Of a DNA stretch of 64,000 bases, positions 1 through 64,000 are shown piece by piece. Position 1 is the stretch's first letter, and every line of letters starts with the position of its first letter. The notes below the pieces were generated by a model. It searched no databases. It had not been told where the DNA came from and was given only the letters and a program-made list of their open reading frames with translations. The DNA is from Daejeonella sp. (lineage in GTDB: Bacteria; Bacteroidota; Bacteroidia; Sphingobacteriales; Sphingobacteriaceae), in contig NZ_JAUXXZ010000023.1 of the NCBI RefSeq assembly GCF_030684675.1, positions 1-64,000 on the forward strand, written 5' to 3'. A program made the position numbers and the translations under genes.

Positions 1-2
1 CC

Positions 3-158
3 ATCCCATTTCTAATGCTTGGATTGGGTGTTTGGTTTGTGCTGAGGGGGTTTAACCTGGATATTCCATATTTGAGTCCGCCTAAAATGGATACGGGAGT
101 TGAGGTTTGTTCCGTTGCGGATCAGGTCCGCAATGACAACGGATCAGGTCCGCAATGA
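3..158 (+). CDS. C-terminal end of a TauE/SafE-like membrane protein (partial, 5' end off window)
   Basis: Reading frame 3 is open from the window edge to a TGA at 156-158. The peptide contains a hydrophobic helix, then RGFNLDIPYLSPPK, which resembles the end of the sulfite-exporter/TauE-SafE proteins that Bacteroidota carry beside cbb3 oxidase genes (family resemblance from memory, not a search). That setting would fit the neighbouring hemN and oxygen-sensor genes. The last 13 or so codons are supplied by the 22-bp repeat array starting at 119, so the native C-terminus (probably ending soon after the VEVC tetrapeptide) seems to have been overwritten or extended by repeat DNA. Identification rests on about 35 residues only. 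Confidence 0.45.
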   Translation: MPFLMLGLGVWFVLRGFNLDIPYLSPPKMDTGVEVCSVADQVRNDNGSGPQ

Positions 159-272
159 CAACGGATCAGGTCCGCAATGACAACGGATCAGGTCCGCAAT
201 GACAACGGATCAGGTCCGCAATGACAACGGATCAGGTCCGCAATGACAACGGATCAGGTCCGCAATGACAAC
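119..272 (+). repeat. Seven-copy 22-bp tandem repeat
   Basis: Seven head-to-tail copies of GGATCAGGTCCGCAATGACA plus AC occupy 119-140, 141-162, 163-184, 185-206, 207-228, 229-250 and 251-272, apparently without mismatches. Each unit carries a GCAATGACA module also seen in the arrays at 660-900 and near 44315. There are no spacers, so this is not a CRISPR array. Perfect identity suggests recent expansion by slippage or recombination. Confidence 0.95.
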
Positions 273-317
273 AGGTCGAACTATGAAATAAATAATTTTC
301 TATTTTAATGCAGCATT

Positions 318-599
318 CTAATCTGGATATAATTCCTTCCATTCGGGATTGGATTTATCGATAAGGTCATTTTTCCAGCTCCGTTGCCAATTTTTTAATT
401 GCTTTTCCCTCCGGATAGCTACCCGGATATCAGAATATACCTCAAACCATACCAGTTTATTGCAATTATTCTTAGAGGTAAAGCCAATATTTAGCTTTTC
501 TTTATGTTCTTTAATCCTCCTGCTCAGATTGTTAGTCACACCAATATATATTACAGAATTTGATGAATTGCTTAACATGTAGACGAAATATTGAGCCAT
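318..599 (-). CDS. Small GIY-YIG nuclease-family protein (UPF0213-like)
   Basis: This 93-residue protein is essentially one GIY-YIG domain: an N-terminal YFVYML strand, the VIYIGVTNNLSRRIKEHK core (variant YIG and the catalytic Arg in SRRIKEH), and a C-terminal Glu in the RREKQLKNW segment typical of the stand-alone UPF0213 group. Members resemble the UvrC nuclease domain; their cellular role is largely unknown. The gene stands alone and lies exactly between the repeat array at 119-272 and the opposed arrays at 660-900, which suggests a link between the nuclease and the repeats (inference). No signal peptide or membrane segment is visible. Confidence 0.85.
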   Translation of the reverse strand: MAQYFVYMLSNSSNSVIYIGVTNNLSRRIKEHKEKLNIGFTSKNNCNKLVWFEVYSDIRVAIRREKQLKNWQRSWKNDLIDKSNPEWKELYPD

Positions 600-659
600 A
601 ACTAAAATTATGAATTCATAATTTTAGAATTTTGGAGAATGAGTAAACGGTTGCTTTGC

Positions 660-725
660 GGGTCAAGCCCGCAATGACAACGGGTCAAGCCCGCAATGAC
701 AACGGGTCAAGCCCGCAATGACAAT
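660..725 (+). repeat. Three-copy 22-bp tandem repeat (variant of the first array)
   Basis: Units at 660-681, 682-703 and 704-725 read GGGTCAAGCCCGCAATGACA followed by AC (AT in the last). A degenerate continuation, GGATCAGGTCCGCAAG, follows, then scattered GCAATGACA modules to about 791. The unit is the reverse complement of the module in the 801-900 array, so the two arrays can pair as a large hairpin. Confidence 0.93.
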
Positions 726-800
726 GGATCAGGTCCGCAAGATGGTAGAATCAATCCAGCAATGACAACGAGCCTCTAGTCCGCAATGACAGTAGGATTC

Positions 801-900
801 TGTCATTCCAGGCTTGACCTGTCATTCCGGGCTTGACCTGTCATTCCGGGCTTGACCTGTCATTCCGGGCCTGACCTGTCATTGCGGGCTTGACCCGCAA
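801..900 (-). repeat. Five-copy 19-bp array, inverted relative to the 660-725 array, ending in a palindrome
   Basis: Copies of TGTCATTCCGGGCTTGACC (minor variants) lie at 801-819, 820-838, 839-857, 858-876 and 877-895. The last copy flows into the palindrome TTGCGGGcttgaCCCGCAA (882-900), a REP-like hairpin that directly abuts the hemN stop codon (901-903, minus strand) and could act as its 3'-end structure or terminator. Confidence 0.92.
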
Positions 901-2265
901 CTAGCCCGCCATACTAAACAACTGCGTTTCCGGTTGGCTGGCCCATAGATGAGCATCAAAGGCCATACAGATATTTCTAAGGAATCGTTTTCCAGGCGGT
1001 GTTACAGCTAAACTATGATCCCTGATAATCAGCAATCCATCTTCCTGAAGTGTTTTAGCGCGCTCCAGCCCTGATACCATGGCATCAATCAAAGGCTCGT
1101 TTATATTCCAATCTGTTTTCCCTTTGCACATCAGATTTAAGATATGCTTCCGGATAATCAGATCCTCCTCCGATAAATGATGTCCTTTGAAAACAGGTAA
1201 CTTTCCACTATTCACCATTTCGAGATAATCTTCTACCTTTTTAACATTTTGTGCAAAAGCAAACCAACTGTCACTGATTGATGAAACCCCAAGGCCTACC
1301 ATCAATTGTGTGTATTGGTGGGTATAACCCATAAAATTCCGGTGAAGTTTTCCTGAATGTTCAGCCTTGAACAAGCTGTCGGTACTGAGTGCAAAATGAT
1401 CCATGCCAATCTCTTCATAACCCATTGAAGTAAACATCTGACGGCCTAATTCATATAAACGTTGCTTCTCATCTACTGAGGGAAGATCTGCTTCTGTAAA
1501 ACTCCTTTGTCCGGGTTTAATCCATGGCACATGGGCATAGCTATAAAATGCGATACGGTCGGGCATGAGTTTCTCAACCTGAAAGATCGTATCTCCCAGC
1601 CCTTCATAAGTTTGGAGCGGCAAGCCATAGATCAGATCAAAATTGATGGAAGAGTACCCAATCTTTCTTGCCAGTTCTGTTACAGCTTTTACCTGTTCAA
1701 AGCTTTGCATGCGATTGATTATTTTCTGCACCTTTGGATCAAAATCCTGTATACCAAGGCTCAGACGGCGAAAGCCCAAATCATATAAAGTTCTTAGATG
1801 GTCTTCTCTGGTATTGTTGGGATGAGCTTCAAAACTAAATTCTGCATCAGGATGTAAATCGGCACCCGCAGTCAGACCATTTATGAGAAGCTTTAGGTTT
1901 TCAGCAGCAAAGAAAGTTGGTGTACCTCCACCCAAATGAATTTCTCTGATTTTTGGTTTATCTGCAAATACCCCTTTGTACAATGCCCATTCTTTCAAAA
2001 CTGACTGAATATAAGGATCTTCCACCTGATGATTCCGGGTAATCCGGGTATTGCAGCCGCAATAAGTACAGAGACTTTCGCAGAAAGGTAAATGCACGTA
2101 CAAACTGATTCCATTCCCGGAATTACTTTGATCAAAAGAAAATTTAACAGATTCTTTCCATTGACTAATATCCGGAACATCGGTATTCCAATATGGAACA
2201 GTTGGATAACTGGTATATCGCGGAGCTGCCACGTGGTATTTATTAATCAGATTCTGGGTATTCAT
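901..2265 (-). CDS. hemN: Oxygen-independent coproporphyrinogen III oxidase (radical SAM)
   Basis: HemN decarboxylates coproporphyrinogen III to protoporphyrinogen IX without O2, in the cytoplasm. The 454-residue length fits the family. The radical-SAM cluster cysteines are C62-x3-C66-x2-C69, followed by C71 as in E. coli HemN (CxxxCxxCxC). The N-terminal APRYTSYPT and the GGGTPT SAM-binding motif are typical of true HemN rather than HemW. It is the second gene of a leftward pair, 24 bp after the hydroxyacid dehydrogenase, so both are probably transcribed from the promoter near 3300 that carries FNR-like boxes. This fits haem synthesis under oxygen limitation. Confidence 0.95.
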   Translation of the reverse strand: MNTQNLINKYHVAAPRYTSYPTVPYWNTDVPDISQWKESVKFSFDQSNSGNGISLYVHLPFCESLCTYCGCNTRITRNHQVEDPYIQSVLKEWALYKGVFADKPKIREIHLGGGTPTFFAAENLKLLINGLTAGADLHPDAEFSFEAHPNNTREDHLRTLYDLGFRRLSLGIQDFDPKVQKIINRMQSFEQVKAVTELARKIGYSSINFDLIYGLPLQTYEGLGDTIFQVEKLMPDRIAFYSYAHVPWIKPGQRSFTEADLPSVDEKQRLYELGRQMFTSMGYEEIGMDHFALSTDSLFKAEHSGKLHRNFMGYTHQYTQLMVGLGVSSISDSWFAFAQNVKKVEDYLEMVNSGKLPVFKGHHLSEEDLIIRKHILNLMCKGKTDWNINEPLIDAMVSGLERAKTLQEDGLLIIRDHSLAVTPPGKRFLRNICMAFDAHLWASQPETQLFSMAG

Positions 2266-2289
2266 AATTAGTCGTTTGAGTCTAATATT

Positions 2290-3294
2290 TCAACGTTTTG
2301 AGCATCCATCAGCACATACACAGGCTTTACCTGAGCATTTTCCGGCCTGCCAGTTATCCAGGTTCTTAATGATCAGATTTGCAATTTCCTGAAGCGCTTC
2401 TTTAGTCAAAAATGCCTGATGAGGTGAAATAATTACATTCGGGAATGAAAGTAATTCTTCCATGATCGGATCTTTGACATGATCGGCACGATGATCAGAA
2501 TAGAACATATCCTTCTCAAACTCATATCCATCCAGGCCGAGCCAGCCGATCTTAGCGGTCTTTAATGCCTTAATCAAATCTTCCGATTTGATTAATCCGC
2601 CTCTGCTGGTATTAATCAGCATCACACCATTCTTCATTTTGGAAATACTCTGCATATTAATGATATGCTTTGTTTCTGGGTTTAAAGGAATATGAAGGGA
2701 GATAATATCTGACTCTTCCAAAAGCTGCTCAAAACCAACTTCCTCTATACCATCCAGATTTGGAACCGGACTACTATCATGGCCAAGGATTTTACAGCCC
2801 AGGCTCCTGAAAACTGTGGCCGTTGCTTTTCCAATCGCTCCAAGCCCAACAATTCCCACAGTTTTTCCTTTAAAATTGAAACCTATATGCTGATCTATTC
2901 TGAAATCAAACTCACGGCTACTGTTCACTGTGGAGATGATCCTTCGGCCTAAAGAAAGAGCAAGCATTAGGGTGTATTCTGAAACAGCTGCGGGGGAATA
3001 AGACGGCACATTTGCCAGTTTGATATTTCTCTTACCAGCAGCTACCCTGTCAATATGATCGGTCGACACCGAACGTGTGGTAATGTATTTAATGCCAAGA
3101 TCTGCCAGTTTTTCGATCACTTCTTCAGAAAGATCATCCTGGGTTGATACCACAACAGCCTCTTTGCCTTGTGCATAAACTGCAGTTTCAAGGCTTAGGG
3201 AATTGGAAATCAGTGTAATATCGTGTTGTTTTTGATTTGCACGAGCTACAAATTCTTTCTCAAACTCTCTAACACTATAGGCAACAACTTTCAT
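2290..3294 (-). CDS. D-2-hydroxyacid (D-lactate) dehydrogenase with a Cys-rich tail
   Basis: A 334-residue NAD-dependent D-2-hydroxyacid dehydrogenase; D-lactate dehydrogenase (LdhA type) is the most likely activity. Visible features are the TTRSVSTDHID region of the catalytic domain, the dinucleotide motif GLGAIG, the conserved NTSRGG arginine segment, a Glu-rich loop, and the catalytic SPHQAF histidine near residue 296. Unusually the protein ends in a Cys-rich stretch (C320, C325, C327, C331) absent from ordinary LdhA. It begins the leftward pair with hemN. Pyruvate-to-lactate reduction would re-oxidise NADH under low oxygen, in line with the FNR-like boxes upstream. Confidence 0.88.
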   Translation of the reverse strand: MKVVAYSVREFEKEFVARANQKQHDITLISNSLSLETAVYAQGKEAVVVSTQDDLSEEVIEKLADLGIKYITTRSVSTDHIDRVAAGKRNIKLANVPSYSPAAVSEYTLMLALSLGRRIISTVNSSREFDFRIDQHIGFNFKGKTVGIVGLGAIGKATATVFRSLGCKILGHDSSPVPNLDGIEEVGFEQLLEESDIISLHIPLNPETKHIINMQSISKMKNGVMLINTSRGGLIKSEDLIKALKTAKIGWLGLDGYEFEKDMFYSDHRADHVKDPIMEELLSFPNVIISPHQAFLTKEALQEIANLIIKNLDNWQAGKCSGKACVCADGCSKR

Positions 3295-3340
3295 TAATAA
3301 ACATTTATTCCAAAAGTACTTTTAGGAATAAGGTTTCGTA

Positions 3341-3354
3341 ATGAGTGATGTCAT
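3341..3354. promoter_or_regulatory. Weaker FNR-spaced dyad upstream of the hydroxyacid dehydrogenase/hemN pair
   Basis: ATGAGTGATGTCAT keeps the TGA-N6-TCA spacing of FNR/Crp sites and is centred about 53 bp before the hydroxyacid dehydrogenase ATG. It is less symmetrical than the neighbouring box at 3364-3375 and may be fortuitous. Confidence 0.3.
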
Positions 3355-3363
3355 AAAGAAAAA

Positions 3364-3375
3364 TGATCTTTATCA
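3364..3375. promoter_or_regulatory. FNR-type box TGAT-CTTT-ATCA
   Basis: This matches the core of the FNR consensus (TGAT-N4-ATCA) exactly, about 75 bp before the hydroxyacid dehydrogenase start (3294) and overlapping the stop codon of the regulator gene at 3373. If transcription starts about 34 nt before the ATG, the box would be centred near -41.5, a class II activation position. The upstream regulator carries the E..SR recognition helix that reads such sites (see 3373-4443). Confidence 0.5.
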
Positions 3376-4443
3376 GTTTTTCATTTTATGGAGCTTGGAA
3401 AAATCGATGATATCAATCACGCTGCCTTTCTTTTCAATGATTCCTTCATCCTTAAAATCGCTCAGGGTTCTGCTAACTGTTTCTGTAGCCATGCCTGCCA
3501 TTGATGCCAGGTCCTCCCTTGAGATGCGGATCTGGGCTTCAGAATTTTCTGTGGGATTTTGCTGCTTTGCCAGGCGAATCAGAATCTCGGCCATTCGTTT
3601 CCTTACTGAGTGATAGGCGAGCTGAAGTAATTGTTCCTCCTTCTCAATCAGATTGCTGGAGAGCACCTTTATAAATTTCTGACCAATATCTGTATAGGTA
3701 TCAAGAAGCTGCTTTACGGTATCCTTAGGAAGAAGGCAGATTGTAGTATCATCTACAGCTTCAGTAGTTTCATTATAATGATCTCCGGAAAGCATGGCCT
3801 GAATTCCCAGATATTCATCCGGCCCATACATTCCTGTCACCAATTCTCTGCCGTCTTCACTTAATTTAACAGCCTTCACCCTCCCACTAAGTATTAAATA
3901 TATGCCAGTTATTGCATCACTCTCATAATAAATAATCTGCTTTTTTCTGACCTGTTTAACCTTACGATCGGCGATAATTTTCTTCAATTCATCAAGACCC
4001 TGACCCTGATTCTGGTTAGTCAGAAGCTGGAGACTTTCAAACGATTTACTGTAAAAAGCTTCTATTTTTTCCTTTTTCTGAAAGCGCGACTCAATGGTAT
4101 TCAGTAATTCCATATCATCAAAAGGCTTAGTCAGATAATCATCGGCACCCATGTCCATACCTTTTCTCATATCGGCCCTTTCAGCTTTTGCTGTGAGAAA
4201 AATGAAGGGGATATTAGAGGTTTCCCTATTTTTTGACAAGAGATATAAAACACCATAACCATCCAATTCAGGCATCATTATATCACAAAGTATCATATCA
4301 GGAATATGCTGCTGCGCCAGCTCCACCCCTATTTTACCATTATCTGCTTCCAAAACTTCATATCCTGCAAGTTGCAGAATTTCAACAGAACTATCCCTGA
4401 TATCCTCGTTATCTTCGATTATTAGAATTTTCTTCTTTTTCAT
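3373..4443 (-). CDS. Response regulator fused to a Crp/FNR-type transcription factor
   Basis: Residues 1-115 form a receiver domain with the acidic pocket (E10, D11), phospho-acceptor D54 (LCDIMMPE) and K106 (YLTKPF). Residues about 150-280 form a cyclic-nucleotide-binding-like barrel (QIIYYESDAITGIYLILSG). The C-terminal 70 residues are a Crp-type winged helix. The recognition helix reads ATETVSRTL, with E321, S324 and R325 matching the E..SR of E. coli FNR, which specifies TTGAT half-sites. The gene follows the FixL-like kinase by 6 bp and is very probably its partner. The fusion merges the roles that FixJ and FixK play as separate proteins in rhizobia (inference). No Fe-S cysteine cluster is apparent. 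Confidence 0.9.
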   Translation of the reverse strand: MKKKKILIIEDNEDIRDSSVEILQLAGYEVLEADNGKIGVELAQQHIPDMILCDIMMPELDGYGVLYLLSKNRETSNIPFIFLTAKAERADMRKGMDMGADDYLTKPFDDMELLNTIESRFQKKEKIEAFYSKSFESLQLLTNQNQGQGLDELKKIIADRKVKQVRKKQIIYYESDAITGIYLILSGRVKAVKLSEDGRELVTGMYGPDEYLGIQAMLSGDHYNETTEAVDDTTICLLPKDTVKQLLDTYTDIGQKFIKVLSSNLIEKEEQLLQLAYHSVRKRMAEILIRLAKQQNPTENSEAQIRISREDLASMAGMATETVSRTLSDFKDEGIIEKKGSVIDIIDFSKLHKMKN

Positions 4444-4449
4444 AGAATT

Positions 4450-5637
4450 TTACTGTGGGAAATTTAGGGTAAAAATTGTTTTCTGTTTAGGCAGACTTGT
4501 AAAATTAACCTTTCCACCCATCAAATTAACATAACGCATGATAATATTAAGCCCAAGACCTGTACCCGGAATATTTCCGGTATTGTTGGCCCTGAAAAAC
4601 GGTTCAAATAAATGCTTGTGATCTGCTTCAGGTATGCCAATTCCATTATCTCTGACTGTAACAATACATTCCTTATCCGAAAGTTCAGTATTAAACTCAA
4701 TGAAGGTATTCTCGCCAGAATATTTGATGGCATTAGAAATTAAATTGATAATACAGTTCCTAAGCAAATTCTGATCCAGTAACACCGTACTATACAGCCC
4801 GGTATGCTGATAAATGATATTCTGATCCTTCTTAGCCATCATTTGCATCTCCTCAGTAATCTCTTCAGAGAGTTTGACAATATCAAATTTCGAAAAAGCT
4901 GTTTCAATTTTACCTGCCTCCAGACGTTCGAGAGAGAGAAAATCATCCAGAATGGTCGTTAAATTACCGACTGAATTTTTAATCTTACTTACATGCTTTG
5001 AAATATTGGCTCCATCATCCTGAAGTTTATACTTTTCAATCAATGATGCAGATAATTGTATGGAGCTAAGTGGTGTTCGAAATTCATGGGAAGCCATTGA
5101 TACAAACCGGCTTTTCAATTGATTGAGTTCCTTTTCCTTTTCGAGAGATTTACTAACCGTTTCTTTAGCCACCTCAAGTTCTGTTACAGACTTCTGAAGA
5201 GAATTTGTACGATCTTCAACTAATTTTTCGAGTTGTGAAGCATAATGCAATATCTGGGCCTCTGCTTCTTTTTCCCTGGTTAGGTCATGAATAAACCCGG
5301 TATAAATTGTTCTGCCTGAATACTTTACCTCACTTACTGCCAAACGGAAAGGAAATAAAGTACCATCCTTCTTCAGGCCTTTGACATCACGCCCCATACC
5401 AATGATATGGGGAGTACCCGTCCGCTGATAACGTGCAATGTATTCATCATGCTGACTCTTATCAGGCTGAGGCATCAGCATGGAAACATTCCTTCCGGTA
5501 ACCTCCTCAATAGTATAGCCAAACAAGGCGCAAGCAGAAGGATTTATTGACTCAATTAGTCCACGCTCATCAATTGTAATGATTCCATCAATCGCATTTT
5601 CAATAATAGCATGTAATAATGCGCCTTTTTCAGTCAT
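4450..5637 (-). CDS. FixL-like haem-PAS oxygen-sensing histidine kinase
   Basis: Soluble 395-residue kinase: PAS domain (about 5-125), coiled coil (130-175), HisKA with phospho-acceptor H184 (MASHEFRTPL), and a HATPase domain with DNGIGIPE and GTGLGLNI. The PAS domain keeps the residues that bind haem and read O2 in Bradyrhizobium FixL: proximal His (H63, SQHDEY), the propionate Arg (R69, IARY), the PHII pair (H77, I78), the distal Arg (R83, IIGMGR) and the LAV leucine (L99). This points to a haem-based O2 sensor rather than a generic PAS kinase. There are no transmembrane segments, as in Bradyrhizobium FixL. It sits first in a two-gene unit with the REC-FNR regulator. Haem binding is inferred from motif matching. 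Confidence 0.85.
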   Translation of the reverse strand: MTEKGALLHAIIENAIDGIITIDERGLIESINPSACALFGYTIEEVTGRNVSMLMPQPDKSQHDEYIARYQRTGTPHIIGMGRDVKGLKKDGTLFPFRLAVSEVKYSGRTIYTGFIHDLTREKEAEAQILHYASQLEKLVEDRTNSLQKSVTELEVAKETVSKSLEKEKELNQLKSRFVSMASHEFRTPLSSIQLSASLIEKYKLQDDGANISKHVSKIKNSVGNLTTILDDFLSLERLEAGKIETAFSKFDIVKLSEEITEEMQMMAKKDQNIIYQHTGLYSTVLLDQNLLRNCIINLISNAIKYSGENTFIEFNTELSDKECIVTVRDNGIGIPEADHKHLFEPFFRANNTGNIPGTGLGLNIIMRYVNLMGGKVNFTSLPKQKTIFTLNFPQ

Positions 5638-5754
5638 TTAACAAAAATAGTCTTTTGAATATAAAAATGAAGATTTGCCACTGAAAGTACTGTTTAAAAT
5701 TCAGAAGTTCTCTTTCCTGATTTTGAAAATTCAGACTGTGGATTTATTGAAAAA

Positions 5755-6483
5755 TTAATTCAAAGCCAGATAGAGTAGAGCGGCCAGACCAGCTCCAATC
5801 ATAGGTCCCAGAACCGGTATCCATGAGTACGACCAGTCGCAGTTTCCTTTACCAGCTACCGGAAGTATTGCATGCATAATCCTTGGGCCGAGATCGCGTA
5901 CCGGGTTAATTGCATATCCGGTTGTGCCCCCAAGGGAAAGCCCTATGGCCCAAACCAAAAACATTACAGGAATGGCGCCCAATGAGCCCAGACCAACAGG
6001 TGTTTTAGTGTCAGCTATTTCTGCACTTGTAAAATGGAATATCACGAACAGAAGCACAAAGGATCCTATAATTTCACTTGTAAGATTTGAAAAGGTATTT
6101 CTTATCGCAGGCCCGGTGCAAAATGCCGCAAGCTTTAATCCTTTGTCTTCAGTAGCTGTAAAATGATCTTTATACTTCAGCCAAACCAGTGAAGAGCCAA
6201 GCATTGCTCCAAGCATCTGAGCTAGCATATAGGCAGGAACCTGTGCCCAGTCAAACTTACCGCTTATTGCCAGTGCGAAGGTAACTGCAGGATTAAGATG
6301 TGCACCGCTGTAAGGAGCCGAAACAACTACCCCAACAAAAACTGCCAGTGCCCAGGCTGTAGTGATTACTATCCATCCCCCGCCGTTACCTTTGGTACCG
6401 GTTAAAACAACGTTGGCAACAACTCCATTACCCAGTAAGATCAATAGTGCTGTTCCTAAAAACTCAGCTGTAAAAGGTGTCAT
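5755..6483 (-). CDS. glpF: Glycerol facilitator (aquaglyceroporin)
   Basis: A 242-residue MIP channel with six predicted helices and two half-helices. The first pore motif is canonical (HLNPAVT, N64-P65-A66). The second is NPVRD (N193-P194-V195-R196-D197), with Asp after the filter arginine as in glycerol-conducting GlpF proteins rather than water-only aquaporins. It follows glpK by 16 bp in the same direction, forming a glycerol uptake and trapping unit. It would pass glycerol across the inner membrane for GlpK to phosphorylate. Confidence 0.93.
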   Translation of the reverse strand: MTPFTAEFLGTALLILLGNGVVANVVLTGTKGNGGGWIVITTAWALAVFVGVVVSAPYSGAHLNPAVTFALAISGKFDWAQVPAYMLAQMLGAMLGSSLVWLKYKDHFTATEDKGLKLAAFCTGPAIRNTFSNLTSEIIGSFVLLFVIFHFTSAEIADTKTPVGLGSLGAIPVMFLVWAIGLSLGGTTGYAINPVRDLGPRIMHAILPVAGKGNCDWSYSWIPVLGPMIGAGLAALLYLALN

Positions 6484-6499
6484 ATCTGAAATTTCTATT

Positions 6500-7987
6500 T
6501 TAAAGGTTCACATTAGCTTTTGCGGCTCTTACAGCCCGGTTCCAGCCATTAACAAGATCATCATAATTTTCCAGATCCTCTGGTTCGAAATTTCTTTCAA
6601 CCTGCCATTGTTCTGCAATTTCTTCAATACTCCCCCAAAAACCGGTTGCGAGCCCGGCAAGATAAGCTGCCCCAAGAGCAGTTACTTCGGTAACCTTTGG
6701 CCTGATAACCCTGCATTTCATAATATCAGCCTGGAATTGCATTAATAAATTATTGGCTGTGGCACCTCCATCTACACGCAATTCACTGATTGGAGTACCC
6801 GCATCCGCTTCCATTGCCTTCAATACATCCATTGTTTGAAAAGCAATACTTTCAAGGGCCGCTCGTGCAAAATGCCCTGAATTTGTACCCCTGGTAATCC
6901 CTGTAATTGTTCCTCTTGCATGCTGGTCCCAATGTGGTGCTCCCAATCCGGCAAAAGCCGGAACCATATAAACACCACCGGTATCTTTTACTTTTGCAGC
7001 CAGTTCTTCCACTTCAGCTGAGTTTTTGATCAGACCCAGCTCATCTCTCAGCCATTGAACTACGGCTCCACCAATAAAAATTCCTCCTTCGAGTGCATAA
7101 GTGACTTCTCCGTCTATTTTCCAGGCGATTGTAGTAAGTAGATTATTTGAAGATATTCTTGACTTTTTGCCTATGTTCATCAGCATGAAACATCCGGTAC
7201 CATAGGTATTTTTTACCATGCCGACCTTTGTGCACATCTGACCAAAAAGTGCTGCCTGCTGATCACCTGCAATTCCGGCAATAGGAATTTTAGCAGCAAG
7301 AATATCCCCTGCAGTTTCGCAAAATACTTCACTTGATGATTTGACCTCTGGCAACATGGCCATAGGAATATCGAATATTCCGAGCAATTCCTTATCCCAT
7401 TCAAGGGTATTGATGTCAAAAAGCATCGTCCGGGATGCATTACTTACATCCGTAAAATGACATTTACCTCCCGACAATTTCCAGATCAACCAGCTATCTA
7501 CCGTTCCAAAAAGCAATTTTCCCTGTTCCGCACTTTCTCTTGCTCCTTTAACATTTTCAAGAATCCACCTCACTTTAGTTGCTGAAAAATAAGAATCAAT
7601 GATCAGACCGGTCTTTCTCTGGATTTTTTCACCATGTTCTTTTCGGATTGAATCGCAATAATCGGAAGTTCTCCGATCCTGCCAAACAATTGCATTATAA
7701 ACAGGAAGCCCGGTTTCTTTATCCCAAACGACGGTCGTTTCCCTTTGGTTTGTAATTCCAATGGCATGGATATCCCTGGGATTCAGTCCCGCTTTAACCA
7801 TCGCCTCAGTTGCTACTGAAACCTGTGTTGACCAGATCTCTACAGGATCATGTTCCACCCATCCTGGCTTGGGATAGATTTGCTCAAATTCCTTTTGCGA
7901 AACTGCAACGATACTGCCCTTACGGTTAAATATAATGGCTCTGGAACTTGTCGTACCCTGATCGAGTGATAAAATATAATCTGGCAT
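6500..7987 (-). CDS. glpK: Glycerol kinase
   Basis: A 495-residue FGGY-family kinase converting glycerol to glycerol 3-phosphate with ATP. The N-terminal phosphate-binding motif LDQGTTSSR, the NQRETT segment, IVWQDRRT, and the GGATANN/FQAD region of the C-terminal domain are all present, and length is standard. It is upstream of glpF on the minus strand and is the first gene of the pair. The 193-bp gap to the divergent prephenate dehydrogenase gene holds their promoters; I see no clear operator there. Confidence 0.96.
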
Positions 7988-8180
7988 ATTGATATTAATT
8001 TATTCAGCCGGATTGTTTATGGCCTAATTAAATATGAGAAAAATATGTAATATTGACGATAATATTTACCTATTAAAAGGTATCATGGCTTGCGAATATA
8101 TTTCAGCAGCATGAATTTTATTGTTTTTGATTAAAGTTAAAACCGGATAAATTTATCCACAAATACATCAGCTCTTAAAC

Positions 8181-9440
8181 ATGAATATAGGAATCATAGG
8201 CCTCGGTGACATGGGCTGTATCTACGCTAAGTCTTTTGCTAAAGCCGGATACAGAGTTTACGGATGCGACCTGCCTAATCGTAGAGAATTACTTGAAACT
8301 GAGCTGAGCCCTTACGGGATTGAAGTAATGGATGATGGCAAAGCTATATCACGAATTTCTGATGTGATCATTTATTCTGTTGAAGCTGAACGAATTGCTG
8401 AAGTTCTGAGTTTATATGGTGCATACACCAAGTATGGAGCAATTGTCGCCGGACAAACTTCTGTTAAACATCCTGAAATAGAAGCTTTTGAAAAATACCT
8501 TCCGAAGGATGCCCATATCATAACCTGCCATTCCCTGCATGGTCCCGGATTTGATCCGAAGGGCCAAAAAATGATTGTTATCCCGCACAGAACCACCAAA
8601 GAAGCATATCAGCGTATGACAGATCTTCTATCTACATTGGGTTCGGTGCTTGTAGAAATAGCAGATTTTCATGAACATGATAAAATTGTTGCTGATACAC
8701 AGGCGGTGACTCATATGGGTTTCGAGAGTATGGGAACTGCATGGAAAGAAGCAGGTTTCTTTCCATGGGAGAATGCTTCATATCTGGGAGGGATTGATAA
8801 TGTTAAGATCTTGATAACACTTAGAATCTTTAGTTATAAGGCCCATATTTATGGCGGACTCGCAATTTTGAATCCATATGCCCGTCATCAGATCAAGCGA
8901 TATGCTATTTCTGAATCTGAGTTATTTAAGCTGATGATCAAGGAAGAGGAGGCAGCCTTCCGCAAGCGGCTATACCAGGCAAGGGACTTTATTTTCGGCA
9001 AGGATCATAAACCGGTCATGCTGGATGAAAAAGTGATGCAGGAATTCTCCTTATCTGCAGGATCAGAAAGCCGGAAGCCAAATTCTCACCTCAGTCTGCT
9101 AAGTATGGTTGATGCATGGCACCATCTTGGCATTAATCCTTATGATAATCTGATCTGTCAGACACCCCCATTTAGATTGAGATTGGGCATCGCTGAATAC
9201 CTTTTCAAAAATGAAGAATTACTTGAAGAGTCGATCAATACAGCATTATTTGACAAGACCATTCGCGGCGATGATCTGGAATTCCATTCAGCTGTCAGGG
9301 AATGGACCTCACTCATTGTTTACGGTGATATGGAGGGTTATAAACAGCACTTTGACCAGGTGAAAACATTCTTTGCCGGAAGACTTGATCAGGGAAGGGC
9401 ACAGAGTGCCGAACTGATCAGAAAGCTTGAAATGGAATAG
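8181..9440 (+). CDS. Prephenate dehydrogenase of the fungal TYR1 type
   Basis: This 419-residue protein begins with a Rossmann motif (GIIGLGDMG) and has the overall layout of fungal Tyr1, which oxidatively decarboxylates prephenate to 4-hydroxyphenylpyruvate for tyrosine synthesis. Shared blocks as I recall the yeast protein include IIYSVEA, GQTS.K.PEIEAFEKYLPKD, HSLHGP, EHDKI.ADTQAVTH and SLLSMVDAW near the C-terminus. Typical bacterial TyrA enzymes are shorter (about 280-370 residues) and lack these blocks. The gene stands alone between glpK and the 595-aa gene. The similarity suggests transfer between bacteria and fungi, or a little-known bacterial branch. Confidence 0.8.
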   Translation: MNIGIIGLGDMGCIYAKSFAKAGYRVYGCDLPNRRELLETELSPYGIEVMDDGKAISRISDVIIYSVEAERIAEVLSLYGAYTKYGAIVAGQTSVKHPEIEAFEKYLPKDAHIITCHSLHGPGFDPKGQKMIVIPHRTTKEAYQRMTDLLSTLGSVLVEIADFHEHDKIVADTQAVTHMGFESMGTAWKEAGFFPWENASYLGGIDNVKILITLRIFSYKAHIYGGLAILNPYARHQIKRYAISESELFKLMIKEEEAAFRKRLYQARDFIFGKDHKPVMLDEKVMQEFSLSAGSESRKPNSHLSLLSMVDAWHHLGINPYDNLICQTPPFRLRLGIAEYLFKNEELLEESINTALFDKTIRGDDLEFHSAVREWTSLIVYGDMEGYKQHFDQVKTFFAGRLDQGRAQSAELIRKLEME

Positions 9441-9514
9441 GAATAATGCTTTCAATACTCTGATTCAGGATATTTCATTAATTTATATATTAAAATCCCA
9501 TTGTAATTTCTTTA

Positions 9515-9534
9515 ATATGTGACCGCTATCATAT
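9515..9534. promoter_or_regulatory. FNR/Crp-like dyad upstream of the 595-aa gene
   Basis: ATATGTGACCGCTATCATAT is a near-palindrome with TGA-N6-TCA spacing (core TGAC-CGCT-ATCA), centred about 70 bp before the ATG at 9595. It resembles the TGAC-type dyad at 11581 and the TGAT-type boxes at 3364 and 19738. Confidence 0.4.
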
Positions 9535-9594
9535 TTTAAGAATTCTTTAATGCCCTTATTTGTACTCGTGGATTAACCCTTTTTAATTCTTTTC

Positions 9595-11382
9595 ATGAGT
9601 CATACATTTCATATTCCTGTACTTGGCCTTGCCTATTCAGTAGACACACCAATAAAAGTTGCCCGATATGGTATCAGTTCGGTGGTGTCAATTGTAGATG
9701 ATATTTTAATTGAACGAATGCGTCAATTATATACCGAAAAAATCAATGAGGAATTTGTTCCTATCGATCCTAAGGAAGCTAATTTCCGTAGTAAAAGAAT
9801 CACGGCATACCTTAATCTTGTTAAGAAGATCGTTGACAAACAGTTCGAAACACTGCGCAATGAAGCATTTGCAGAGGGTACTGACATCACAAGGTATTTT
9901 AATCTCCTGCCGGAAAGCTCTCCGCTAAAAATAAAATATCATCAAATGCTCAATGAAGGGGATGCGGTAAAGCGTATTGCCCTGCAAAATGAATTACGCA
10001 ATGAAATTGAAAAGGGCGAGATTCAGGTCAACATAATGGCTAAAGTCGACCGTATGAACCCAAATACTACCGGTGAGCAAATTTCGGATGCATTATCTGC
10101 TTTGAAGGGATTTGCAGAGAGCGAATTAAATACCCCTGTAGTCCTGTCGGCCGGAATGAATCCCCGACTGTACAGCTATCTTGAAAATTTTCAAGAATTC
10201 TTACCCGGTCAATTCAGCAATTTCAGAAAAAGTGTTATTCTGAAGGTAAGTGATTTCAGGTCTGCATTAATACAGGCAAAATTTCTTGCTAAAAAAGGTC
10301 TTTGGGTTTCAGAATTCCGTGTTGAATCAGGTCTGAATTGCGGTGGACATGCGTTCGCAACCGAAGGATACCTCCTGGGTCCGATTTTGGAAGAATTTAA
10401 AACCAAAAAGCAGGAAATGATCGATGAATTATATCAGATTTACAGCAAGGCAATAGAAGAAAAAGGAATTCAGCTATCAAGCGTTCCAAAATTAAAGATC
10501 AGTGTTCAGGGGGGTATTGGAACTTCAGATGAGAACGATTTTCTGATGAAGCATTATCAGCTTGATGCCACCGGATGGGGCAGCCCCTTTTTACTGGTAC
10601 CTGAAGCAACAAATGTGGATGCCGAAACACTTGAACTACTTTCTACGGCTACTCATGATGATTTTTATATCAGTGGTTCATCACCACTTGGGATACCCTT
10701 CAACAATTTCAGAAAAAGCACTGCCGAGAAACAGCGTCTTGAGCGGATTGCTAAAGGCAGGCCCGGAAGTCCATGTGTTAAAAAATTCTTGTCATCCAAT
10801 ACCGAATTTACTGAACAACCAATCTGCACCGCATCCAGAGAGTATCAGAATCTTAAAATCAAGCAACTGGAAGCAGAAGGCTTGCATGCGGAAGAATTTA
10901 AGACAAAATTTGAGGAGATAACCGAAAAACTATGTCTTTGTGAAGGACTTGCAGCACCGGCATACTTAAAAAACAATATTCTTAAACCCAAAGAGAGTCA
11001 GGCTACAGTCATTTGTCCGGGACCTAATATTGCTTATTTCAGCGGTAAGTTTTCACTGGATGAGATGGTCAGCCATATTTATGGTAAACTCAACTTATTG
11101 AATGACCCTAATCGTCCTAACCTCTTTGTCAATGAGCTCAGTCTTTATGTGGAATACCTCAAAAAAGATATCAGCAAGCAGATTCAGGAAATGAACGACA
11201 AAAAAGCAAAATACATTGTAAAATTTAAAGAGCAGCTGGAAAACGGAATCGAATACTATAAACAACTGATTCCCAAAATTACTGACCAGACTGAAGTTTA
11301 CAGGAAGAAAATGTTGAATGAACTCCTTGAAATTGAAGAAAAATTACAGCATTTAAATCCTGTTGTTGAGCAGAGGGTCTAA
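9595..11382 (+). CDS. Unrecognised 595-residue cytoplasmic protein, possibly FMN-type TIM barrel
   Basis: I do not recognise this protein with confidence. There is no signal peptide or membrane segment. The N-terminal half has a strand-helix pattern starting HIPVLGLAYSVDTP, and the middle holds CGGHAF, SVQGGIGTSDEND and GWGSPFLLVPEATN. Such glycine-rich strand ends recall FMN-dependent TIM barrels (glutamate-synthase or nitronate-monooxygenase type), but this is only a structural impression. The last 200 residues contain conserved-looking cysteines (SPCVKKF, EQPICTAS, LCLCEGL, TVICPGP) and a Lys/Glu-rich coiled-coil tail. The gene is monocistronic: an FNR-like dyad lies upstream and a strong terminator 17 bp downstream. 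Confidence 0.6.
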   Translation: MSHTFHIPVLGLAYSVDTPIKVARYGISSVVSIVDDILIERMRQLYTEKINEEFVPIDPKEANFRSKRITAYLNLVKKIVDKQFETLRNEAFAEGTDITRYFNLLPESSPLKIKYHQMLNEGDAVKRIALQNELRNEIEKGEIQVNIMAKVDRMNPNTTGEQISDALSALKGFAESELNTPVVLSAGMNPRLYSYLENFQEFLPGQFSNFRKSVILKVSDFRSALIQAKFLAKKGLWVSEFRVESGLNCGGHAFATEGYLLGPILEEFKTKKQEMIDELYQIYSKAIEEKGIQLSSVPKLKISVQGGIGTSDENDFLMKHYQLDATGWGSPFLLVPEATNVDAETLELLSTATHDDFYISGSSPLGIPFNNFRKSTAEKQRLERIAKGRPGSPCVKKFLSSNTEFTEQPICTASREYQNLKIKQLEAEGLHAEEFKTKFEEITEKLCLCEGLAAPAYLKNNILKPKESQATVICPGPNIAYFSGKFSLDEMVSHIYGKLNLLNDPNRPNLFVNELSLYVEYLKKDISKQIQEMNDKKAKYIVKFKEQLENGIEYYKQLIPKITDQTEVYRKKMLNELLEIEEKLQHLNPVVEQRV

Positions 11383-11398
11383 GCGACCAAACAATCAG

Positions 11399-11428
11399 CC
11401 GGCTCTAAAATTAAGAGCCGGTTTTTTT
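11399..11428 (+). terminator. Rho-independent terminator after the 595-aa gene
   Basis: An 8-bp GC-rich stem (CCGGCTCT / AGAGCCGG) with a 7-nt loop is followed by seven T residues, 17 bp past the stop codon. This isolates the gene from the fasciclin gene. Confidence 0.93.
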
Positions 11429-11580
11429 ATGCAATCTCAAAAAATCCTTCTTGTTTTAAGTTTTCAAAGCTCTAATAACACTTCATTCATTCATACTTGT
11501 TCAATAAGATAAAAATACATACATCTTCCTGAATTACAGATACTTAATCTCATAAAAAAGTGACTAAAAAATCATTTAAA

Positions 11581-11596
11581 TATGACTAAAGTCATA
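11581..11596. promoter_or_regulatory. Perfect dyad TATGACT-AA-AGTCATA upstream of the fasciclin gene
   Basis: A perfect 7-bp inverted repeat with 2-bp spacer; written as TGAC-TAAA-GTCA it has FNR/Crp spacing. It is centred about 62 bp before the ATG at 11651. A weaker TGACTAAAAAATCAT lies 20 bp upstream. The Crp-family regulator at 19828, whose recognition helix is E..IR rather than E..SR, could prefer TGAC-type sites (inference). Confidence 0.5.
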
Positions 11597-11650
11597 GTAT
11601 AAAGAGATAATTCTCAATAAATTGGATGTAAGAAAACTAAATTAAAAATT

Positions 11651-12211
11651 ATGAGAAAGATCTTATTAGCTACATCAATGATCGGTGTATGCGTATTGCT
11701 GAGCTGCAATAGCGGAACAGAACAAAGTGCCGGTACACAAACCAGTGAGGAAAGTCAGGCCGTCGGACAGTCGGGCGTTCAGGATGACATGTCGCAAAAG
11801 AACGTTGTTCAGGTTGCAGCGGGCAGTAAAGACCACACTACCTTAGTGACTGCTGTTCAAGCAGCAAAATTGGTCGATGCATTAAGTAATGCGGGGCCCT
11901 TTACCGTGTTCGCTCCTACGAATGCAGCTTTTGATAAATTGCCGGCAGGAACTGTTGATGGTCTTTTAAAACCCGAAAGCATTGATGACCTGACTAACAT
12001 CCTGCAGTACCATGTTACTGTTGGGGTATTTAAGACAGAGAGCTTAAGCGATGGACAAGTAATAGGCCAGGTAAACGGAAATGACGTTACCATTGGTGTA
12101 AAAGATGGAAAGGTGACGGTCAACGGAGCTAACATTGTTGCTTCAGTACCCGCATCAAATGGTATCATTCACGTAATTGATGCAGTATTATTACCACCTG
12201 CAGCTAATTAA
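11651..12211 (+). CDS. Fasciclin (FAS1)-domain lipoprotein
   Basis: A 186-residue envelope protein: Sec signal with lipobox cysteine C19 (LLSCNS), a Ser/Gln-rich linker to about residue 45, then one FAS1 domain with the H1 motif (FTVFAPTNAAF) and H2 motif (GIIHVIDAVLLP). FAS1 domains usually mediate adhesion or protein-protein contact. It lies between a terminator and the convergent end of the nos operon, with an FNR-like dyad upstream, so it may be produced during anaerobic growth, though its role there is unknown. Confidence 0.9.
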   Translation: MRKILLATSMIGVCVLLSCNSGTEQSAGTQTSEESQAVGQSGVQDDMSQKNVVQVAAGSKDHTTLVTAVQAAKLVDALSNAGPFTVFAPTNAAFDKLPAGTVDGLLKPESIDDLTNILQYHVTVGVFKTESLSDGQVIGQVNGNDVTIGVKDGKVTVNGANIVASVPASNGIIHVIDAVLLPPAAN

Positions 12212-12243
12212 ACTTAAACCGAAGAAAGAGTTTTTGCAAATGA

Positions 12244-12273
12244 CAAGGGGATTACTTTTCAGTAATCCCCTTG
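12244..12273. terminator. Bidirectional hairpin between the fasciclin gene and the nos operon
   Basis: A perfect 13-bp stem (CAAGGGGATTACT / AGTAATCCCCTTG) with a TTTC loop lies between two convergent genes. It lacks a long T tract, so termination strength is uncertain, but its position fits a shared terminator. Confidence 0.75.
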
Positions 12274-12306
12274 CTTGCCTGTGACCGATTCCGGTTCTTT
12301 TTATTA

Positions 12307-12750
12307 CTATTTCCCGTGCACCCCGGTTTTAATATCTTTGGTTGTTTTCTGATATTCAAAAACCTTATCTCTTATAATTCCGGAGATACTAATAGCCCTC
12401 TCCTTAGCAAGTTCAGCCTTTGAACCTTCAAACAATTGATCCACAGTTAGAATGAAAAGCTTGTTCCATCGATCAAAATGAGTTTTACTAAGCGGTTCAA
12501 TAGCGTGTAAATGCTTGTGCAAATGTACCGGATTACCTTCATAAGATCCTGTAAAAAGGATTACATTTTCCCAGAAATCATATAAGAGTGGGATATGTGT
12601 TGACCAGTTAACCTTAGCAACATCCTGAAAAATAAACCCAAGTTGTTTATCGGCTAATACTTTTTTATAGAAAGCATCAACCATAAGTTCAATATCAGAT
12701 CTATTTTCAATATCCTTTTTCAAGCTATTTTTCAGTATAAATATCAGCAA
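12307..12750 (-). CDS. Group III truncated haemoglobin
   Basis: A 147-residue (or about 138-residue) globin: the opening KKDIENRSDIELMVDAFYKKVLAD and the HIPLLYDFW segment are typical of group III trHbs, and the proximal histidine lies in HKHLHAIEPLS. These haem proteins bind O2 or NO and are often linked to NO handling. The gene is last in the leftward nos operon. The given ATG overlaps the hemerythrin gene by 26 bp; a TTG at 12723 would start immediately after that gene and is a plausible alternative because family members begin near the KKDIEN segment. Confidence 0.85.
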   Translation of the reverse strand: MLIFILKNSLKKDIENRSDIELMVDAFYKKVLADKQLGFIFQDVAKVNWSTHIPLLYDFWENVILFTGSYEGNPVHLHKHLHAIEPLSKTHFDRWNKLFILTVDQLFEGSKAELAKERAISISGIIRDKVFEYQKTTKDIKTGVHGK

Positions 12751-13165
12751 GTTTATTTAAACCTTCATCAGGACAACATTCCTGAATCAGTGGAAATATC
12801 ACACGGTCTTCCTTACGTACATGGCTTTCGAGAGCCCGTCCGATTACATCAAGCTGAGTAGGAAGATCCTGATCAATATTTATAGAATTAAACAGGGAAT
12901 GTAATTCCTGATGTTCGGCTTTCATACAAGTAAGTAAACTATCCAGAGTAGCATTTATACCCTTTATCATTGGTATCATTTTCTCTTCCTTTTCAAAATG
13001 ATCTAACAGCTCTTCCCGATAATATTTCATTGCATACTCTGCTTTCCCTTCTGCATCAAGCGGAAGTCCCTTGAAAGGAGGTGAATCTGATCGTAACAAC
13101 CTGGCCAGTATCAATGTCCCGTGATGATCTCTTGATAATGGAATAAGTGCTTCATGTCTTTTCAT
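12725..13165 (-). CDS. Hemerythrin-like HHE domain protein
   Basis: A 146-residue four-helix protein with the histidine/carboxylate pattern of hemerythrin HHE proteins: SRDHHG, DHFEKEE, a mid-chain AEHQEL and SHVRKEDRVIFPLI. Such domains hold a di-iron centre that binds O2 or NO. The start is two bases upstream of the nosY stop, and the end overlaps the globin gene, so all are likely co-transcribed. Together with the globin it adds a gas-binding pair to the nos operon, perhaps protecting the copper enzyme from NO or O2 (inference). Confidence 0.87.
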   Translation of the reverse strand: MKRHEALIPLSRDHHGTLILARLLRSDSPPFKGLPLDAEGKAEYAMKYYREELLDHFEKEEKMIPMIKGINATLDSLLTCMKAEHQELHSLFNSINIDQDLPTQLDVIGRALESHVRKEDRVIFPLIQECCPDEGLNKLADIYTEK

Positions 13166-13166
13166 A

Positions 13167-13934
13167 TCACAGATCTTTAGAGTTAAACTTCAAGGTGGAA
13201 TACCACACTGGTATTACAATCCAGGATAGCAGCACAAAAAATGAAAATATAAGGCCATTGCTTGCTCCGAAAAAGTCTTTGAATACTGCACCTGTATAAC
13301 CCATCATCGCCGAAACATCCAGTTGAAGCAGAATCAAAATACGGCTCAGATCAATTGGGTTTAATGCACTTAAGCCTATCATTGCATTTTCCATCGGATA
13401 GTCTGCAAATTGAAATAAGATAAATAGAACCAATCCGTCGAACAAGAGCGAAAAGTATAACCACAGCATGATAGCTGCCCCAATTCCTTTGGCCTTATCC
13501 CGTGTTTGTACGGTAGCCAGAAATGCGATTGCTGCAAAAATAATACTGAGTAACACCCCGGTTAAAATCATGGTGAATCCAACTAAATTGGCCTGATAGA
13601 TCAAGACCGGGACACCTGCACCTATTAAAAATGCAATTGAAAGTGAGGAGGCTAAGCCGGTGAACAAACTGAGCCAGATCGTATTTCTTTTCAAAGGCTG
13701 ACTCACCAGAAGCTCTATGAACTCTGCAGAATTGTACATATAAATGGTTGAGAATATGATGCTAACCAAAGGAACAACGATTAGAATTATATTCAATAAA
13801 CTTAAAAGACCTTTACTGCTGTTATCTTCCAGACTGAACACACTGAATGATGCCGCAAGTAAAAAAACGGTATAGATAAGCACAATTTTATTGCGCAGGA
13901 TATCTGTAATTACATATTTTATAATCTTATTCAT
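13167..13934 (-). CDS. nosY: NosY, ABC transporter permease of the NosFYD complex
   Basis: A 255-residue membrane protein with six hydrophobic segments, the right size and place for NosY, which with NosF forms the ABC transporter that supports copper-sulfide (CuZ) site assembly in N2O reductase together with periplasmic NosD. Its start overlaps the end of nosF by 8 bp, which suggests translational coupling. The assignment rests on topology and gene order. Confidence 0.9.
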   Translation of the reverse strand: MNKIIKYVITDILRNKIVLIYTVFLLAASFSVFSLEDNSSKGLLSLLNIILIVVPLVSIIFSTIYMYNSAEFIELLVSQPLKRNTIWLSLFTGLASSLSIAFLIGAGVPVLIYQANLVGFTMILTGVLLSIIFAAIAFLATVQTRDKAKGIGAAIMLWLYFSLLFDGLVLFILFQFADYPMENAMIGLSALNPIDLSRILILLQLDVSAMMGYTGAVFKDFFGASNGLIFSFFVLLSWIVIPVWYSTLKFNSKDL

Positions 13935-14637
13935 AATTGCTGATCATTACCTGTGCAATTGATTTAACCAATCTTTCTTCCCCGGTATCCTGCCTTAATT
14001 CTTCGATGCTCTTATGGAAAATAAGTTTCCCTTCCTGCATGTATATGATCCGGGTAACCAAATCATCCAAATCACTCAGGATATGAGAAGTGATTAGTAC
14101 AAGTTTTCCTTTATCCCTTTCAGCCAGGATCTTTTCTTTAAAAAGTTCTGATGCTACCGGATCAAGACCAGCAGTTGGTTCATCAAGAATTAGTACTGAG
14201 GGATTGAACAAAAAGGCGAGCGCTGCACTTACTTTTTGTATAGTTCCACCCGACAAAGTACCCATACGCTTGTTCAATAGGTTCTGAACCGAAAAAGCCT
14301 TAATCAAATCCTCATCCAGACCTTCAGATTTGCCACGGATGTCTTTCATCATCCCCAATACCTGCCCGATGGTCATATTATCAGGATAACGACCCATTTG
14401 GGGCATATAACCAATCTGATCCCGGTACTGCCAATGGTTTAGAATATTATTACCTTTAAATGTAATTGAACCACTATCCGGAACTACCATTCCCAGAATT
14501 GTTTTGATCAGAGTAGTCTTACCGCAACCGTTTGGCCCGATCAGAGCAATACATTCTGATTTCTCACAGATTGTTGTTACACCGTCCAGAGCTTTCAGTT
14601 TGCCAAAGTGCTTGCTGATATTTTTTAATTGAATCAT
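13927..14637 (-). CDS. nosF: NosF, ABC transporter ATPase
   Basis: A 236-residue ABC ATPase with Walker A GPNGCGKT (34-41), the signature LSGGTIQKVSAALAF (NosF-type GT variation of SGGQ), and Walker B VLILDEPTAGLD. It energises NosY for CuZ maturation. It lies between nosD and nosY, 50 bp after nosD. The close NosD/NosY context distinguishes it from ordinary export ATPases. Confidence 0.93.
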   Translation of the reverse strand: MIQLKNISKHFGKLKALDGVTTICEKSECIALIGPNGCGKTTLIKTILGMVVPDSGSITFKGNNILNHWQYRDQIGYMPQMGRYPDNMTIGQVLGMMKDIRGKSEGLDEDLIKAFSVQNLLNKRMGTLSGGTIQKVSAALAFLFNPSVLILDEPTAGLDPVASELFKEKILAERDKGKLVLITSHILSDLDDLVTRIIYMQEGKLIFHKSIEELRQDTGEERLVKSIAQVMISNYE

Positions 14638-14687
14638 ATTTCTTCTATTTCATCTCTGCCCAAAATATTTATTGGGCAATAAGCCCA

Positions 14688-15917
14688 TTAAAAGGCTCTT
14701 TTCATCATTGGAGCAGGATCTTTCAGGTTTTCAGGAGTGAGGCTCGGTATTAGTTTTTCTGTTTTATCGAGCAGACTAGTTATAAAACTTCTAAAAAGGA
14801 TCATTGCCGGAGGATATTTTTCAACGATCATTGAATACATGCTTACCGGACGGTAAGGTATATCTCCTATCTTATCCTTATCAAGATCATATCCATCATA
14901 TTTATCCCAATAATTATTATTAAACCGATTAAGAACCAATGAGCCATTGGTACCCACATCAAATGTATTTCCTATGAAATTATTTAGCTCAAGCACTACA
15001 TCCATACAACTCGCCTGAATTTTTAAAGCCCATCCATTGTTCTCAAAAACGTTGCGTTTCATATAGATCCTGTTGGCTCCTTCCATATAAATTCCACTGG
15101 TATTCCTTTTGAAATAATTACCCTCCATAAAACCATCTGAAATTTCTTTGAGCAAAATTCCATGAGCAGCATCTCCCCAGTTCTCTTCAAAATAATTGCT
15201 GAACATTTTGATTCGGTTAGAGTACATAACAGATACTCCCGAGCCATTATTTCTGAAAACATTGTTCACATACATATCATCATTTGAGAACATAAAATGT
15301 AATCCATAGCGGAGATTATTCTTTGACACATTTCTCCAGATCACAGAATTCTTAACAAACTCAAAGTATATTCCATCACGGTGGCCGGATATTTGATTCC
15401 CGATTACTCTCAGGCTATCCCCTTTCCAGCAATGAATTCCATTCCCACTCTGCTGCTCTTCCAAACCTATTGCAATGAGCTGATTGTTTTCTATACTGCA
15501 GTTTACACCGTTCTGGATATATATTCCGAAAAAAGTATCTTCCAGAATATTATTCCTGATAACAACATTCCTGCTGTCATATACTTTAATTCCACTTAGG
15601 TCTTCAAGACTCGATATACCACTATGTATTAATTTGAATCCGTCGACAACAGCTCCATCTGCTGTTATGGAGATAATCTCGTATTTTTTTTCACCATCCA
15701 ATACAGGAGAACCAATACCTTTCAGGACAATACTTTTATCTATAATCAGATTCTTTTCTCTGTAATGCCCGGCATCAACGAAAATGGTATCTCCTGGCAG
15801 AGCTGCATCCATCGCAGAAATGATTGTCTTGTGACTACGCTTTGCTCCAACATAAATATTAGCTGCTGAGGCACTGCAATATAAAAGTGTAAAAAATATG
15901 AAAGGAAAATATCTCAC
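14688..15917 (-). CDS. nosD: NosD, periplasmic copper-site maturation protein
   Basis: A 409-residue secreted protein with an N-terminal signal (FFTLLYCSASA) and a right-handed parallel beta-helix of short repeats (NNILEDTFFGIYIQN, NQLIAIG and so on), the NosD/CASH fold. In the nos system it works with NosFY in the periplasm to deliver sulfur or copper for the CuZ centre. The start overlaps the nosL stop by 4 bp, so the two are probably translationally coupled. Confidence 0.94.
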   Translation of the reverse strand: MRYFPFIFFTLLYCSASAANIYVGAKRSHKTIISAMDAALPGDTIFVDAGHYREKNLIIDKSIVLKGIGSPVLDGEKKYEIISITADGAVVDGFKLIHSGISSLEDLSGIKVYDSRNVVIRNNILEDTFFGIYIQNGVNCSIENNQLIAIGLEEQQSGNGIHCWKGDSLRVIGNQISGHRDGIYFEFVKNSVIWRNVSKNNLRYGLHFMFSNDDMYVNNVFRNNGSGVSVMYSNRIKMFSNYFEENWGDAAHGILLKEISDGFMEGNYFKRNTSGIYMEGANRIYMKRNVFENNGWALKIQASCMDVVLELNNFIGNTFDVGTNGSLVLNRFNNNYWDKYDGYDLDKDKIGDIPYRPVSMYSMIVEKYPPAMILFRSFITSLLDKTEKLIPSLTPENLKDPAPMMKRAF

Positions 15918-16936
15918 TTCAGTATCTCCTCCCAGGTAATTTTATTTCCGTAAAATGTCTGAACGGCATTTTCCAGGCTATCATTATGGCTGAAAGCGGC
16001 AATATTGCCATTCATCGGACTTTTTAAGGAAGGGCTTTGAAGGAAAAATGCATTTTCAACATTAATAAGAGCATGTGGTTCGTTGAAATCTACAAAATAA
16101 ACACCTGAAATGTCCTCATCTTTAACTTTATCCTCATATAAGAACTGGGACAGGCAATGCTGGTCATCAAACTTATGCTTTTTACCCTTTTTTGTTACAA
16201 TTTGGGCTCCAAACCTGGAATCACTGATCGTCATTTTGCAAAAATCACAATTGTCTTTCCCAATTCGTATTGGTTCTGGTTCCGTACTGCAGGAACTAAA
16301 AAGCAGAGAAAGTAGTCCGACAATAACCAGATTTAAAGCGCCTTTAGGGTGTTTACTTTTGTTTTTTCTTTTCCACTCAAAAACAACAACACCCAAAAGA
16401 ACAACACCAGCTCCTATAAAGATCCATCCACCGGTATCAGGAATTGAATAGGCCCCAAAATTAAGAAGCTGTTTAAATCCGATCAATGGCGGCTGATAAG
16501 CCATGCCAGGTACTATGATGGCTGCATTTGGATCCAGATTATGACCGTAATCGTATTCCCATCTCCAAAAATCAACCATTGCCAATACTCCAAAGAGAAT
16601 AAATAATCCTAGGAGGAAGTTGATAAGCTTCCTTCTGGCAAGCAGACCGGCCAGAACAAAAAAGGCAGCAAAAAATAATATGATGCCCGGAAGCACTTTA
16701 AATTCAACAAAATCATCCGCATGAAGCGTCTTCATTCCAATATAATGATTCAATCCGTTTATAATCTCCACATTTCCGGCCAGCTTATTTGCATGAATCA
16801 ATAAACTTAAGCCCTCTGGATATTGGGGTGCATCCAGTTCAATTCTCCAGATTGGAGTAAAGAGTACCAGAACTAAAGAAAGACCGCATACAACGAGTGC
16901 AATGCTGCTTGTTTTGGCAATTTTATTATTATTCAT
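15914..16936 (-). CDS. nosL: Membrane domain fused to NosL copper chaperone
   Basis: From the ATG at 16936 the protein has 340 residues. The first 200 contain about four membrane helices separated by a periplasmic loop (LDAPQYPEGLSLLIHANKL). A lipoprotein-like signal (LLFSSC) then leads into a NosL domain with CDFCKMTISDSRFGAQ and the KHKFDD motif that bind copper. NosL delivers Cu(I) to NosZ. In many genomes the membrane part and NosL are separate genes, so this looks like a fusion. An upstream ATG at 16987 is rejected as the start because its first 17 codons coincide with a strong terminator hairpin after nosZ. Confidence 0.87.
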   Translation of the reverse strand: MNNNKIAKTSSIALVVCGLSLVLVLFTPIWRIELDAPQYPEGLSLLIHANKLAGNVEIINGLNHYIGMKTLHADDFVEFKVLPGIILFFAAFFVLAGLLARRKLINFLLGLFILFGVLAMVDFWRWEYDYGHNLDPNAAIIVPGMAYQPPLIGFKQLLNFGAYSIPDTGGWIFIGAGVVLLGVVVFEWKRKNKSKHPKGALNLVIVGLLSLLFSSCSTEPEPIRIGKDNCDFCKMTISDSRFGAQIVTKKGKKHKFDDQHCLSQFLYEDKVKDEDISGVYFVDFNEPHALINVENAFFLQSPSLKSPMNGNIAAFSHNDSLENAVQTFYGNKITWEEILK

Positions 16937-16947
16937 AATAAATTGAT

Positions 16948-16994
16948 AAAAAAAGAGAGATATGAAATTGCTTAAAGCATTTTTCATACCTCTC
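16948..16994 (-). terminator. Strong intra-operon terminator between nosZ and nosL
   Basis: On the minus strand a 13-bp stem (GAGAGGTATGAAA / TTTCATATCTCTC, one G-T pair) encloses a second stem (TGCTT / AAGCA) and is followed by seven T residues, directly after the nosZ stop codon (17006). Most transcripts would end here, giving more nosZ than maturation-gene mRNA unless there is read-through. Confidence 0.88.
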
Positions 16995-17005
16995 CCTGAT
17001 GAAAA

Positions 17006-19018
17006 TTATTTCTTTGCAGCAGCACTGTTAGCGACTGCCTTATCTTTTTCCGCGATATTAGTACCGGTACTAAAACTAATCGGCACATTACTTCCTGCAG
17101 GAGAAACACGCACATATCCTGACATTTCCTGGTGTAATGCACTACAGAAGTCGGTACAATACATTGGGTACATACCGGCTTTTAGCGGAATCCATTTCAA
17201 GGTAGTTGTTTCACCCGGCATAACTAAAAGTTCGGCATTTAAAGCTCCTTTAACTGCAAAACCATGTGGAACATCCCAATCCTGTTCAAGGTTGGTGGTA
17301 TGGAAATAAACTTCATCGCCTACTCTGACTCCTTCAATATTATCAGGGGTAAGGTGTGAGCGCATCAAGGTCATGTTAATATGCACCTTATTTCCTTCAC
17401 GCCATACTTTTGCCTCTTTCTCACCTTTAGCAACGTAAGGGTGTTTATTTTCTTCGATCTTAAAGAACTTAGTTGAATTGTTTTTTATTACATCAGCAGC
17501 AACTCCCTGGGCATAGTGAGGTTCACCAATAGTAGGGAAATCTAATAATAATTGCATTTTATCTCCGCTGATATCATACAACTGAGCACTCTGAGAAAGT
17601 TCAGGGCCTGTAGGCAAATAACGGTCCTTGGTGATTTTATTATAAGCTACCAGGTATTTTCCTGTTGGCTTTTTGGAGTCTCCTCCCGGAATCATCAGGT
17701 GACCTACAGAATAGTAAGTAGGAACTCTGTCTAAAACTTTAAGATCCTTTACATTCCATTTTACAACCTCACTTGAAACGAACATGGAAGTGTACGCATT
17801 TCCTTTATCGTCAAATTCTGTGTGCAATGGGCCTAAGCCTGGCTTTTTAACCTCACCGTACAAGGCAGCTTCATACTTGATGACTGGAATACCATCATAT
17901 TCGCCGTCAAAGGCTTTATCTGCGATAGCTTTCTGGATTTTATCAAAACTGAATACAGGAATCAATGCAGCAAGTTTACCGCTACCAACGATGTACTCAC
18001 CTGTTGGATCAACGTCGCAACCATGTGGAGATTTAGGGCATGGAATCATATAAACCAATCCTGGGAAATCTCTGATATCCAGAACGGTTACCTGATTCTT
18101 GATTGTTGAAGTTGCAGTATGAGTGCTTTCATCAAAACGATTGCTGGCATATTTTACAGCCTGTTTGCGACCCTTACCTTCTTTGATTAGTTTTTCAGCC
18201 ATCTTCCAGTTTACTGCCATGATAAAATCCTTATCACGTTTGGATGCATTCACTTCCAATAAAGTATTGGCTTGCTCAGTATTATAAGTACTGAAGAAGA
18301 ACCAGCCGTTGGATTTTCCTTTTCCGGCATGACTCAGGTCAAAATTAACGCCGGGACCCTGCAACTGGAATGCAACATCCATGTTTCCACTGGTCTTATC
18401 TACACTAATAAAGCTGATTGTACCTTTAAAATTCTCCTTATAAGTATTGATCGGAACATCCCCATTTTTATCATCCGGTGGAATACTAAATCTGGTTCCT
18501 GCAACAATATATTCTGAGTTCTCTGTAATAAAGGGTGAAGAGTGGTTACCACCACTGTTTGGAAGCTCCAGAATCTCTGCAGTACGGAATGTTTTCAGAT
18601 CAATTCTGGCAACACGCGGAGTATTGTTTCCATTGGCAAATACCCAGCGACCATCAATTTCGCCATTGGTTTGGGACATAGAGACGTGGTGAAGATCATC
18701 CCATGGAACATTTCCGTGAGAGGTATTTAACATTGGCTTGGTTTCTTCAGAATAACCCCAGCCCTTTTCAGGGTCTACTGAAAAAACAGGGATTACACGA
18801 AGCAGTCTGCCGCTTGGAAGCCCGTAAACAGAAAGTTGTCCGCTAAATCCCCCGGATACGAAGTTATAATACTCATCATATTTACCCGGGGCAACATACA
18901 CTTTGGCAGCAGCATCTCCGCTAACAACAGAGCCTGCATCTTTTGGCTTACAAGCATTCATGCTTGTTAATAATGCAAGGGCAGCCATCCCCTGTACATA
19001 TTTGGAATTTATCTTCAT
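17006..19018 (-). CDS. nosZ: Nitrous oxide reductase, clade II (Sec-exported)
   Basis: NosZ reduces N2O to N2 in the periplasm, the final step of denitrification. The N-terminus is a Sec signal with a possible lipid Cys (C23, SMNACK) and no twin arginine, marking clade II NosZ. The seven-bladed propeller part carries the CuZ histidines, including H110-H111 (DDLHHVSMSQ) and later PHGCD, GPLHTEFD and EPHYAQG. The C-terminal cupredoxin domain holds the CuA ligands C621, C625, H629 and M632 (YCTDFCSALHQEM). The 670-residue length is normal. It is second in the leftward operon, after a cytochrome c gene and 144 bp of leader. Confidence 0.97.
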   Translation of the reverse strand: MKINSKYVQGMAALALLTSMNACKPKDAGSVVSGDAAAKVYVAPGKYDEYYNFVSGGFSGQLSVYGLPSGRLLRVIPVFSVDPEKGWGYSEETKPMLNTSHGNVPWDDLHHVSMSQTNGEIDGRWVFANGNNTPRVARIDLKTFRTAEILELPNSGGNHSSPFITENSEYIVAGTRFSIPPDDKNGDVPINTYKENFKGTISFISVDKTSGNMDVAFQLQGPGVNFDLSHAGKGKSNGWFFFSTYNTEQANTLLEVNASKRDKDFIMAVNWKMAEKLIKEGKGRKQAVKYASNRFDESTHTATSTIKNQVTVLDIRDFPGLVYMIPCPKSPHGCDVDPTGEYIVGSGKLAALIPVFSFDKIQKAIADKAFDGEYDGIPVIKYEAALYGEVKKPGLGPLHTEFDDKGNAYTSMFVSSEVVKWNVKDLKVLDRVPTYYSVGHLMIPGGDSKKPTGKYLVAYNKITKDRYLPTGPELSQSAQLYDISGDKMQLLLDFPTIGEPHYAQGVAADVIKNNSTKFFKIEENKHPYVAKGEKEAKVWREGNKVHINMTLMRSHLTPDNIEGVRVGDEVYFHTTNLEQDWDVPHGFAVKGALNAELLVMPGETTTLKWIPLKAGMYPMYCTDFCSALHQEMSGYVRVSPAGSNVPISFSTGTNIAEKDKAVANSAAAKK

Positions 19019-19162
19019 TTTTTTAATAATATGGTTTCAATAATTTTAGTTTAACTCTCCTTTTTATGTTTTAAAAAGAACAAAGCATCCCCCTTAAGCA
19101 TTTTTTTGAATGCCATTATCCTCTTTAAGAAATTCACAGAGCTTATAAGGCCTGGATCAAAC

Positions 19163-19654
19163 CTATTTTACTCCGTCATTCTGGCGCATGAATTCAAGCA
19201 GATTTCTGGCATCTTCATCTGAAAGATTTTGATTTGGCATACGTACCAGACAAAGTTCAAGCTGCGCCTGTACTTCAGGATCTTTATTGATCATTACATC
19301 CGTATTGGTGATGAAATTCATAATCCATTCCGGTTTCCGTCGGGTTGTCACCCCTGCCCATCCCGGTCCTACCAGTTTCTCATCAGTAAGTTTATGGCAA
19401 CTGCTGCACTTGACCTGAGAAACCTGATTCCCTAATTCAGCTTTTGCGGCATCCAAAGTCGGAGAAATATCTACGCTGGTAAATTTGCCTTCTCCTCTGT
19501 GCGGATCATAAGATGGGTTACCATCATCTGAATCTGTACTTGCAGTTGACTCTGTCGTAGCTTCAGTGGTTTTCTCCGAATCACTACTACCACCGCATGA
19601 AGCTGCAGCAATAATAATCAGAGTAATAATACTTAGTGAAAGAAGTTTTTTCAT
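19163..19654 (-). CDS. Monohaem cytochrome c lipoprotein of the nos operon
   Basis: A 163-residue lipoprotein: signal with C20 (AAASCGG), a Ser/Thr/Glu-rich linker, then a c-type haem domain with C83-S-S-C86-H87 and the methionine ligand in LVRMPNQ. It is the first gene of the nos operon and is the likely electron donor to NosZ, as in other clade II clusters. The FNR box at 19738 lies about 84 bp upstream of the ATG. Confidence 0.93.
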   Translation of the reverse strand: MKKLLSLSIITLIIIAAASCGGSSDSEKTTEATTESTASTDSDDGNPSYDPHRGEGKFTSVDISPTLDAAKAELGNQVSQVKCSSCHKLTDEKLVGPGWAGVTTRRKPEWIMNFITNTDVMINKDPEVQAQLELCLVRMPNQNLSDEDARNLLEFMRQNDGVK

Positions 19655-19737
19655 GTTTCAGAATTTAATTTTAGGAATTATTTGCTTGTACAATTTTACC
19701 TAAGACCAAAGGATCTTCTTATGCGTTCAATCATAAG

Positions 19738-19749
19738 TGATAAACATCA
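19738..19749. promoter_or_regulatory. FNR-type box TGAT-AAAC-ATCA in the nos/crp divergent promoter
   Basis: An exact match to the FNR core (TGAT-N4-ATCA) lies between the leftward cytochrome c/nos operon (start 19654) and the rightward crp-like gene (start 19828). It is within 90 bp of both start codons and may serve either promoter. Confidence 0.55.
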
Positions 19750-19827
19750 TATATTTGAATAAGCAAAGTCACAAACCGTGCCATGTCCAGACTTTAATTT
19801 TGCTTATCGCTCATAACATCATAGAGA

Positions 19828-20448
19828 ATGATTGATATCAACTTATTACTTGCATGGGGGGCTACTTATAAAAAAATAAGTTCAGGAGAAACTATCTTCC
19901 GCGAAGGTCAGATTTGCACCTACTATTTTCAATTAGTAAGTGGAAATGTAAGATGGATTAACATTGATGCTGAAGGCAGAGAATGTATCCATAGTATTAT
20001 TGAACCTGGTGAATCTTTCGGTGAATTCCCGCTCTTCGATGATGAACCTTATGCCGCATCAGCAATTGCCGAATCAGACTGCATTCTGATAAGACTTTAT
20101 AAGTCAACATTTATCAATCTGCTGAAGGAAAATACGAATTTGCTTTTTGATTTTACCAGATTATTAACCAGAAGATTAAGATTCAGGTATGCTGTTATTC
20201 AATCATTTGCCTGCCACAACCCTGAAACAAGAATAATTAATCTGATTAACCATCTGAAAGCAGAAAACAAGAACTTCTGTAAAGAGTGCAATCAATTAAA
20301 ATTAACCCGACAGCAAATAGCTTGCATGACTGGTCTGAGGGTTGAAACCGTTATCCGAACCATGCGTTTAATGCATGAAAAAGGAGAACTGGTAATTAGT
20401 AAGGGTAAGGTGTATTGCAAGGATATGATTGAAGTCATAGCGACATAA
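19828..20448 (+). CDS. Crp/Fnr-family transcription regulator
   Basis: A 206-residue regulator: cyclic-nucleotide-binding-like barrel (residues 15-115, with ISSGETIFREGQ and GESFGEFPLFDD), a long dimer helix, and a C-terminal HTH. The recognition helix reads LRVETVIRTMR; E173 and R177 match FNR but the usual Ser is I176, hinting at an altered half-site such as TGAC. A CKEC motif (about residues 150-153) lies between the dimer helix and HTH, not at the N-terminus as in FNR, so an FNR-type Fe-S cluster is unlikely. Divergent transcription from the nos operon suggests it regulates N2O respiration, perhaps in response to NO (inference). Confidence 0.88.
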   Translation: MIDINLLLAWGATYKKISSGETIFREGQICTYYFQLVSGNVRWINIDAEGRECIHSIIEPGESFGEFPLFDDEPYAASAIAESDCILIRLYKSTFINLLKENTNLLFDFTRLLTRRLRFRYAVIQSFACHNPETRIINLINHLKAENKNFCKECNQLKLTRQQIACMTGLRVETVIRTMRLMHEKGELVISKGKVYCKDMIEVIAT

Positions 20449-20476
20449 TTAATTCCGGGCTATTTTTGTATTAATC

Positions 20477-21730
20477 ATGAATAGCTTTCTATCCAAGTGG
20501 CTCAGTATTTCTATACTAAATTTATCGTTTGTTGCAGCCCTGGGCTTAATTCTGCGTTATAAAATTGCCTATTCCCTTCCCTTTCTTGATCAGAAATATA
20601 TTCTGCATAGTCATTCTCATTTTGCATTCTCCGGCTGGATCACTCAAACGCTGATGATTCTGATGATCATTTATCTGAGTAAAGCTTTGGGCAAAGAGAT
20701 TAATAGCAGGTACCGCTGGTTATTATACACTAATCTGATCAGTTCCTATGGTATGATGATTTCCTTCATCATACAGGGATACGGTTTGTATTCGATAAGT
20801 TTTTCAACACTCAATATTTTTGTTTTTTACGCCTTTGCATTTTATTTCTGGCTGGATCTTAACAGAATTAAAGATAAAAGCACGAGTATCCTCTGGTTTA
20901 AAGCCGCTTTACTTTTTGGGGTCATTTCATCACTCGGAGCATTTAATCTGGCTTATATGATGGCCAATAAGATGAGTAATCAAAACGTATACCTGACCTC
21001 AATTTATTTTTTTCTGCATTTTCAGTACAATGGCTGGTTCCTCTTTGCAGGCTTGGGTCTGCTCAACGACAAGCTGGAATTTATTACCGGCGAACGAAAG
21101 AAACTTTACAGGGCATTCCAGCTTTTTTGCTTTGCTTGCATACCAGCGTATTTCCTTTCAATCCTTTGGATGGAATTTATCAGTACTATTTACATTTTGC
21201 TTATTGCGGCAGTCATTGCACAATTGGCTGCCTGGATAATTGTACTGAAAGTTTATTACAAGAATAGAAGTTTGATCCGACAGAAGATTACATATTATGG
21301 AAAAATCCTGCTGATCTTGTCAGCTTTAGCTTTTTCAATAAAATTGATTTTGCAATCGGGATCGATACATACGGAGTTAAGCCATTTATCCTATGGATTC
21401 AGGCCAATAATAATCGGGTACCTCCATCTTGTTCTGTTAGGTGTAACAAGTATATTTCTGTTGGGATATATTGTTTCCTTTGAGCTGATCAGAATCAACA
21501 AATCATTAATTAGAGGAATATTCATCTTTGTTGCAGGAGTAATTATCAATGAGTTGCTACTGATGATTCAGGGTGTGTCAGCATTGAGTTATACCGCGAT
21601 ACCCTATATCAATGAGATGTTGCTGGCTGCTGCAGTCATTCTGTTCAGCGGTATTCTGATTATGCTGATCAGTCGCTTCGCATATATGAAAAACAATATC
21701 CCTGAAAGGCTTCCCACTCGTCCTGATTGA
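20477..21730 (+). CDS. Polytopic membrane protein with HSHSHF motif (heme-copper-oxidase-like or NnrS-like)
   Basis: A 417-residue integral membrane protein with about twelve hydrophobic helices. The segment LHSHSHFAFSGWITQ near residue 40 resembles the haem-ligand helix of heme-copper oxidase subunit I-like proteins. Another histidine-bearing helix reads YLHLVLLG and a third FFLHFQYNGW. The protein lacks obvious full CuB ligand sets, so it is probably not a working oxidase; it may bind haem or copper for NO/N2O metabolism. It follows the Crp-family regulator by 28 bp and is probably co-transcribed with it. The exact family is uncertain. Confidence 0.6.
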   Translation: MNSFLSKWLSISILNLSFVAALGLILRYKIAYSLPFLDQKYILHSHSHFAFSGWITQTLMILMIIYLSKALGKEINSRYRWLLYTNLISSYGMMISFIIQGYGLYSISFSTLNIFVFYAFAFYFWLDLNRIKDKSTSILWFKAALLFGVISSLGAFNLAYMMANKMSNQNVYLTSIYFFLHFQYNGWFLFAGLGLLNDKLEFITGERKKLYRAFQLFCFACIPAYFLSILWMEFISTIYILLIAAVIAQLAAWIIVLKVYYKNRSLIRQKITYYGKILLILSALAFSIKLILQSGSIHTELSHLSYGFRPIIIGYLHLVLLGVTSIFLLGYIVSFELIRINKSLIRGIFIFVAGVIINELLLMIQGVSALSYTAIPYINEMLLAAAVILFSGILIMLISRFAYMKNNIPERLPTRPD

Positions 21731-21801
21731 AATATGAACCTGATAAAAATACTTGACCCCTGGTACTCAATACGCTATACTCAATACTCTAAACTCAATG
21801 C

Positions 21802-24800
21802 TCACCTCAATATCGTCACCGCCCCCGAAATAACTTGCCTGCCTTTAGTTTTAGGGTCAATAATATAATAATAGGTGCCTACCGGTAAATCCAGACCATT
21901 AAATTGCCCGTTCCATGGTTTAGCATAACCCTTACTGCTTTGATAAACTATCCCCCCATACCTGCTGAAAACCTTAACTGTAGCATTGGCATAGCTTTCG
22001 AGGTATTTCACATTCCAAAGGTCGTTCATCCCATCGTTATTGGGACTAAAAGCATTCGGCACTTCAGGCTGTTTCAAAACCTTGATCCGGATATTATCCA
22101 TAGCGGCACAAGCCTGATCGGAGGTAACAGTCAGTGTATAAATAATGTCCTCTGTAGGGCTTGCTACCGGATCTGGTATATCATCACGGCTTAAACCAGT
22201 TGAAGGAAACCATTTATAAGTCAGGTTACTACCACTGGCTATTGCATTCAGTTTAGTTCCACCCCCTTCAAGGATTAATGTATCTCTGCCGGCATTGACC
22301 GAAGGAGTTGGCATGACTGTTATTGTCTGAGAAATTGATTCAGAGCAGCCATTATTAGCAGAAAAGACATATTGCAGGGTATGTGTGCCAACTCCCGCTT
22401 GTGCGGGATTGAATATCCCTGTTGAAGAAAGTCCGGGACCATTAAAAGTACCTATCCCCGACTGTCCAGATAATTCGCTTGCCTGCGTAATGCGAAAAGG
22501 AGCGATTTCCTGACAAACATTGGTCAGGGCAGTAAAACTAACTGAAGGAGCTGCCAACAAAGTAATGAGTTGTCTTTTCTCATCAAAGCAGCTTCCTCCC
22601 GAAAAAGCGACCATTCTTACTCTGATTGGTTTTGTAGCCGGTGAGCTGAAAACAGGATAAGCAAAACGATATTCCTTGTTAGGAACTGGGTTTTCATCAA
22701 TCATTTTAATCGTGGGAGCATTGTCATAATCAAAATACCATTCTATTTTTCCCACATCTCCAAAATCAACAGTAGATGTATTACGAAATATAACTTCCTT
22801 ATTACTACATAAGCCGCTAGGGTTTAAAACTTCAAATCCCGCTGTCGGGATGGCACCATTTACAGTGAATGTTTTAACCAGGGTATTTACACACCCAGCT
22901 TTTGATGTTACAGTTAGCGTAACCTGATAATTTCCTGCAAGAGTATACCTATGTGTCGGATTTTTAAGTGAGGAGGTATTCGTGCCCGGTGCCGCTGTAG
23001 CATTCCCGAAATTCCAAAGATAAGTCAACTCAGACCCATCTGATATTGTCGTAGAATCTGTAAACTGTGCAAAGGAGTCTTTAATACAAACCTCAGGGAC
23101 ACCAAAATTGACTACTGGAGATGGATTGATAAGAATAGATTTTTCAAAGGCCACACTCTCGCAGCCATTTTCTGTCAGCACCTTTAATTTGACGATATAA
23201 GTTCCACTGCTTTTGAAAGTATGGGTAAAGGGAACTGCTGAATCCTTTTCCTCTACCGGACTCTGGTCGCCAAAATCCCAGAACCATTTAATGATCTTAC
23301 CCTGTGAAGAAACCGACTGATCATTGAAAGTCAGTGTTTTATTTTCGCAGGCAGGTGAACCGGCCGTAAAATCTGCGACCGGAAGGGCATAGACAATAAT
23401 ATCCTGGCTTAGAATATTAGATTCACAACCACTTTCACCTTCAACCAGAAGCTTTACTGTATATACACCACTTTTAAGGAAGGTATGTACAGGATGTTGT
23501 AAATCAGAGAGCCCCCCATCTCCGAAATCCCATAACCATTTTATGATCTTGTTGCCGTTCGCAGAACTTGTATCTCTAAAAGCGGTGGGGACATTCACGC
23601 AGGAACTTTTCAGGGCTGTCATAACAGCACTCGGTGGATTAATGGCTGAAAATTGCAATTCTATTACCTCACTACTTCCACATCCATCGGTGGAAGTTTT
23701 ATCTGCAGTAACTTTTATCTTGTAATTCTGGAGTGCATTATAAATTACCTTTTGGGGAAATATAAATTCATATAATCCATCTGTCGGAGTTGAATTTACA
23801 GGAACCGGATTTAAAATTTCTGTTGGAGTTGATCCATTGCCCAGATCCCAAACTATTTTGCTGGTTAATGAATTCAGTTTAACACTTAAGATGAGCTGCT
23901 CATTTACACAAACTGAACTGACAAGTTTATTATTATTTGACTTTCTAATCTCAACTCCAAGGCCTTTTATATTCGTGCCCGCAGCATAACCATAAGATTC
24001 TGCGTTACCAAATCCATAAGCGATAGCATTGAACCCGGCATTTGCCTGTAAATTATGAGTCCCGGATGAAACAGGTATTTGTGCATAAGAATATTCGGGA
24101 TTAGCAGCTACTGTTTGAAACAGACTTGCCTGAGAAATTCCATCTAATGTAAAACTTGACACAGCAGTTTTGGGTATGACTATATTAATAAAATGCTTGG
24201 TTATCATGTGAAGCTGGGTAGAATACATGGTTATCTGCGAAAGTGTCTGTTCCAAAGGATTTAAAAAAATCATTTCAGGATCACCAACATCTCCCGGCAC
24301 ATTCGTACAATTCATTGACTTACCCTGAGTAACAGCATAAAGTGCTACCTGGATAGCTTTATCAGATTCAACATAATTAACTGTTTGCCCTGCAAATTCG
24401 TAGTAAAAATTATTAACAAAACTTGCCGTGGGAATAATAGTGCCATTTAACTTAACAACGGCATTCGGATCACTTTTAAAAATACGATAAACATCGTAAT
24501 TCCTGTCCTTTGATGGTACAGTAATAAATGATTTACCCCAACTGGCCGTTGGATATACCTGCTGGAAAAGATTATCTGCAGATCCTGCTGAACCATTGGC
24601 ATTCAAACAACCTATTGCCATTTTACCACTTCCTGCGAATACAGCGATTTTTTTACATGGTTCGGAAGTTGTAGATATCGATTGAATTCTGCTGCCAGTA
24701 AGATCACCTCCTTTTGTAGTTGAACCGATCCTCGATGTCTCAACTCCAAATACCTGATAGATTTCACCCTTGTTTAATTTGATCGGAGCAGATGCTACAC

Positions 24801-25353
24801 CAGCTTTTAAGCCTCCCTGAGTATTAACTGAAGGTGTAATAATAATCTCTGTATTGTCTTCAGTCGCCACAACAAAAAAGAATGAATGAGAATTGAGGCT
24901 ATTGGATATTTGCTCATAATTGAGTGAAAAATAATCTTTACCCAATGTGTTGGTTGGCAAAACTAAAGTTGCTCCTGAAACCGCCTGATCATAAATATGA
25001 GCATATACCACTATGGGCAAGAGAGAGGTGATATGAATTCCTTTATCGCTAATCTTACTTTCTACATTTCCGATATAGGCCATCTGCGGAACTGTTACAT
25101 TGGTGATCGCATTTGCGCTTACCTGAAATGGGATACTGGTACCCCCCACTTCCAAAACTCCGGATGTACTGACATCTGAAGTAATGTAGACCACCATTTC
25201 CTGACCAATAACCGGGGTATATCCTGCGACATGATTTCCATAGGCAAGCCAGAAGTCAGTCCCTTTGTTTGATGTACTTTGTGCGGATGCAGATTTGAAT
25301 AAACCGGCAATCAGGCCAAAAACAACCAGTAATATTCCTGAACTACGTTTCAA
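21802..25353 (-). CDS. Large secreted PKD-repeat protein with type IX secretion sorting domain
   Basis: A 1183-residue exported protein: signal peptide (LLVVFGLIAGLFKSASAQ), an N-terminal IgGFc-binding-protein-like region (residues about 30-480; NKGTDFWLAYGNH), four or five PKD-type domains (WLWDFGDG, WFWDFGDQ, YLWNFGN, WYFDYD), and a C-terminal gliding-motility-associated sorting domain (VPNAFSPNNDGMNDLW ... GTYYYII). The last marks type B cargo of the type IX secretion system, so the protein should be displayed or released at the cell surface. It is likely adhesive. It stands alone; the 70 bp downstream contain a TACTCAATAC-type low-complexity repeat. Confidence 0.93.
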   Translation of the reverse strand: MKRSSGILLVVFGLIAGLFKSASAQSTSNKGTDFWLAYGNHVAGYTPVIGQEMVVYITSDVSTSGVLEVGGTSIPFQVSANAITNVTVPQMAYIGNVESKISDKGIHITSLLPIVVYAHIYDQAVSGATLVLPTNTLGKDYFSLNYEQISNSLNSHSFFFVVATEDNTEIIITPSVNTQGGLKAGVASAPIKLNKGEIYQVFGVETSRIGSTTKGGDLTGSRIQSISTTSEPCKKIAVFAGSGKMAIGCLNANGSAGSADNLFQQVYPTASWGKSFITVPSKDRNYDVYRIFKSDPNAVVKLNGTIIPTASFVNNFYYEFAGQTVNYVESDKAIQVALYAVTQGKSMNCTNVPGDVGDPEMIFLNPLEQTLSQITMYSTQLHMITKHFINIVIPKTAVSSFTLDGISQASLFQTVAANPEYSYAQIPVSSGTHNLQANAGFNAIAYGFGNAESYGYAAGTNIKGLGVEIRKSNNNKLVSSVCVNEQLILSVKLNSLTSKIVWDLGNGSTPTEILNPVPVNSTPTDGLYEFIFPQKVIYNALQNYKIKVTADKTSTDGCGSSEVIELQFSAINPPSAVMTALKSSCVNVPTAFRDTSSANGNKIIKWLWDFGDGGLSDLQHPVHTFLKSGVYTVKLLVEGESGCESNILSQDIIVYALPVADFTAGSPACENKTLTFNDQSVSSQGKIIKWFWDFGDQSPVEEKDSAVPFTHTFKSSGTYIVKLKVLTENGCESVAFEKSILINPSPVVNFGVPEVCIKDSFAQFTDSTTISDGSELTYLWNFGNATAAPGTNTSSLKNPTHRYTLAGNYQVTLTVTSKAGCVNTLVKTFTVNGAIPTAGFEVLNPSGLCSNKEVIFRNTSTVDFGDVGKIEWYFDYDNAPTIKMIDENPVPNKEYRFAYPVFSSPATKPIRVRMVAFSGGSCFDEKRQLITLLAAPSVSFTALTNVCQEIAPFRITQASELSGQSGIGTFNGPGLSSTGIFNPAQAGVGTHTLQYVFSANNGCSESISQTITVMPTPSVNAGRDTLILEGGGTKLNAIASGSNLTYKWFPSTGLSRDDIPDPVASPTEDIIYTLTVTSDQACAAMDNIRIKVLKQPEVPNAFSPNNDGMNDLWNVKYLESYANATVKVFSRYGGIVYQSSKGYAKPWNGQFNGLDLPVGTYYYIIDPKTKGRQVISGAVTILR

Positions 25354-25484
25354 ATACTTATAAGATTATTTATCAGAAGAAATCTGCATCTAAAACTACG
25401 TAAACAGTTTGATTTGATGTTAGAAATTAATGATTCAGGTTAATTAATAATCATTATTCCATAAATCAGGGCAGACCAAAATAC

Positions 25485-26606
25485 TTATTCAATTGGAATA
25501 AATCTAACTAAAGAAGGTTTGTCGATCTGCAATTTTTGACCTGTAGGACTTAATTTTCCAGTTTGCTGATCCCGCTTAAATACAATGATCTCATTGCTGG
25601 CCTGACCAGTAGAGAGAAGCCAGTTGCCGCTTGGGTCAATTTCAAATGTACGCGAACTTCTTCCCAATGAAGGCTGCCTCCCAATCAGGTTAAGCATTCC
25701 TGTTTTCTGATCAATTGAATATATAGCTATCTCATTCAGTGTACTCCGGGTACTTGCATAAAGAAATTTCCCATCTGCAGAAACATGAATATCTGCTCCA
25801 TGGCCCGGACCATTAAAACCCTCAGGAACCATAGAAATAGCCTGAATCTGACTTAAATGGCCTTTTTTATATTTAAAGGCATATACTTTTGAGTTAATTT
25901 CTGTAACTGAATAGAGAAATTTTTTATTAGGATGAAATGTTAGGTGTCGCGGGCCAGCGCCAGGATCCAGAATAAAAAATAGCTGAGCCGCTACCGATAA
26001 GGCCTGTGGCCTGCCTTTGGCGCGGAACTTGTAAATATTGATCTTATCTGTTCCCAGATCGGCAGTTAATACGAATTTATTATCCGGTGATACTATTGCT
26101 GAGTGTACAAAGGGTTTTTTCCTGGCAATACTGCTTCCTTCATGTTTAATATCCTGAATATCTGCACCTAGTGTACCATCTTGCTCTATCGGCAAAGCGG
26201 TGAGAGAGCCTCCACCATAATTGGCGGCAAATACATATTTTCCTTTAGCATCCACAGAAATATAAGTTGGCCCGTTGCTACCTGAAGGCTGACTGTTTAA
26301 ATAATTCAATTCCCCGGATTTAGCATCAAATGCAAATGAACTAATCTTACTCCCTCTCCCTTCTGTTACCGCATAAACAAATTTCCTGTCCTTTGTCAAA
26401 GCAAAATAGGATGGGCTTTCTATTATTGCCTTCGATTTATAAGTCATAGAACCATTCTGACTGTCAAATTCATACACATAAATTCCTTCACTCTTTCCCG
26501 GAGATGTGTAGGTGCCTATTAGCAAATGGTATTTTGTACTTTGAGCCTTTAAGCTTGAACATAAAAGCAATAAAGCAAAAAGTAATGTAATCCTAGTTGT
26601 AGCCAT
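25485..26606 (-). CDS. Secreted lactonase-family seven-bladed propeller (6-phosphogluconolactonase-like)
   Basis: A 373-residue protein with signal peptide (ITLLFALLLLCSSLKAQS) and repeated blades (YHLLIGTYTSPGKSEGIYVY, KFVYAVTEG, KKFLYSVTEINSKVYAF, SADGKFLYASTRS) of the lactonase/YbhE family. Family members hydrolyse 6-phosphogluconolactone in the cytosol, but this copy is exported, so it may act on other lactones, for example those made by the PQQ dehydrogenase at 37281 (inference). The longer open frame from 26663 is rejected because it overlaps the terminator of the upstream gene. Confidence 0.85.
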   Translation of the reverse strand: MATTRITLLFALLLLCSSLKAQSTKYHLLIGTYTSPGKSEGIYVYEFDSQNGSMTYKSKAIIESPSYFALTKDRKFVYAVTEGRGSKISSFAFDAKSGELNYLNSQPSGSNGPTYISVDAKGKYVFAANYGGGSLTALPIEQDGTLGADIQDIKHEGSSIARKKPFVHSAIVSPDNKFVLTADLGTDKINIYKFRAKGRPQALSVAAQLFFILDPGAGPRHLTFHPNKKFLYSVTEINSKVYAFKYKKGHLSQIQAISMVPEGFNGPGHGADIHVSADGKFLYASTRSTLNEIAIYSIDQKTGMLNLIGRQPSLGRSSRTFEIDPSGNWLLSTGQASNEIIVFKRDQQTGKLSPTGQKLQIDKPSLVRFIPIE

Positions 26607-26639
26607 AATTAATTTTTCTGGGTCGATTCCAAAAATATT

Positions 26640-26678
26640 AAAAAAAAGGGGAGAAATCTGCACAGAACAGATTCTCCC
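26640..26678 (-). terminator. Terminator of the MopE-like gene
   Basis: On the minus strand GGGAGAATCTG pairs with CAGATTTCTCCC (one bulge) around a 7-nt loop and is followed by a run of T residues. It lies 49 bp after the stop of the gene at 26727 and helps set the start of the next gene at 26606. Confidence 0.85.
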
Positions 26679-26726
26679 TCTTTATTAATATTTAACCAGG
26701 GAATAAGTCCTGGAAATCAAAAACTC

Positions 26727-27731
26727 CTAGTTCTGTGCGGTATGTACCACACCAGAGGCTGTAATTGTTAATCCTCCAATCTGCCCGCTTTTCAAAACAA
26801 AATTAGCCTGTGTATCACCCCATATCAGATTGAAACCATATCCACCACGTGGTGCTCCTGTACCAACATTAGTTGAAGGATAACTACCCGGATCCCCTAT
26901 CACAATACGATCACTCAATTGAGACAAGTTAACGCGGCTGCCATTCAAAGTTAAATATTGAGCTCCGTCTCTGGCACCCGTGCCGCTGTCAAATAACCAG
27001 TCAAAATTAGTTTTTGAAGATCCATACTCAAAAATCTTCCATTCAGCACGTGTACTAAAATTGGTTCCAACATAATTGTTTTCAGAAGAAATTACTGCAT
27101 AATTTCCTAATCCGTCAGTTACCCATATATTCAGATAAGGGACAATTCCTGAATTTCCTGCGATCAGAGTCCAATTCACACTTTGAATTGAATTAAGTTT
27201 CTGTCCATCAAAAAAATCTGTACCATAGCCTACTTTTTGTCCTGCACGCGGAGTGCTGTATAAAAAGCCATCTCCAGTCCCATTTTCTGTCAGCAGAACA
27301 TCTGCATCCCATGGCGCGACAATGGTCCCCGCATTATTTCGAATATTGAATATTACGAAATCAGGATCGCAATTTTCATCAATTAGGCCATTGCAGTTAT
27401 TATCCTTGCCATCCCCACAAATTTCAGTAGCTCCGGGATTTATGCTTGCATCATTGTCATTACAGTCATCCTTTGTGCCAGAACATGCACCAATCGCTGA
27501 ATAACCGTCACCATCAGCATCAAGTACAAAATCCCCATGCGCCAGATGAGATGCCAATGCATTTGCATTTATCTCTGTAATATTTATTTTGCCCTTACCT
27601 GCCTGATGACAAACCTTTACTTTCTTTCCATGCCCATTCTTTATCGCATCTATTAAAAGGTCAGTCTCAGCTTTCTTACAGGAAGACAGGATCAATAAAA
27701 AAGAAAGACCCAAATAAATTAAATTTTTCAT
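26727..27731 (-). CDS. Lipoprotein with MopE-type putative metal-binding motif
   Basis: A 334-residue exported protein: signal with lipobox Cys (LLILSSCKKAE), a short PHAGKG-like region (KVCHQAGKGK, INITEINANALASHLAHGD), then one MopE-type motif (DADGDGYS ... DDCNDND ... CGDGKDNNCNGLIDENC) rich in Asp and Cys. This motif is associated with calcium or copper binding. The C-terminal 190 residues form a beta-rich domain (VNWTLIAGNSGIVPYLNIWVTDG) resembling other Bacteroidota surface proteins. Its function is unknown. Confidence 0.8.
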   Translation of the reverse strand: MKNLIYLGLSFLLILSSCKKAETDLLIDAIKNGHGKKVKVCHQAGKGKINITEINANALASHLAHGDFVLDADGDGYSAIGACSGTKDDCNDNDASINPGATEICGDGKDNNCNGLIDENCDPDFVIFNIRNNAGTIVAPWDADVLLTENGTGDGFLYSTPRAGQKVGYGTDFFDGQKLNSIQSVNWTLIAGNSGIVPYLNIWVTDGLGNYAVISSENNYVGTNFSTRAEWKIFEYGSSKTNFDWLFDSGTGARDGAQYLTLNGSRVNLSQLSDRIVIGDPGSYPSTNVGTGAPRGGYGFNLIWGDTQANFVLKSGQIGGLTITASGVVHTAQN

Positions 27732-27937
27732 GATTAATGTTTTGAGTTACGTTTTAGTTTTCAGGTGTTTATACTCAAATACAGAAAATTAGTTTTTAAA
27801 AAATATCGCAATCAGAAAAAATATTTCAACCAGAAAGCGTATCCATCTGTAATGAGTTAAACAGCCCGAATAAAATCCTGATTAATCAAATAATTCCTTT
27901 CCATTTTCTGATATGGATTAATTTACATTATATTTAT

Positions 27938-27950
27938 GGGTACGTACACA
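27938..27950 (+). promoter_or_regulatory. Candidate operator GGGTACGTACACA upstream of the polysaccharide cluster
   Basis: This 13-bp motif with a GTACGTAC palindrome lies 8 bp before the start codon at 27959. The same GGGTACGTA core occurs 5 bp before the convergent amidohydrolase gene (35926-35938), suggesting common control, for instance by a LacI- or GntR-type repressor (inference). Confidence 0.4.
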
Positions 27951-27958
27951 ATCTATCT

Positions 27959-29926
27959 ATGAGAACGAAATTCACTTTCCTGCTTTTAATCTATGTCTCA
28001 CTTTCTCTTGAAGCTTTTTCTCAAAAGCAGGTCAGGGTTATCCCTCTTCCCGACAAAACAGGTTTTACAGTAGAAACCTCTACGAAGGATCTGGGCAATG
28101 GTTTTTTTGACCATGGTGTGGCCTCTCCAATCAGCAATCATCGTGGGGTGGTTTCTACCATTGACAGCAAGGGAAAGAATGTAGTTTTGGTATGGCTTTT
28201 TGATCATCGCGGGGGATATTCTTTATTAATGATCGATGCTGAGACCGGGAAGAGCGAGGAATTTCCAATTCCATTTGATCCGAAGCAGGATACCCCATAC
28301 TCATCAATTTTGTCAAAGGATAATAAATTCTATACACACTTTAGCGATCATTTCACTGAATTTGATCCGGTAAAACGAGCCTTTACATTCACTCAAAAGA
28401 CTATGCCGCAGATGGCTATGTCGATGACAGAAGATGATAATGGCAAAATATGGTCTGTAACTTATCCAAATAGCGGACTCGTTGCATTTGATCCAAAAAA
28501 ACGGGAGCTGATAGACTATGCTTATGTTAATAAGGAAAACTGGCGTCAGTATCAGCGTTCCATCGCTGCTGATGATACAGGCTGGATCTATTTTGGATTG
28601 GGAAATGCCTCCAGCCAGATCCTTGCCTTCGACCCGAATACAGGAAAAGCCAGCGGCATTCTTCCCCAGAGTGAACGAAAACTGGGAACTGCCGCAGTTT
28701 ACAGGGATGAGAATGGTAAAGTTTACGGTCGCGCATTAGAATCAATCAAGGATCAATGGTACGAGCTTTATAAAGGTGAGGCCAGAAAGATTGGAGAATA
28801 CAATGACCTGAAGCCCGTAAAAATCATAACAGGTTCTCAAAGTCTGTTCCATAGAAATTTCCCTGATGGCACTATTCTAAAAGATCTTGATCTAGTTAAC
28901 CGCATCCTCATTACAGAAAACCCCAAAACAAATACAACAAAAGAAGTTTCTTTTGATTACACCAGTGATGGAGCAATCGTAATGGGTATTGGTACGGCTC
29001 CTGACGGGACTATTGTTGGTGGTACGGCATTCCCCATGCGTTTTTTTAATTATGACCTAAAAAAAGACAGATGGATAAACCGATTCGCTTTAGGACAATT
29101 CAATGCACTGGTAAACCAGAACAAAAAGGTCTATTTTGGAGTGTACTCGGGTGGACATCTAATAGAGTGGGATCCGTACAAGCCATGGGTACAAACCAAA
29201 CTCAATGATAAAAGTTCAAACCCGCTTCATCTTACCACAGTTTCGCCCGAATTAATCCGCCCTTACCGCATCATCGCACATCCCGATGGAAAAACCATTA
29301 TCATGGGTGGTACCCCTCAATACGGCGCTACCGGTGGTGGATTATTGCTCTATGATAATCAGGCAAAAAGCAGAGTCCTTCTTACTGACAGCATGGTTGT
29401 AAAAGATCAAAGCAGTATGAGTCTTGTACCTCTGAAAAATGGCAAACTTTTGGGTGGCACAACAACCTCACCTGGAACCGGAGGCGAAAAAAAGGCGAAA
29501 GAAGCACAAATGTATATCATGGACATGGACAGCAAGAAGATCGAATGGCAGGAAGTCGTTTTTCCGGGAGTTCAGGAATACAGTGAGATGCGTATGATGC
29601 CGGATGGCCTTGTATATGGTATTACCGATAAGAGAAAGTTCTTCGTTTTTGATCCTGCGAAGAGACAAGTGGTCTATACGAAAGACATTTTTTCTGAATT
29701 CGGACCCACAACTGCAGAACAAAGTCCGAGGATATTTGTTATGGGTCCCAGGAATGAAGTTTATATACTTTTTGCAAAAGGAGCTATCGTGCAGGTTTTA
29801 CCAAAGAGCTACGAAATGAAGCTTATAGCTACCGCTCCGGGTCCGATCAAAGCGGGCGGGGATTATGCCCATGGCAGGATATTCTTTGTATCAGGCTCTC
29901 ATTTAATGAGTTATAAACTAAAATAA
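27959..29926 (+). CDS. Secreted beta-propeller protein of unknown function
   Basis: A 655-residue protein with a signal peptide (FTFLLLIYVSLSLEAFSQ) and a series of propeller-like blades (GKIWSVTYPNSGLVAFDPKK, GWIYFGLGNASSQILAFDP, NGKLLGGTTTSPG). I recognise no catalytic motif. It heads a rightward group with a heparinase-like lyase, a pectate-lyase-like protein and an SGNH hydrolase, and the shared GGGTACGTA element lies just upstream. It may bind or cleave an acidic glycan, and propeller-type oligouronide lyases exist, but that is a guess from context. Confidence 0.7.
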   Translation: MRTKFTFLLLIYVSLSLEAFSQKQVRVIPLPDKTGFTVETSTKDLGNGFFDHGVASPISNHRGVVSTIDSKGKNVVLVWLFDHRGGYSLLMIDAETGKSEEFPIPFDPKQDTPYSSILSKDNKFYTHFSDHFTEFDPVKRAFTFTQKTMPQMAMSMTEDDNGKIWSVTYPNSGLVAFDPKKRELIDYAYVNKENWRQYQRSIAADDTGWIYFGLGNASSQILAFDPNTGKASGILPQSERKLGTAAVYRDENGKVYGRALESIKDQWYELYKGEARKIGEYNDLKPVKIITGSQSLFHRNFPDGTILKDLDLVNRILITENPKTNTTKEVSFDYTSDGAIVMGIGTAPDGTIVGGTAFPMRFFNYDLKKDRWINRFALGQFNALVNQNKKVYFGVYSGGHLIEWDPYKPWVQTKLNDKSSNPLHLTTVSPELIRPYRIIAHPDGKTIIMGGTPQYGATGGGLLLYDNQAKSRVLLTDSMVVKDQSSMSLVPLKNGKLLGGTTTSPGTGGEKKAKEAQMYIMDMDSKKIEWQEVVFPGVQEYSEMRMMPDGLVYGITDKRKFFVFDPAKRQVVYTKDIFSEFGPTTAEQSPRIFVMGPRNEVYILFAKGAIVQVLPKSYEMKLIATAPGPIKAGGDYAHGRIFFVSGSHLMSYKLK

Positions 29927-29967
29927 TTACAAATACATCTGAAAATACCCCTTATTAAATTCAATCT

Positions 29968-32900
29968 ATGAAACATATAATCCGCTATTGCTTAGCCATT
30001 CTGACACTTACCGCAATTTCTCAAATCAGTTTTGCGCAGCGCCAGTATGGTGGTTTCTACACCCGGGAAAAGATTCAAAACCTTAGAAACAATTGCGATA
30101 AATACGATTGGGCAAAGGAATTGAAAAACTCTGTTATTAATAATGCGAAAAACTTTGCCAATAAAAGCGATGAAGAAATATGGTCATTGGTACCCGGGCA
30201 GAATACTCCGCGCGGCATCGATGTCACCCTCGACCGTATAGCAAAAGGCCCTAAAGTTTTAGGTTGCTTAAAATGTGGACTTGATGTACTTAAATTCGGT
30301 AATTATCCCTATGAACCGGAATTTGAAGATAAACCATGGAAGCTAACCTGTCCTTCCTGCAAAAGTGTATTTCCAACGAATGATTTCGGTAAATTTTATG
30401 CGAGTGCACTTGATGAACGGGGTCAGTTTGATGTAACAAAAGGCGACAAAAGCCTGCTTTTCAATACAGTCCATCCCGATCCATCCGATCCACTGCATAA
30501 GTATGGCGTTGATGATGGCTATGGCTTCATTGATCAGAACGGTCGTGCCCATCGCTTCATTGGTTATTTCGTCTGGAAAAAATGGGATTACATCAGCAAA
30601 GGACTTGCAGACCTGGCTGAAGCTTATTTGTACACAGGCGATAAAATGTATGCGCGCAAAGCCGCAATCATTTTAGACCGCATCGCTGATGTTTATCCTG
30701 AAATGGACTGGAAACCCTATGCCGACAAGGGATGGTATCATTCTGACGGAGGACGCAATATGGGCAAAATACATGGATCGATCTGGGAAACTCAAATCAT
30801 CACATCTTTCGCTGATTCGTATGATAAAATTATAAGTGGTACTGTTAATAATAGTGAATTATATAGCTTCCTGAAAAAACAATCCGAAAAATATAAAATA
30901 GGAACAAAAGGTACCCGGGCATTATTAATGCAAAATATAGATGACGGACTTCTGAGAACGGCATACAAAGCTGTTTTGTCCACACATATCAGGGGTAATC
31001 AGGGAATGCATCAGTTGACTCTGGCGACTTGTGCAATTGCACTTGATTCGCAACCGGAAAGTAATTTATGGCTCGACTGGATCTTTGCAGCGGATGGCGG
31101 AAATATCCCGGGTCTGATGATTTCCACTTTCGACAGGGATGGCACCTCCAATGAAGGTGCTCCGGGTTATACCCTGATGTGGGGACGACTGATTACTCAG
31201 GTTGCTGAACGTCTGCAGGGCTATCCGGCTTATACAAAGCACAATATCATTAAGGAGTTCCCTCAGTTCAATACCACATTTCTTGCAGCCTATAGGATGG
31301 CAGCCCTCGGTATAGCCATTCCGAACATGGGCGATAGCGGTGCAACCGGAACTGTGAGCAATGGCTATGCAGACCCAAAATTTATCGCAAAGGGTTATGT
31401 TTTCACTAAAGATCCTGAATTTGCAAAAGCGGCTTACTTATCCAATAAAAATTCGGGAGAGAAACTTGGCAGAGATATCTTTTCCAAAGATCCTGATGCA
31501 ATCAGCAGAGAAATACAAAAAATAGCTGAACCTCTTGGTCCGCGGCCGCAGGGAGGATATTTAATGAGTGGCTTCGGACTTGCCTTATTGGAAAATGGAA
31601 TCGGAAACACCGGAGTTGCTATTGCGAATAATTTTGGAAGAACCATCATGCATGCGCATCCAGACCTAATGAATTTTGATCTCCTTGCTTTCGGCAAGTG
31701 GCTGGCACCTGATCATGGATACCCTGAATTTGCGACTAATATTCCAAGCAATCGCGACTGGACAGGAAGCACAGTATCACATAACCTCGTTTTTGTTAAT
31801 GAAAAGCCTCAAAAAGAAATTTGGGGCGGACATACCCGAACATTTAAACAGTTGAAAGGTTTTGGTGTGTTCGAAATCGATGGACAAAAAGCCTACCCTG
31901 AGACGAAAACCTATCAAAGAACCATGTTTCTTGTGGATGCAGAATCAGGTGAAAACAATTCCTATGTCATTGATATTTTCAAGGTGGATGGCGGCAAAGA
32001 CCATTTATTTAGTTTCCACGGCCCTCCGGGAGAAATCAGCACTTCAGGACTGAATTTAACAGCCCAAAAAACAGGAACCTATGCCGGCGAAAATATTGAG
32101 AAAGGAATTGCCGCCAACGGGTTTCCAATGGGTTATTCATTCTTTTACAATGTAAAAAGGGATTTAAGTCCGGCCTCAGGATTCATGATCGACTGGAAAA
32201 CCGAAACAGGCTATCGTGGCACTAAAGCAGATGATAACATTCATTTAAGAATGCATTCCATCAGTCCGGCAAATGATGTTACACTTGCAGATGGGGATCC
32301 CCCACAAAACAAAGCAGGGAATCCTAAAAAATTGGGCTATGTTCTGGTGCACAGAAAAGGTGAAAATCTCAATAGTACTTTTATCTCAGTATTTGAACCT
32401 TACCGTCTAAATCCTTTCATTAAATCAGTGAAACGCATCGACAATGGGGATGAATCGCAGATCGCATTGCAAATTGAACATACCAATGGCAGCATTGATC
32501 AGATTTTATACAATCCTGAATCAGAAAAACTGATGAAACTACCCAAAAATGTCAGTATGACCGGAAATATAGGCTTCCTGAGGACAAAAAATAATCAATT
32601 AAGCAAGGCTGTTCTTGTCAATGGTACTGCTTTAAGTTCCGGGGATTTGAATCTTAAATCCGATGGACAAATAAAAGGCAAGATTGTTAAGATGAATAAA
32701 AATCCTTCTGGAAGCGGCTGGGTCCTGGTTGATCAGATTCTTCCTGCAAACGGCAGCCTGATTGGTGAGCAACTGATCATCTCAACCACAGGAGAAAGAG
32801 ATGCTACGTACACGATCAAAAGTGTGAAAAGAGAAGGAAAATATACCCGAATAGATTGCGGACCAATCACTTTTGCAATGGGATTAAAGAGTAATCCATC

Positions 32901-33000
32901 AGCAGACCCGAAAAATCCATACAGCAATTATATCTATGAATTTGAAGAAGGAGCTGCATTCAGTATTCCTACTCATACAGAATGGTCATCTAAAAAGTAA
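29968..33000 (+). CDS. Heparinase II/III-like polysaccharide lyase with N-terminal CxxC pairs
   Basis: A 1010-residue exported protein: signal peptide to about residue 24 (ISQISFAQ), an N-terminal region with CLKCG and CPSCK pairs (a likely zinc-binding knuckle), an alpha/alpha-toroid part (DYISKGLADLAEAYLYTGD, GSIWETQI, RGNQGMHQLT), and a heparinase II/III-type beta-sandwich (MHAHPDLMNFDLLAFGKWLAPDHG, WTGSTVSHNLVFVNE). Its Tyr/His-rich motifs fit a uronate-cleaving lyase. It follows the propeller gene by 41 bp and is followed at 3 bp by the pectate-lyase-like gene. The glycan specificity cannot be told from sequence alone. Confidence 0.83.
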   Translation: MKHIIRYCLAILTLTAISQISFAQRQYGGFYTREKIQNLRNNCDKYDWAKELKNSVINNAKNFANKSDEEIWSLVPGQNTPRGIDVTLDRIAKGPKVLGCLKCGLDVLKFGNYPYEPEFEDKPWKLTCPSCKSVFPTNDFGKFYASALDERGQFDVTKGDKSLLFNTVHPDPSDPLHKYGVDDGYGFIDQNGRAHRFIGYFVWKKWDYISKGLADLAEAYLYTGDKMYARKAAIILDRIADVYPEMDWKPYADKGWYHSDGGRNMGKIHGSIWETQIITSFADSYDKIISGTVNNSELYSFLKKQSEKYKIGTKGTRALLMQNIDDGLLRTAYKAVLSTHIRGNQGMHQLTLATCAIALDSQPESNLWLDWIFAADGGNIPGLMISTFDRDGTSNEGAPGYTLMWGRLITQVAERLQGYPAYTKHNIIKEFPQFNTTFLAAYRMAALGIAIPNMGDSGATGTVSNGYADPKFIAKGYVFTKDPEFAKAAYLSNKNSGEKLGRDIFSKDPDAISREIQKIAEPLGPRPQGGYLMSGFGLALLENGIGNTGVAIANNFGRTIMHAHPDLMNFDLLAFGKWLAPDHGYPEFATNIPSNRDWTGSTVSHNLVFVNEKPQKEIWGGHTRTFKQLKGFGVFEIDGQKAYPETKTYQRTMFLVDAESGENNSYVIDIFKVDGGKDHLFSFHGPPGEISTSGLNLTAQKTGTYAGENIEKGIAANGFPMGYSFFYNVKRDLSPASGFMIDWKTETGYRGTKADDNIHLRMHSISPANDVTLADGDPPQNKAGNPKKLGYVLVHRKGENLNSTFISVFEPYRLNPFIKSVKRIDNGDESQIALQIEHTNGSIDQILYNPESEKLMKLPKNVSMTGNIGFLRTKNNQLSKAVLVNGTALSSGDLNLKSDGQIKGKIVKMNKNPSGSGWVLVDQILPANGSLIGEQLIISTTGERDATYTIKSVKREGKYTRIDCGPITFAMGLKSNPSADPKNPYSNYIYEFEEGAAFSIPTHTEWSSKK

Positions 33001-33003
33001 AAT

Positions 33004-34146
33004 ATGGAAATAAAAAATTTTAACAGAAGACAGTTTGTTACTGCTGCCTCTTTAGGCTCACTGGCTGCATTAAGCTCAATCAGCCCGGCAATTGCGGCTG
33101 AATCAAATTTTGAGACTGAAGCTGCCAAAAAAGAAAAACCTACCTGGAAAAAAATCGGCAATGCCATTTATGGAGCTAAAGCCGATGAAACCGGACCTAT
33201 CGGAGGTGGCAAAGGCTATACAAAGATCATCACTAGCGGTGATTACACTGTCGACAGCCTCGAATCACTGATTGAAGCACTTGCTAAAGCAAAATCGGGA
33301 CAGGTAGTTTTCATTCCGGGAGATAAGATTATCGACATGACCACTTTCATCTATATTGATAAGATCATGCTGAAGATCCCCGGAGGAGTTACCCTGGCCA
33401 GCGACAGAGGACATAACGGCTCTTCAGGAGCACAGATTACGAGTGATAGCCTGGATACCCCGGGAATGATCTCAATTGAAGGTCCGGGAGTACGGCTTAG
33501 TGGTATCAGGTTACAGGGACCAAATTCAAAACGATACCTCGACCATCATAAAAGAGCATTTGGTCCTGGAGGCCCTGGTCATACCTATTATTATAAATTC
33601 CCTACATCAAGAGGGATTATCACCAAATTCGGAAATCTGGAAATAGACAATTGTGAGATTTCGGCTTTTGCCAATGCAGGTGTTAGCTTACAAAAAGGCA
33701 CTGGCAATCATATTCATCATAACCTGATTCATAAATGCCAGTACAACGGACTTGGTTATGGGGTTAGTCATGATGAAGCCAGTTCTACCATTGAATTCAA
33801 CCATTTCAATGAGAACCGCCATTCATTGGCAGGAACAGGCAGACCAGGCTGCGGCTATATTGCACGTAATAATGTGGAATTGGGAATTTCGCTTAGCCAT
33901 AACTTTGATATGCACGGAGGACGCGACCGTAAAGACAATACCACTATTGCCGGAACTACTATGGAAATGTATAATAATACCTTTCTTGGGCCACAAAGAG
34001 CCGTTGTGATCCGCGGAGTACCGCAGGATAAATGTGATGTGCACCATAACTGGATGCCTACCCATAAAGATGCTGCATCTGCAGTCAGGGCTGAGGAAAA
34101 AACTTATACCACTAATAATCTTTATGCAGACGGGAAGGTTGCCTGA
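33004..34146 (+). CDS. Pectate-lyase-like beta-helix protein with Tat signal
   Basis: A 380-residue protein with a twin-arginine-type leader (NRRQFVTAASLGSLAALS) and a right-handed beta-helix: SGAQITSDS, GIITKFGNLEIDNCEISAF, GNHIHHNLIHK, EFNHFNENRH, AVVIRGVPQDKCDVHHNW. This resembles polysaccharide lyase family 1, which cleaves pectate by beta-elimination. Catalytic residues cannot be placed with certainty. Spacing of 3 bp after the heparinase-like gene means they form one transcript. A Tat-exported lyase implies cytoplasmic folding, perhaps with a cofactor. Confidence 0.75.
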   Translation: MEIKNFNRRQFVTAASLGSLAALSSISPAIAAESNFETEAAKKEKPTWKKIGNAIYGAKADETGPIGGGKGYTKIITSGDYTVDSLESLIEALAKAKSGQVVFIPGDKIIDMTTFIYIDKIMLKIPGGVTLASDRGHNGSSGAQITSDSLDTPGMISIEGPGVRLSGIRLQGPNSKRYLDHHKRAFGPGGPGHTYYYKFPTSRGIITKFGNLEIDNCEISAFANAGVSLQKGTGNHIHHNLIHKCQYNGLGYGVSHDEASSTIEFNHFNENRHSLAGTGRPGCGYIARNNVELGISLSHNFDMHGGRDRKDNTTIAGTTMEMYNNTFLGPQRAVVIRGVPQDKCDVHHNWMPTHKDAASAVRAEEKTYTTNNLYADGKVA

Positions 34147-34197
34147 TCTACTTTAATCTCTTAAAAGAAAGCTTTTTCAATATCCGGGAGAGCTCTC

Positions 34198-34216
34198 TTT
34201 CCGGCTTCGCCGGAAA
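34198..34216. terminator. Hairpin after the pectate-lyase-like gene
   Basis: TTTCCGGC-TTC-GCCGGAAA forms a stable 8-bp stem 50 bp past the stop codon. There is no T tract, so it may be an mRNA-stabilising or REP-like hairpin rather than a terminator. Confidence 0.5.
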
Positions 34217-34247
34217 TTACTAAATTGATTTTTCCAAAGGATAAGCA

Positions 34248-34964
34248 ATGAGAACAAAATACATGCAATTCTTATCAACGGTACTACTTATTGTCCTGCT
34301 AAGTACATTTTCTTCAGCACAAGAGAAAAAGGATTTAACTATCGTCACTTTCGGTAATTCCACGACGGCACCAAGAAAAGGGATTGAGAAGGTTTATGCT
34401 GTCAGGATACATGAGGCATTAAAGACAGCCGGGATACCAAATAAAGTAATTAATTCAGGAGTTGGAAGCAATCATACCGGCTCAGTAAAGGATAATGATC
34501 GTCCTAAAATCGAGCATGGAATGGACAGGTTTGAAAAGGCGGTATTAAGCCATCATCCGGATTGGGTAACTCTCAATTTCGGTCTCAATGATGCTTATCA
34601 GGACAAGGGAGATGGCACTGCATCACGTATCCCACTGGAAGCCTTTATTGCTAATCTGACTCATTTCATAACTGAGATCAAAAAAATCAATGGCAGAGTT
34701 ATACTTCTGACCCCGAATCCGCTAAGTTCAAAACTGGAACCATTCAGGCATGAGCGCCTGAAATTATATAAAAATGCAGTTATCAAACTAGCCAAATCAG
34801 AGCATGTTGAGCTCATCAATTCCTGGAAAGTCTTTGGAAAATATGCCCGGAAAGACCCCGCCGGAATGGAGGGGCTCTTGCCAGACGGCCTCCATCCAAT
34901 GGATACCGGTCATAAGCTGATTGCTGATGAAATAGTGAAAATCATTAAGAAAAGGAACCGCTAA
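34248..34964 (+). CDS. SGNH/GDSL-family esterase
   Basis: A 238-residue secreted hydrolase: signal peptide (VLLIVLLSTFSSAQ), block I FGNSTTAP (catalytic Ser in a GNS variant of GDS), block III LNFGLNDAY (oxyanion Asn) and block V DGLHPMDTGH with the Asp-His pair. Such enzymes de-acetylate or de-esterify glycans, fitting the lyase cluster. It is last in the rightward group and converges with the amidohydrolase gene, their stops 2 bp apart. Confidence 0.85.
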   Translation: MRTKYMQFLSTVLLIVLLSTFSSAQEKKDLTIVTFGNSTTAPRKGIEKVYAVRIHEALKTAGIPNKVINSGVGSNHTGSVKDNDRPKIEHGMDRFEKAVLSHHPDWVTLNFGLNDAYQDKGDGTASRIPLEAFIANLTHFITEIKKINGRVILLTPNPLSSKLEPFRHERLKLYKNAVIKLAKSEHVELINSWKVFGKYARKDPAGMEGLLPDGLHPMDTGHKLIADEIVKIIKKRNR

Positions 34965-34966
34965 AT

Positions 34967-35920
34967 TCAGAGGCGGAACATCTTTTTAGCGTTATTGTAG
35001 AGGATTTTTCGTTCAATGGCTTTACTCGCTGAGAGTTTTTTGATTGCTTCAATAGTTCCAGCACCCTGACAAGCCGGACCATGTCCTGCATAGTCATCAC
35101 AATCACTGCCATACAAGAGTTTGTCCTGATGTTTGCCGAGAAAGGCGCGCGCATGATCCTCATCCCTGGTCATGGAACTCAGTCCGGAACCTCCGGAAAT
35201 GTCACCATATATATTCGGATAATCGCTCATCAGGCGATCTGTTAATCCACCCGGGCTTACCTTGCCGCGGGGATATAAGATATTCTGATCGGCATGATTC
35301 TTATCGATATTGGCCCAGAAGGTTTGAGAATGTCCTAAAAAATTCACTTTTGGGAACTTTTCGAGCATTTTATGGAAACGATCAAAGCCACGATTATACA
35401 TATTGTATTGCCAGTGCATCAGTACAGGTACATCATACTCCTGAGCAAGCTGATAAATCTTTTGCATTTCGGGGGAATCACAATCCACATTGAACTTTAA
35501 CTCTCCGATCATTTTTGCACCTAATTTCAGGTACTTTTCAATTTCGGGAATCGCCCCCGGGAAATCAGGCACCTCGCATGCTCCGAAAAGCATTTCAGGA
35601 GCACGATCTTTTGCATATTGGTAACAAACTTCATTCCCTCCCGCTTTAACCTGCAGTCCGTTACTTACCCCATAATGTGTTGAACCATAATTCAATGGCC
35701 TACCACCGGGCAAAAGTATTGTGGTCGTAATTCCCATCATCCGTTGATGTGCAAGCATTTTATCCTGCGTTCTCCCGGCATAATCGGTATGCTGGTGAAT
35801 ATCAATGATCGGCTCAGAAGGCTGAAGTATAGCTCCATTAAGTCTCAGACTATAGCCAGCAAGCAGCAAACCTGTTCCTGCAATAAAGTGGCGGCGATTG
35901 ATTGTATTTTTTGTTTCCAT
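34967..35920 (-). CDS. Tat-exported amidohydrolase (amidohydrolase_2 family)
   Basis: A 317-residue TIM-barrel hydrolase with a Tat-type leader (NRRHFIAGTGLLLAGYS). The metal-binding HxH is H-Q-H in IIDIHQHTDYA; a second His lies in LMHWQYN and another in FLGHSQTFW; the closing Asp is in YGSDCDDYAG. The family includes decarboxylases and lactonases (4-sulfomuconolactonase-like). It is convergent with the lyase operon and shares the GGGTACGTA element at its start, so it probably joins the same pathway, acting on a ring-opened or lactone sugar acid (inference). Confidence 0.83.
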   Translation of the reverse strand: METKNTINRRHFIAGTGLLLAGYSLRLNGAILQPSEPIIDIHQHTDYAGRTQDKMLAHQRMMGITTTILLPGGRPLNYGSTHYGVSNGLQVKAGGNEVCYQYAKDRAPEMLFGACEVPDFPGAIPEIEKYLKLGAKMIGELKFNVDCDSPEMQKIYQLAQEYDVPVLMHWQYNMYNRGFDRFHKMLEKFPKVNFLGHSQTFWANIDKNHADQNILYPRGKVSPGGLTDRLMSDYPNIYGDISGGSGLSSMTRDEDHARAFLGKHQDKLLYGSDCDDYAGHGPACQGAGTIEAIKKLSASKAIERKILYNNAKKMFRL

Positions 35921-35925
35921 AATAA

Positions 35926-35938
35926 CGTTTACGTACCC
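35926..35938 (-). promoter_or_regulatory. Candidate operator GGGTACGTAAACG before the amidohydrolase gene
   Basis: Read on the minus strand, the motif lies 5 bp before the ATG at 35920 and shares its first nine bases with the element at 27938-27946. The AACGTTTACGT half is also typical of LacI-family operators. Confidence 0.4.
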
Positions 35939-36179
35939 AATTTACACATTGTATGTCAAACTGGAAAATTTCCCGAATGCGAAATCACCTGGCCGAGTGG
36001 AAAGCAGATTTCGTCTTCGCATACTAGAATGGTGACTGACGAATTTAAAAAGCATGATGCCCAGGTAAATTCGTAAGTCTGAACTATCAAAATGTCATTC
36101 CCTCAGTCACCTGTATTTTACAGTCAATGTAGATTACATTAATCAAATCTTAATTAACTTTATCTCCTCAAATAAAATT

Positions 36180-37226
36180 ATGAAAGCAGTAAAAGCATAT
36201 GCCGCCCAAAGTGCGGAAAGTCTACTGGCACCATGGCACTTAGATCGCCGTGAACCAGGGGCAGAAGATGTTGAAATCGAGATCCTTTATTGCGGTGTTT
36301 GTCACTCAGATATTCATACCGCCCGTAACGAATGGAGAGGAACAGTATATCCCGCAGTCCCGGGTCATGAGATCGTCGGAAAGGTCACCCGTGTGGGTGA
36401 TTCAGTTACCCGCTTCAAAGCAGGCGATACCGTTGGCGTGGGTTGTTTTGTAGACTCTTGTGGACATTGCAGCAATTGCAATGACTATCTGGAGCAGTAT
36501 TGTGAAAACGGACATACTCAAACTTATAATTCCTTAAGTCAGGACAAAAAATCGATTACCCTTGGCGGATATTCTACTCATATTGTAGTTAGGGACCGAT
36601 TTGTACTCAATGTCTCTGATAAACTGCCCCTGGCAAACGTTGCACCCCTCCTGTGTGCCGGAATTACAACCTACTCTCCCATCAAACACTGGAATGTAAA
36701 AAAAGGCGATAAACTGGCGGTTTTGGGCCTTGGAGGATTAGGACATATGGCAGTTAAAATTGCCTCATCTATGGGTGCCGAAGTCACGGTGTTAAGTCGC
36801 TCAAAAAGTAAAGAAAAGGATGCAAAACGTCTGGGTGCGACACATTTTAAACTTACTTCAGACCCAGAAGTAATGAAATCACTCGCTTCAAGCTTCAATT
36901 TCATCATTGATACAGTCTCTGCGGATCATGATTATAATGAATACCTGGCACTCTTACGTTCAAATGGCGTGATGATACTTCTGGGTGCTCCACCAAATCC
37001 TGCCGATGTATCTGCCTTTCAACTGATCGGTGGTCGCCGGAGTCTTGTGGGTTCACTGGTTGGAGGCACGAAAGAAACCCAGGAAATGCTGGATTACTGT
37101 GCCGAACATAATATTACATCAGACATCGAACTGATCAATATTGACCAGATCAATGAAGCCTATGAACATACATTAAAGGGAGATGTTCATTACCGCTTTG
37201 TAATTGACATGAAATCACTGAAATAA
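36180..37226 (+). CDS. Zinc-dependent alcohol/aldehyde dehydrogenase (YahK-like)
   Basis: A 348-residue medium-chain dehydrogenase of the cinnamyl-alcohol/YahK group, which reduces aldehydes with NADPH. Catalytic zinc ligands are in CGVCHSD, PGHEIVGKV and LLCAGITTY; structural zinc cysteines in CGHCSNCNDYLEQYC; the cofactor site in GLGGLGHMAV, with LSRSKSK fitting NADP(H) preference. No signal peptide. It is monocistronic. Its 260-bp upstream region holds no clear operator. It may detoxify aldehydes from sugar-acid breakdown or be unrelated to its neighbours. Confidence 0.9.
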   Translation: MKAVKAYAAQSAESLLAPWHLDRREPGAEDVEIEILYCGVCHSDIHTARNEWRGTVYPAVPGHEIVGKVTRVGDSVTRFKAGDTVGVGCFVDSCGHCSNCNDYLEQYCENGHTQTYNSLSQDKKSITLGGYSTHIVVRDRFVLNVSDKLPLANVAPLLCAGITTYSPIKHWNVKKGDKLAVLGLGGLGHMAVKIASSMGAEVTVLSRSKSKEKDAKRLGATHFKLTSDPEVMKSLASSFNFIIDTVSADHDYNEYLALLRSNGVMILLGAPPNPADVSAFQLIGGRRSLVGSLVGGTKETQEMLDYCAEHNITSDIELINIDQINEAYEHTLKGDVHYRFVIDMKSLK

Positions 37227-37280
37227 GGCTTATTTTAATGTATATATTTATTAATTTTGAGATTATCTAAAAAAAACAAA

Positions 37281-38513
37281 ATGACAAAGAAATTCCATGT
37301 TCTTGCAGCAGGTGCGGCAATAATTTTTACCTCTTACAGCAATAATGCCAATGCATTTGCAAAACATAACTCAATCCAGGACACCACAAAAGCTCCTGTT
37401 GAGAAATTAGCTCCAAACAATAGTTATTCTCCTGCATTCGCAGGTCAAACCAGAATTGCTGGAACAAAAACTAAAACACCGCTGGCTGTTAAAATTCTTG
37501 CCGAAGGATTGAAAAGACCCTGGGGAATAACTATTCTTCCAGACGGCCGTTTGCTGATTACTGAAAAAGCCGGGACGATGAAAATTGTCACCACAGCCGG
37601 AAAGGTAAGTGAGCCTATCACCGGTTTACCGGAAGTAAATTCTGGTGGTCAGGGAGGTCTATTGGGCTTAACCACCGATCCTGCTTTTTCAAAAAACAGA
37701 ATTGTATACTGGGTATACTCAGAAAAAACCAGCACAGGAAACCTGACTGCTGTTGCGAAAGGGACTCTTTCTGCTGATGAGAAAAAAATGGAAAATGTTA
37801 GTGTCATTTACAGAGCTGATCCTGCGCACCCTAGTATGGGACATTATGGGGGCAGAATCCTTGTCGACAAAACAGGAAATCTACTGGTAACAACCGGAGA
37901 ACGTTCTTCATTGGAAACCAGACCACAGGCACAATATCTAACATCTGCCAATGGTAAAGTTATACGCATAACCAAAGAGGGAAAACCTGCTCCGGGCAAC
38001 CCGGTATGGAGCGCTGGCGCAAGACCTGAAATTTATTCTTATGGTCACAGAAACGTACAGAATCTCGCATTCCACCCTGTAACAGGTGATATCTGGACTG
38101 CAGAATTTGGTCCGATGGGTGGTGATGAGCTAAACCTCGTAAAACCAGGCAAGAACTATGGCTGGCCAACAATCACCTATGGCCTGGAATACAGCGGAGC
38201 CAAAGTGGGCGATGGAATACAGCAAAAAGAAGGTATGGAGCAACCTGTTTACTACTGGAACCCATCCATCTCTCCAAGCGGAATGTCTTTCTACTCAGGC
38301 AACATGATTCCTGAATGGAAAAACAATCTGTTCATTGGTGCTTTAAGTGGCAAACACATCTTGAGATTGGTAATTAAAGACAATAAAGTTATTGGAGAAG
38401 AAAGATTACTGGCAGATCAAAACCAAAGATTCAGAGCGACCATGCAAGGCAAAGACGGAGCACTTTATGCAATTACTGATGAAGGAAGGCTTTATAGAAT
38501 AGCTAAGAAGTAA
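37281..38513 (+). CDS. PQQ-dependent sugar dehydrogenase (soluble glucose/sorbosone type)
   Basis: About 410 residues from the ATG at 37281 (a TTG 24 bp upstream is less likely). A signal peptide is followed by a six-bladed propeller with the soluble glucose dehydrogenase pattern: LKRPWGITILPDGRLLITEKAGTMKI, NSGGQGGLLGL, MGHYGGRI, SYGHRNVQNLAFHP, WTAEFGPMGGDELN, PVYYWNPSISPSG. These strands hold PQQ and calcium in the family. It would oxidise sugars to lactones in the periplasm. PQQ synthesis genes are not in view, so the cofactor may be taken up from outside. Confidence 0.9.
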   Translation: MTKKFHVLAAGAAIIFTSYSNNANAFAKHNSIQDTTKAPVEKLAPNNSYSPAFAGQTRIAGTKTKTPLAVKILAEGLKRPWGITILPDGRLLITEKAGTMKIVTTAGKVSEPITGLPEVNSGGQGGLLGLTTDPAFSKNRIVYWVYSEKTSTGNLTAVAKGTLSADEKKMENVSVIYRADPAHPSMGHYGGRILVDKTGNLLVTTGERSSLETRPQAQYLTSANGKVIRITKEGKPAPGNPVWSAGARPEIYSYGHRNVQNLAFHPVTGDIWTAEFGPMGGDELNLVKPGKNYGWPTITYGLEYSGAKVGDGIQQKEGMEQPVYYWNPSISPSGMSFYSGNMIPEWKNNLFIGALSGKHILRLVIKDNKVIGEERLLADQNQRFRATMQGKDGALYAITDEGRLYRIAKK

Positions 38514-38938
38514 TAAGAATAACGCCTCCAAATTAAAGGTGTCAATTGCTCAGTATATATTTTCAATGTTCTGAATTAAACTCAAAACGGCAATTTTCAA
38601 TCTGGAAATTGCCGTTTTCATTAAACACAAATCCCTGCACAGGTGCATATAATTCCATTGGCTGCGTTAACGATGGGAGAGGCATCCTTTTTGGCTTTTT
38701 GGAGCCAAAAAGATACAGCGGACAGCGTGTTTAAACGCCCAAAATATCAATTTATATTGCCTTATACTTTAGTGGTTAAACTCCGGGCATTAGAACAAGG
38801 AGACTTAATAAATATTAAAAAATGTCTGTAATTGTTGATTTTTACCTGTCAACCCTGTTTCTTTTAATTCATTATGTTCCAAACCTTAATTTTTAAAATA
38901 AAATTGAGCATATTTATTTTTCAATCGCATACAAATTC
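38514..38938. other. Intergenic region with terminator and a REP-like hairpin
   Basis: No gene is supported. It contains the terminator at 38584-38618 and a second hairpin at 38687-38712 (CTTTTTGGCT / AGCCAAAAAG, 6-nt loop) in a context (GAGAGGCATCC ... GATACAGCGGACAGCG) that looks like a dispersed Bacteroidota intergenic repeat. Two small overlapping open frames here are not credible. Confidence 0.6.
38584..38618 (+). terminator. Terminator after the PQQ sugar dehydrogenase
   Basis: A perfect 13-bp stem (AAAACGGCAATTT / AAATTGCCGTTTT) whose 3' arm ends in a T run, 71 bp after the stop codon. The symmetry would also work on the other strand. Confidence 0.85.
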
Positions 38939-39928
38939 ATGAGATCATTTATCCTTTATTTCAAATCAGCATTCCTAGGCTTAATTCTATTCCCTTTACT
39001 TAGCATTGCTCAGGAGAATGATTTTAAAAATTATACTCAAAACCTCGAAGGAACTGATCTGAAGTTTGACATGATTGCGATACCGGGTGGAAGTTTTAAC
39101 ATGGGTAGTCCACTGAATGAAGCTGGCCGACGCCCTGATGAAGGTCCGCAGCACCAGGTAAAGATCAGTCCCTTCTGGATTGGGAAACATGAAGTTACCT
39201 GGGACTTTTTTGAACCTTTCGTTTATAAAAACCAGGAAATCAGTCGCAGTAAAGTACCTCTAAAACAACAGGTTGATGCCTTAACCCGTCCGACGAAACC
39301 CTATGTCGATATGACCTGGGGCATGGGTAAAGAGGGTTTCCCGGCAATAGGCATGACTCAATACGCTGCGATTCAATTCTGTAAATGGCTTTATGCCAGA
39401 ACAGGTGAGTTTTACCGCCTTCCAACAGAAGCAGAATGGGAATACGCCTGTCGTGCAGGAACCAATAGCGCATACTCACACTCTTCCGAATCGAAACTTG
39501 AGGACTATGCCTGGTACAAGGCAAACAGCAGCAATAAAACACATCCGGTAGGAGAAAAAAAGCCTAATCCCTGGGGTATATTTGATATGCATGGAAATGT
39601 CACAGAATGGACCTATGACCAGTATAAACCTGACACTTATTCAAAATTCGCAGGTACAATCGCCCAGGATCCGGTAATTCCTTTTGAGACTTTATATCCA
39701 AATTCCGTCCGTGGAGGATCCTATGAAGACCCCGCAACAGATTTACGCTCGGCAAGCCGGAGAGGATCATTAGCTGAGTGGAAGCAAATAGATCCGCAGA
39801 TCCCAAAAAGTAACTGGTGGTTAACCGGAGGTACATTTGTTGGGATACGGGTAGTACGTCCTCATGTGCCGCCTTCTAAGGGAGAAATTGAAGCATATTA
39901 CAATCGTGAACCTATAGCTGACTTTTAA
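38939..39928 (+). CDS. SUMF1/formylglycine-enzyme-fold protein lacking the catalytic cysteines
   Basis: A 329-residue secreted protein: signal peptide (FLGLILFPLLSIAQ), then a SUMF1 domain (IPGGSFNMGSP, GPQHQVKISPFWIGKHEVTW, FYRLPTEAEWEYACRAGT, NPWGIFDMHGNVTEW, SVRGGSY ... RSASRRG). In true formylglycine-generating enzymes two cysteines sit in the segment that here reads EDPATDLRSASRRG; neither is present. It is therefore probably a non-FGE member, possibly a carbohydrate- or protein-binding factor. It is 18 bp before the Gfo/Idh/MocA gene, in one operon with that and the TIM-barrel gene. Confidence 0.83.
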   Translation: MRSFILYFKSAFLGLILFPLLSIAQENDFKNYTQNLEGTDLKFDMIAIPGGSFNMGSPLNEAGRRPDEGPQHQVKISPFWIGKHEVTWDFFEPFVYKNQEISRSKVPLKQQVDALTRPTKPYVDMTWGMGKEGFPAIGMTQYAAIQFCKWLYARTGEFYRLPTEAEWEYACRAGTNSAYSHSSESKLEDYAWYKANSSNKTHPVGEKKPNPWGIFDMHGNVTEWTYDQYKPDTYSKFAGTIAQDPVIPFETLYPNSVRGGSYEDPATDLRSASRRGSLAEWKQIDPQIPKSNWWLTGGTFVGIRVVRPHVPPSKGEIEAYYNREPIADF

Positions 39929-39945
39929 TTCAAATTATTCATAAC

Positions 39946-41271
39946 ATGAAGAACGAAATTTCTGAAACTAAACACAGGAGAGATTTTCTAAAAACCTCAG
40001 CCATCCTTACCGGTGGTGCATTATTGAGTGGAATTCCACTTGCAGGAGCCTATGCAAGCGGCTCCGACGTTATTAAAGTTGCCCTAATCGGCTGTGGCAG
40101 CCGCGGTACAGGAGCTGCATTTCAGGCCCTGAGTACGAAGTTCAATCTAAAGCTTGTAGCCATGGCAGATGCTTTTCCCGATAAACTCGAGAAAAGCTAT
40201 CAGACCCTTCTGACAAAATTCGGTGCTGAAAAAATCAGTGTTCCGGCTGATAAAAAGTTTGTTGGCTTCGATGGTTATATCGCAGCCATGCAGGATGCTG
40301 ATGTAGTTATGCTTTGTACTCCTCCGGGATTCAGGCCAGCACATTTTGCAGAAGCAGTAAAACAGAACAAACAGATCTTCATGGAGAAGCCGGTTGCAAC
40401 CGATTCGCCGGGTATCCGAAGTGTATTAGCAACAGCTGAAGAAGCAAAGCGTAAAAAACTGAACGTAGTCGTTGGACTCCAGCGTCATTATCAGAAAAAT
40501 TACCGTGAGATCATCGACAGAGTTCACCAGGGTGGAATCGGAGATGTTATTTCAGGACAGGTGTACTGGAACAGCGGTGGTGTATGGGTAAATCCACGCC
40601 AGCCAAACCAAACAGAGATGGAATATCAAATGAGAAACTGGTATTATTTCAACTGGCTTTGCGGCGATCATATCGTTGAGCAGCATGTTCATAATATCGA
40701 CGTAGCCAACTGGGTAAAAAACAAATATCCTGTTTCAGCATATGGCGCAGGTGGTCGCTTTTTAAGAACCGGAAAAGATTATGGAGAGATCTTCGACAGT
40801 CACTCTGTTGAATTCGTTTACGATGATGGTAGCGTAATCTCAAGTCAGTGCCGTCACTATACCGGTGGTGCAAACCGTGTGGATGAATCCTTCCAGGGGA
40901 CTAAAGGCAAGGTCTTCCTTGATTCGAGTAATATTGGTAAGATTTGGGATCATAAAGGGAAAGTGCTGGTAAATTATGAAGGAAAAGGCGATGCCAATCC
41001 ATACCAAACTGAGCACGATGAATTATTCGCAGCCATTACTGCCGGTCAGTTCAAGTTTTCGGATGCAGAAAATGCCGCAAAAAGTACAATGACCGCAATT
41101 CTGGGTCGTTATGCATCCTATTCAGGTAATGTGGTTAAATGGGATGAGGCCCTGAATTCGGAGATCAGTCTGATGCCTGAACGCCTCGCATGGGATGCAT
41201 TGCCTAAAGTTTTACCAAATTTCGATGGCACCTATCCCTATGCAATTCCTGGAGTAACAAAAGTGGTCTGA
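39946..41271 (+). CDS. Tat-exported Gfo/Idh/MocA-family oxidoreductase
   Basis: A 441-residue protein with a twin-arginine leader (HRRDFLKTSAILTGGALL), a Rossmann domain (VALIGCGSRGTGAA), the sugar-binding EKP motif (IFMEKPVATD) and a C-terminal beta domain (WYYFNWLCGDHIVEQHVHNIDV with the conserved His/Asp). These enzymes oxidise or dehydrate sugars, inositols and glycosides with tightly held NAD; Tat export fits folding with the cofactor. The next gene encodes a sugar-isomerase-like TIM barrel. The pair resembles Bacteroidota systems for 3-keto-glycoside processing (inference). Confidence 0.9.
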   Translation: MKNEISETKHRRDFLKTSAILTGGALLSGIPLAGAYASGSDVIKVALIGCGSRGTGAAFQALSTKFNLKLVAMADAFPDKLEKSYQTLLTKFGAEKISVPADKKFVGFDGYIAAMQDADVVMLCTPPGFRPAHFAEAVKQNKQIFMEKPVATDSPGIRSVLATAEEAKRKKLNVVVGLQRHYQKNYREIIDRVHQGGIGDVISGQVYWNSGGVWVNPRQPNQTEMEYQMRNWYYFNWLCGDHIVEQHVHNIDVANWVKNKYPVSAYGAGGRFLRTGKDYGEIFDSHSVEFVYDDGSVISSQCRHYTGGANRVDESFQGTKGKVFLDSSNIGKIWDHKGKVLVNYEGKGDANPYQTEHDELFAAITAGQFKFSDAENAAKSTMTAILGRYASYSGNVVKWDEALNSEISLMPERLAWDALPKVLPNFDGTYPYAIPGVTKVV

Positions 41272-41292
41272 GAAGCTTAAAAAATAAATACT

Positions 41293-42210
41293 ATGAAACG
41301 AAGTGAATTCATAAAAAGCAGCGTCATGCTCGGTTTGGGTGCAACTGCCGCCAGCTCAACTCTTGCTGCAGCTATGCCTGCAGCTAACAAGGCAGAAAAA
41401 ACCTTTAATCTGGATTATGCACCGCATGCAGGCATGTTTGCTGCCCATTCCGGAGAAAATTTTATCGATCAGATTAAATTCATGCACGACCAGGGTTTTA
41501 GAAGCATTGAGGACAATGGTCTCATGAAGCGCCCGGTAGCTTTGCAGGAAGAAATAGGGAATACCCTGGCAAAGCTCAACATGACCATGGGAGTATTCGT
41601 TGTCGATAAAGGCGGAAACGGTGCAAACACCCTCGCAGCAGGCAAAAAAGAATACATCGACATCTTCTTAAACGGATGCCGTCAGGCTGTTGAGGTAGCC
41701 AAGCGGGTTAACGCAAAATGGGCAACAGTAGTTCCCGGTGATTTTGAGCGCGCTCTTCCCATAGGTATACAAACCGGAAATGTAATCGAGGCATTGAGAC
41801 GCGGTGCCGAAATTCTGGAACCGCATGGATTAATTATGGTGCTTGAACCACTCAGTGACACCCCTAACCTATTCCTGCGTCATTCCGACCAAACCCATCT
41901 GATCTGTAAAGGTGTAAATAGTCCTTCCTGTAAGATCCTGTACGATATTTACCACATGCAGCGCAATGAAGGCAATCTGATTCCGAGCATGGAGAAATGC
42001 TGGGATGAAATCGCCTACATTCAGATCGGTGATAATCCTGGAAGAAAAGAACCAGGAACCGGCGAGATCAATTACCGGAATGTATTCAAATACATTGATG
42101 GTAAAGGCTTTAAGGGAGTACTCGGAATGGAGCATGGAAATGCAATACCGGGCAAAGACGGAGAACTCGCGTTGATCAAAGCTTATCGGGAAGCTGATAA
42201 GTTTAAATAA
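41293..42210 (+). CDS. Secreted hydroxypyruvate-isomerase-like TIM-barrel protein
   Basis: A 305-residue AP-endonuclease/xylose-isomerase-fold protein with an N-terminal Tat-like leader lacking a full RR pair (MKRSEFIKSSVMLGLGATA). The barrel shows MVLEPLS and ILYDIYHMQRNEG and AYIQIGDNPGRKEPGTGEINY, where Glu, Asp/His and Glu would bind the metal, as in hydroxypyruvate isomerase (Hyi). It follows the Gfo/Idh/MocA gene by 21 bp. Hyi-like proteins next to such oxidoreductases act as isomerases, epimerases or glycoside eliminases on keto-sugars; the exact substrate is unknown. Confidence 0.85.
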   Translation: MKRSEFIKSSVMLGLGATAASSTLAAAMPAANKAEKTFNLDYAPHAGMFAAHSGENFIDQIKFMHDQGFRSIEDNGLMKRPVALQEEIGNTLAKLNMTMGVFVVDKGGNGANTLAAGKKEYIDIFLNGCRQAVEVAKRVNAKWATVVPGDFERALPIGIQTGNVIEALRRGAEILEPHGLIMVLEPLSDTPNLFLRHSDQTHLICKGVNSPSCKILYDIYHMQRNEGNLIPSMEKCWDEIAYIQIGDNPGRKEPGTGEINYRNVFKYIDGKGFKGVLGMEHGNAIPGKDGELALIKAYREADKFK

Positions 42211-42514
42211 ACTGTTTGGATTTTAAATCTTTATGGGTAAGATATAGAGATGATTTTCATTTATGCTAAAAGGTTTATCATCTGAAAAACTGCTGTTCTG
42301 CAATCTTTAATGGTAGCCCCCCTTTGCGCTCATACTCCACAGGCCTTAAGCACAGGCCGGTATCCGCTGCAATCGGGTTTAAGAACCAAAGGCAGTACTT
42401 AAAAACCTAATCAGTCCCAATTAAAAATGGACTTATAAAGCTGAAAATTCTGATGAACCTGTCCCGCTTTGAGGGACAGGTTCATTTCATTTATTAAAAG
42501 AAAAAAACTTACAA
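42211..42514. other. Convergent intergenic region with repeat remnant and terminator
   Basis: No gene seen. A degenerate element (CACAGGCCTTAAGCACAGGCC, roughly 42340-42360) and the bidirectional terminator at 42453-42485 lie between the convergent isomerase and sialidase genes. Confidence 0.55.
42453..42485. terminator. Bidirectional terminator
   Basis: A perfect 13-bp stem (ATGAACCTGTCCC / GGGACAGGTTCAT) with a 7-nt loop followed by TTCATTT lies between convergent genes and probably ends both transcripts. Confidence 0.82.
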
Positions 42515-43735
42515 TCAATCCACTTTCAAGATCGTTCCCTGAATCGATCTGGTCCTATTATCCTTATTGAAATAATAAACAACCAGAACCCGCTTCTTAT
42601 CTAACTGTACCGGCCAGGTGTAGCCGATATCGCTACTCCCACCATCCTCACGTAGAATAATCTCTGGTGCTGTTTTAAAATCAGTACACTCCTCATTCAG
42701 AATCCGGGCACGGATTCCAAAAGGCTTGTGGCGGTAGCCATAGGTGATCAGCACCCGCTTATCCGGAAGTCGGAGGGCATTCAAAGGATGACCCTTAAAT
42801 CCCATGCTCTCCCATTTGCTGAAAGTTTTGCCTTCATCTGTTGAACGGGCAATACAAGCCTGGTCTTCATAGCCTGCTGTCCTCAGGAATGCGAGAATAT
42901 CCCCCTTTGGAGTTTCATAAACCGAGGTCTCATTGAATGAAATTTTATCATCTACAGCCACAGGAGCGGAATAATTCCAGGTCTGACCCTTATCGTCAGA
43001 ATTGATCAGATGAACAGAAGTTTTTCCGGGAGCATGGCTTGCTGCCACCGCCCAGAAGATTCTTCCGCTCTTGCCTTCATACAGGGCACCACGGTTGTAG
43101 GCCGGGACAGGATCGCCCATCGGATTAATATTGATCTCAGGCTCAATATGAGGTGGATAGATTGGCTGCTCCCAGTTCTCTCCTCCATCTTTTGAACGTA
43201 CCAGATAGCCTCCTAAAAACACTGCACCCCCGGTCAGGAAATAAGGCTTTTTAAGATTTACCATACCATCGGGTCGGACAAATGCCCAGCCATAACTCGT
43301 ACACAATAAGGTGCCGTCGCGCAGTTGTAGTAAACAAGGATCCTGAGATCCACCAAATGGGTGAGCATAGATCAGTTCCGGATTCTTTGACCAGTTTTCT
43401 CCATCTTTCGACCTTAATGAAACCAGATAACTGTTTGGATCAACATGCTCCGTATGGTCTTCCCCAAATACCTTACGATCGGGTGCCCGTCTGAAAGCCA
43501 ATAACAATTCCCCGTTTGGGCGTTTTACAATCGATGGAAATGAGGAATAGAATTGAGGGTCTTCATAGATCATAATGTCTTTGATCTTTTGAACTCCGGG
43601 GATGCTGTCCTTCCTGAGTGGCTCATCGGGAAAATTCGAGTTGCCCGTATTTGCAATGATGCCGAAACCATTGGTTGTGATGCAAAGAACAAGCACACAA
43701 ACTTCAAATGCCAGAATTAATCTCAATTTTTTCAT
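42515..43735 (-). CDS. Secreted sialidase-like (BNR/Asp-box) six-bladed propeller
   Basis: A 406-residue exported protein with a signal peptide and at least four Asp boxes (SKDGENW, SKDGGENW, SDDKGQTW, STDEGKTF) plus the SFPSIVKRPNG strand reminiscent of the FRIP arginine region. It belongs to the sialidase/neuraminidase superfamily; members in Bacteroidota also act on other acidic sugars or simply bind glycans. It stands alone on the minus strand after the isomerase operon. The full catalytic set (Arg triad, Tyr/Glu) was not verified. Confidence 0.8.
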   Translation of the reverse strand: MKKLRLILAFEVCVLVLCITTNGFGIIANTGNSNFPDEPLRKDSIPGVQKIKDIMIYEDPQFYSSFPSIVKRPNGELLLAFRRAPDRKVFGEDHTEHVDPNSYLVSLRSKDGENWSKNPELIYAHPFGGSQDPCLLQLRDGTLLCTSYGWAFVRPDGMVNLKKPYFLTGGAVFLGGYLVRSKDGGENWEQPIYPPHIEPEININPMGDPVPAYNRGALYEGKSGRIFWAVAASHAPGKTSVHLINSDDKGQTWNYSAPVAVDDKISFNETSVYETPKGDILAFLRTAGYEDQACIARSTDEGKTFSKWESMGFKGHPLNALRLPDKRVLITYGYRHKPFGIRARILNEECTDFKTAPEIILREDGGSSDIGYTWPVQLDKKRVLVVYYFNKDNRTRSIQGTILKVD

Positions 43736-44358
43736 AAAAAGGCTTGAAAAAAGAAACTATCTCCTCCAGCCATTTTGAGGAGACACGATTTGTTCAGAGA
43801 ACAAATTAATAAAAAGAAAGAGGAAATGTTTGTTGATCTTTATTTAAGGACAAAATTTTGTTTCAAGAGCGCTAAGTTCCTTCTCTTCGTTCAGGATTAC
43901 AGGTTGGTAGGCTGCTAAGTAAATAATAGGGTACTAAAACACTGTCATCCCGATAGCTGCCCTTCAGCAGCTGAGGGAACTTAGCGCTAAGAAATGAGAA
44001 TTTTTCTTCAATTGGTGAAGATCCCTCCTGCGTCGGGAAGACAGGTAAAACGTTCAGGATGACAGGTTGCAAGGCTGCTAAGTAAATAATAGGGTACTAA
44101 ACGCAATGTCATCCCGATAGCTGCCCTTCAGCAGCTGAGGGAACTTAGCGCTATGGAATGAGAATTTTTCTTCAATTGGTGAAGATCCCTCCTCCGTCGG
44201 GAAGACAGGTAAAACGTTCAGGATGACAGGCTGGAAGGCTGCTAATAATGACTAAGCAATCTTATGAGTTTAGTAATAATAGTGAGGAGATTGCTTCTCC
44301 GCCCAGAGCGGATCGCAATGACATAACGCTATGCTACCCTACCATTGACTAACCCATC
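43736..44358. other. Repeat-filled intergenic region
   Basis: No gene is supported. It holds a tandem duplication of about 163 bp (43909-44235) built around TGTCATCCCGATAGCTGCCC modules, and, at about 44285-44325, an ATTGCTTC ... GCGGATCGCAATGACA element similar to the array units at the window start. Short open frames across it are chance readings. Confidence 0.8.
43909..44235. repeat. Tandem duplication of about 163 bp
   Basis: Two near-identical copies (about 43909-44071 and 44072-44235) begin AGGCTGCTAAGTAAATAATA, and contain GTCATCCCGATAGCTGCCCT and AGAATTTTTCTTCAATTGGT. A third truncated start (AAGGCTGCTAATAATG) follows. A degenerate single copy (CGATGTCATCCCTGACACAG ... AACTTAGCC) occurs at about 48622-48656. 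Confidence 0.9.
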
Positions 44359-44559
44359 CTATCCCAAAACCGTAAAAACCAAAAAAGCCACTGGAATAGC
44401 AAGAATCATCCCAATAATAACCAGCGATTCTTTATGCGCAAAATTTAAGGTCCAGCCGATGCCGATACGCTTTTCAATCCATATAGAAGGATCACTCGGA
44501 TTGAAATAGATAATGCCCCATTTCCAAAACTCATTATTCTGCCTGTTGAAATCATCCAT
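44359..44559 (-). CDS. Small DUF5808-type membrane protein
   Basis: A 66-residue protein: the soluble N-terminal part FWKWGIIYFNPSDPSIWIEKRIGIGWTLNFAH has the DUF5808 pattern (IYfNpxDPxi...GWTLNFA), then one hydrophobic helix (VIIGMILAIPVAFLVFTVL). Function unknown. In other bacteria the domain is often attached to DUF1648 membrane proteins; here it is stand-alone. Confidence 0.75.
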   Translation of the reverse strand: MDDFNRQNNEFWKWGIIYFNPSDPSIWIEKRIGIGWTLNFAHKESLVIIGMILAIPVAFLVFTVLG

Positions 44560-44693
44560 GGTTGGCTCTTGCTTAAATAATTTCTAATAGTTTGTAGGTA
44601 ACAAAACAATTCCTTGCTTGCTTCTATCCCCTAAATTACTGATATTCAGAAAACTTTGCAAAAAATCTGATTCAATACCTAAACTTAAAATCT

Positions 44694-47132
44694 ATGACTG
44701 TTCATACCCAAAGATCATTCAAACAGTTTAACCAAAAGTCGCTAAGGTTTACACTCATCATCCTCTTCGGAACTTTTCTTATTTCCTGCGGCAAATCAGG
44801 CTTTGATAATTTAGCTGTCAAATGTCTGAAAGAACCGGTCGAAATTATCAGGGATGAATGGGGTGTGAATCATATCTATGCGAAAAATCAGCATGATCTG
44901 TTCTTTGCCCAGGGATATGCCGCAGCCAAAGACCGCCTGTTTCAGTTCGAAATATGGAGGAGACAAGCAACCGGAACCGTTGCAGAAATCCTCGGGGAAC
45001 GGGAAATAAAGCGGGATATTGGTTCCCGATTATTTAAATTCAGAGGAGATATGAAGCAGGAAATGAATCATTATCATAAAGATGGTGAAGAGATCATTAC
45101 TGCCTATAGCGATGGAGTGAATGCCTACATTGAAGAAATCCTTAAAAAGCCTGAAAAACTACCTATTGAGTTCAAATTGCTAAATATTAAACCCGGCAAA
45201 TGGACCCCAGAAGTAGTCATCTCCCGGCATCAGGGTTTATTGGGAAATATTGGAGTAGAGCTAAAAACAGGCCGTGCAGTAGCCCGACTGGGTTCTGAAA
45301 AAGTGAAGGAGCTTTCCTCCTTCCATCCACAGGTTCCTGATATAGATCTTGATCCGGCAATCAATAAAGAATTATTATTTGATGATATTCTGGAATTGTA
45401 TGATGCTTTCCGTGCGACTGTAAAATTCGAACCCGAAGATATTCAGGCGGAGTATCGCGGAGATAAGAAGCTGACCGCCGGTCTGAATATGCTACCTGCT
45501 GATGAATCAAAAGAAGATAAACTTTCAATAGGCAGCAATAACTGGGTCGTGGGAGCAAATAAAATGGCCGATGTAGCTGCTTTCATGGCCAATGACCCCC
45601 ATCGTACAATTTCTGTTCCATCACTTCGCTATATGAGTCACCTGGTCGCGCCCGGATGGAATGTAGTGGGTGGTGGAGAGCCAGAAATTCCGGGTATTTC
45701 AATCGGGCATAATGAATATGGGGCTTGGGGTTTAACCATTTTCGGTACCGATAGTGAAGATCTTTATGTTTACGATCTAAATCCAAATAATCTGCGTCAA
45801 TATCAATATCAGGGGAAATGGGAGGATATGAAAGTCATTCAGGAAAGGATTAAAGTGAAAGGTAAAGCTGATGTATCAGTTGATTTGCTTTATACCCGTC
45901 ATGGACCGGTAAGCCATGTCGATAGCCTGAATAAAAAGGCCTATGCAGTCCGCTGCGGATGGCTGGAACCTGGTGCAGCACCTTATTTGGCCTCCTTAAG
46001 AATGGATCAGGCGAAAAGCTGGGAAGAATTCCGCGAGGCCTGCTCTTACAGTCATATCCCAAGTCTGAACATGGTATGGGCTGATAAGCAAGGAAATATT
46101 GGCTGGCAGGTAGTTGGTTATCAGCCAATTCGGAAAAAATCAAGCGGACTGGTACCAGTACCCGGCGATGGTCGCTTTGAATGGGAAGGCCGTTTGCCAA
46201 TTAAAGAACGTCCGCATACCTATAATCCTTCCAAAGGCTTTTTTGCGACTGCCAATCAGAATCTGACCCCTGAGAGCTTTAATCGCTGGGATGCTACCGG
46301 CTTTGCCTGGGCAGATCCCTTTCGCGGAAACCGCATCAATGAGGTTTTGAGCACGGATAAAAAATTAACAATGGATGATATGAAAGCCCTTCAGGTTGAT
46401 TATCTGTCGATTCCGGCAAGAACAATCACTCCTCTGCTGAATAATTTATCCCTTTCTGGAAAAGAGGCAGAGGCAAGAGAACAACTCAAGGCCTGGGATT
46501 TTAAACTCAACCCGAATTCCATTGAAGCTGCAATCTATGTAGCATGGGAAAATCAGGTCAAATCACAAGCTGCTGAACGATTTATTCCGGTATCAGTTAA
46601 AGGTTTGATTTCTCTGCAGACTAAGAAGATAATCGATTGGGTCATGAACCCGGACAAAAAATTCGGTTCAAACCCAATTGCCGGCCGCGATCGCTTTTTA
46701 GCTGAAACCTTTAGCGCCGGGTTAAAAGATCTCGAAGAAAAGCTTGGTCCTGATAAGAGCAAATGGCAATACGGACAGGCAAAATATAAACACAGCTATA
46801 TGGCTCATGCATTGGGGCATCTCGTAAAAGACAGCATTAAAGCAAGTTTAGATCTCGGTCCCCTGCCTCGCGGCGGTTATGGCGATACTCCGGGTTCAAC
46901 CAGCGGAAATTTACGCCAGAATGCAGGTGCTTCCTTCCGCATCATCGTAAATACCGGCGATTGGGATGCCGCGGTAGCGACCAATGGTCCGGGCCAATCA
47001 GGTGATCCTGCAAGTCCCTTTTACAGAAACCTTTTTGAGCCCTGGACCAAAGACCAGCATTTCCCAATCTATTATTCCAGAGATAAGATTGAGAAGGTAA
47101 GCGTAAGTAAGACCTTACTGAAACCTGAATAA
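44694..47132 (+). CDS. Penicillin-acylase-family amidohydrolase (lipoprotein)
   Basis: An 812-residue Ntn-hydrolase precursor. The N-terminus has a lipoprotein signal (LFGTFLISCGKSG). The alpha-chain starts with VEIIRDEWGVNHIYAKN and DLFFAQGYAAAKDRLFQFEIWRR, typical of the family. Autocleavage is expected before S281 (SIGSNNWVVG), which becomes the N-terminal nucleophile of the beta-chain; the beta-chain holds HRTISVPSLRY and ERPHTYNP. Members hydrolyse beta-lactam side chains, acyl-homoserine lactones or N-acyl amino acids; the natural substrate here is unknown. The gene is followed by a strong terminator. Confidence 0.92.
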   Translation: MTVHTQRSFKQFNQKSLRFTLIILFGTFLISCGKSGFDNLAVKCLKEPVEIIRDEWGVNHIYAKNQHDLFFAQGYAAAKDRLFQFEIWRRQATGTVAEILGEREIKRDIGSRLFKFRGDMKQEMNHYHKDGEEIITAYSDGVNAYIEEILKKPEKLPIEFKLLNIKPGKWTPEVVISRHQGLLGNIGVELKTGRAVARLGSEKVKELSSFHPQVPDIDLDPAINKELLFDDILELYDAFRATVKFEPEDIQAEYRGDKKLTAGLNMLPADESKEDKLSIGSNNWVVGANKMADVAAFMANDPHRTISVPSLRYMSHLVAPGWNVVGGGEPEIPGISIGHNEYGAWGLTIFGTDSEDLYVYDLNPNNLRQYQYQGKWEDMKVIQERIKVKGKADVSVDLLYTRHGPVSHVDSLNKKAYAVRCGWLEPGAAPYLASLRMDQAKSWEEFREACSYSHIPSLNMVWADKQGNIGWQVVGYQPIRKKSSGLVPVPGDGRFEWEGRLPIKERPHTYNPSKGFFATANQNLTPESFNRWDATGFAWADPFRGNRINEVLSTDKKLTMDDMKALQVDYLSIPARTITPLLNNLSLSGKEAEAREQLKAWDFKLNPNSIEAAIYVAWENQVKSQAAERFIPVSVKGLISLQTKKIIDWVMNPDKKFGSNPIAGRDRFLAETFSAGLKDLEEKLGPDKSKWQYGQAKYKHSYMAHALGHLVKDSIKASLDLGPLPRGGYGDTPGSTSGNLRQNAGASFRIIVNTGDWDAAVATNGPGQSGDPASPFYRNLFEPWTKDQHFPIYYSRDKIEKVSVSKTLLKPE

Positions 47133-47153
47133 GCCTAAATCATCACGCAAGAG

Positions 47154-47189
47154 GGACAAGCTCGCAGACCCAGAGCTTGTCCTTTTTTT
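47154..47189 (+). terminator. Terminator after the acylase gene
   Basis: A 10-bp stem (GGACAAGCTC / GAGCTTGTCC) with a 9-nt loop is followed by seven T residues, 22 bp after the stop codon. Confidence 0.94.
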
Positions 47190-47249
47190 ATGAAATCAAT
47201 ATCATTTCCTTCCAGATGTGTATTTTGGCTCCTGAACAATTAAATACCT

Positions 47250-47711
47250 ATGGATATCGTACAAAATGTCAATTCACTAAAAATTGATCTTGAAAATTTA
47301 CCTAAACCGGGCGGTTCTTATACCGCAGTCAATACCCGCGGCAATATTGCTTATGTTGCAATTCAGTTTCCGATAAAGAATGGGCAGCTCCAGCATGCCG
47401 GCCGTTTGGGTGATCAGATCAGCACGGAACAGGGTTATGAAGCTGCAAGAATCTGTGCAAGGAATATCATCGGACAGATTCAAAAATTCATTGGATTTGA
47501 AAATGTTGAAGGCCTCAATCATCTTGACATCTATTTTCAGAATGCTGAGAACTGGAATGATGGTCCAGCAGTAGCAAACGGTGCTTCTGAACTCTTTAAT
47601 GAGGTACTGGGAGGAGCAGGAATACATACCCGCACAATAATTGGTGTACACTCCCTTTCCAGAAATTCCTGCATTTCAATTACCAGTTCCTTCACCTTAA
47701 AATCGAAATAA
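47250..47711 (+). CDS. RidA-family protein (YjgF-like)
   Basis: A 153-residue cytosolic protein of the longer COG0251 branch: GGSYTAVNTRGNIAYVAIQFPIKNGQLQHAGRLG and the C-terminal HTRTIIGVHSLSRNSCISI strand. RidA deaminates reactive enamines and imines from PLP enzymes. In canonical RidA a key Arg lies in the R-IGV segment near the C-terminus; here HTRTIIGVHSL keeps an Arg at a similar place. It precedes a small membrane protein by 43 bp. Confidence 0.83.
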   Translation: MDIVQNVNSLKIDLENLPKPGGSYTAVNTRGNIAYVAIQFPIKNGQLQHAGRLGDQISTEQGYEAARICARNIIGQIQKFIGFENVEGLNHLDIYFQNAENWNDGPAVANGASELFNEVLGGAGIHTRTIIGVHSLSRNSCISITSSFTLKSK

Positions 47712-47754
47712 TGCCTGCATCTTTTAAACAGCAAATACTTAGTTTCAGCACCCT

Positions 47755-48009
47755 ATGAATCAATTTATACTTCGAAACATAAAAACTTTTGAAATGATCG
47801 GGGTCATTATGCGGATTTTCAGCTTTACGCTGGTCAGTTGGCTCGGTCCCGATAGCCCCTTTCTTTTTGTATGGGTTTTCAATACCATTGATGCTATTCT
47901 TCTTTCCTGGTGTGCGATACTCAAAAAAGACCGTGCCTATACCCTATTGAATGTGTTCTGGATTCTTGTTGGGATTATTGGAATTTTGAGAGCCATTGGC
48001 TACATTTAA
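47755..48009 (+). CDS. Small membrane protein, 84 residues
   Basis: Two or three hydrophobic helices (MIGVIMRIFSFTLVSWLG, LFVWVFNTIDAILLSWCAIL, YTLLNVFWILVGIIGILRAIGYI). No family recognised with confidence; SemiSWEET-like or CBU_0592-like proteins have similar size and topology. It starts 43 bp after the RidA gene and may be co-transcribed with it and the following lipoprotein. Confidence 0.6.
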   Translation: MNQFILRNIKTFEMIGVIMRIFSFTLVSWLGPDSPFLFVWVFNTIDAILLSWCAILKKDRAYTLLNVFWILVGIIGILRAIGYI

Positions 48010-48057
48010 TTTAACCCTGAGAAATAGCTTGTTTTGGTATTGAACAATAAAAAGAAT

Positions 48058-48585
48058 ATGAGAAATTTCATTATTACAGGTATTTTGTTCCTTTTAGCTT
48101 CCTGCGGACAAAATGCAGAAGTACAGGGTCCGGCAGATCAGATCAGATTTGTGAACTATGTCAAATCAATCCGGGATGTTGTAAATGCTTCAGAACAGGA
48201 TAAAGCCAATCGGAGTATCCTGCTCGACAATGGGGTAATTTCTACTAAAGCCTATGTAAAAGACAGTCTGGCTTTAAAGTTTAATTCCTGGCAGGCTACT
48301 CTGGTTGAAATCATCGAAAAGCCGGCTTCTATTGAAGTAAATTTCAGTATTCCGCTTGATCCTTCTAATAAATCTGCCCAGAAGTCGATTATTTTAAGCA
48401 GTATGCTGGAAATAAACAAAAAGGAAATGATAAAGGGATTAAAAACAGGCGATCAGGTGAAAATTAGTGGAAATTTTATTGAAAAAGAGGGATTTATTGA
48501 TATCGATAGTTATAGTGATTATAAGTTTTCGAAGAATGTGTTTGATAATCCGGAATTCAAAATAGAGTGGATAATTGAGAATTGA
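48058..48585 (+). CDS. Putative lipoprotein, possibly OB-fold
   Basis: A 175-residue exported protein with a lipoprotein signal (ITGILFLLASCGQ). I take the ATG at 48058 because the upstream TTG at 48034 would put nine polar codons before the signal. The mature part (KFNSWQATLVEII ... TGDQVKISGNFIEKEGFIDIDSY) alternates strands in a way that recalls OB-fold (tRNA_anti-like) lipoproteins. Function unknown. It ends shortly before a repeat-rich gap. Confidence 0.65.
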   Translation: MRNFIITGILFLLASCGQNAEVQGPADQIRFVNYVKSIRDVVNASEQDKANRSILLDNGVISTKAYVKDSLALKFNSWQATLVEIIEKPASIEVNFSIPLDPSNKSAQKSIILSSMLEINKKEMIKGLKTGDQVKISGNFIEKEGFIDIDSYSDYKFSKNVFDNPEFKIEWIIEN

Positions 48586-48722
48586 GAGGGGAGAATTAAA
48601 AACGGATAGTAAATTAAGCCACGATGTCATCCCTGACACAGGAGGGAACTTAGCCATTGAATTGATAGTTGAGAGTGGAGAGTTGAGAATGTGGATTTCG
48701 TAGCTTGAGAACATAATTTGGG
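48586..48722. repeat. Dispersed-repeat patch
   Basis: GAGAATTGAGAGGGGAGAATT and TTGAGAGTGGAGAGTTGAGA flank a single TGTCATCCCTGACACAGGAG module related to the 43909-44235 duplication. No gene is visible. Confidence 0.6.
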
Positions 48723-48749
48723 GTGGTAAATAAACAGGGAATTATATAC

Positions 48750-51095
48750 ATGGAAAACGATAAAGTTAAGAACATATCAAGGCTCAGTTTTTTAAAGAAC
48801 ACGGGTATTATCGCTGCGGGATTAACTTTTCTGCCGGAATTACTGAGTGCGGAATTGAAGGAAAGTCTTTTGGGCAGGCAAATGACCGGAGATGGGATTT
48901 TGGATTATCAGATCATTATTCCGGCACAGGCGAACGGGATTGAGAAGGAGGCAGCCTTGCAGCTGCAGAAGTATTTATCCAAATTATCTGTTAAGGCGGT
49001 TCCAATTTCAGAAGAAGGGAAATCAGTAGTAAAAAATGGTATTTACCTCGGTGAAACGGATTATGCGAAAGCCAGGCAGATCAATTTTATTCAGCTACCT
49101 GAAGCCGGTCTTATCCGGAAAACTGTTGGGAACAATTTTATAATTGCCGGTAGTGCGAAGAGGGGATTACTTTTTGGCGTTGTTGATCTGCTGGAAGATC
49201 TGGGTTTCAGGAAATATTCACCTGAGATTGCGACAAGTCCAAAAGCTAAGACTTTCAATCTACCCAAGACTGAAAAGGTGGTTGAGCCTAAGATCAAATA
49301 CAGAACCACCTCCTACAGCCAAATGGCTGATCAGGAGTATTCAGACTGGCACAAACTTTCATCGAGGGATGACTGGGGATTATTTGTACATACCTTTAAC
49401 ACGCTGGTTCCGCAGCAACAATATGCCCAAAGCCATCCCGAATATTATTCACTGATCGATGGTAAAAGACGACCGGGAACCCAGTTATGCCTGTCGAATC
49501 CTGAAGTTTTAAAGATTCTTGTTGCCAGCCTGAAAAACAAAATAAAGGAAAAACCAAATTCCAGCTATTGGTCTGTTAGTCAGGATGATAACGACAGGTA
49601 TTGCCAATGTGATGGCTGTAAGGCATTGAATGAAAAATACGGAAATGTCCCAAGTGGCTCGATCATTTATTTTGTCAATCAGGTCGCACGCGAAATTCCC
49701 GATAAGATCATTTCAACTTTGGCTTATTGGTACTCCCGCAAGGCTCCAAAAAACATTGAAATTGAGCCCAATGTTAATATTATGCTTTGCAATATTGAAA
49801 GTTCGCGTCAGGCTCCGGTTTATGTCACAGATCCGGCTTTTTCAAAAGACCTGAAAGATTGGGGTGCACTTTCAAAAGATATCATCATCTGGGATTACAA
49901 TATACAGTTCACCAATTTTATATCCCCTTTTCCAAATCTGTATACCTTAAAACCCAATATTAAATTCTATACCGATAATCGCGTAAATGCTTTGTTCATG
50001 CAGGCAAACAACGAAGCAGCAGCCGAAATGGCCCTGCTGCGCTCTTACCTGATCAGCAAATTAATGTGGGATCCTGATGCAGATGATAAAGCAATTATCA
50101 ATGAATTTCTGAACGGATATTTCGAAGCGGCAGCTCCATTTATCCGTCAGTACATTGAAAGCATGCAGGAATCACTCGTAAAAAGTGGCATGGTACTGAG
50201 TATTTTCGGGGATCCTATCCATGCAAAAAATGCCTATTTGTCGGCAGGAATGATGCAGCAGTACAAGCAGCTTTTTGATAAAGCCGAAAAGGCAGTAGCT
50301 TCAAAACCTGAATTATTAAAGCGCGTAAAAACTGCCCGTTTACCTCTCATGTATGCCGAGATACAAATTGGCCGCACAGAGATCAATACCGACCGAAGCA
50401 TGTTCCGGAAGGACAGTGCCGGGCGGGTTTTACCTAAAGCAGAATTTAAAACCCTGGTCAATAGTTTTGCAGATGGCTGTACCCTGGATAAGGTCAAACT
50501 GGTGCGGGAAAGAAGCGGAACACCGGAACATTATCGTGCATCCTATATGCGGATTTTTGACAATATGGAAGGAATGAGCGCTGTTAAATCATTCCAGAAA
50601 AAAATCATCCCAATCAGCAAAGCGAATCCTAAATCAAAAGCTTTGGAAAGCCTGACCGACGGCATTTTTGCATCCTATGAATCATGGCAGGAAGCCGATC
50701 AGAACTGGGTATATTGTACCGCCGAACATATGGATTTTATCCTTGATCTCGGAGAAGTCATTCCTGTCAATTCTTTAAACATGGATTTCCTGAACCCGCA
50801 GGCACAACCCGACTGGCATTTGTTTGCTTTGCCAAAATTTGTTAGCTATTCCCTTTCTTCGGATGGTAAGGAATACAGCGAAGCCATTACAATCAGCAAC
50901 CCCCATAACCCAAACCCGCTCGAAAACCAGGGAATTATAAAAATCTCATTCCTCCCATTTCTGGCAGAATTAAAATCAGGGACGAAAACCCGATACATTA
51001 AAGTCCATGCAGAAAGCTGGTTAAAAACTCCATCCTGGCATATTAGATCAGGGCAACCGCTTTCAATTTATACGGATCAGATTGCGGTGAGGTGA
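48750..51095 (+). CDS. DUF4838-type secreted glycoside-hydrolase-like protein
   Basis: From the ATG at 48750 (a GTG at 48723 is less likely) the protein has 781 residues. A Tat-like leader without a full RR pair (SRLSFLKNTGIIAAGLTF) leads to an alpha-glucuronidase-N-like domain (ILDYQIIIPAQANGIEKEAALQLQKYL), then a DUF4838 barrel (YWSVSQDDNDRYCQCDGC, IIWDYNIQFTNFISPFPN, ALFMQANNEAAAEMALLRSYL) and a C-terminal discoidin-like region (WVYCTAEHMDFILDLGEVIPVNSLNM). DUF4838 proteins are GH-like and act on uronic-acid-containing glycans in related clusters (inference). A CxCxxC motif (YCQCDGC) is notable. It stands alone. Confidence 0.83.
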   Translation: MENDKVKNISRLSFLKNTGIIAAGLTFLPELLSAELKESLLGRQMTGDGILDYQIIIPAQANGIEKEAALQLQKYLSKLSVKAVPISEEGKSVVKNGIYLGETDYAKARQINFIQLPEAGLIRKTVGNNFIIAGSAKRGLLFGVVDLLEDLGFRKYSPEIATSPKAKTFNLPKTEKVVEPKIKYRTTSYSQMADQEYSDWHKLSSRDDWGLFVHTFNTLVPQQQYAQSHPEYYSLIDGKRRPGTQLCLSNPEVLKILVASLKNKIKEKPNSSYWSVSQDDNDRYCQCDGCKALNEKYGNVPSGSIIYFVNQVAREIPDKIISTLAYWYSRKAPKNIEIEPNVNIMLCNIESSRQAPVYVTDPAFSKDLKDWGALSKDIIIWDYNIQFTNFISPFPNLYTLKPNIKFYTDNRVNALFMQANNEAAAEMALLRSYLISKLMWDPDADDKAIINEFLNGYFEAAAPFIRQYIESMQESLVKSGMVLSIFGDPIHAKNAYLSAGMMQQYKQLFDKAEKAVASKPELLKRVKTARLPLMYAEIQIGRTEINTDRSMFRKDSAGRVLPKAEFKTLVNSFADGCTLDKVKLVRERSGTPEHYRASYMRIFDNMEGMSAVKSFQKKIIPISKANPKSKALESLTDGIFASYESWQEADQNWVYCTAEHMDFILDLGEVIPVNSLNMDFLNPQAQPDWHLFALPKFVSYSLSSDGKEYSEAITISNPHNPNPLENQGIIKISFLPFLAELKSGTKTRYIKVHAESWLKTPSWHIRSGQPLSIYTDQIAVR

Positions 51096-51209
51096 GGGGG
51101 AAAGGATTACTTAATATTAGGTTAAATTAAGGAGATACTACAATTAATCTTCTGTCCGTAAGGTTTCCATCGGTTACCATAATTGATTGTCCGGTACTAC
51201 AGTAATTAA

Positions 51210-51246
51210 CTGTTGTACAGTTTCAGCGCAGCGTCTCCGGATTGTC
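51210..51246. repeat. REP-like element with copies at 63118 and (inverted) 55355
   Basis: CTGTTGTACAGTTTCAGC (51210-51227) recurs exactly at 63118-63135. The continuing GCGCAGCGTCTCCGGATTGTC matches the reverse complement of 55355-55387 (GCGCAGCG ... CGGATTATC) with few changes. The three sites are all intergenic. Confidence 0.7.
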
Positions 51247-51320
51247 GAATGATGAAGAGCCCCACCTACGCTATTGTCCTTTCCCCATCATAAGCAGATG
51301 AAAATATACTCAAATTTCCT

Positions 51321-52610
51321 ATGTTTGGGTCTATGACCCAGCCAACTACCCCCGCGAATCCGGTACGCCGTATTTTAGCAGCGAGCCTCATCGGCACCAC
51401 CATTGAGTTTTTCGATTTTTATATTTATGCCACTGCTGCGGTACTGGTCTTTCCGAAACTATTTTTCTCAGCTTTGGATCCAGCTATGGCTACGCTCGAG
51501 TCGCTGGCTACTTTTGCACTGGCCTTTTTTGCAAGGCCCCTGGGTGCAGCACTATTCGGACATTTCGGCGATCGCAAAGGTCGTAAGGCGACGCTCGTTG
51601 CTGCGCTTATGACGATGGGTCCATCCACTGTCGCCATCGGACTCTTGCCGGGCTATGCCTCTATAGGCATTGCAGCCCCGATATTACTGGCCGTATTTCG
51701 TTTCGGTCAGGGATTAGGCCTGGGTGGTGAATGGGGAGGTGCAGTTTTACTGGCGACAGAAAATGCCCCTCCACACAAAAAAGCATGGTACGGTATGTTT
51801 CCGCAATTGGGTGCGCCAATAGGTTTCCTTTTATCTACAGGTTCTTTTTTTATACTGAGCAGAACCATGAATGATAGCGACTTTATAAACTATGGCTGGC
51901 GTATACCATTCATAGCCAGTGCATTGCTCGTATTTGTGGGCCTCTATGTGCGATTAAAAATTACCGAAACGCCTGATTTTATGAAGATCGTCGACAATAA
52001 GCAACAATCAAAAATGCCGGTTAAGGATGTGTTTGTAAAACATACCAAAGCCATCACTTTAGGTACACTAGCAACGATCACCACCTTCCTGCTCTTTTAT
52101 TTAATGACTGTATTTACGCTGAGCTGGGGTACAACGGCGCTGAATTACACTAAAAGTGATTTCCTGATCCTGCAAATGGTCTCTATGCTGTTCTTCGGAT
52201 TAGGCATCCCCCTATCTGCCTGGCTGGCTGATAAATATGGACGTAATGAAATGCTGGTTGCAGCAACTATTGGGATCATGTTGTTCGGACTTTTCTTTGC
52301 TTTCATATTTATCTCAGACAACCTATTTCTCACAGGAGTATTCCTTTCACTGGGTATGTTCCTGATGGGCCTTAGTTACGGACCAATAGGTACTGCACTT
52401 GCAGGGATCTTTCCGGCGCCTGTGCGTTATACCGGCGCATCCCTGGCTTTTACCCTGGCCGGGATTTTAGGTGCTTCCTTAACACCCTATTTAGCTACCA
52501 CCCTTGCGCAGAATTACGGACTTGCCTATGTGGGTTATTATCTGACCATTGCTGCTGGACTTACGCTGCTGGCTTTGCTGGGATCGAGGAAAATGATGAA
52601 GGAGGTTTAA
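51321..52610 (+). CDS. MHS-family MFS metabolite:H+ symporter
   Basis: A 429-residue, 12-helix transporter of the metabolite/H+ symporter branch (ProP, KgtP, ShiA relatives): TTIEFFDFYIYATAAVLVFP in helix 1, the GHFGDRKGRKATL loop motif, RFGQGLGLGGEWGGAVLLATE in helix 4 and LADKYGRNEML mid-protein. Substrates in this branch are organic acids or osmolytes. Start at 51321 or the in-frame ATG at 51333. Its base composition appears richer in GC than its neighbours, which may mean recent acquisition. An 18-bp direct repeat begins 5 bp after the stop. Confidence 0.92.
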   Translation: MFGSMTQPTTPANPVRRILAASLIGTTIEFFDFYIYATAAVLVFPKLFFSALDPAMATLESLATFALAFFARPLGAALFGHFGDRKGRKATLVAALMTMGPSTVAIGLLPGYASIGIAAPILLAVFRFGQGLGLGGEWGGAVLLATENAPPHKKAWYGMFPQLGAPIGFLLSTGSFFILSRTMNDSDFINYGWRIPFIASALLVFVGLYVRLKITETPDFMKIVDNKQQSKMPVKDVFVKHTKAITLGTLATITTFLLFYLMTVFTLSWGTTALNYTKSDFLILQMVSMLFFGLGIPLSAWLADKYGRNEMLVAATIGIMLFGLFFAFIFISDNLFLTGVFLSLGMFLMGLSYGPIGTALAGIFPAPVRYTGASLAFTLAGILGASLTPYLATTLAQNYGLAYVGYYLTIAAGLTLLALLGSRKMMKEV

Positions 52611-52614
52611 GCTA

Positions 52615-52632
52615 AAAGCAGAAAGCTTAAAG
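52615..52632 (+). repeat. 18-bp direct repeat, left copy (flanks DHFR-like gene)
   Basis: AAAGCAGAAAGCTTAAAG is exactly repeated at 53270-53287. This copy lies just past the transporter stop codon; related AAAGCCTAAAGC motifs follow. Confidence 0.85.
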
Positions 52633-52704
52633 CCTAAAGCAAAAAGTCATAACCATAGAATAGAAATTAAAATGAGTACATAGAAAGCATAAACAAATAA
52701 CAAC

Positions 52705-53271
52705 ATGAGAAATTTAATTTTTTTTATGCACACTTCACTTGATGGTTTTGTTGCAGGACCTAAGGGGGAATTGAACTGGGCAAAATTAGATGATGAGATT
52801 TTTGACTTTGTTGCAACAATGACCGACAAGGCTGACACCGCACTTTACGGACGGGTAACTTATCAATTAATGGAAAGTTATTGGCCCACTGCTGCCGATC
52901 ATCCAAATTCCTCAAAACACGACAAAGAGCATTCAGTCTGGTACAAGAAAGTCCACAAAGTTGTTTTATCAAAGACAATCAGTGCAAAAGGACTTGAAAA
53001 CACAACAGTTATTAGCGACAAACTCACAGAGAACATAAATAAAATCAAAAATCAGGAAGGGAAGAATATTTTAATCTTTGGAAGTCCGACAGCTTCACAT
53101 TCATTGTTAAGTGAGGGTTTGATTGACGAATTTTGGTTATTTGTTAATCCGGTCTTACTGGGAGAGGGCATTCCTTTATTTAAAGGGATCAGCGAAACGA
53201 CAAAGCTGAATCTTATCGAAACGAAAACATTTGATTGCGGAGTGATTGCACTACACTACCTTAAAGCTTAA
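52705..53271 (+). CDS. Dihydrofolate-reductase/RibD C-terminal family protein
   Basis: A 188-residue protein of the RibD_C/DHFR-like family: MRNLIFFMHTSLDGFVAGPKGEL at the N-terminus, TALYGRVTYQLMESYWP, and ILIFGSPTASHSLLSEGLIDEFWLFVNPVLLGEG. Such proteins bind NADPH and reduce pteridine-, flavin- or unknown substrates. No partner gene is near. The gene is flanked by an 18-bp direct repeat whose right copy overlaps its stop codon, as if inserted or mobilised as a cassette. Confidence 0.88.
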   Translation: MRNLIFFMHTSLDGFVAGPKGELNWAKLDDEIFDFVATMTDKADTALYGRVTYQLMESYWPTAADHPNSSKHDKEHSVWYKKVHKVVLSKTISAKGLENTTVISDKLTENINKIKNQEGKNILIFGSPTASHSLLSEGLIDEFWLFVNPVLLGEGIPLFKGISETTKLNLIETKTFDCGVIALHYLKA

Positions 53272-53287
53272 AGCAGAAAGCTTAAAG
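53270..53287 (+). repeat. 18-bp direct repeat, right copy
   Basis: Exact copy of 52615-52632, starting inside the TAA stop codon of the DHFR-like gene. Confidence 0.85.
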
Positions 53288-53374
53288 ACTAGCAGGCTGA
53301 GAGGACAAAAGGGTATATTCCAAAAGCTTTTGGCAGTAACGATTTGAATCTCAATCAATTCGTATATTTGTATC

Positions 53375-53665
53375 ATGACAAGTTTGATAGACATCAAAAA
53401 CACATTAAGAAACCATAAAGCACGGCTAACAGATAAGTATGGCTTGAGTTTTATGGCGATTTTTGGATCATATGGTCGTGGTCAACAGACAGAAAACAGT
53501 GACATAGACATTTTAGTTGACTTTCAAAGGCCTATTGGGGTTGAATTTATTGACTTAGCTAATGAACTTGAAAAACTTCTTAAGGTAAAGGTTGATCTGG
53601 TTTCAAGAAAAGGAATAAGGCCTCAATATTTGAAACAAATCGAACAAGAGTTAGATTATGTCTAA
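53375..53665 (+). CDS. MNT-type nucleotidyltransferase (antitoxin of a MNT-HEPN pair)
   Basis: A 96-residue minimal nucleotidyltransferase with the active-site pattern FGSYGRG ... SDIDILVDF and a following acidic strand (KVDLVSRKG). MNT antitoxins modify (e.g. AMPylate) and silence the HEPN toxin beside them. Its stop codon overlaps the ATG of the HEPN gene by 8 bp, the usual arrangement. The HEPN partner is interrupted, so the pair is probably inactive or in decay. Confidence 0.9.
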   Translation: MTSLIDIKNTLRNHKARLTDKYGLSFMAIFGSYGRGQQTENSDIDILVDFQRPIGVEFIDLANELEKLLKVKVDLVSRKGIRPQYLKQIEQELDYV

Positions 53666-53999
53666 ACGAGATCCAAAACTTTTACTTGCTGACATCCTTG
53701 AAGCCGTTAAAAAGATAAAAAGATATACAGTTTGACTATCTTATGAACTTTTCTCAGAAGATTCAAAGACACAGGATGCAGTAATTCGTAATTTTGAAAT
53801 AATTGGAGAAGCTGCTAATCGGCTTCCTGAAGAATTTAAAGATCAACATTCGGCGGTTGACTGGTTTAGAATTATCGGATTCAGAAACCGAATAGTTCAT
53901 GATTACATGGGTGTGGATTACGAGATCGTTTGGACAATAATTCAGAATGACATTGACAAATTATCCTATGATATAAAAAATTTATCTCTCAATAAATAA
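53658..53999 (+). pseudogene. HEPN (DUF86) RNase toxin gene with an in-frame TGA
   Basis: Read through the TGA at 53733-53735, the frame gives a 113-codon HEPN protein: MSKRDPKLLLADILEAVKK, then (after the stop) YELFSEDSKTQDAVIRNFEIIGEAANRLPEE, and the RNase motif RNRIVHDY (R-x4-H-x-Y). The 25 codons before the stop and the 87 after it are all normal for the family, so a single base change (for example GGA to TGA) would explain the loss. The frame is otherwise intact, suggesting a recent event, a sequencing error, or selection against the toxin. Confidence 0.85.
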
Positions 54000-54079
54000 A
54001 TACCCAATCTACTAACAGATCACAAGACTATGCCCTGTATCTCGTTTAGCTTTGAAAATCGTTCCAATAAACAAAGAAT

Positions 54080-54331
54080 ATGACAGAAAGAAAACTCTCA
54101 GAATTAACAGACAAAGGATTATTGCAGGTAGTAAAAAAAATGAAATCTAATTCAATTATGAATGCTGTATTAATTGGCTTTCTGGCAGGTATTATAATTT
54201 ATAGTGTTGTGAAAAACACTTTAGGATTGTTGACACTAATCCCTCTGTTCTTAGCATATAAATTGGTTAATAAGTCGAATCCTAATAAACAGGAATTAGA
54301 AAATCTTTTAAAAGAACAGAATTTAAAATAA
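54080..54331 (+). CDS. Small membrane protein, 83 residues
   Basis: A short cytosolic N-terminus (TERKLSELTDKGLLQVVKKM), two hydrophobic helices (NAVLIGFLAGIIIYSVV, LGLLTLIPLFLAYKLV), and a charged tail. Similar proteins are frequent in Bacteroidota without known function. Stand-alone. Confidence 0.6.
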   Translation: MTERKLSELTDKGLLQVVKKMKSNSIMNAVLIGFLAGIIIYSVVKNTLGLLTLIPLFLAYKLVNKSNPNKQELENLLKEQNLK

Positions 54332-54487
54332 CGTGGATTCAAAATTGAATTCTTAAGGAAATTACTCTTTTAGGTGGTTCTATCATCATTATATTTAGCA
54401 CTTAAATTACAAGTAGCACCAATCAACATTAGAATTTTAATCCAAAGAATAAGAAATTTATTTTAATTGATAATTAATGTATTTTTA

Positions 54488-54516
54488 TTGTTTATCAATA
54501 AATAATTATTATCTTG
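54488..54516 (+). promoter_or_regulatory. Bacteroidota-type promoter before the DUF2975 gene
   Basis: A TTG at 54488-54490 lies 19 bp before TATCTTG (54510-54516), matching the -33 TTG / -7 TAnnTTTG promoter of Bacteroidota, about 27 bp upstream of the ATG at 54543. Confidence 0.45.
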
Positions 54517-54542
54517 CAACATTAATTTAAATTTCTAAAAGG

Positions 54543-55079
54543 ATGAAAAAGAAAAATAACTACGTGTTTACATTCCTGACTATTGTGGCATGGGTCATCT
54601 TCGTTGGCTTGTGTATTGAAGCCGGAGGCTTGATCGTCAATTTTATATTCAGCTTATACAAGCCTGAATTTGTCCAAAATTTATATCAGAAGCTGGACTT
54701 AAGTGAAATGTATAATGTTAGCAAATGGGATTTTTTCAATATGTACACCTTTATCCTGGCTATCTCACTTTTGAAAGCCTACTTATTTTATATCGTCGTC
54801 AGGCTAATAAGCAAACTTGATTTGTTAAAACCATTCAACAGTTTTGTTTCAGAACAAATTACTCAAATTTCTTACTTTACATTGTCCATAGGATTATTAA
54901 GTTCTCTAGCTCAGCACACAAGCACAAATTTGCTTAAGCAGGGCCTTAAAATTGATACACTGGGCCAGTTTTGGGCAGACAGTGAAGCGTTTATTCTAAT
55001 GTCGGCGATTATTTATATAATTGCGACCATTATAAAAAGGGGAATTGAGATCCAAAACGAAAACGACTTAACTGTATAA
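54543..55079 (+). CDS. DUF2975-family membrane protein
   Basis: A 178-residue membrane protein with four helices (FLTIVAWVIFVGLCIEAGGLIV, FILAISLLKAYLFYIVV, TQISYFTLSIGLLSSLA, ILMSAIIYIIATII), and the GQFWADSEAFILMSAII region seen in DUF2975. It is paired with the small Xre-type regulator that starts 3 bp after its stop, a common two-gene arrangement (DUF2975/YozG-like). Confidence 0.83.
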   Translation: MKKKNNYVFTFLTIVAWVIFVGLCIEAGGLIVNFIFSLYKPEFVQNLYQKLDLSEMYNVSKWDFFNMYTFILAISLLKAYLFYIVVRLISKLDLLKPFNSFVSEQITQISYFTLSIGLLSSLAQHTSTNLLKQGLKIDTLGQFWADSEAFILMSAIIYIIATIIKRGIEIQNENDLTV

Positions 55080-55082
55080 TCT

Positions 55083-55301
55083 ATGCCAATCATTGTAAAC
55101 CTGGATGTGATCATGGCAAAGAGAAAAATATCTCTGAATGAACTTTCCGAAAGAGTTGATCTGACATTATCCAATCTTTCAATCTTAAAAACCGGAAAGG
55201 CCAAAGCAATCCGTTTTAGCACCTTAGACGCAATTTGTAAAGCCCTGGATTGTCAGCCTGGTGATATTTTGGAATACGACAATGAGAACAAAGGAGGATA
55301 A
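55083..55301 (+). CDS. YozG-like Xre-family regulator
   Basis: A 72-residue helix-turn-helix protein (MPIIVNLDVIMAKRKISLNELSERVDLTLSNLSILKTGKAKAI ... LDAICKALDCQPGDILEY) of the minimal Xre type found after DUF2975 genes. It probably controls its own operon. Confidence 0.9.
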   Translation: MPIIVNLDVIMAKRKISLNELSERVDLTLSNLSILKTGKAKAIRFSTLDAICKALDCQPGDILEYDNENKGG

Positions 55302-55641
55302 TATTGATTTTCAACCATTTTTAAAATTAGAGGAGTCGGGAGAACCTCATCTTTGATAATCCGTAGAGGCGCTGCGCTAAGGACAGTCGGTAATGATTCA
55401 TAATAATCAAATAAATCATCTGAATCATGGTTCAGACAACAGCATAGTCGGGACTTTTCATCATTCTACAATTCCGCTATTCGATATCTTCTGCAAGGCA
55501 TATCGAATTCCAGATGATGCGGGTTCTTAAACCGCATTTTAAATACATAAAAATCAGCAGGCAAAATTTTTATTTAATTTATAGATTTATAATAAATGAA
55601 CCGCAGGGCAGATTCATTCCTATTCAAGAAAATAAAACATC
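55302..55641. other. Intergenic region with inverted REP-like copy and a hairpin
   Basis: No gene seen. It contains the inverted copy (55355-55387) of the element at 51213 and a hairpin centred at 55494 (TTCGATAT 55480-55487 with ATATCGAA 55500-55507, extended by imperfect pairing out to the CATCAT and ATGATG ends). The region probably ends one unit and carries the promoter of the tandem gene family. Confidence 0.55.
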
Positions 55642-57009
55642 ATGGCAAAGAGAACAAGCGAAATCAAAGGCAAGGCGGCAGATACATTCCCCATCAATGA
55701 AATTATTGAGTCAAACCCAGGCTTCACCCGGCGGGAAGTGCTCGGTATGGCCGGCTTAGCGGGTATAATGGCCCTTACCGGCAATGCAGCGGATGCTTTC
55801 GCGCATACTCCGCAGACAAAACCTCGTATCGCTTGTCTTGTCAGCTATTGGGCTGCTACCAGATCTCATGCCGACTGGATCATTTGCAAGCTATTGGACG
55901 GTTATTGGTGGCATGGCGCCCATACTCCGTCGCGGGTGGAGGTTGTGTCTGTTTACATCCATCAACTTGAAGAAAGCGCATTGGGTCAGAAAATATGTAA
56001 AGCGAAAAACATTCCGATCTTTAAGACAGTAGCGCAAGCCGTCACACTTGGGGGAACGGAACTTGCCGTGGATGGTGTGGTCATTATTGGGGAACACGGG
56101 AATTACCCAACCGATCTTAAGGGGCACTGGCTCTTGCCGCGCTGGTGGATTTACAATCAGGTTATTCGCGTTTTCGAGCAGAGTAAGCGCTCGGTACCGG
56201 TCTTTAACGATAAGCACCTCTCCTATAATTGGGATGAAGCTAAGTGGATGTTTGACAAATCCCGGGAGCTGAACTTTCCCCTGACAGGAGGGTCTTCCAT
56301 ACCCAGCTATTATCGCAAGCCAGAAATAGAACTGGATATTGATACACCCATAAAGACATCGCTTGTGGTTGGAGAAGCTAATGATGAGGGAGCCATTTTC
56401 CATTGCATCGACCTGCTACAGTCCTTTGCAGAACGCCGAAAAGGCGGTGAAACTAGTGTTGAATCGGTACAATCAATCCGGGGTCCTGAAACATGGAACT
56501 GGGTCGAACGCAATCCATGGGCTGGCAAACTGCTTGAGGCAGTGCGGGCAAGTTTTGATCTGAAGCCGGGTTACTTTCAGGAGAATAACAGACCAAGTGT
56601 CCTTATCGTGGAGTATAATGATGGAACAAAAGCAGCTATAATTTCAGGCAGGAATGTGGGCTGGACTTACGCCGGCGAAATCGAAGGGCGCAAAGAACCG
56701 GTAATCGTCTCGATGCTTGGGATGCCCGGCCCCTTCGGGCAGTACCACGCCGCCAATGACCTGCCGCACTGGATTACCGAGATGATGCTGACCAAAAAAG
56801 AACCATTCAATGCTGAGCGGCTGCTATTGTCAACCGGAATTGTGAACCAATTCAATGAATCGAACTGGGAGAACAGCCGTTACTCTGCAATCGGACGACG
56901 TATCGAAACACCGTTCCTGAACATATCCTACCGCTCTACGCGCGGAGCACTCTTTAACAAGGGCGAACGACCGCCTAACCAACCCTACATCCGGGGTTTT
57001 GATCAGTAA
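55642..57009 (+). CDS. Tandem paralogue 1 of an uncharacterised Tat-exported family
   Basis: A 455-residue protein. The N-terminus has a hydrophilic stretch (KGKAADTFPINEIIESNPGF) before TRREVLGMAGLAGIMALTG, a Tat-type signal set further in than usual. The mature part starts with a Rossmann-like strand (RIACLVSYWAATRSHADWI), then KAKNIPIFKTVAQAVTLG, VDGVVIIGEHGNY, PVFNDKHLSYNWDEAKWMF and GGETSVESVQ. Order and positions recall Gfo/Idh/MocA enzymes, with VFNDKH where EKP would be; this is an inference. Residue pattern YRKPEIELD and the C-terminal ERPPNQPYIRGFDQ are kept in all three copies. Function unknown. It is the first of three tandem genes. Confidence 0.8.
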   Translation: MAKRTSEIKGKAADTFPINEIIESNPGFTRREVLGMAGLAGIMALTGNAADAFAHTPQTKPRIACLVSYWAATRSHADWIICKLLDGYWWHGAHTPSRVEVVSVYIHQLEESALGQKICKAKNIPIFKTVAQAVTLGGTELAVDGVVIIGEHGNYPTDLKGHWLLPRWWIYNQVIRVFEQSKRSVPVFNDKHLSYNWDEAKWMFDKSRELNFPLTGGSSIPSYYRKPEIELDIDTPIKTSLVVGEANDEGAIFHCIDLLQSFAERRKGGETSVESVQSIRGPETWNWVERNPWAGKLLEAVRASFDLKPGYFQENNRPSVLIVEYNDGTKAAIISGRNVGWTYAGEIEGRKEPVIVSMLGMPGPFGQYHAANDLPHWITEMMLTKKEPFNAERLLLSTGIVNQFNESNWENSRYSAIGRRIETPFLNISYRSTRGALFNKGERPPNQPYIRGFDQ

Positions 57010-57052
57010 ATCAAAGAGCAAGGAGCAAACCTGCCGGCAGGCAGGGAAAACT

Positions 57053-57094
57053 ATTAAACTCATCCGATGACTTGAGTCATCCGATGAGTTTAAT
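57053..57094. terminator. 20-bp inverted repeat after paralogue 1
   Basis: ATTAAACTCATCCGATGACT pairs with AGTCATCCGATGAGTTTAAT around a TG loop with one mismatch. It is probably a transcript-end hairpin or a dispersed repeat. Confidence 0.7.
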
Positions 57095-57334
57095 AATTAA
57101 TGTTGTGCTAAAAAATCAATTTTCGTAATCGATGGAAACTCTACGGACAGTTGAGTTGATGAACTTATTCCTTATTCGATATATTCTGAAAACCACCAAT
57201 CCCCCTCCACTACATTTGTTACATGCCCCGACATTTATTCATTCCTAATCATTCAAAGTATTGTTAATTTAGTTTCCGGATATAGATTAAATGACAGGGC
57301 ATAATATTCACTCCTAAACAAGAAAGAAAACCTT

Positions 57335-58705
57335 ATGGCAAAGAAACAAGCGGAAATTGCAACAGGAGCTGCAGATTCCTTCCCAATCACTGAAATTATG
57401 GATGCTGATCCGCTGTTTACCAGGCGTCAAATGCTTGGAATCGCGGGTATGGCAGGTTTAACGGCTTTTGCGGGTAATGCTGCAGCTGCTGCTTTTCCGA
57501 ATACTCAGCAAAGCCGACCCCGTATCGCTGTTCTGGCCAGTTATTGGGCTTTTACGAGATCGCATGCCGACTGGATTGTAAACAAACTGATTGACGGTTA
57601 TTGGTGGGATGGTGCCTACACTCCTTCGCGGGTAGATGTTGTGTCTATTTATATGCACCAGCATGACGAAAGCTTATTGGGTCAGAAAGTGGCCAAGGCG
57701 AAAGGCATTCCGGTCTTTAAAACAGTAGCTGAAGCGTTGACACTAGGGGGCAAGGAACTTGCAGTAGATGGTGTTGTCATAGTTGCAGAACACGGTGAAT
57801 ATGCAACCGACCTCAGAGGGCACTGGCTCCTGCCACGCTGGTGGATCTACCAGCAGGTTGTGCGGGTTTTTGAACAAAGTAAGCGCTCGGTGCCGGTCTT
57901 TAACGATAAGCACCTCTCCTATAACTGGGATGAGGCAAAGTGGATGTTTGACAAATCTCGTGAGCTGAACTTCCCATTAACAGGAGGTTCCTCCATACCG
58001 GTCTATTACCGCAAGCCTGAGATAGAAATTGATATCGATACTCCTATAAAAAACTCAATCGTAATTGGAGGTGCGGGAGATGAGGGTGGTATTTTCCATG
58101 CTATTGATGTACTTCAAGCCTTCGTAGAGCGTCGTAAAGGTGGTGAGTCTGGCGTTAAGTCGATACAATCTATCCGCGGACCTGAAGCATGGAAATGGGT
58201 CGAACGCAATCCATGGGCCGGCAAATTGCTTGATTCAGTCGCTAAAAGATTTGAATTTAAACCCGGATATTTCCAGGAAAGCCCACAAACAAATATATGT
58301 GTCATCGACTATAATGATGGAACAAAAGCTGCTGTAATTGGCGGCCAGGGTGTGGGATGGACTTACGCAGGTGAAATCGCAGGACAAAATGAGCCGACGA
58401 TTATTTCTATGCTGGGCTGGGCCGGACCTTACGACCAATATCATGCCTCTAACGCTCAACCACACTGGATCACAGAGATGATGGTTACTAAAAAGGAACC
58501 ATTCAATGCTGAGCGTTTGCTTCTATCTACCGGTATTACAAACCACTACATGGAATCAAACTGGGAAGGCAGTAAGTACTCCGCAGTCGGACGCCACCTT
58601 GAAACACCTGCCCTGAACATCAAGTATCGCTCTACAAGAGGAGCACAATTCAGCAAGGGGGAAAGACCACCGGCACGGCCGTATATCAGGGGGTTTGATC
58701 AGTAG
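57335..58705 (+). CDS. Tandem paralogue 2 of the uncharacterised Tat-exported family
   Basis: A 456-residue copy of the 55642 protein with the same domain order: Tat-type leader (TRRQMLGIAGMAGLTAF), RIAVLASYWAFTRSHADWI, VDGVVIVAEHGEY, PVFNDKHLSYNWDEAKW, KGGESGVKSIQ, and the shared C-terminus RPPARPYIRGFDQ. The central block around VFNDKH is identical to copy 1 for over 40 residues. It lies 325 bp after copy 1, with the hairpin between them, so each copy may have its own promoter. Confidence 0.8.
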   Translation: MAKKQAEIATGAADSFPITEIMDADPLFTRRQMLGIAGMAGLTAFAGNAAAAAFPNTQQSRPRIAVLASYWAFTRSHADWIVNKLIDGYWWDGAYTPSRVDVVSIYMHQHDESLLGQKVAKAKGIPVFKTVAEALTLGGKELAVDGVVIVAEHGEYATDLRGHWLLPRWWIYQQVVRVFEQSKRSVPVFNDKHLSYNWDEAKWMFDKSRELNFPLTGGSSIPVYYRKPEIEIDIDTPIKNSIVIGGAGDEGGIFHAIDVLQAFVERRKGGESGVKSIQSIRGPEAWKWVERNPWAGKLLDSVAKRFEFKPGYFQESPQTNICVIDYNDGTKAAVIGGQGVGWTYAGEIAGQNEPTIISMLGWAGPYDQYHASNAQPHWITEMMVTKKEPFNAERLLLSTGITNHYMESNWEGSKYSAVGRHLETPALNIKYRSTRGAQFSKGERPPARPYIRGFDQ

Positions 58706-58710
58706 GAAAA

Positions 58711-58795
58711 TGAGGTAGGAGGTCTGAAGTCTGAGGTAGGAGGTTTCAGACATCAGACATCAGACATCCGACTTCAGACCTCAGACATCCCTCCC
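58711..58795. repeat. Palindromic 'gtctgag' repeat cluster between paralogues 2 and 3
   Basis: Units GAGGTAGGAGGTCTGAAGTC and TGAGGTAGGAGG face CAGACATCAGACATCAGACA and CTTCAGACCTCAGACATCCC, giving a long imperfect hairpin. A related cluster follows paralogue 3. Confidence 0.8.
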
Positions 58796-58846
58796 ATAAA
58801 ACAGTAACAAGAAACACAGAAAAAGAAACCAAATAAAATTGCACCC

Positions 58847-60184
58847 ATGGATCCAGATTCACTACCGATAAATAAAATCATAGAGTCAAACCCAAACTTT
58901 ACCCGCCGTGAAATACTGGGTATTGGTGGAATAGCAGGTTTGGCTGCATTAACAGGCATCTCAAGCGATGCTCTTGGAAAGACTCAGGACAGAAAACCCC
59001 GGATTGCCGTGTTAGCTACCTTTTGGGGTGCTACGAGATCACATGCCGACTGGTTGGTAAACAAGCTGATTGATGGTTATTGGTGGCAGGGTGCTTACCA
59101 TCCTTCCCGTGTTGAAGTTGTATCACTATACCTGCACCAGCATGATACAAGCTTGCTCGGACAGAAGGTCGCTAAAGCAAAAGGTTTTCCGGTCTTTAAA
59201 TCGGTAACTGAAGCTTTGACACTCGGTGGCAAGGAACTTGCAGTGGATGGTGTGGTCATCGTTGGAGAACACGGCAATTATACCACCGATCTTAAGGGGC
59301 GTTGGCTCCTGCCACGCTGGTGGTTATACAATCAGGTTATCCGCGTTTTCGAGCAGAGTAAGCGCTCGGTACCGGTATTTAACGATAAGCATTTTTCATA
59401 CAACTGGGATGATGCGAAGTGGATGTTCGACAAATCCCGTGAATTGGGCTTTCCATTGACCGGCGGATCCTTACTTCCGGTCTACTACCGCAAACCCGAA
59501 ATAGAACTGGATAACGACACGCCAATAAAGCACTCAATCGTGGTTGGAGCTGCTCCGGATGAGGGAGCAATTTTCCATTGCATCGAATTGCTTCATGCAT
59601 TCGTTGAGCGCCGCAAGGGCGGCGAGACAGGTGTGAAGTCGATTCAATCCATCCGCGGGCCCGAAGCATGGAAATGGGTAGAACACAATGCCTGGGCAGG
59701 CAAACTGCTCGATGCAGTCGCGAAAAGTTTAGACCTGAAGCAGGGACACTATCAGGCGAGCCCTAGAATAAACATCTGTGTCATTGAATATAATGATGGA
59801 ACAAAAGCGGCTATCATTGGTGCTCAGGGGCCATCCTGGACTTACGCAGGTGAAATTGAAGGGCAAAATGAGCCGACAATTGTCTCTTTACTTGGCTTCC
59901 CGGGGCCATTCGACCAGTATCACGCATCAAACGCCCAACCGCACTGGATTGTAGAGATGATGCTAAGCAAAAAAGAACCATTCAATGCAGAGCGACTGCT
60001 TCTTACCACAGGAATTACAAACCATTATATGGAGTCAAACTGGGAAGGCAGTAAATACTCTCCTGTCGGACGCCGCATCGAAACTCCTTTCCTGAATGTG
60101 ACTTATCGTCCAACACGTGGAGCACAATTTAACAAAGGTGAGCGGCCACCGGCACGGCCGTATATTAGGGGATTTGATCAGTAA
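58847..60184 (+). CDS. Tandem paralogue 3 of the uncharacterised Tat-exported family
   Basis: A 445-residue copy with a shorter N-terminus (DPDSLPINKIIESNPNFTRREILGIGGIAGLAAL). It has RIAVLATFWGATRSHADWL, VDGVVIVGEHGNY, PVFNDKHFSYNWDDAKW, KGGETGVKSIQSIRG and the same RPPARPYIRGFDQ end. It differs most from the other two in the KHFSYNWDDAKW to GSLLPVYY part, while sharing near-identical DNA with copy 1 just upstream, which suggests gene conversion. It is followed by the 'gtctgag' repeats and the dipeptidase gene. Confidence 0.8.
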   Translation: MDPDSLPINKIIESNPNFTRREILGIGGIAGLAALTGISSDALGKTQDRKPRIAVLATFWGATRSHADWLVNKLIDGYWWQGAYHPSRVEVVSLYLHQHDTSLLGQKVAKAKGFPVFKSVTEALTLGGKELAVDGVVIVGEHGNYTTDLKGRWLLPRWWLYNQVIRVFEQSKRSVPVFNDKHFSYNWDDAKWMFDKSRELGFPLTGGSLLPVYYRKPEIELDNDTPIKHSIVVGAAPDEGAIFHCIELLHAFVERRKGGETGVKSIQSIRGPEAWKWVEHNAWAGKLLDAVAKSLDLKQGHYQASPRINICVIEYNDGTKAAIIGAQGPSWTYAGEIEGQNEPTIVSLLGFPGPFDQYHASNAQPHWIVEMMLSKKEPFNAERLLLTTGITNHYMESNWEGSKYSPVGRRIETPFLNVTYRPTRGAQFNKGERPPARPYIRGFDQ

Positions 60185-60270
60185 GAGGCAGGAAGTCTGA
60201 GATAGGAGGTCTGAGGTAGGAAGCTTCCGACATCAGACTTCTGACTTCTGACCTCCGTCTTCAGACCTCA
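60185..60270. repeat. Second 'gtctgag' palindromic repeat cluster
   Basis: AGGAAGTCTGAGATAGGAGG, TCTGAGGTAGGAAGCTTCCG and GACTTCTGACTTCTGACCTC form an imperfect inverted array like that at 58711-58795, between paralogue 3 and the dipeptidase gene. Confidence 0.75.
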
Positions 60271-60329
60271 AATTTGAAATTAGCAGCCTTTATTCTGATA
60301 ACAGGCAACCGACAACAGACATTAAACAC

Positions 60330-61577
60330 ATGAAAAGAAGAGACCTGATAAAGACTTTAACACTACTTCCTTTAGCTGGAAGTTTTCCAATAGATTCCCT
60401 TTTTGCTACTCCGGTAGCCGGAAATAATGTGCCCTTTAATATGCAGAATAAACCAATGCCTGATCTGCATCGCAAAGCATTTGTGATGGATGGGCATACG
60501 CATGTGATGACCCGCGAGCTGTTAATGGGAACTGATATCGGTCAGCGTTATACCGATGGGAATGTCGATCTGCCAAGGGCAAAAGAAGGTGGCGTTGACG
60601 CGATGTTCTTTTCAGTCTATACTCCTGAACACTATTATCCGGGAAGGTTTGAGACAAAAAATACTTTTCGGGTAGTAAACCTGGCATTGGACCAGATCAA
60701 AAAGAATCATTCTCAAATCGAACTGGCGCTTAATGCCAGCGATATCCAGCGCATCAATAAGAAGGGCAAAATGGCTGCTTTCCTCGATCTGGAAGGTCCA
60801 TGGGACATGGATGGGGATATAAACCTGCTCCGGGCACTTCATCGCTTAGGACTTAGATCCATTCAACTGCCTGCACATAACACCACCAATGCGTTTATTG
60901 ATACCTGTAATGATGTAAGTCGCTGGGGTGGCATTAACGATCTTGGAAGAAAAATCATCCGGGAAATGAATGAGCTAGGTATGGTGATCAATATTGCCCA
61001 TGCATCTAATGATGCTATCCTGCAAAGTGTTGAGGCCAGTAAGCATCCCCTGATTTACAGTCATGGAGGATTTTACGGCATTGTACCACATCCACGCTGT
61101 ATTACCGACGAAGCAGCAAAATCTCTCGCAGCAAAGGGTGGAGTGATTGGTATCCACTTCGGTAGCCTCTTTAACAATCCTATATACTGGAAATGGCAGC
61201 AAGGGCAGAAAAAATCCAACGAGACAAAGCCTGGCACAGTACAGGCTGCTCCTCTGAAGACCATTGAAGAAGTAGATAAGGAAGTACTTAAAGAGGTTCC
61301 ATTGAGTTTCAGAGGAACCATCCCTGAAGAGTATTGGATGCATGTAGATCAGTTGGCTAAAGTGATTGACTATGGTGTGCAATTAGTGGGTGAGGATCAC
61401 ATGGCTTTGGGTTCCGATTTAGACGGTGGCCCCGAATTGCCGCGCGAAATTAAAGACATCAGCGATTATCCGCAGATGACCATGGCGATGCAAAGGCTGG
61501 GTTACAGTGATACGAGGATTAAGAAGATTCTTGGATTAAACTGGCTGAGGGTGATTCGGGAGGTGACGGGAAATTAG
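60330..61577 (+). CDS. Membrane-dipeptidase-family hydrolase with Tat leader and HTH instead of HxD
   Basis: A 415-residue TIM-barrel hydrolase with an RR leader (MKRRDLIKTLTLLPLAG). The dipeptidase blocks are visible: MDGHTHVMTRE (normally DGHxD; here H56-T57-H58), FLDLEGPWDMDG (bridging Glu), INIAHASNDAI and LIYSHGGF (metal His), and EDHMALGSDLDGG near the end. The Asp-to-His change in the first motif would alter the dinuclear zinc site, so the substrate may be something other than a dipeptide. It follows the three tandem paralogues. Confidence 0.85.
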   Translation: MKRRDLIKTLTLLPLAGSFPIDSLFATPVAGNNVPFNMQNKPMPDLHRKAFVMDGHTHVMTRELLMGTDIGQRYTDGNVDLPRAKEGGVDAMFFSVYTPEHYYPGRFETKNTFRVVNLALDQIKKNHSQIELALNASDIQRINKKGKMAAFLDLEGPWDMDGDINLLRALHRLGLRSIQLPAHNTTNAFIDTCNDVSRWGGINDLGRKIIREMNELGMVINIAHASNDAILQSVEASKHPLIYSHGGFYGIVPHPRCITDEAAKSLAAKGGVIGIHFGSLFNNPIYWKWQQGQKKSNETKPGTVQAAPLKTIEEVDKEVLKEVPLSFRGTIPEEYWMHVDQLAKVIDYGVQLVGEDHMALGSDLDGGPELPREIKDISDYPQMTMAMQRLGYSDTRIKKILGLNWLRVIREVTGN

Positions 61578-61667
61578 TAAATGAGCAAATAGAATAATTT
61601 GTCAATTTGTGTGAATAATCAGATTCCGGTCTCCGAACCGTATTCTAGGTTTATTAAAATCGATTTG

Positions 61668-62561
61668 TCATCGTGGCGAAAGCCACGACCTAATCTGCTT
61701 CTCAAGTAATCCAAATATTAGTCCGCTCAGTATGAATAAAGACGCTAAAAGCTTCCATGATTGTATTTCTTCACCTAAGTATATTGCCGAACTCATGAAT
61801 CCTACCACCGGTACCAAAAGCGTAAAAGGAACAACCACTGAGGTGGAATAGGATTTCATCAGAAATCCCCAGGCACCATAACCTATATGGGTTGAGAAGT
61901 AAACAATATAACATACTGAGGCAATCGCAGGCCACGACATATTTTTCAATGAACTCTGGATAACATGCGGCCCTTCAAAAAAGTATGAGACCAGAACCAT
62001 CACCGGAAAGGCTGCCAGATTACCCCAGACTACCAGTGCAAGTGGAGATTCTGAATGAATTTTCTTGGTGAACATATTCCCTGCAGCCCATGAAAAGGCA
62101 GCAAGAAGCATCAGAATCAGACCTGTAAAGGTGCTCCCACCATTAACATGATATCCCACAATCCCGATGCCGACGAAAGATATCAGGGAGCCGGCAATTT
62201 TGAAAGGACTTGGCCGGTCGTGAAAGAACAAGAAAGCAAGGCCCATTGAAAAGAATACCTGAATCTGGAGAACGAGTGAAGCAAGCCCCGGAGATATCCC
62301 AAGATGGATTCCGGTAAAAATGAACCCAAACTGCAGGGCGAAATTAAAGAGGCCGTAATATACAATCAACTTAACTGAGCCTTTGGGCCTGGGTATGAAA
62401 AACACCCATGGTAGGGCCGAAAGGCCAAATCGAAGCGCACTTAACAGAAAGGGAGGGAAACTCTTTAATCCGATATAGACTGCAACAAAATTGACGCCCC
62501 ATATCAACACGATGGCAAGAACCATGAGAAGATGTTTTGGAGGTAAATTTATCGTGTTCAT
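61668..62561 (-). CDS. EamA/DMT-family transporter
   Basis: A 297-residue, ten-helix drug/metabolite transporter with two EamA repeats (HLLMVLAIVLIWGVNFVAVY; GLILMLLAAFSWAAGNMFTKK). Substrates are usually amino acids or metabolites. Its last codons (SWLSPR) are encoded by a REP-like hairpin (TCGTGGC gaaa GCCACGA, 61671-61688) whose TGTCA edge provides the stop codon. It converges with the dipeptidase gene 90 bp away. Confidence 0.88.
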   Translation of the reverse strand: MNTINLPPKHLLMVLAIVLIWGVNFVAVYIGLKSFPPFLLSALRFGLSALPWVFFIPRPKGSVKLIVYYGLFNFALQFGFIFTGIHLGISPGLASLVLQIQVFFSMGLAFLFFHDRPSPFKIAGSLISFVGIGIVGYHVNGGSTFTGLILMLLAAFSWAAGNMFTKKIHSESPLALVVWGNLAAFPVMVLVSYFFEGPHVIQSSLKNMSWPAIASVCYIVYFSTHIGYGAWGFLMKSYSTSVVVPFTLLVPVVGFMSSAIYLGEEIQSWKLLASLFILSGLIFGLLEKQIRSWLSPR

Positions 62562-63187
62562 TATTTTAATAACATGTAAGCATGATGAGCCTCCTTATTA
62601 AATCATCCTCATTCTGATCCGAAACCTGTTTCCTTTACCAATGGACTGACTAGATTACTCATAAACCATAAAGCAGTCCGGTACTTTTTGAGTCTGTAAG
62701 ATTCGAGTGGGGCAGGCCTCTTTACAAGGAGCGACAAATGTAGCCATCTTTACGAATCTGTATTGAAATTTTTGAAATAATCTGCCGAATGGTCCAAAAC
62801 CTGTGGAATTCTCCTTCATTCGTTTTATTTCATATTCTCTTGACTATTCCGCCCTGATATAACTGAACAGGTTAATTAACGAGTTCGATATAGGCATTAC
62901 TCTTCTAATCAGATTGAGGTTTCAGCTTTGAGCTGTAGAGAAGAATTGAGCGCTGAAATTTTACTCTCTCAACCCGATTGTACTATCGCGTTTCCTATTC
63001 CCTATTCCTACCTGATATCTTTCCCAGAGTTTGAACAGTCATTAATCCTTATTTTATAAAAAAGAACACAAGTTTTCATAATTACGGAAATTGATTTTTC
63101 AGTAAAACATTGAATAGCTGTTGTACAGTTTCAGCAAAGTATTTCCACAGACAGTGAGTCTACCTGCAAAGAAAGGGCATTCCAGAG
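62562..63187. other. Intergenic region without genes
   Basis: About 625 bp with no credible ORF. It contains the second copy of CTGTTGTACAGTTTCAGC (63118-63135) and AT-rich sequence upstream of the EamA gene on the minus strand. No clear terminator for the kinase gene is visible. Confidence 0.6.
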
Positions 63188-64000
63188 CTAATTCAATTTC
63201 GGCAAAGAAAAACAGACTGTAGTCCCCTTACCTAATGTACTTTCAATCCATAATTCGCCATGATGATTTACGATTAACTCTTTAGAAAAAATCAATCCGA
63301 GTCCACTGCCTTTTTCATTGGCGGTACCGCGCATTGTCGTTCGCCTATTCATATCGAAAAGTGATTTCAAGGAATCATGGCTCATGCCAACACCTTCGTC
63401 CCTGACTAAAAAAGTCAATTTATCCTCAGCTTCTATTGCAGAGAAAATAATGGTTTGGTTACTATGGCTAAATTTAACAGCATTAGCTGTTAAATTTCTT
63501 ATAACGAATGAAATCTGCTCCAAATCGGCTATAATGCCGATTGCCGGCGAGATATTGTTTTTAAAAACTATGTTTTTCTTAAGAGCCGCCTGATTGAAAA
63601 ACAGTTTTATTTTTTCAACCACCTGATAGAGATCTATCTGTTCAGGTTTAATCTTACTTTCAGAATTATCAGCATAGTAAGTTTGTGTTGCCCATGCTAA
63701 AATATTATCCAGTGTTTCCAGCGAAAGGTCTACGCTTTTCTGTAAATCAGCAGTTAAGCTTTTCTTTTCGTTTTCTGTCAATTCATTGTTCACCATAAGT
63801 TCCAGTATCCCCTTTGCATCTACAAAGGGGGTACGCATATCATGCCCAATGACAGTAAGCATCCTATTCTTAAACATGATCGAATTCTCAAGGGCTAATT
63901 TTTGGTCTTGTATAATTTTTTCGGATCGTTTAGCATTATTAAAGACTACGATATAAATAAAAGAAATGGCGATTAAGGGAATTACGGTGTTTATAAGATA
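63188..64000 (-). CDS. Sensor histidine kinase, 3' part (5' end off window)
   Basis: The frame is open from the window edge. It shows one membrane helix (INTVIPLIAISFIYIVVF), a short linker (NNAKRSEKIIQDQKLALEN), HisKA with H-D-M-R-T (MLTVIGHDMRTPF) and a HATPase with DEGVGMSHDS, NEKGSGLGLIFSKE and the C-terminal GTTVCFSLP. An internal ATG at 63877 is not the real start. Helix followed directly by the HisKA suggests a TPR or 7TM-DISM sensor type common in Bacteroidota, with its sensor part outside the window. Confidence 0.9.
   Translation of the reverse strand, partial: YLINTVIPLIAISFIYIVVFNNAKRSEKIIQDQKLALENSIMFKNRMLTVIGHDMRTPFVDAKGILELMVNNELTENEKKSLTADLQKSVDLSLETLDNILAWATQTYYADNSESKIKPEQIDLYQVVEKIKLFFNQAALKKNIVFKNNISPAIGIIADLEQISFVIRNLTANAVKFSHSNQTIIFSAIEAEDKLTFLVRDEGVGMSHDSLKSLFDMNRRTTMRGTANEKGSGLGLIFSKELIVNHHGELWIESTLGKGTTVCFSLPKLN

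Follow-up and report, generated by a model that had tools for sequence, protein, structure and literature searches.

A FixL-type kinase paired with a receiver-FNR fusion regulator in the Sphingobacteriaceae, and conserved FNR-like boxes at its predicted targets

The window analysed here is the first 64 kb of contig C7 of genome G000, and the contig end lies just beyond hemN. Close to that end, the gene for a FixL-like sensor histidine kinase is followed by one for a response regulator that joins a receiver, a cNMP-type barrel and an FNR-type helix-turn-helix in one chain, here called REC-FNR (Table 1). The first-pass annotation of the window had proposed that the O2 signal may pass from sensor to FNR-type sites in a single phosphorelay step. 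Gene pairing, conserved boxes with rigid spacing and a box enrichment that tracks the regulator argue for this proposal. On these sequence comparisons, we consider it probable that a haem-PAS kinase signals through REC-FNR to the cbb3 oxidase genes, ldh-hemN and a nos-linked CRP-like gene from a class-I position. The parts are already known and it is the wiring that differs.

FixL is active as a kinase when O2 is off the haem. In the circuit that we propose, the FixL-type haem-PAS kinase would sense O2, and at low O2, with O2 gone from the haem, it would phosphorylate Asp54 of its operon partner. This partner would be an FNR-like activator without Fe-S cysteines that takes its signal from the receiver domain. 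Once phosphorylated, it would bind TGAY-N4-ATCA dyads centred approximately 51 bp in front of the -7 element and activate the cbb3 oxidase operon and ldh-hemN; in this subclade it would also activate the CRP-like gene next to nos. A single fusion protein would then do the job of rhizobial FixJ and FixK, and would act in place of the Fe-S FNR retained by some related genomes.

Table 1. Features of the window that bear on the kinase, the regulator and the predicted targets
Feature	Coordinates	Strand	Details
hemN, oxygen-independent coproporphyrinogen III oxidase	901-2265	-	TIGR00538 over cut-off; predicted co-transcribed target
ldh, D-2-hydroxyacid (D-lactate type) dehydrogenase	2290-3294	-	predicted target
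Putative composite promoter for ldh-hemN	3311-3375	-	dyad - 45 bp - TACTTTTG (-7 element)
FNR-like dyad TGATCTTTATCA; TGATAAAGATCA	3364-3375	-	starts at regulator stop codon; 69 bp from ldh start codon
Response regulator REC-cNMP-HTH_Crp	3373-4443	-	356 aa ORF; starts 6 bp after kinase
FNR-type HTH (HTH_Crp_2)	3385-3597	-	residues 283-353; TETVSR recognition helix
cNMP-type barrel (cNMP_binding)	3694-3957	-	residues 163-250
Receiver domain (Response_reg)	4093-4428	-	residues 6-117; Asp54 codon 4282-4284
FixL-like sensor histidine kinase	4450-5637	-	395 aa; PAS from residue 7, nothing before PAS
Codon of presumed phospho-acceptor His184 (SHEFRTP)	5086-5088	-	invariant in kinase alignment
Haem-type PAS domain	5251-5619	-	residues 7-129; H63 codon 5449-5451
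Putative composite promoter	19738-19802	+	TGATAAACATCA - 45 bp - TAATTTTG; in front of CRP-like gene
CRP/FNR-family regulator	19828-20448	+	predicted second-tier target; divergent from cyt c-nosZ

Both ORFs are present as first annotated, and all of their domains are above the Pfam cut-offs, which for the kinase are PAS, HisKA and HATPase_c. The best PDB match of the kinase is Bradyrhizobium FixL (1dp6, E 5e-32), to which residues 8-129 (122 residues) align without gaps. H63, R69, H77, I78, R83 and L99, the residues previously picked out in the PAS domain, were confirmed at those positions and align with the haem/O2 residues of FixL. H63 falls on the F-alpha proximal histidine and R83 on Arg220. 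The hydrophobic distal pocket of FixL, presumably I215, I218 and L236, corresponds to I78, M81 and L99. The six residues align with Bj FixL 200, 206, 214, 215, 220 and 236 if the 131-residue 1dp6 chain equals the construct 140-270 named in PMC10765370, as we infer.

For comparison, we used 54 kinases that are distinct over the first 200 residues, have a PAS domain at least 45% identical over at least 100 residues and lie beside homologous regulators. H63, R83 and L99 are each found in 54/54 of these FixL-like partners and I78 in 52/54, and R69 and H77 are found in 31/54 and 30/54. As a correction to the first annotation, R69 and H77 vary in relatives. Residue conservation over 54 distinct kinases supports the haem-PAS reading. 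We think it improbable that the PAS domains of these kinases are without haem and sense another ligand or merely dimerise. Such a domain might explain the variability of R69 and H77 and the Lys found in 21/54 relatives at position 81 (Bj Ile218, Met in this kinase), and the cofactor is altered in some PAS domains of the FixL cluster (PMC10468136). However, in that survey of PAS domains haem binding by the cluster depends primarily on the F-alpha histidine, and H63 is invariant. Changes at R69 also appear tolerable, because variants of S. meliloti FixL R200, the R69 position, retain haem spectra (PMC10765370).

A background sample of 30 PAS domains with loci, out of 117 matches in eight genomes, was aligned, and the H/I/R/L quartet was found in two of the 30, this kinase and one encoded 2.8 kb upstream of the G037 regulator. 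With the NCBIfam FixL equivalog NF041777, which models rhizobial full-length FixL, the kinase scored 167 bits against a cut-off of 850. Structure models of the kinase and the regulator had low pTM (0.48 and 0.46). The best 50 Foldseek matches of the kinase model were kinase-core and long PAS-kinase structures and say little on the haem pocket, and the best 50 of the regulator model were CRP/FNR structures.

The regulator had been described as having a receiver, a cNMP barrel and an FNR-type HTH within one chain, and all three are over the Pfam cut-offs. D54, E321, S324 and R325 are located where they had been placed. In the regulator alignment, E10, D11, D54 and K106 are invariant and T84 is almost so; in the ExxSR helix, E321 and R325 are invariant and S324 varies. 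The barrel and HTH_Crp place the protein in the CRP/FNR superfamily, and the receiver residues and paired kinase place it among the response regulators. It is no stand-alone FNR-like protein of the FixK type, as it has a receiver (Response_reg 6-117), and as the partner of the kinase it differs from FixJ in having REC-cNMP-HTH_Crp and no LuxR-type HTH. The N-terminus is the receiver, 4Fe-4S cysteines are absent and CxxC occurs nowhere in the chain. With NCBIfam Fnr (NF008365) it reached 94 of the 228 bits of the cut-off.

A search of other Bacteroidota for kinase/REC-cNMP-HTH pairs, as had been suggested, found them. Full-length regulators were collected at 92 loci, at least seven of them repeats of a gene already fetched. 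At 87 of the 92, a kinase on the same strand lies no more than 0.6 kb upstream; the remaining five (L019, L098 and L106-L108) have none there. By our reading of the matches, the full-length regulator is present in 37/60 relatives, including 23/37 searched genomes of the family. The order kinase-regulator-ldh (or its N-terminal half)-hemN was found in 27/62 loci. In the window itself, the TIGR00538 score and a D-2-hydroxyacid dehydrogenase match bear out the neighbouring hemN and fermentative dehydrogenase first annotated.

The strongest context lies beyond the window and consists of cbb3 oxidase genes. A CcoG-like gene is inside the fetched stretch of 27/62 loci and a CcoN-like gene inside that of 22/62. 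The oxidase genes are mostly just past hemN on the opposite strand, with TauE/SafE-, FixH- and CcoP-like genes (these names and CcoG-like are from reading the sequences; hemN and ccoN are profile-based). The oxidase is invisible from the window because the window begins at a contig end just past hemN, and ccoN of this genome is on contig C34. When presence of ccoN was scored as TIGR00780 over the cut-off, 27 of 60 genomes had both regulator and ccoN, 10 the regulator only, five ccoN only and the last 18 had neither of the two (Fisher p 1.6e-4). The corresponding numbers for the genus were 11, 1, 0 and 8 (p 7e-5). As the genomes are related and not independent, these p-values are guides. The 10 genomes with the regulator only make up 10/37 of the regulator-positive set.

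FNR-like boxes had been reported at 3364-3375 and 19738-19749, and TGATCTTTATCA and TGATAAACATCA, respectively, are present there. The window has seven TGAT-N4-ATCA dyads against 2.4 expected, mildly above chance (2/100 shuffles reached seven), and TTGAT-N4-ATCAA with one mismatch showed no enrichment within the window. The weight of the boxes comes from their conservation across genomes. The consensus TTGAT-N4-ATCAA did not hold up; as a strict regulon marker it had 18 exact matches in the genome vs 44 with an N6 spacer, and it was given up for TGAY-N4-ATCA, the corrected consensus.

Every four-letter word (256) was scanned as an inverted repeat with a spacer of 0-10 (2,816 dyads). TGAT-N4-ATCA ranked first in the ldh upstream regions (18/22 and 6/10 promoters), and at ccoN it shared second place (6/14 promoters). 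Comparison across genomes thus identifies the box at 3364-3375 as a phylogenetic footprint. Its left half-site includes the regulator stop codon in 21/24 boxed ldh promoters, and the right half is non-coding. The L064 box is 20 bp beyond the stop codon, and in L066 the box is retained though ldh does not adjoin the regulator; stop-codon distances leave out L101. In 16 non-redundant ldh promoters, information content is 2.0 bits per half-site column and 0.6 per spacer column; for 15 ccoN promoters the values are 1.9 and 0.75 bits, respectively. As only boxed promoters were used, the half-site values are high by construction, and the spacer and -7 columns are unaffected.

Of 18 family genomes that have the regulator and a fetched ccoN locus, 16 have TGAY-N4-ATCA between -86 and -107 at ccoN; it is absent in the other two, G022 and G033. 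The regulator-negative G023, which has one box at -260, and G029 are without a ccoN box at -86 to -107. The region immediately upstream of hemN shows no noteworthy dyad (1/31 cases), and we therefore treat hemN as belonging to the ldh operon. That the kinase gene is autoregulated was also considered, and this claim was dropped; TGAT-N4-ATCA is in 8/58 of its upstream regions at scattered positions.

The boxes stand at a fixed distance from the Bacteroidota -7 element, for which we assume the consensus TAnnTTTG. Allowing one mismatch in the -7 element and taking boxes between -115 and -60, the dyad centre stands 51 bp from this element in 15/17 boxed ccoN promoters and 50 and 52 bp from it in the others (30 loci examined), and 51 bp from it in 20/23 boxed ldh promoters, with two at 52 bp and one without the element (32 examined). 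The unrelated ldh and ccoN operons share this rigid layout and also an additional TCA half-site close to position 32. If the -7 element lies where its name puts it, the dyad would be centred near -61.5 from the transcription start, the class-I place of CRP/FNR. Class-I activation is known for CRP/FNR. In a search of 450 bp at ccoN, the composite of dyad and -7 element at a spacing of 44-46 bp was found at 21/27 regulator-positive loci and at one of three negative loci (G038). The six positive loci where it is missing are those of G022, G033, G039, G044, G045 and G058. The ccoN gene of this genome has the composite, with its box at C34:11831-11842.

In this genome alone the spacing peak was too thin, with five composite sites at 44-46 vs 23 over spacings 30-60, and we therefore used 60 genomes, in which TGAYNNNNATCA-N44to46-TANNTTTR was compared with one shifted control spacing, N50to52. 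There were 168 composites vs 71 control matches in the 37 regulator-positive genomes, and 36 vs 27 in the 23 regulator-negative genomes. The composite excess thus tracks the regulator over the 60 genomes. This is a point against the boxes being read by another CRP/FNR protein while the fusion controls something else, an alternative that we consider unlikely. The genome does encode four other cNMP-type regulators, and the composite is not exclusive to the fusion, because the regulator-negative G038 has one at ccoN together with a Cys-type FNR on the same contig. However, the box starts at the fusion's own stop codon in most boxed ldh promoters, and an orthologous Cys-type FNR was not found in this genome.

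The Bacteroidota Cys-type FNR, represented by L142, has the motif CxxC-N8-C, and in the regulator-negative G023 and G029 it is encoded within 4 kb of ccoN. A match to L142 of at least 44% was found in 0/23 fusion-positive family genomes and in 3/14 fusion-negative ones. The fusion regulator is itself the closest relative of this FNR in the genome studied here, whose five cNMP proteins all lack an N-terminal CxxC. Exclusion of the Cys-type FNR by the fusion applies within the family only and to the orthologous type only. Outside the family, G039, G041, G043, G048 and G051 carry both proteins, and a more distant relative with other cysteines is found in the family genomes G021, G025 and G031 (fusion-positive) and G030 (negative). 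In a tree of CRP domains, the fusions and Cys-type FNRs are on separate sides, but the backbone is weak (48/69) and the bootstrap did not settle.

On the nos side, the first-pass annotation had assigned the FNR-like box to nos genes. The box at 19738 exists; it aims at the CRP-like gene at 19828, away from cyt c and nosZ, because its -7 element lies on the plus strand with the usual spacing. Among seven relatives with the region, the composite precedes the CRP-like gene in two (L183 and L184) and is absent from L185-L189. If used, the box would add a second tier to the subclade, like FixJ to FixK. The window also carries nosZ, a gene for a hemerythrin-domain protein and an ORF (12307-12750) that by eye resembles a truncated globin and has no Pfam match. 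These three, and the composite box before the CRP-like gene, would suit a haem-binding PAS that responds to NO, CO or haem redox state and so reports nitrogen-oxide or redox stress. We regard this as unlikely too, as the recurrent neighbours across the family are hemN and cbb3 genes, the nos-side composite is shared by only two of the seven relatives and the distal Arg83 is invariant. O2 is the signal that we favour.

Among the closest known systems, FixL-FixJ-FixK and hFixL-FxkR-FixK consist of separate proteins (PMC4999443 and PMC7888657), and the former agrees with the earlier statement that FixJ and FixK are separate in rhizobia. The rhizobial cascade likewise has a FixL-type haem-PAS kinase, FNR-like boxes and the cbb3 oxidase and hemN among its targets, but FixJ (REC plus a LuxR-type HTH) and FixK are distinct and FixK is made on the order of FixJ, whereas here there is one chain. 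In hFixL-FxkR-FixK (PMC7888657), a FixL-variant kinase also leads to anaerobox control of fixNOQP, but via a hybrid kinase, a separate FxkR that reads a K-box and then a separate FixK. FNR, FnrN and the Cys-type FNR share the fold and have similar boxes and a similar recognition helix (ETVSR here, ETAIR in L142); FNR and FnrN sense O2 themselves through N-terminal cysteines, in place of which the fusion has a receiver. Alphaproteobacterial FixK is also FNR-like without Fe-S cysteines and acts below FixL, but has no receiver and is controlled via its own transcription. Among the titles and abstract openings covered, all from open-access papers, none dealt with a FixL-type kinase and a REC-FNR fusion as partners in Bacteroidota.

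Beyond the family the regulator is retained, and the kinase is often replaced by one with another PAS type or with an N-terminal receiver (L016, L063 and L103). In 17 other partner kinases with PAS domains aligned over at least 94 residues, 13 have His in the H63 column and four of these also have Arg at R83; none of the 17 has the I78 and L99 pair. A broader reading, which we find plausible but put forward tentatively, is that REC-FNR is a class-wide module of the Bacteroidia that replaces Fe-S FNR, with O2 sensing moved to an exchangeable kinase. Its output, with the grammar dyad-~45 bp-TAnnTTTR and the additional half-site around position 32, would be fixed and its input swappable via the kinase, which perhaps has a FixL-type haem-PAS in the Sphingobacteriaceae and, in other groups, a different PAS type or an N-terminal receiver.

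If the proposed circuit is correct, cbb3 respiration in Bacteroidota would be under a FixL-FixJ-FixK cascade collapsed to one phosphorelay step, in which one could test what the extra transcriptional tier of rhizobia contributes (delay, gain). REC-FNR would be a natural receiver-gated FNR, a model for phosphorylation standing in for an Fe-S cluster. The promoter grammar could be used to list regulons across many genomes. In this genome it has five matches, at ldh, at ccoN, at the CRP-like gene at 19828, at C3:45012 and at C34:23428. By sequence reading, the C3:45012 match belongs to a gene pair ending in a YceI-like protein and the C34:23428 match to a dioxygenase-like gene.

The FixL Ile218 column was occupied by Lys in 21 of the 54 FixL-like kinases aligned, all of which retain the haem-binding His and the Arg. 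Residue 81 of the kinase in the window falls in this column. A polar side chain near bound O2 would be unusual. Partner kinases from outside the Sphingobacteriaceae, for example those at loci L067, L077, L095 and L102, include a PAS domain with His in the FixL haem column, and the motif around this His, HxxxR...RxMGxG, differs from that of the FixL-like kinases.

Kinase-regulator pairs of the sphingobacterial type were also found under the names of other families, in L059 (Dyadobacter), L061 (a Flavobacterium MAG) and L062 (a Ferruginibacter MAG). These may have been acquired by transfer or, for the two MAGs, may reflect a binning error. The gene row at L103 possibly encodes a longer phosphorelay.

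Locations of the features described

Feature	Location	Strand	Basis
Kinase residue 81, equivalent of FixL Ile218 (distal pocket)	window 5395-5397	-	alignment column, 54 kinases
Composite sites with a second TGA-N6-TCA dyad, examples	G038:C111:37736, G039:C15:58821, G041:C94:3529, G049:C35:7496, G054:C69:7172
L103: FixL-like kinase, small ORF, receiver-HisKA-HATPase protein and REC-FNR regulator in series	G037:C11:98712-109767
Hemerythrin-domain ORF and truncated-globin-like ORF	window 12307-13165	-	Pfam (hemerythrin); sequence appearance (globin)

Several composite sites (dyad, approximately 45 bp, -7 element) in other families include an extra dyad approximately 22 bp downstream of the first. 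As this layout was also found at ccoN of a genome that carries a Cys-FNR, it may represent a general FNR promoter form in the Bacteroidia.

The ldh gene that follows the regulator is only approximately 120-190 codons in Pedobacter and some others (e.g. L036-L042 and L047-L052; gene family 7), corresponding to the N-terminal part of the dehydrogenase. This short form is present at 22 of 62 loci, and the promoter box has been retained in 18 of the 22.

Close to the nos genes, the hemerythrin-domain ORF overlaps its neighbour by approximately 26 bp. The neighbouring ORF, which returned no Pfam match, looks like a truncated globin.
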